Shown here in pieces: positions 1-16,365 of a stretch of DNA of 16,365 bases. Origin of the DNA: Blautia sp. (GTDB taxonomy: Bacteria; Bacillota; Clostridia; Lachnospirales; Lachnospiraceae); contig JAFOJB010000212.1 of NCBI GenBank assembly GCA_017420455.1, forward strand, positions 1-16,365. The letters run 5' to 3'. Numbering within the stretch: the stretch's first letter is position 1; every line of letters begins with the position of its first letter. Under the pieces are notes generated by a model. That model saw only the letters and a list, made by a program, of their open reading frames with translations. It made no database searches and was not told the DNA's origin. The translations under genes and the position numbers were made by a program.

Positions 1-966
1 ATCCTGGCCCATATGATGTACCAGCTTCTGATGTGCGTACTGCAGACAGCGATCACGCTGTTTGTCATGAATATGATGGGCATGAAGTTTCAGGGCTCAG
101 GCCTGTTTACCCCCTGGCTTGTGGTGGATGCCGGCATTACGATGCTGCTGATCACCTACGCCTCCGATCTGCTTTCTCTGTGGATCTCGACGCTTGTACA
201 TTCAACCACGACAGCCATGACCATCATGCCCTTTGTGCTGATCTTCCAGCTGATCTTCTCCGGCGGTCTTTTCGCTCTGCCGCAGATCGTGGATCCCATC
301 GTGAAGCTGACGATCTCCAGTCCGGGACTGAAGGCCATGGCGTCCCAGACGCAGGTAAATTCCCTGCCCTACGACACGGTCACGGATATGCTGAATCTGG
401 TAGATGATGTGGAATTCGGCGGCCGTATCACCGTCGGCCAGGTGCTGGACGCACTGGGGGATTCCGAAAACCAGACGATCAGCGAGCTTCGGCAGGTCCA
501 GATCGGAAATGTCATGACGGTCCGGGAGGTCGGCGAGGCTATTCTCACGGAAGACAATTATAAAGCGATCCGGGAAACGAACATCATCGAGGGACTTAAC
601 GTAGGCCAGGTCATCTCCCTGCTCATGGATCTGGAGCCGCTGGAAGATGTCCTCTCCACCAACGTCGGTTTCATCACGACTCTGGGCGATGTTGTGGATT
701 TCCTGGCGACGAACGAAACGGTGCAGAGCTTCCGCGACGAGGGGCTCACCATCAGAACGACGCTGGGCGATATCCTGGATCTTGTCGGGCGGGAAGAGAC
801 AAAGGCGCTGGTCGAGAGCAAGGCCGCCGAAGCCCTGTATGAGCCGGATTATGCGTACACGCAGGAAAACATCATAAATAACTGGCTGCATCTTCTGATC
901 TTTATCGCCGCATTTGCTCTTCTGTCAACCATCACACTGGAGTTTATCGACAAGGATAAGCGTTAA
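1..966 (+). CDS. ABC-2 type (ABCG-like) transporter membrane domain, 3' part only
   Basis: The reading frame is open from base 1, so this is the C-terminal part (321 codons) of a longer gene that starts outside the window. Counting from the first Met at base 13, hydrophobic segments lie near residues 8-21, 37-60, 66-90 and 291-310, the arrangement of an ABC-2/ABCG permease domain; the protein ends with the polar tail FIDKDKR. Between the third and last membrane segments is a loop of about 190 residues, unusually large, that contains five or six degenerate repeats of about 24 residues (138-270), each with a core like TVGQVLDAL or TLGDVVDFL. The ATPase portion, if fused, would be upstream. The gene ends at a strong bidirectional terminator. 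Its substrate cannot be inferred and it has no obvious link to the sugar loci. The family call rests on hydrophobic pattern and general resemblance. Confidence 0.7.
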   Translation: MLAHMMYQLLMCVLQTAITLFVMNMMGMKFQGSGLFTPWLVVDAGITMLLITYASDLLSLWISTLVHSTTTAMTIMPFVLIFQLIFSGGLFALPQIVDPIVKLTISSPGLKAMASQTQVNSLPYDTVTDMLNLVDDVEFGGRITVGQVLDALGDSENQTISELRQVQIGNVMTVREVGEAILTEDNYKAIRETNIIEGLNVGQVISLLMDLEPLEDVLSTNVGFITTLGDVVDFLATNETVQSFRDEGLTIRTTLGDILDLVGREETKALVESKAAEALYEPDYAYTQENIINNWLHLLIFIAAFALLSTITLEFIDKDKR

Positions 967-1019
967 GAGGAACCGTTCTCTTTCGCGCCTCTGCAGGCGG
1001 TTACGAAAGCAAAACACAA

Positions 1020-1077
1020 GGGGGCTGTGAATACAGGAGCCGTTAAGCTCCTGTTTCCACAGCCCCCTGTTTGTTTT
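1020..1077. terminator. Bidirectional rho-independent terminator
   Basis: GGGGGCTGTG (1020-1029) pairs perfectly with CACAGCCCCC (1058-1067). Inside, ACAGGAGC pairs with GCTCCTGT around a 6-base loop, separated from the outer stem by a 3/3 internal loop. A T-rich run (TGTTTGTTTT) follows on the plus strand, and the minus strand reads TTGTGTTTT beyond the other side. It sits between two converging genes, so it can end both transcripts. Confidence 0.9.
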
Positions 1078-1087
1078 CCGGCTGATG

Positions 1088-2044
1088 TCAGCGCAGGGAC
1101 TTTCTTGCCTTATCCAGCGCTACGGCAAGCAGAAGAACGATTCCCATGAACACCTGCTGCCAGTAGGTATTGACATTCAGGATGGTAAGTCCGTTCTGCA
1201 GCACGGAGATGAAGATGGCGCCGATGAGGGTTCCCAGCATGTTTCCGATACCGCCCTGGGTCAGGGAGGCACCGCCGATGACGGCCGCCGCGATGGCGTA
1301 CATTTCATAGGACTGGCCGGCGATGGGCTGGCCGGAATTCAGTCTTCCCATGTAAACGATACCGCTTAAGGAAGCACAGAAACCGGAGACCACAAAAGCC
1401 ATCAGAGTTACCTTCTTCACCGGGATACCGGAAAGGCGGGCCGACTCCTTGTTGTCGCCGACGGCGAAGACTTTCCGGCCGATGGTGGTGAACTGAAGAA
1501 CGATGTAGCTTAACACATACACAACGATGATCAGCCATACAATATTCGGGATCCCGAGGAGGCTTCCCAGCACAAGCGCGGAAAGATTACTCGGAAGGCC
1601 TGTGACAGCCTGGCCTCCGGTGTACAGATAAGCCATACCGCGGAACAGCCACATGTCCGACAGCGTTACGATGAACGGGGCAAAGCCGAGGTAGGCGACC
1701 AGGAAACCGTTAAAACATCCGAGGATGAGCCCCGCGGCCAGAGCTGCCAGGATACCAAGAGGCACATTTCCCGTGCTTACCATGATCCTGGCGCCGATGC
1801 AGGAGGAAAGGGCCAGGGTAGAGCCTACGGAGATATCGATATTTCCGGAAATGACGACGATCGTCATGCCGACTGCAATGACCGCGTTTGTACCGCTCTG
1901 GATCAGGATGTTCCGGATATTGGTCGGCGTCAGGAAAATCTTGCTCATGGATCTGTATACGATGACCAGGATGATAAGCCCCATCAGTGTACCCAGATTG
2001 CCGGCCATCAATTTCTTTAAGGAAAATCTGCTTTTCGCTTCCAC
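1088..2044 (-). CDS. RbsC-type sugar ABC transporter permease
   Basis: This 318-residue, strongly hydrophobic protein fits the BPD_transp_2 family of ribose/galactose/xylose-type permeases (RbsC, MglC, XylH), which form the membrane channel of CUT2 importers. Family-like stretches include the early NIRNILIQSGTNAVIAVGMT, then VVISGNIDISVGSTLAL, and the late AVIGGASLTQGGIGN followed by GTLIGAIFISVLQNGL, where the conserved GG and G-T-G positions are present. The start is GTG, 5 bases downstream of the ATPase stop codon, with an AAGG-type ribosome site inside the end of that gene, so translation is probably coupled. It is the last gene of the minus-strand operon and runs into the terminator at 1020-1077. 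Exact sugar is unknown; the dehydrogenase in the operon suggests a polyol or monosaccharide. Confidence 0.92.
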   Translation of the reverse strand: MEAKSRFSLKKLMAGNLGTLMGLIILVIVYRSMSKIFLTPTNIRNILIQSGTNAVIAVGMTIVVISGNIDISVGSTLALSSCIGARIMVSTGNVPLGILAALAAGLILGCFNGFLVAYLGFAPFIVTLSDMWLFRGMAYLYTGGQAVTGLPSNLSALVLGSLLGIPNIVWLIIVVYVLSYIVLQFTTIGRKVFAVGDNKESARLSGIPVKKVTLMAFVVSGFCASLSGIVYMGRLNSGQPIAGQSYEMYAIAAAVIGGASLTQGGIGNMLGTLIGAIFISVLQNGLTILNVNTYWQQVFMGIVLLLAVALDKARKSLR

Positions 2045-2049
2045 GGATA

Positions 2050-3576
2050 TTACCTTCCCTTCGTATTCGTAATGTACTGCATTACGTGGTTCTGATCTAA
2101 TTCTTCTGCCTCCAGCTCGCCGGTAATATGTCCCTTGTTCATGATGATCACACGGTCGCTTACCGCGACGAGTTCATTTGCCTCAGACGAGATCACGACT
2201 GCGGCTTTCCCCTTCTCGCTCGCAAAATTCCGGATCAGACGGTGGATCTCCGCCTTGGCCATGACATCAATACCGCGGGTGGGTTCGTCAAATACGAGAA
2301 GATCGCATCCGGCGTGCAGCCACTTGGCTATGGCAACCTTCTGCTGGTTCCCTCCGCTCAGGTTTACTACCTTTGTCGAGGAGGTTCCCTTTGTCTTCAG
2401 TTTCTGTATATAGCCGTCAGAAATCCTGTGTACCTTCCGCCAGTTGATAAAGCCCTTCGAAGCTGCGGCGCTCATATCGCACTGGATCGTGTTTTCTTCG
2501 ATGGACAGGCCCAGAGAAAGCCCGTCTTCCTTCCGGTTTTCACTTAAATATCCGATCCCGTTCTCGATGGCCTGGGAGGTATTGGTGATATGGACCGGTT
2601 TTCCGTGGATCTTCACATTTCCGCCTACCAGCGGATCCACGCCGCAGACCATGCGCATCAGCTCGGTCCGTTTTGCGCCGACCAGTCCGCCGATGCCAAG
2701 GACCTCTCCCTCGTAGACCGTCAGGTTCATATCCTCGATAAAGCCTCCGTCCGTCACATGCTCCAGCTCCAGGACCGGAGTACTGTTCTCCTTGTCTCTT
2801 CTGGTACGTGTGCCGACAAGGTCCTCCTGAAGGACGCTTCCGCTCATCAGCTGGATGATATCGTCCGGGGTGGAATCCGCAATGATACATTCTCCGGCTA
2901 CCTTGCCGTCCCGCATGACGATGGCCCGGTCGCAGATCTCGAAGATCTCGTTCATCCTGTGAGAAATATAGATGATCGTGATCCCGGCCTTCTGGAGGGT
3001 CCGGATAATCCCGAACAGGTGCTCTGCCTCCTCGTTCGTCAGTGAAGTGGTGGGCTCATCCATGACAAGTACTTTACAATCCAATGCAAGAGCCTTTGCA
3101 ATCTCCACCATCTGTTTCTGCGGGAGCGGCAGCGGACCGACCTTTCCTTTCGGGTTGATGATCTGATCTGCCTCGAGCTTTGCAAGCTGTGTCTTCGTGT
3201 CGTCGTACATCTTCTTGAAATCGATCAGTGTACCGATCTTTCTCGGCTCGTGGGAGATATATACATTCTCCATTACCGTCAGCTCTGACAACAGGCTGAG
3301 TTCCTGATAGATGATAGCGATTCCAAAATCCCTGGCATCAAGCGTAGAATATTGTTTCGGTAAAGCCTTTCCATCCAGGATCACGTCGCCGCTATCACGC
3401 GTATAAGCGCCGCTGAGAACCTTCATAAGAGTGGATTTTCCCGCGCCGTTCTCCCCAAGCAGGGCGACGACTTCTCCTTTGGCGAAACGCATGGATACCT
3501 GATCAAGAGCCTTAACCCCTGGAAATTCTTTTGTGATATTTTTAAATTCCAGTATGTAATTCATAGAGTTTTCCAT
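2050..3576 (-). CDS. RbsA/MglA-type sugar ABC transporter ATPase (double NBD)
   Basis: This 508-residue cytoplasmic ATPase has two fused nucleotide-binding domains, the layout of CUT2 (ribose/galactose-type) importers. In the first domain, Walker A is GENGAGKST (41-49) and Walker B is VLVMDEP (169-175). The signature there reads LPLPQKQ (149-155) rather than the usual LSxxQxQ. The second domain has the degenerate Walker A typical of this family (GGLVGAKRTEL, about 296-306), an intact signature LSGGNQQ (406-412) and Walker B LLVFDEPTRGID (426-437), so its catalytic capacity is asymmetric as known for RbsA. The ATG at 3576 follows an AGGGG site by 5 bases; an internal ATG at 3564 is possible. 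It would energise the adjacent permease and receptor. Confidence 0.94.
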   Translation of the reverse strand: MENSMNYILEFKNITKEFPGVKALDQVSMRFAKGEVVALLGENGAGKSTLMKVLSGAYTRDSGDVILDGKALPKQYSTLDARDFGIAIIYQELSLLSELTVMENVYISHEPRKIGTLIDFKKMYDDTKTQLAKLEADQIINPKGKVGPLPLPQKQMVEIAKALALDCKVLVMDEPTTSLTNEEAEHLFGIIRTLQKAGITIIYISHRMNEIFEICDRAIVMRDGKVAGECIIADSTPDDIIQLMSGSVLQEDLVGTRTRRDKENSTPVLELEHVTDGGFIEDMNLTVYEGEVLGIGGLVGAKRTELMRMVCGVDPLVGGNVKIHGKPVHITNTSQAIENGIGYLSENRKEDGLSLGLSIEENTIQCDMSAAASKGFINWRKVHRISDGYIQKLKTKGTSSTKVVNLSGGNQQKVAIAKWLHAGCDLLVFDEPTRGIDVMAKAEIHRLIRNFASEKGKAAVVISSEANELVAVSDRVIIMNKGHITGELEAEELDQNHVMQYITNTKGR

Positions 3577-3616
3577 ACTAACCCCTATTCCATTCTGCTT
3601 TTGCTCTCATAAAGAT

Positions 3617-3676
3617 AGCCTTATGTCACTGAGCACATTGATACGCCCGGTTTTCATTGAGTCAGTGCATAAGGCT
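3617..3676 (-). other. Long inverted repeat in the receptor-ATPase intergenic region
   Basis: AGCCTTATGTCACTGA (3617-3632) and TCAGTGCATAAGGCT (3662-3676) are inverted copies that pair over 15 bp with a single bulged base, enclosing a 29-base loop. It lies in the transcribed gap between the binding-protein gene and the ATPase gene. No proper T-run follows on the minus strand, so it is more likely an RNA-stability or processing stem that raises receptor mRNA over the downstream genes than a full terminator. On the plus strand a T-rich run follows (AATCTTTTTC), but no plus-strand gene is present. Confidence 0.7.
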
Positions 3677-3701
3677 AATCTTTTTCATTTATGAATATTC
3701 T

Positions 3702-3730
3702 GCCGGTCCGGGGACCGGCCCGGTCTTTTT
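3702..3730. other. GC-rich palindrome with alternative terminator-like fold
   Basis: GCCGGTCC (3702-3709) pairs perfectly with GGACCGGC (3712-3719) across a 2-base centre. An overlapping alternative stem, GACCG (3713-3717) with CGGTC (3721-3725), is followed by TTTTT on the plus strand. It lies just after the stop codon of the minus-strand binding-protein gene. As part of that transcript it could shield the 3' end of the receptor message. A role as a plus-strand terminator would need a transcript that is not visible. Confidence 0.5.
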
Positions 3731-3756
3731 ATTCTGCCGGATCCTTACGGATCAGA

Positions 3757-4776
3757 TCAATAACCCTTCTCGGTTACGCCGCGGAGCGGGAATCTCTCGG
3801 ATACGTACTCATAGATGGTCTGGTCTGTCATGCCTTCCAGGAACTCACCGGTAACAAGGGTGCAGTCATAGAGGATCTCTCTGTCGAAGGTATAGTCGTC
3901 GTTCAGGCAAAGAGCTGCAGCCAGCTTCACGCCCATGGCGCCTTCGTCAAGGTTCGGAAGGGAAACCAGCGCATCCAGCGTGCCGTCCAGGATCATGTTG
4001 ACGGAATCGAGGATTCCATCATAGCCTACCAGCACCAGATCGTCCGGGGTCTTTCCTGCTGCGATGGCTGCGTTGACCATACCAACTGCCATCTGGTCGT
4101 TGCAGGCGAATACGCCCTTGACATCCGGGTTTGCGGTAAGGATATTGGTCATAACGTCTGCTGCCTTGTCGCTGGACCACTCTGCGCCCTGCTCTGCAAC
4201 AACTTCGATTCCGGGATACTCTTCACATGCCTGCAGGAAGCCTGCGCGTCTGTCAACGCCTGTGCTCTGCTCCAGAAGTCCGGTGATCACTGCAACCTGG
4301 CCTTCGCCGCCAAGCTTCTCGCAGATGTATTTTCCTGCCTTATAAGCGCCGGCTACGTCGTCGCCGCCTACGAATGCGTCGATCACACCCTTGTCGCTGA
4401 TACGGGTATCAAAGTTGACAACCTTGATTCCTGCTTCTTTTGCCTGTGTGATAGCCGGGATAACTCCATCGGAGCTGCAGGCGGAGATAACGATAGCGTC
4501 AGCCTCGCTCATGATAGCAGCCTCGATCATGGAAACCTGCTTCTCCAGATCTACCTCTTCCTGCGGAATGGCGATCGTCAGGTTTACGCCAAGCGCATCT
4601 GCTTCCTTCTGTGCGAAATCTGCAACGGAGATCCACCACGGATTGTTCAGGGTTTTACCGATCCAGTAAACATCGATGTCTGAAGGCGCGGAAATCTCCG
4701 CTGCCATAACTGTGGAACCGGCCATTCCAAGTGTCATTACTCCCGCCATCACTAAACCAAGCAGCTTTTTATTCAT
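3757..4776 (-). CDS. RbsB-type sugar-binding protein (CUT2 solute receptor)
   Basis: This 339-residue exported receptor fits the Peripla_BP_4 family, which captures a monosaccharide or polyol for the RbsA/RbsC-type pair encoded just downstream. The N-terminus has a basic start (MNKKLL), a hydrophobic core and a likely signal peptidase I site near VMA-AE (residues 24-26). Mature-domain hallmarks include WIGKTLNNPWW, ADAIVISACSSDGV, VVNFDTR, VFACNDQMAVGM and VLVGYDG. There is no lipobox cysteine, which is unusual for a receptor in a cell without an outer membrane. The ATG at 4776 is preceded by GAGGAGG with a 7-base spacer. It lies 152 bases after the dehydrogenase gene and about 180 bases before the ATPase gene. 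The ligand cannot be read from sequence. Confidence 0.92.
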   Translation of the reverse strand: MNKKLLGLVMAGVMTLGMAGSTVMAAEISAPSDIDVYWIGKTLNNPWWISVADFAQKEADALGVNLTIAIPQEEVDLEKQVSMIEAAIMSEADAIVISACSSDGVIPAITQAKEAGIKVVNFDTRISDKGVIDAFVGGDDVAGAYKAGKYICEKLGGEGQVAVITGLLEQSTGVDRRAGFLQACEEYPGIEVVAEQGAEWSSDKAADVMTNILTANPDVKGVFACNDQMAVGMVNAAIAAGKTPDDLVLVGYDGILDSVNMILDGTLDALVSLPNLDEGAMGVKLAAALCLNDDYTFDREILYDCTLVTGEFLEGMTDQTIYEYVSERFPLRGVTEKGY

Positions 4777-4856
4777 CTTATGACCTCCTCTAATTCATGA
4801 AATAATGTAATGCCTGTCATTATGCAGCATATCTCAGCCAGAAAGGAAAATCTGCG

Positions 4857-4887
4857 CCGGACCCGGGCATCTGTTCTTTTTGTCCGG
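4857..4887 (-). other. Weak stem-loop between dehydrogenase and receptor genes
   Basis: CCGGAC (4857-4862) and GTCCGG (4882-4887) form a 6-bp inverted repeat with a 19-base loop, and the minus strand continues with AGATTTTCC. It could act as a weak attenuator or processing site in the 152-base gap between dehydrogenase and receptor genes. I found no convincing separate promoter for the receptor gene here. Confidence 0.3.
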
Positions 4888-4928
4888 ACCAGACCTCCTT
4901 CCCGGATGGTTTCGTCCTGAACTGTCTG

Positions 4929-5966
4929 TCACATTTTGATCACGGACTTGATGACGATGTCCTTGTGATTCAGACTGTAGTCGATCGCTTCAATGCAATC
5001 CTTGAAATCGAAGACATGGGAAACGATCTTCTTCAGCGGGATCTTTCCGTCTGATACAGCGGCGATCGCTTTTGCCCATGTATTGCGGTAACGATATACG
5101 CAGTACAGTGTAGCCTCCTGATCATTCATGGTCGCGGTATCCAGCTCCAGGACCGGTTCCGGAGAAACGCCTACCAGGGTGATCTTTCCGCCCTTCTTGA
5201 TGCATCTTGCCGTCTGGAGGGTGGTGACACGGTTTCCTGCGCACTCATATACCTGATCTACGCCGCCGATGCTCTTCACAAACTCTACGATATCTTCTTT
5301 GCGGCTGTTGAACACTCTTGTAGCTCCCAGCTCTTTTGCCTTTTCCAGTCGGACGTCCATGACATCCGCTACATATACATCCTTGACGCCTCTTGCCTTC
5401 AGACACATCAGTGTGCAGAGGCCGATGCAGCCGCTTCCAAGTACGACAGCGGATTCTCCGACTCTGGCGTCGGAAAGCTCGGTGGCATGGAGACCTACGC
5501 TGAGGGGCTCGATCAGCGCGCCTTCCAGGGTATCCATATTCTCCGGAAGCTTGTAGCACCATTTTGCGTTGTGTACGCAGTACTCTGCGTTCACGCCGTC
5601 TCTCTCATGAGGAATGGCCAGCATCTTGATATGCTTGCAGAGGTTGTACAGGCCTTTCTTGCACTCTTCGCATTCTCCGCAGGGAACTGCAGGCTCCATG
5701 GAAACCTTGTCTCCAACAGCAAAGCCTTCCACTCCCTCGTCGACGGCCGTAACTACTCCGCCAGGCTCATGTCCCAGAGCCAGAGGTCCGTCCAGCTCCC
5801 AGTTATTCAGCCTGCCCTCCTGGTAGAAATGAAGGTCCGACCCGCAGACGCCGACATACTCCAGTTTGATCTGCAGCTCTCCCTTTCCGGGCTGTGGGAT
5901 ATCTCTCTCTACCCATTCCAGTTTCTGTTTCCCTGTTAATACGCAAACCTTCATCTTGCCTTCCAT
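4929..5966 (-). CDS. Zinc-dependent polyol dehydrogenase (sorbitol/xylitol dehydrogenase-like)
   Basis: This 345-residue medium-chain dehydrogenase would oxidise a polyol or secondary alcohol with NAD(P)+ in the cytoplasm. The catalytic zinc set is visible as Cys41 (VGVCGSDLH), His66-Glu67 (LGHEPGG) and Glu153 (ALIEPLSVG). The structural zinc cysteines are 96, 99, 102 and 110. The Rossmann turn is LGSGCIGL (176-183), and Asp201 at the end of the second strand favours NAD+ over NADP+. YRNTWAKAI near the C-terminus resembles sorbitol dehydrogenases, which have a similar length. I chose the ATG at 5966 because GGAGG stands 8 bases upstream; an in-frame ATG at 6014 would add 16 residues but lacks such a site. 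As first gene of the operon it probably acts on what the downstream importer brings in. Threonine or other alcohol substrates are not excluded. Confidence 0.88.
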   Translation of the reverse strand: MEGKMKVCVLTGKQKLEWVERDIPQPGKGELQIKLEYVGVCGSDLHFYQEGRLNNWELDGPLALGHEPGGVVTAVDEGVEGFAVGDKVSMEPAVPCGECEECKKGLYNLCKHIKMLAIPHERDGVNAEYCVHNAKWCYKLPENMDTLEGALIEPLSVGLHATELSDARVGESAVVLGSGCIGLCTLMCLKARGVKDVYVADVMDVRLEKAKELGATRVFNSRKEDIVEFVKSIGGVDQVYECAGNRVTTLQTARCIKKGGKITLVGVSPEPVLELDTATMNDQEATLYCVYRYRNTWAKAIAAVSDGKIPLKKIVSHVFDFKDCIEAIDYSLNHKDIVIKSVIKM

Positions 5967-6053
5967 ACAGCCTACCTCCGGAATAAATAAATTTTTGTAA
6001 ATTATGTTATGCACTAAATTTTATTAACTTCAGTTTTTTCGTTCCCTGAATAT

Positions 6054-6082
6054 AAAATACCATGGCCATTCGATTTTGTCAA
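6054..6082 (-). promoter_or_regulatory. Sigma-A promoter of the dehydrogenase-importer operon
   Basis: Read on the minus strand, a perfect TTGACA (6082-6077) is followed by a 17-base spacer and TATTTT (6059-6054). Transcription would start near 6047, giving a leader of about 80 bases to the ATG at 5966. The spacer contains the palindrome ATGGCCAT next to CCATGG, a possible repressor contact. Confidence 0.75.
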
Positions 6083-6285
6083 CAAGAAGATGAATTATTT
6101 TTATAAAAATTTAGTTATATACAGAAAGAATTTAGTGTTATTTATTTAACGTTACCGTTTTAACACACCTTCTCCTTTCCGATGCCTTTTCCATATTCCG
6201 AAGGCGGCATTACAGGCATTTTGCAGATTCAGATACCCAACTGTGAAGGCCGCCGGTCATTCCAGTGTATGCCCTTTAATGACAT

Positions 6286-6334
6286 CCGCCGTCTTCGTGT
6301 TTGCGCCTGTGCAGGCACGGCGCACGTCTGGCGG
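6286..6334. other. Nested inverted repeat (structured RNA or cruciform)
   Basis: TGCGCC (6302-6307) pairs with GGCGCA (6319-6324), enclosing GTGC (6309-6312) and GCAC (6315-6318). Outside them CCGCC (6286-6290) can pair with GGCGG (6330-6334) across an internal loop. No T-run follows on either strand. It lies beside the terminator at 6349-6381, in the regulator's 3' region. No known RNA family was recognised. Confidence 0.45.
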
Positions 6335-6348
6335 CTTTATCGCGCAGG

Positions 6349-6381
6349 AAAAGACCTGTCCGGTATTCGGACAGGCCTTTT
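6349..6381. terminator. Rho-independent terminator, probably for the LacI gene
   Basis: CCTGTCCG (6355-6362) and CGGACAGG (6368-6375) form a perfect 8-bp stem with a 5-base loop. AAAAGA precedes and CCTTTTCT follows, so on the minus strand the stem ends in TCTTTTCC. It stands about 210 bases past the regulator's stop codon and separates it from the dehydrogenase operon. Confidence 0.75.
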
Positions 6382-6592
6382 CTGTGAACACATATCAGTT
6401 TTACTCAAAAAGCAGAAAGCATTCCGCAAGGATTGATCCAGAAATAACTGTCTCAATCCTAAATATTTGTAAGAGAAATTTATGATTCAGGTGCAAAAAA
6501 CATCATTCCGCTGACCGGTTTTCTGCCCCATAGCGCACCACAGCATCTGGCTGCAATGCTTATCCTGCGGACAGATTCTTTCCCCTGTCCGT

Positions 6593-7639
6593 TCAGGTTC
6601 CGCTGCCGGCTGCTCCTTCTTCCGGCTCCAGCCTCCGGACGCTGCCCCGGACCAGCAGCCAGGTTCCAAGCTCCACCTTCAGGGAATGCTGCCTGGAGCT
6701 GTTGATCCGGGAAAGCAGAAGGTTTACGCTCTGAATCCCGAAATCATCCTTCGGCACACAGATCGTCGTCATATTCGGATTCACCATGGTGCAGATCGGA
6801 CGGTCATCAAACCCGATGATGGAGAAATCCTGCGGGATCTTATATCCGGCCTCCTTCATCCCCTGCAGGGCGCTGCAGGCAATATAATCATTCTCCGCGA
6901 AAAAAGCCGTCGGCATCGGCTCCTTTCTGGCCGCCAGGAATTCTCTGACCTGTCCCCGGATCACCGAATCCTTATATTCCACAATGCATACATCCTCCGG
7001 AAGCCTTTCCACCCCCAGGGAAGAAAGCGTATTTACATAAGCCTGGTACCGTTCCTCGAAGCTGGTGATCCTCTCCTTGCTCATCAGATATCCGAAGCGG
7101 CGATGGCCCATTTCATACAGGTAGTGGAGCGCTTTGGAGGTTCCCTGGGCATTGTTGATGGTGACAGAATCCACATCGCTTTCCCGCATGGAATTATCCA
7201 GGACCACAAAGGGAATCCCCGTATCCACAAAGGCCTGAAGGTCCTGCCGGGTCATCTCCACCCCGAAAATGATCAGGCCCTTGCAGTTCATGGCCCTGAT
7301 CTGGGCCTGAAGCTCCTCCTTCGCCATTTCCCTGTCGAGATACACGAAATTCAGGGTATATCCGGAATTCAGGATGTTCTTGTTGATCCTCTCCATTATA
7401 TAGGTAAAGAAGGGCGACTCATCTATGATGCTTCCGATGGTTTTATAGACGACGAAACCAATGCTGCCGTTTCCGCCGGGAAGATCCTTCAGCATATACT
7501 CACAGCCCAGCTCCTGAATCTTTTCGATGATCTCCTGGCGCTTCGCTTCCCCTACGCCGGGTTTATTATTCAACACCAGAGATACTGTCGCCGTAGAGAC
7601 GCCCAGCATCTGCGCAATATCTTTTGCTTTAAGTGCCAT
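6593..7639 (-). CDS. LacI-family transcriptional regulator
   Basis: This 348-residue protein is a DNA-binding regulator of the LacI/GalR family. Residues 4-25 form the helix-turn-helix (KAKDIAQMLGVSTATVSLVL), followed by NNKPGVGEAKRQEIIEKIQELG, the usual lead into the hinge helix. The rest is a periplasmic-binding-protein-like sensor fold, with GLIIFGVEM, VVLDN, MGHRRFGYL, AFFAENDYIACSAL, SIIGFDD and MTTICVP at their standard places. I start it at the ATG at 7639 because GGAGGG lies 7 bases upstream; the earlier ATG at 7654 overlaps that site. The tail after LLVRGS is longer and more acidic than usual (RRLEPEEG). It is divergent from the esterase-glycosidase genes, so it most likely controls them; control of the minus-strand importer operon as well is possible. 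The effector is probably an imported sugar. Confidence 0.93.
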   Translation of the reverse strand: MALKAKDIAQMLGVSTATVSLVLNNKPGVGEAKRQEIIEKIQELGCEYMLKDLPGGNGSIGFVVYKTIGSIIDESPFFTYIMERINKNILNSGYTLNFVYLDREMAKEELQAQIRAMNCKGLIIFGVEMTRQDLQAFVDTGIPFVVLDNSMRESDVDSVTINNAQGTSKALHYLYEMGHRRFGYLMSKERITSFEERYQAYVNTLSSLGVERLPEDVCIVEYKDSVIRGQVREFLAARKEPMPTAFFAENDYIACSALQGMKEAGYKIPQDFSIIGFDDRPICTMVNPNMTTICVPKDDFGIQSVNLLLSRINSSRQHSLKVELGTWLLVRGSVRRLEPEEGAAGSGT

Positions 7640-7662
7640 ATACCATCCCTCCATTTAAATCC

Positions 7663-7691
7663 AATTTACTAAATTTACTTAAATATTGCAA
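7663..7691 (-). promoter_or_regulatory. Possible promoter of the LacI gene
   Basis: On the minus strand TTGCAA (7691-7686), a 17-base spacer and TAAATT (7668-7663) each match four of six consensus bases. The -10 region overlaps the near-palindrome AATTTACTAAATT (7663-7675), which includes the octamer also present upstream of the dehydrogenase gene. This would suit autoregulation, but the match is weak and the region is AT-rich. Confidence 0.3.
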
Positions 7692-7742
7692 GTGGTTTTT
7701 TCAAATAATCTGGGGAACCTGTTTTGTACGGCGGACGGGGGA

Positions 7743-7758
7743 GGAGACGACCGTCTCC
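7743..7758. promoter_or_regulatory. Perfect 16-bp palindrome upstream of the esterase promoter
   Basis: GGAGACG (7743-7749), two central bases AC, and CGTCTCC (7752-7758) form a perfect inverted repeat 12 bases upstream of the -35 box at 7771. No T-run follows on either strand in the right position, so it is not a terminator. It could be an activator or repressor site in the divergent region between regulator and esterase genes. Confidence 0.4.
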
Positions 7759-7770
7759 CGGAAAAAAAGG

Positions 7771-7799
7771 TTGCGTGCCTGATACTCGAATGCTATGAT
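7771..7799 (+). promoter_or_regulatory. Sigma-A promoter of the esterase-GH31-GH105 operon
   Basis: TTGCGT (7771-7776), a 17-base spacer and TATGAT (7794-7799) are preceded by the extended -10 element TGC. Transcription would start near 7806, giving a leader of about 90 bases to the esterase ATG. An operator-like motif sits immediately downstream. Confidence 0.75.
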
Positions 7800-7813
7800 A
7801 AAAACGTCCGTAG

Positions 7814-7834
7814 AATTGAACATAATTTCCATGT
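7814..7834 (+). promoter_or_regulatory. Operator-like site, copy 1 (TGAACAnAATnTCCATG core)
   Basis: The core at 7817-7833 reads TGAACATAATTTCCATG. It matches 15 of 17 positions of the complementary-strand sequence in the promoter of the binding-protein gene (12824-12840). At this promoter it lies about +12 to +28, where a bound repressor would block elongation or clearance. The divergently encoded LacI-family protein is the obvious candidate ligand, although the site lacks the central CG typical of many LacI operators. Confidence 0.6.
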
Positions 7835-7897
7835 ATCGTATCCCGACGACAGCAGACATTGCACAAAACGCACACAAAACCCGGAGGGAATATCTTT

Positions 7898-8701
7898 ATG
7901 TTTATGACATGTCACTATTTCAGCCTGGTACTGAACCGGAACGTAGAGATCAACGTGATCGTCCCTACGCCGGAAGGGAATGAACAGATCACCGCAAGCG
8001 GAAAAGAACAGCGCTACGACTACGAAAACGGGCTTCCTGTGGTCTATCTCCTCCACGGCGCCTACGGAGACAACAGCTCCTGGATACGCTTCTCCAGCAT
8101 AGAACGCTATGCCCAGGCACATAACTGCATCGCGGTCATGGCCGGCGTAGAAAACAGCTTCTACCAGGATATGGAACACGGCAGCCGCTATTTCACCTAT
8201 ATGACCGAAGAACTCCCGGCCTATATCACCAGGATCTTCCCTGCATCCAGGCGCCGCGAGGACACCTGCATCGCAGGCTTCTCCATGGGAGGCTACGGTG
8301 CCTGGTACCTGGCCCTGAGCCGGCCGGACCTGTACTCCAAAGCCGCCTCCATGTCCGGCGCCCTGGATATCCAGAAGGTCTATGAAGCGGACCAGGCCGG
8401 CGCCATCGAAAGCCCCTTCCATTGGAAGGATTCCTTCGGAGACGCCGCAGACCAGCTGGCGGGCAGCGACAGAGATCTCTTCACGCTGCTTCAGAGGGAC
8501 AGGGAAAAGGGCCTCCTTCCGGAGCTCTACCAGTCCTGCGGAGACCAGGATTTTCTCTATACCATCAACCAGGACGTACACCGCTCTCTGCAGCAGATGG
8601 GAATTCAGACCGAATATCACGAAGTTCCCGGCCACATGCACAACTGGGATTTCTGGGACCTGGATATCCGGAGGATCCTGGACTGGATGTTCCCCGGCTG
8701 A
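7898..8701 (+). CDS. Esterase, EstA/CE1-like alpha/beta hydrolase
   Basis: This 267-residue cytoplasmic alpha/beta hydrolase belongs to the esterase D / tributyrin esterase group (PF00756). The nucleophile elbow is GFSMGGYG with Ser129, the acid is probably Asp218 in CGDQDFLY, and the base is His248 in GHMHNWDFW. The oxyanion region LLHGAYGDNSSWIR (about residues 53-66) is also typical. No signal peptide is present. The ATG at 7898 follows GGAGGG by 9 bases; the ATG at 7904 is less well placed and an upstream ATG at 7859 has no such site. Within this operon the likely role is removal of acetyl (or other acyl) groups from imported oligosaccharides before glycosidase attack. That substrate is inferred from context. 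The last codons and stop fall in the first unit of a 51-bp tandem repeat. Confidence 0.9.
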   Translation: MFMTCHYFSLVLNRNVEINVIVPTPEGNEQITASGKEQRYDYENGLPVVYLLHGAYGDNSSWIRFSSIERYAQAHNCIAVMAGVENSFYQDMEHGSRYFTYMTEELPAYITRIFPASRRREDTCIAGFSMGGYGAWYLALSRPDLYSKAASMSGALDIQKVYEADQAGAIESPFHWKDSFGDAADQLAGSDRDLFTLLQRDREKGLLPELYQSCGDQDFLYTINQDVHRSLQQMGIQTEYHEVPGHMHNWDFWDLDIRRILDWMFPG

Positions 8702-8865
8702 CTTCAGAATGCGTGTTCTGTATCTGCCCCCGGACCGGATTTTCTCCGGTTGACTCCGGGCTGCGTGTTCCGCATCTGACCCGGGGCGGAGGTTCCCCGG
8801 CTGACTTCAGGCTGCGTGTTCCGCATCAGCCCCGGGCCGGAGGTTCCCCGGCTGACCCTGTCCGG
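8688..8865 (+). repeat. Degenerate 51-bp tandem repeat, about 3.4 units
   Basis: Units are 8688-8739 (52 bp), 8740-8790, 8791-8841 and a partial one from 8842 to about 8865. Each has the form GGTTCCCCGGCTGACTTCAG, then GCTGCGTGTTCCGCATCTG, then CCCCGGGCCGGA with substitutions. The first unit includes the final codons and TGA stop of the esterase gene. Unit junctions form hairpins, for example ACCGGA-TTTTC-TCCGGT (8734-8750) and CCGGGG with CCCCGG around 8781-8800. It fills most of the gap before the GH31 gene. Confidence 0.85.
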
Positions 8866-8962
8866 AGCGTCCCTGCCCTGCCGGCAATGCCCCGGGACGT
8901 ACGCAGCAGCAGGCAGGCCGCTTCTTTACAGCTTCAAACCCGATTTCTCAAGGAGGTTACCC

Positions 8963-11524
8963 ATGGAAATCTGCAGAAAACTGATCTCGGCAGCCCCGGC
9001 AGAGGGCGGCGCCCTTGTCCTTCTGGACCATGCCGTTATGCGCGTATACTTTATGACCGACCGCATCCTGCGGCTCCGCGTCCATTTTTACGACTCTTCC
9101 GCTCACACCCCGGCAGACGCCGCCGGTTCTTTCACGGACGCCGCGGCGGATCTCCCGGCCGATGCTTCCTACATCCTCCAGACCACGGCCTGGGAGGACA
9201 GGCTGGATGGTCTGTTCGAAGGAGAACGTATCCGCCTCGCCCCTCTCTCCGTAAAGATCGAGGACAGGGAAGACTGCGTGCTCCTCTGCACCGACGCCCT
9301 GAAGCTTACCCTGTACAAGGATCCTCTGGAGATTCTCCTCTGTGATGCAGAAGGCTGCGAGCTTTACCGCTCCATCGCGGGGAATCCCTTTGTCCGGGAT
9401 TCCAACAACAGGATCACCCACTACAGCCGCATGGAGGACGACGACTGCTTTTACGGCTTCGGCGAAAAGGGCGGTCCTCTGGACAAAAACAGGGAATTCA
9501 TCCGGGAACGCGCCACAGATTCCTGGGCCTACGACCCGGTCAAATGCGACACGATGTATAAGCATATTCCCTTCTACATCCGCCTTCGCAGAAAAGACGC
9601 CAGAGCACTGGGCGTCTATTACAACAACTTCTATGAATCCGTCTTCAACATGGGGAAGGAGCTGAGCAACTACTGGCCGCACTATACCTACTGGCAGGCC
9701 GACGGCGGCGAGATCGACCTCTTTCTGATGGCCGGTCCCGAGATCCGGACCATCCTTGACGACTACACCCTCATCACAGGCCGTCCCGTGCTTCTTCCCA
9801 GGAGAGGACTGGGATACCAGGGCTCCTCCATGTACTATTCCGAGCTGGAAAAGGACAGCGACAAGGCTCTTATAACCTTCGTGGACACCGCCAGAGAAAA
9901 GGGATTCCCCATCGACGGCTTCCACCTTTCCTCGGGTTATACGTCCCAGGAATGCGGCCGCTGCGTCTTCACCTGGAACCATGAGCGTTTTCCGGATCCG
10001 GAGGAATACTTCGCCGCCATGAACGAGAGAGGCGCCCAGAATGTTCCCAATATAAAGCCCGGCATCCTGCTGGGTCACCCGCTGTTCGGGGAATTCCTGG
10101 ATAAGGATGTCTTTGTAAAGGACAGCGCCGATCCGGAGAAACCGGCTGTCGGTCCCTGGTGGGGAGGCCCCGGCGCATTCTGGGATTTCACAAACCCCTC
10201 TGCCCGCAAGGCCTGGAAGGAATACCTGACCAGACAGGTCATCGCCGTCGGTACCGAATCCATCTGGGACGACAACTGCGAATATGACAGCCTGCTGGAC
10301 CACGAAGCCCGCTGCGACTACGACGGGCAGGGCGGCACCATCGGAGAACTGAAGCCCATCATGTGTACCCTGATGAGCCGGCTGGCCGTCGAAGCCGTCC
10401 GGGAATATAACGGAAAACGGGCCTATGTCGTCTGCCGCAGCGGAAGCTCCGGAATCCAGAAATACGCCCAGAACTGGGTCGGAGACAACTTCACATCCTG
10501 GCAGACCCTGCGCCACAACCTGCCCACCATCCTGGGAGTCTCCCTCTCCGGCCAGCCGAACACCGGAGCGGATATCGGCGGTTTCGCGGGCCCGGCTCCG
10601 GGAGAAGAGCTTCTGGTCCGCTGGGTCCAGAACGGTATCTTCCAGCCCCGGTTCTCCATCCACTCCTCCTCCAACGACAACACCGTGACCGAGCCCTGGA
10701 TGTACAGCGGCTCCTGCGATCGGATCCGTGACGCCATCCTGCTCCGCTACCGGATGCTCCCCCATCTGTATTCCCTGGAATGGGAAGCCCACGAAACCGG
10801 CGCTCCCATCATGCGCCCCCTGGTCTTCGAGTTCCAGAAGGATCAGAAGGTCTACAATATCGACGATACCTTCCTCTTCGGCCGGGATCTCCTGGTGGCC
10901 AACGTCCTGGAGGAAGGCGCTGCAGAAAGAGAGGTCTATCTGCCGGAGGGAGCCTGCTGGTATTCTCTGGAAGAACATTTTGCCTGTTATGAGGGCGGAC
11001 AGACCATCCGTGTCCCTGTCACCCTGGATTCCATTCCCCGCTTTATCCGCAGCGGCGGCATCCTGCCCATGTCCCGGAACCAGCTTTACAACATGGAAAA
11101 AGACCGGGTTGAAGCCCTGGATCTTCTTCTTGCGTCTCCCTGTAAGGAAGGCGGAGAAAGTGAATACCTCCTCTACGATGACGACGGCACGACCAACGAC
11201 TATGAGAGCGGCGTTTACCGCAAGACCCTCATCCGGCTTGCGGGCGGCGAAGTAACAAGGATTTCCTTCTCCTCTGAAGGAAGCTTCGAAACCGCCATCA
11301 GGGAGCTCTATGTCACCCTGATCAGAAGGGACATGTGCCCCTACTGGGTCAAGGTTCAGGGTGAGGTCCTTCCCCATTTCCTGGACCGGGTGAAATTCGA
11401 AAAAGCCGGCGCCGGCTGGTACTACTCCCAGACAGGCCGGAGCGTGGAGATCCACTGCAGCTGGCCTGCAGAGGATTTCGAAATCCAGGTCTCCTTCGAG
11501 GATATGGACCTGCTGAAAATGTAA
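8963..11524 (+). CDS. GH31 family alpha-glycosidase
   Basis: This 853-residue enzyme belongs to glycoside hydrolase family 31 (alpha-glucosidases, alpha-xylosidases, some alpha-galactosidases and transglycosylases). An N-terminal beta-sandwich ends near YGFGEKGG (164-169). The barrel contains GYQGSSMYY, then FHLSSGYT, and the nucleophile motif IWDDNCE, where Asp437 aligns with the family nucleophile. The acid/base is Asp508 in NWVGDN, preceded by CRSGSSG. NTGADIGGF and QPRFSIHSSS follow, then C-terminal beta domains. No signal peptide, so cytoplasmic. I chose the ATG at 8963 because AAGGAGG precedes it by 7 bases; the frame is open further upstream through the repeats but has no ribosome site. 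Context (GH105, GH4-like, esterase) suggests a side-chain alpha-xylosidase or alpha-glucosidase/galactosidase acting on imported oligosaccharides. The sugar specificity cannot be told here. Confidence 0.93.
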   Translation: MEICRKLISAAPAEGGALVLLDHAVMRVYFMTDRILRLRVHFYDSSAHTPADAAGSFTDAAADLPADASYILQTTAWEDRLDGLFEGERIRLAPLSVKIEDREDCVLLCTDALKLTLYKDPLEILLCDAEGCELYRSIAGNPFVRDSNNRITHYSRMEDDDCFYGFGEKGGPLDKNREFIRERATDSWAYDPVKCDTMYKHIPFYIRLRRKDARALGVYYNNFYESVFNMGKELSNYWPHYTYWQADGGEIDLFLMAGPEIRTILDDYTLITGRPVLLPRRGLGYQGSSMYYSELEKDSDKALITFVDTAREKGFPIDGFHLSSGYTSQECGRCVFTWNHERFPDPEEYFAAMNERGAQNVPNIKPGILLGHPLFGEFLDKDVFVKDSADPEKPAVGPWWGGPGAFWDFTNPSARKAWKEYLTRQVIAVGTESIWDDNCEYDSLLDHEARCDYDGQGGTIGELKPIMCTLMSRLAVEAVREYNGKRAYVVCRSGSSGIQKYAQNWVGDNFTSWQTLRHNLPTILGVSLSGQPNTGADIGGFAGPAPGEELLVRWVQNGIFQPRFSIHSSSNDNTVTEPWMYSGSCDRIRDAILLRYRMLPHLYSLEWEAHETGAPIMRPLVFEFQKDQKVYNIDDTFLFGRDLLVANVLEEGAAEREVYLPEGACWYSLEEHFACYEGGQTIRVPVTLDSIPRFIRSGGILPMSRNQLYNMEKDRVEALDLLLASPCKEGGESEYLLYDDDGTTNDYESGVYRKTLIRLAGGEVTRISFSSEGSFETAIRELYVTLIRRDMCPYWVKVQGEVLPHFLDRVKFEKAGAGWYYSQTGRSVEIHCSWPAEDFEIQVSFEDMDLLKM

Positions 11525-11616
11525 GGCTCGAAGCCAAAGCCGGCAGATAACCATCATTTATCAACGTTTCCACCGGAAATCCGTTTCGTATGCGGGCACA
11601 GAAAAGGAGGACAACC

Positions 11617-12732
11617 ATGAGTTTAAAAAACAGAGAAGCCGAGATCCGGGAAAAGCTTTCCCTGATCACAGGCAAGCTGATGAACCTGAAGATGAACGAA
11701 AGCACAAACCCGGAATCCGCGCTGGCGTCAGAACTGTTCCGCCGGGACAGCGGCATCCATATCTGGGACTGGCCCCAGGGAGTCGGGCTTTACGGCATCC
11801 ATAAGCTTCAGGAGGTCATGCCGGACCCGGCAAACAGGGCCTTCCTGGAAAACTGGTACAAGGAAAGATTCGCAGAGGGTCTTCCTCTGAAAAATATCAA
11901 CACCACCGCCCCGATGCTCACGCTGGTGGATTTTATCGACGAAAATCCTGCCTATGAAAGCCTGGCAAAGGAATGGGCCGACTGGCTGCTGCATGAGCTT
12001 CCCAAAACCGAGGAGGGAGGCTTCCAGCATGTCACCAGCGGAAGCGGCGACGGAAAATCCCTGATCCTGAACGAACAGCAGATGTGGGTGGATACCCTGT
12101 TCATGGCTGTTCTGTTTCTCAACCGCATGGGCCAGAAATATGCCCGTCAGGACTGGATCGAGGAGGGCATCCATCAGGTGCTGATGCACATCAGATATCT
12201 CTGTGACGTCCACACGGGTCTCTTCTATCACGGCTGGACCTTCAAAGAAAGGAACCACTTCGGCGGCGTCTTCTGGTGCCGCGGAGACAGCTGGTTCACT
12301 CTGGGCATCCTGGATTATCTGGAGATGTTCGGAGGCAATATCTCTCCGGCCATCCGGACCTATATCCTGGATACCTTCCGCTCTCAGGTCAAAGCCCTTG
12401 CGTCCCTTCAGTCACCTGCCGGCCTGTGGCACACGGTCCTTCTGGATCCGGGCAGTTACGAAGAGACCTCCGGCTCTGCGGCGATCACCGCTGGTATTCT
12501 CCAGGGAATCCGGACCGGCGTCCTGGATCCTTCTTACCTGGAGACGGCAGAGCGCGCTGTCGGCGGAATCCTCTCCAATATCGCAGAGGACGGAACTGTC
12601 CTGAACGTTTCCTCCGGCACCCCCATGGGCATGGATGAAGATTTTTACCGGAATATCGCCATCGCCCCGATGGCCTACGGTCAGTCCCTGACCATCTTCG
12701 CCCTGGTGGAAGCCCTCCGCGCCATGGAGTAG
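11617..12732 (+). CDS. GH105 unsaturated glucuronyl/galacturonyl hydrolase
   Basis: This 371-residue protein resembles YteR/YesR-type enzymes (GH105, GH88 clan), which remove the 4,5-unsaturated uronic acid left on oligosaccharides by polysaccharide lyases, by a hydration mechanism. Family marks are WDWPQGVGLYGI near the start, QMWVDTLFMAVLFL with Asp159 matching the catalytic Asp of YteR, YHGWTF, then FWCRGDSWFTLGIL, and LLDPGSYEETSGSAAITAGI. Length fits the family. There is no signal peptide. The ATG at 11617 follows AAGGAGG by 6 bases; the ATG at 11590 has no such site. It follows the GH31 gene by 92 bases without an obvious promoter. Its presence implies that the substrate was first cut by a lyase, as with rhamnogalacturonan or other uronic-acid glycans; no lyase is in this window. 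Confidence 0.93.
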   Translation: MSLKNREAEIREKLSLITGKLMNLKMNESTNPESALASELFRRDSGIHIWDWPQGVGLYGIHKLQEVMPDPANRAFLENWYKERFAEGLPLKNINTTAPMLTLVDFIDENPAYESLAKEWADWLLHELPKTEEGGFQHVTSGSGDGKSLILNEQQMWVDTLFMAVLFLNRMGQKYARQDWIEEGIHQVLMHIRYLCDVHTGLFYHGWTFKERNHFGGVFWCRGDSWFTLGILDYLEMFGGNISPAIRTYILDTFRSQVKALASLQSPAGLWHTVLLDPGSYEETSGSAAITAGILQGIRTGVLDPSYLETAERAVGGILSNIAEDGTVLNVSSGTPMGMDEDFYRNIAIAPMAYGQSLTIFALVEALRAME

Positions 12733-12763
12733 TATCTTTATCCAAAATCACACAGCTGTAATT

Positions 12764-12795
12764 CAGACAATCGGATATGTTTCGTCTGTTTTTTT
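12764..12795 (+). terminator. Probable terminator after the GH105 gene
   Basis: CAGAC (12764-12768) and GTCTG (12784-12788) can pair with a 15-base loop, and seven T residues (12789-12795) follow directly. The stem is short, so termination may be partial. It separates the enzyme genes from the next promoter. Confidence 0.5.
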
Positions 12796-12822
12796 AAATT
12801 TTATGATTTCGGTCGAGAAGCA

Positions 12823-12843
12823 TCATGGACATTCTGTTCATGA
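12823..12843. promoter_or_regulatory. Operator-like palindrome, copy 2, over the -35 box
   Basis: The left arm TCATGGACA, the centre TTC and the right arm TGTTCATGA form an inverted repeat matching at 8 of 9 arm positions. It covers the -35 box (12826-12831) and half of the spacer of the binding-protein promoter, where a repressor would exclude RNA polymerase. On the minus strand the sequence 12840-12824 matches the site at 7817-7833 in 15 of 17 positions. Confidence 0.65.
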
Positions 12844-12854
12844 AATGCTATACT
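12826..12854 (+). promoter_or_regulatory. Strong sigma-A promoter of the binding-protein/permease operon
   Basis: TGGACA (12826-12831), a spacer of exactly 17 bases and TATACT (12849-12854) each match five of six consensus bases. An extended -10 TGC stands directly before the -10 box. Transcription would begin near 12861, only about 37 bases before the presumed start codon. Confidence 0.85.
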
Positions 12855-12883
12855 TATATTGATATTTTGTATCATATTTATCA

Positions 12884-12900
12884 AAGGAGGATTTCATATA
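12884..12900 (+). promoter_or_regulatory. Perfect ribosome-binding site followed by ATA instead of ATG
   Basis: AAGGAGG (12884-12890) is followed after a 7-base spacer by ATA (12898-12900), in frame with a classic signal peptide (KKKLLATVL onward). No ATG, GTG or TTG lies at a usable distance. The only in-frame alternatives are TTG at 12859, which lies at or upstream of the predicted transcription start, and TTG at 12910, which is 19 bases from the ribosome site and would delete the positive N-terminus. Confidence 0.75.
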
Positions 12901-14244
12901 AAGAAAAAATTGCTCGCAACTGTTCTGGCTTCTGCTATGGCATTGTCGCTTCTCGTCTGCAGCTCGGCTGTTGTATCCGCAGAAGCTGCCTTTGATCCCG
13001 CTTCTGCCGGAGATGTCGCTGTCGGCTTTGCCTGGTGGGGCAATCAGGTACGTGACGAGGTCACCAAAGCAGCCCTCGATCACTTTACCGAGCTCTATCC
13101 GAATGTTACCTTCAACCTTAACGCACAGACCTGGAACGACTACTGGGCACAGATGACCAGCTTCTCCTCCAGCGATACCCTGCCGGATCTGATGCAGCAG
13201 GATTACGCGTATTTCGAGCAGTGGGTAGAGGCCGGAGACCTTCTGGACCTGACTCCCTACATCGAGAGCGGCGCCCTGGATCTTTCCAAACTTCCCGAGA
13301 GCATCGTAGAGACCGGCGTCAGCGCGACTGACGGTCATGTATACGCAGTCTGCGCCGGCATGAACGCTCCCGCGTTCTCCTACAACAAGACCCTCACCGA
13401 CGAGCTGGGCATCGAGGTTCCGGACAACATGAGCTGGGATCAGTTCGTAGAGATCTCCCGCAAGATCTATGAGGAAGCAGGCGTAGGAGCCATCTTCCAC
13501 AACTTCAATTCCGAGAACCCCATCACCTTCTATGCCCGCGGACTTGGCCATGAGGCTCTCTTTGAAGCAGAAGGCGTTACCGTTTCCGCAGAGGAAATGG
13601 AAGGCTACTATCAGAGACTGATGGACGGCGTACAGGAAGGCTGGCTGTTCAGTACAGAGAAATGCGCAAGCGTCGATATGGCTACCATCAGCCAGCATCC
13701 GCTGGTATACGGCGCTGACCCGAGCGTCAGAAGCTGGTGCGCGTTCGCATTCTCCAACCAGTACCTTGCATTCTGCGATGCCGCAGAAGCAGACGGCATC
13801 GAGCTTGGCATCACCAGCTGGCCGGAGGACAACGCAGCTACCGCCAACTATCTGAAACCCAGCCAGTTCTTCTCCATCACCACCGATACCCAGAACCCGG
13901 ATCTGGCTGTTGCCATCCTGAACTACATGATCAACGATGTGGACGCAAACACTCTGCTCCGCGCAGAGCGTGGTATCCCGGCCAACAGTGATGTTGCTGC
14001 CGCAATCGCAGATACGGTTTCCCAGACAGATAAGACCTATCCGATCATCGTGAATTATCTGGATTTCGTGGCTGATAACTCCACCGCCATCTTCCCGCCG
14101 CTTCCCAGCTATGCAGGAACGGTGAACACCGACGTGATCGAAGCCCTTTCCAGTGAGGCCCTGGATCCCAACACCAGCTACACCGCCGCCGAGCTTGGCG
14201 AAGAATTTGTAGACGGGTCAAACAGCGTAGCTGAAAACTTCTGA
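12898..14244 (+). CDS. CUT1 oligosaccharide-binding protein, apparent ATA start
   Basis: This 448-residue exported protein fits the COG1653/SBP_bac family, the receptor for MalF/MalG-type importers such as the two permeases that follow. The N-terminus (KKKLLATVLASAMALSLL) is a textbook signal peptide with likely cleavage after VVSA. A cysteine is present in LLVCSS, but the preceding Val does not make a standard lipobox. Mature features include DVAVGFAWWGNQ, the helix ending FTELYPNVTF, the hinge-region SWDQFVEISRKIYEE, and tryptophan-rich ligand-cleft stretches. The reading frame is intact to TGA at 14244. The start is odd: the ribosome site points to an ATA codon, so this is either a rare non-canonical start, a recent ATG-to-ATA mutation or a sequencing error. 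It has its own strong, operator-covered promoter, and a terminator-like stem follows it. Confidence 0.88.
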   Translation: MKKKLLATVLASAMALSLLVCSSAVVSAEAAFDPASAGDVAVGFAWWGNQVRDEVTKAALDHFTELYPNVTFNLNAQTWNDYWAQMTSFSSSDTLPDLMQQDYAYFEQWVEAGDLLDLTPYIESGALDLSKLPESIVETGVSATDGHVYAVCAGMNAPAFSYNKTLTDELGIEVPDNMSWDQFVEISRKIYEEAGVGAIFHNFNSENPITFYARGLGHEALFEAEGVTVSAEEMEGYYQRLMDGVQEGWLFSTEKCASVDMATISQHPLVYGADPSVRSWCAFAFSNQYLAFCDAAEADGIELGITSWPEDNAATANYLKPSQFFSITTDTQNPDLAVAILNYMINDVDANTLLRAERGIPANSDVAAAIADTVSQTDKTYPIIVNYLDFVADNSTAIFPPLPSYAGTVNTDVIEALSSEALDPNTSYTAAELGEEFVDGSNSVAENF

Positions 14245-14259
14245 TTCATAAAATAGCCG

Positions 14260-14303
14260 AAAAAAGGGGCTGTCGACAGTACTTTGTGCCGGCAGCCCTT
14301 TTT
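14260..14303 (+). terminator. Intra-operon terminator/attenuator after the binding-protein gene
   Basis: AAAAAGGGGCTG (14261-14272) pairs with CAGCCCTTTTT (14293-14303) with one bulged G, and the stem extends inward through CG/CG beyond one mismatch. The 3' arm ends in five T residues. It lies 16 bases past the stop codon and 44 bases before the permease start, so partial read-through would give much more receptor than permease, as is common in CUT1 operons. Confidence 0.8.
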
Positions 14304-14346
14304 GCACTGAACAGCGGATATTCTATTACAAGACGGGGGTGTTTTT

Positions 14347-15255
14347 TTGAACAAGAAAAAGATGTCTTTCCGGCAGTGGTTCGGTCAGGAGCATGTGGCA
14401 GGATACGTATTCAGCCTGCCTTTCATCTTTGGTTTTCTGATGTTCATGCTCATTCCGATGATCATGTCGCTATATTTTTCCTTCTGCAAATATGACATAC
14501 AAAACCCGGCGACTTTTATCGGGCTGAAAAACTATATCAATATCTTCCATGACAAAGCCTTCTGGAAAGCACTCCGTGTGACCTGTTACTACGCGCTCAT
14601 CGGAACACCGCTGAAGGTGATCTTCGCCCTGATCGTGGCTCTGATCCTTTCCAGAAATACACTGGTAACGCCGATCTATCGGGCATCCTACTATCTTCCT
14701 TCGATCATCGGCGGATCCGTGGCCGTCGCCATCCTGTGGCGCCGCCTCTTCGAGCCCACCGGTACCATCAACGCCATTCTGGGCATTTTCTTCCCGGGCA
14801 TCAAAAACTTCAACTGGTTCGGGGAAAGTACGGCGATCTGGGTGCTGATCATCCTGACGGTCTGGCAATTCGGCTCCTCCATGCTGATCTTCCTTTCCGC
14901 TCTGAAGCAGATCAACCGTGAGCTCTACGAAGCAGCCATGGTGGACGGGGCCAATAAATGGAAACAGTTCTGGAGGGTGACCCTTCCCCTGCTGACTCCC
15001 ACCATTTTCTTCAATCTGGTGCAGCAGACCATCAACTCCTTCCTCGCCTTCACCCAGAGCAAGCTGATCACTGACGGCCAGCCCAAGGACAGCACCCTGT
15101 TCTACACGCTGTATGTCTACCGGAAGGCCTTCCCCAGCATGGGAAAGAGCCAGATGGGATATGCCTCTGCCCTGGCCTGGATCATGCTGGTGATCATTTC
15201 CCTGGTGACTGCCCTCCTGTTCTGGAGCCGCAGCAAATGGGTCTATGAAGATTGA
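14347..15255 (+). CDS. CUT1 sugar ABC transporter permease (MalF/UgpA/YteP type)
   Basis: This 302-residue inner-membrane permease has about six hydrophobic segments: for example VFSLPFIFGFLMFMLIPMIM near residue 22, ALIGTPLKVIFALIVALIL, and ALAWIMLVIISLVTALLF at the end. The EAA loop that docks the ATPase begins at Glu195 (EAAMVDGANKWKQFW, then RVTLPLLTP). It pairs with the next permease to import the ligand of the upstream binding protein. The start appears to be TTG at 14347, 7 bases after the weak GGGGG site (14335-14339); the first ATG at 14362 is 22 bases away from it. The TTG lies at the end of a run of seven T. The protein most resembles permeases from pectic or complex-oligosaccharide operons, but specificity is not encoded in a visible motif. 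No partner ATPase gene is in the window. Confidence 0.92.
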   Translation: MNKKKMSFRQWFGQEHVAGYVFSLPFIFGFLMFMLIPMIMSLYFSFCKYDIQNPATFIGLKNYINIFHDKAFWKALRVTCYYALIGTPLKVIFALIVALILSRNTLVTPIYRASYYLPSIIGGSVAVAILWRRLFEPTGTINAILGIFFPGIKNFNWFGESTAIWVLIILTVWQFGSSMLIFLSALKQINRELYEAAMVDGANKWKQFWRVTLPLLTPTIFFNLVQQTINSFLAFTQSKLITDGQPKDSTLFYTLYVYRKAFPSMGKSQMGYASALAWIMLVIISLVTALLFWSRSKWVYED

Positions 15256-15269
15256 GAGGAGGAATGAAA

Positions 15270-16115
15270 ATGGCTAAGAAAAAGACTAAGGGAGCAATCA
15301 TCTATCATATCCTCGTCACCATCGGGGCATTTATCATGGTCTATCCTCTTCTCTGGATGATCCTCAGTTCCTTCAAACCCACGAACTCGATCCTGCCCAC
15401 TGCCACCCAGCTGATCCCCACTACATGGACCCTGGACAACTACCGGACGGGCTGGAAGGGCTTCATGGGATATTCCTTCGCAACCTTCTTTAAAAACTCC
15501 TTCTTCATCTCCATCGTGTCCACCTTCGGCACGCTGATCTCCTCTGCGTTCGTGGCGTATTCCCTCCAGAGGCTTCAGTTCAGAATGAAGAGGATCCTCT
15601 TCGTGCTGGTGCTCTCCACCATGATGCTGCCGCCGCAGATCCTGATGATCCCGCAGTACATGTGGTTCCGCCGCCTGAACTGGGTAGGTACCTACAACCC
15701 CATGATCGTTCCGTATTTCTTCGCGATCCAGGGCTTTTTCGTATACCTGATCATGAACTTCATCGGCGGCGTCCCGAAGGAGCTGGACGAGGCAGCCAAG
15801 ATCGACGGATGTTCCTATTACGGGATCTTCTTCCGGATCATCCTGCCCCTGATCACACCTGCGCTGGTCACCAGCGCGATCTTCTCCTTCATCTGGAGAT
15901 GGGACGATTACCTCTCCGCATTGCTCTATGTGACAAAGCCGGCGATGCGGCCCATCTCCCTGGCCCTGAAGCTGTTCAACGATCCCTCCTCCGGGTCGGA
16001 TATCGGCGCGACTCTTGCCATGTCCACCCTCTCGATTGTTCCTGCTACGATCCTGTTCCTGTTCTTCCAGAAATCTCTGGTAGAAGGAATCGCAAGCTCC
16101 GGCATCAAGGGATAA
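15270..16115 (+). CDS. CUT1 sugar ABC transporter permease (MalG/UgpE/YcjP type)
   Basis: This 281-residue inner-membrane protein is the second half of the CUT1 channel. Hydrophobic segments begin with IIYHILVTIGAFIMVYPLLW, and the MalG-type opening LLWMILSSFKPTNSI is present. The EAA loop starts near Glu174 (EAAKIDGCSYYGIFF, then RIILPLITPAL). FIWRWDDYLSALLYV, TLAMSTLSIVPATILFLFFQ and the closing KSLVEGIASSGIKG are family hallmarks, the last being the usual C-terminus of MalG-like permeases. The ATG at 15270 follows GGAGG by 7 bases; nearby in-frame codons at 15252 and 15264 are upstream of or too close to that site. It starts 14 bases after the preceding permease stop, so the two are co-translated. 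Confidence 0.94.
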   Translation: MAKKKTKGAIIYHILVTIGAFIMVYPLLWMILSSFKPTNSILPTATQLIPTTWTLDNYRTGWKGFMGYSFATFFKNSFFISIVSTFGTLISSAFVAYSLQRLQFRMKRILFVLVLSTMMLPPQILMIPQYMWFRRLNWVGTYNPMIVPYFFAIQGFFVYLIMNFIGGVPKELDEAAKIDGCSYYGIFFRIILPLITPALVTSAIFSFIWRWDDYLSALLYVTKPAMRPISLALKLFNDPSSGSDIGATLAMSTLSIVPATILFLFFQKSLVEGIASSGIKG

Positions 16116-16131
16116 GCATCATCCGAGAGAC

Positions 16132-16164
16132 GCGGGAAAACGAATAAGCAGATGTTTTCGCCGC
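16132..16164 (+). other. Stem-loop between permease and GH4-like gene
   Basis: GCGGGAAAAC (16132-16141) pairs with GTTTTC (16154-16159) and CCGC (16161-16164), with one bulged G and a 12-base loop. No T-run follows immediately, so it is likelier an RNA processing or stability element within the operon than a terminator. Confidence 0.5.
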
Positions 16165-16209
16165 GCCCCGGATTTATTTTCAGACCTGTATTCAGAAAGG
16201 CTAATTGAA

Positions 16210-16365
16210 ATGAAATACCAAGACGGAAAAATGAGAGAGATCCAGATTGCCTACATCGGCGGCGGTTCCCGCGGATGGGCCTGGACCTTCATGACAGACC
16301 TGGCACTTGACGACGAGATCAGCGGCACCATCCGTCTTTACGACATCGATGAAGAGGCCGCAGAA
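16210..16365 (+). CDS. GH4-family glycosidase, LplD/alpha-galacturonidase-like, 5' part only
   Basis: Only the first 52 codons are in the window. The N-terminal Rossmann motif IAYIGGGSRGWAWTFMTDLA and the following LYDIDEEAAE are characteristic of glycoside hydrolase family 4, whose members use NAD+ and a divalent metal in an oxidation-elimination mechanism. The GGGSRGWAW form resembles the alpha-galacturonidase (LplD) / alpha-glucuronidase branch more than phospho-glucosidases, but this is judged from a short piece. The ATG at 16210 is preceded by GAAAGG; a second in-frame Met at residue 8 (MREIQIAYIGG) is a possible alternative start. It follows the permease gene by 94 bases and probably shares its transcript, acting on uronic-acid-containing oligosaccharides taken up by that importer. 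Confidence 0.8.
   Translation, partial: MKYQDGKMREIQIAYIGGGSRGWAWTFMTDLALDDEISGTIRLYDIDEEAAE

Follow-up and report, generated by a model that had tools for sequence, protein, structure and literature searches.

The stretch of DNA analysed here (the window, which is the whole of contig C162, 16365 bases) contains the substrate-binding protein gene of a sugar ABC transporter with ATA, instead of the ATG of its relatives, in the position of the start codon. We consider it most probable, at about 0.7, that this ATA arose by a recent single-base change from ATG in the lineage or population of this assembly, and that it lowers the expression of the receptor. The features of the region are collected in Table 1.

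Table 1. Features around the ATA codon in the window.
Feature	Position	Strand	Basis
GH88-family glycosidase gene, just upstream of the binding-protein gene	11590..12732	+	Pfam
Predicted sigma-70-type promoter, extended -10	12826..12854	+	Pattern scan; layout matched in the closest relative (L146), by eye
Shine-Dalgarno (SD) sequence AAGGAGG (AAAGGAGG if 12883 is counted)	12884..12890	+	Sequence; duplex with the anti-SD
ATA at the start position	12898..12900	+	Sequence; ATG in 14/14 related loci
Sugar ABC transporter substrate-binding protein gene, 448 codons and stop, signal peptide	12898..14244	+	Open frame, Pfam, homologues
Hairpin, 14 pairs, U-rich 3' arm, between the binding-protein and permease genes	14262..14303	+	Folding
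Permease 1 gene (BPD_transp_1), TTG start	14347..15255	+	Frame, Pfam; dN/dS 0.027 versus L146
Permease 2 gene (BPD_transp_1)	15252..16115	+	Frame, Pfam; dN/dS 0.021 versus L146, aligned part

The codon is flanked, as in the relatives, by a promoter, an SD and a lysine-rich start of the signal peptide. Positions 12884-12900 read AAGGAGG, the 7-base spacer ATTTCAT (12891-12897) and then ATA, in agreement with the sequence-only reading, and the ATA at the start position is a real feature of this sequence. The codons that follow are AAG AAA AAA TTG CTC GCA. A near-consensus promoter with an extended -10 element had also been claimed and was found as described, with TGGACA (12826-12831), 17 bases and TATACT (12849-12854), and TG at 12846-12847. 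The pattern scan alone is not significant, since one site was found and 1.1 were expected in shuffles of the same region; by eye, the nearest relative (L146) shares the layout in the same place, with TAGACA, 17 bases and TATAGT preceded by TGG. The leader had no special fold (z 0.43), and a search of 12600-14500 against Rfam gave no matches up to E = 1.

Comparison of the codon in close homologues, a check proposed in the sequence-only reading, showed that the corresponding codon is ATG in all 14 related loci, those of the two closest species (92% and 88% identity over the matched parts) among them. These loci are Lachnospiraceae and Butyrivibrio records, comprising community assemblies and some named strains, together with two Clostridia assemblies, and many are from the ruminant gut. 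The ATG was printed at the match in 11 loci, lay immediately before the match in L020 and L021, and was reached by walking upstream in L013; L009 and L010, apparently the same contigs as L011 and L018, were left out of the 14. The 14 loci are not fully independent, as L016, L022 and L024 hardly differ around the start. At the protein level, the initial Met of all 12 aligned homologues (12 of 120 listed among 173 hits in all) falls on the column of the ATA and is followed by Lys-Lys or Lys-Arg, and the window protein has Lys-Lys-Lys after the ATA, which bears out the basic N terminus of the signal peptide noted earlier. The ATG in all 14 related loci indicates that ATG is ancestral; of the sequences compared, this assembly alone has ATA. 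Judged by these alignments, the ATA is a derived, private G-to-A transition, one step away from ATG. A genus-level search gave matches in 3 of 64 genomes at E <= 1e-60, the own genome included, and a family-level search in 1 of 397 genomes at E <= 1e-130, which was the own genome, with at most four candidates scored per genome listed. The start region had no matches among the viral contigs searched.

The remainder of the gene is intact. For the mature binding protein (417 codons) dN/dS was 0.037 in comparison to the closest species, and for permeases 1 and 2 it was 0.027 and 0.021; the values are simple Nei-Gojobori counts with dS of 0.88 to 1.52 and are hence approximate. At mature sites that are invariant in 12 relatives the window protein has two private changes, and those relatives have 0-5; in a closer group of seven it has five and the others have 3-9. 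By these counts strong purifying selection has acted on the binding-protein gene since its lineage and the nearest species diverged, and there was no sign of decay in the sequence, with tests that are insensitive to very recent loss. The earlier suggestion of a freshly mutated start is supported: the change is private, derived and a single transition from ATG, and purifying selection on the gene is otherwise strong.

The binding protein passed the Pfam gathering cut-offs for both SBP_bac_8 (62.5 bits, cut-off 27) and SBP_bac_1 (62.1 bits, cut-off 26). The two BPD_transp_1 permease genes directly downstream of it are found in the same order in L146, L013 and L012, and the GH88 gene lies upstream in these three loci as well. 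In the closest relative (L146) the gene order esterase, GH31, GH88, binding protein and permeases is kept. That the substrate of the transporter is a sugar is suggested by the glycosidase neighbours only. Permease 1 has its TTG behind a G-run, and the closest relative is apparently alike, by the look of the sequence. Permease 2 probably starts not at 15252 but at an ATG a few codons further in. A hairpin like that between the binding-protein and permease genes was present in 3 of 3 distinct relatives folded; it resembles intergenic hairpins that hold the mRNA of the binding protein in excess over that of the permeases. The signal region (12898-12990 in the window) was also inspected by eye. 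A lipobox is clear in distant relatives (L-A-A-C) but poor in the window protein (L-L-V-C), and three close relatives (P0002, P0005 and P0006) are without a cysteine in this part of the alignment. From the poor lipobox and the three relatives without cysteine, lipid anchoring of the receptor may have been lost in the subclade of the window protein.

An error in sequencing or in the assembly consensus, in which case the true base would be G and the start codon ATG, as in the relatives, survives best among the alternatives, and we hold it to be unlikely. Such an error is compatible with a private difference of a single base at a place where every related locus has ATG, and with an assembly that is fragmentary (593 contigs, 77.9% complete) and probably derived from a metagenome. 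However, short-read assemblies seldom have a consensus error at any given base, and the rest of the gene is without sign of errors, with 448 open codons, only the two private changes at invariant sites and the low dN/dS of the mature protein. We infer that the base is real.

Clearly less probable is a kept regulatory AUA start that would cap the receptor or couple it to IF3 or to the growth state, as proposed for ccpN of Staphylococcus aureus. The spacing is good and the predicted duplex of SD and anti-SD, at -13.0 kcal/mol, is the second strongest of 14, yet it is within the range of the 13 relatives (-11.1 to -16.6 kcal/mol), and ATA was found in none of the 14 related loci, the two closest species included. 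On this comparison the view that AUA caps or regulates the receptor level as a lasting start is unsupported, although the rank of the SD could be cited in favour of a tuned AUA start. AUA starts of S. aureus do work at a reduced rate, which for ccpN depends on the medium (PMC13009471). We give similarly little credence to an AUA that is fixed in the species, was selected for a lower receptor-to-permease ratio and places sugar uptake under the control of IF3 or of the growth state.

A kept AUA start is also disfavoured by the other places examined in the genome, and routine use of AUA was considered and rejected. AGGAGG followed after 5-9 bases by ATA occurs at 189 places versus 261 for the reversed control, so that ATA is not enriched behind SDs, and no second convincing ATA start was seen at the 97 of these 189 places that were examined, in part a judgement by eye and not a proof. 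Of the 189 places 100 were listed, three of them on the window contig (the present finding and two others); the remaining 97 fall in 84 stretches, which on scanning of both strands gave 100 distinct SD-ATA pairs. At least 60 open codons followed the ATA in 21 of the 100 pairs, and the other 79 frames were shorter. Seven of the 21 longer frames were translated, with four of the seven run against Pfam, and the rest were judged from in-frame starts; several had ATG, GTG or TTG beside the ATA and several were inside longer frames. A frame of 282 codons in L090 was rejected: it encodes a DeoR-type regulator in which the DNA-binding domain does not start until residue 25, and an ATG precedes it at 19 codons into the frame. 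The ATA frames in L087, L109 and L069 had no Pfam match and look like chance frames. The pattern GGAGG-5..9-ATAAARAARAA was present at one place in the genome, the binding-protein gene (reversed control 0), and its ATG version at nine places (control 0). Two strict patterns used to look for an initiator tRNA with a changed anticodon matched nothing in this incomplete assembly, not even the normal tRNA, and the result carries no weight.

At infC the genus does retain an apparent non-AUG start, a point in favour of a regulatory start. GGAGGT is followed at a constant position by ATT or ATC in all 33 infC loci read (L058, L113-L142, L143 and L144), which represent the own genome, 30 others and the two closest species; 62 of 63 genomes had a match. 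The codon is ATC in three of the 33, among them the own genome (L058, G000:C579). We take it to align with the AUU start of Bacillus subtilis infC, and a non-AUG infC start is known elsewhere. The exact start is not proven because an ATG follows four codons later in most loci. By sequence comparison the infC start of the genus looks like a kept, conserved non-AUG start, unlike the ATA of the binding protein.

It is very improbable that translation has shifted to another in-frame codon: TTG 12859 coincides with, or slightly precedes, the transcription start that the predicted promoter would give, and TTG 12910 and ATG 12937, which lie 19 and 46 bases past the SD, have by eye no SD of their own and lose the basic n-region found in the 12 aligned relatives, a start at TTG 12910 removing Lys-Lys-Lys and one at ATG 12937 cutting into the signal peptide. 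From these positions, the earlier statement that the gene has no other usable start codon is reasonable but is not thereby demonstrated. The protein-collection entry for the window protein (P0001, 435 aa, in a cluster of 3 member sequences) does begin at ATG 12937, 13 residues late, presumably because the gene caller does not accept ATA.

If the start codon was recently changed, as we prefer, a single G-to-A transition would have turned the ancestral ATG of an ordinary sugar-binding-protein gene into ATA. Directed by the intact SD, ribosomes would most likely still initiate at the AUA, with fMet, but less often, and by analogy the rate would be about a tenth to a third of the AUG rate. Less of the receptor would be made, and the permeases would be translated from their own starts. 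By the same analogy, receptor production is probably lowered but not abolished. An impaired operon, which the sequence-only reading had offered as a consequence of the mutated start, is only partly likely, as published AUA starts keep about 10-30% of AUG expression (PMC13009471) and the permeases have starts of their own.

Comparable start codons have been described in cultured bacteria. In poor medium AUA reporters of S. aureus reached about 10% of AUG expression, and in rich medium ccpN reached up to 30% (PMC13009471). The citZ gene of S. aureus is similar to the present gene in being a metabolic gene with an AUA start confined to one lineage, NCTC 8325, and has about a tenth of AUG expression in poor medium; it was reporter-tested in a cultured species, whereas the receptor ATA is known from the sequence of one assembly (PMC13009471). 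In Listeria monocytogenes the same transition in the rsbW start codon lowers translation but keeps expression, although those mutants came from acid-resistant derivatives and SigB control was changed (PMC13068326). A one-base ATG>ATA polymorphism in rpoS of Escherichia coli O104:H4 likewise reduces the protein, RpoS, but it concerns a sigma factor in a cultured isolate (PMC12864459) and not a sugar receptor in one assembly with Lachnospiraceae affinity. Both ccpN and infC of S. aureus resemble the window in having AUA behind a strong SD. The non-canonical start and the extended SD of ccpN, however, are reported to be conserved from S. aureus to B. subtilis (PMC13009471), whereas the receptor ATA is not conserved and its SD is within the range of its family. 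In gut E. coli the lacI start codon, GTG versus ATG, was reported to affect lactose use (PMC11445065). The AUA tests in the available part of PMC10158994 use a matching anticodon and have no bearing on AUA with the normal initiator, and no mention of AUA or ATA was found in the available part of PMC5622118.

The ATA allele is ordinary in kind, as similar changes are already known in other bacteria, and it changes no general idea. It is a clear-cut case from nature of a changed start codon that can mislead gene callers: those refusing ATA would mis-annotate the gene, as in P0001, which is short by 13 residues with much of the signal peptide gone. A fixed and selected AUA would, if true, amount to an adaptive switch of start codon in a carbohydrate operon of the gut or rumen. 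Provided that the ATA is real and frequent in the population, it would represent a natural allele that lowers the expression of a sugar receptor, much like the start-codon variants reported in cultured bacteria.
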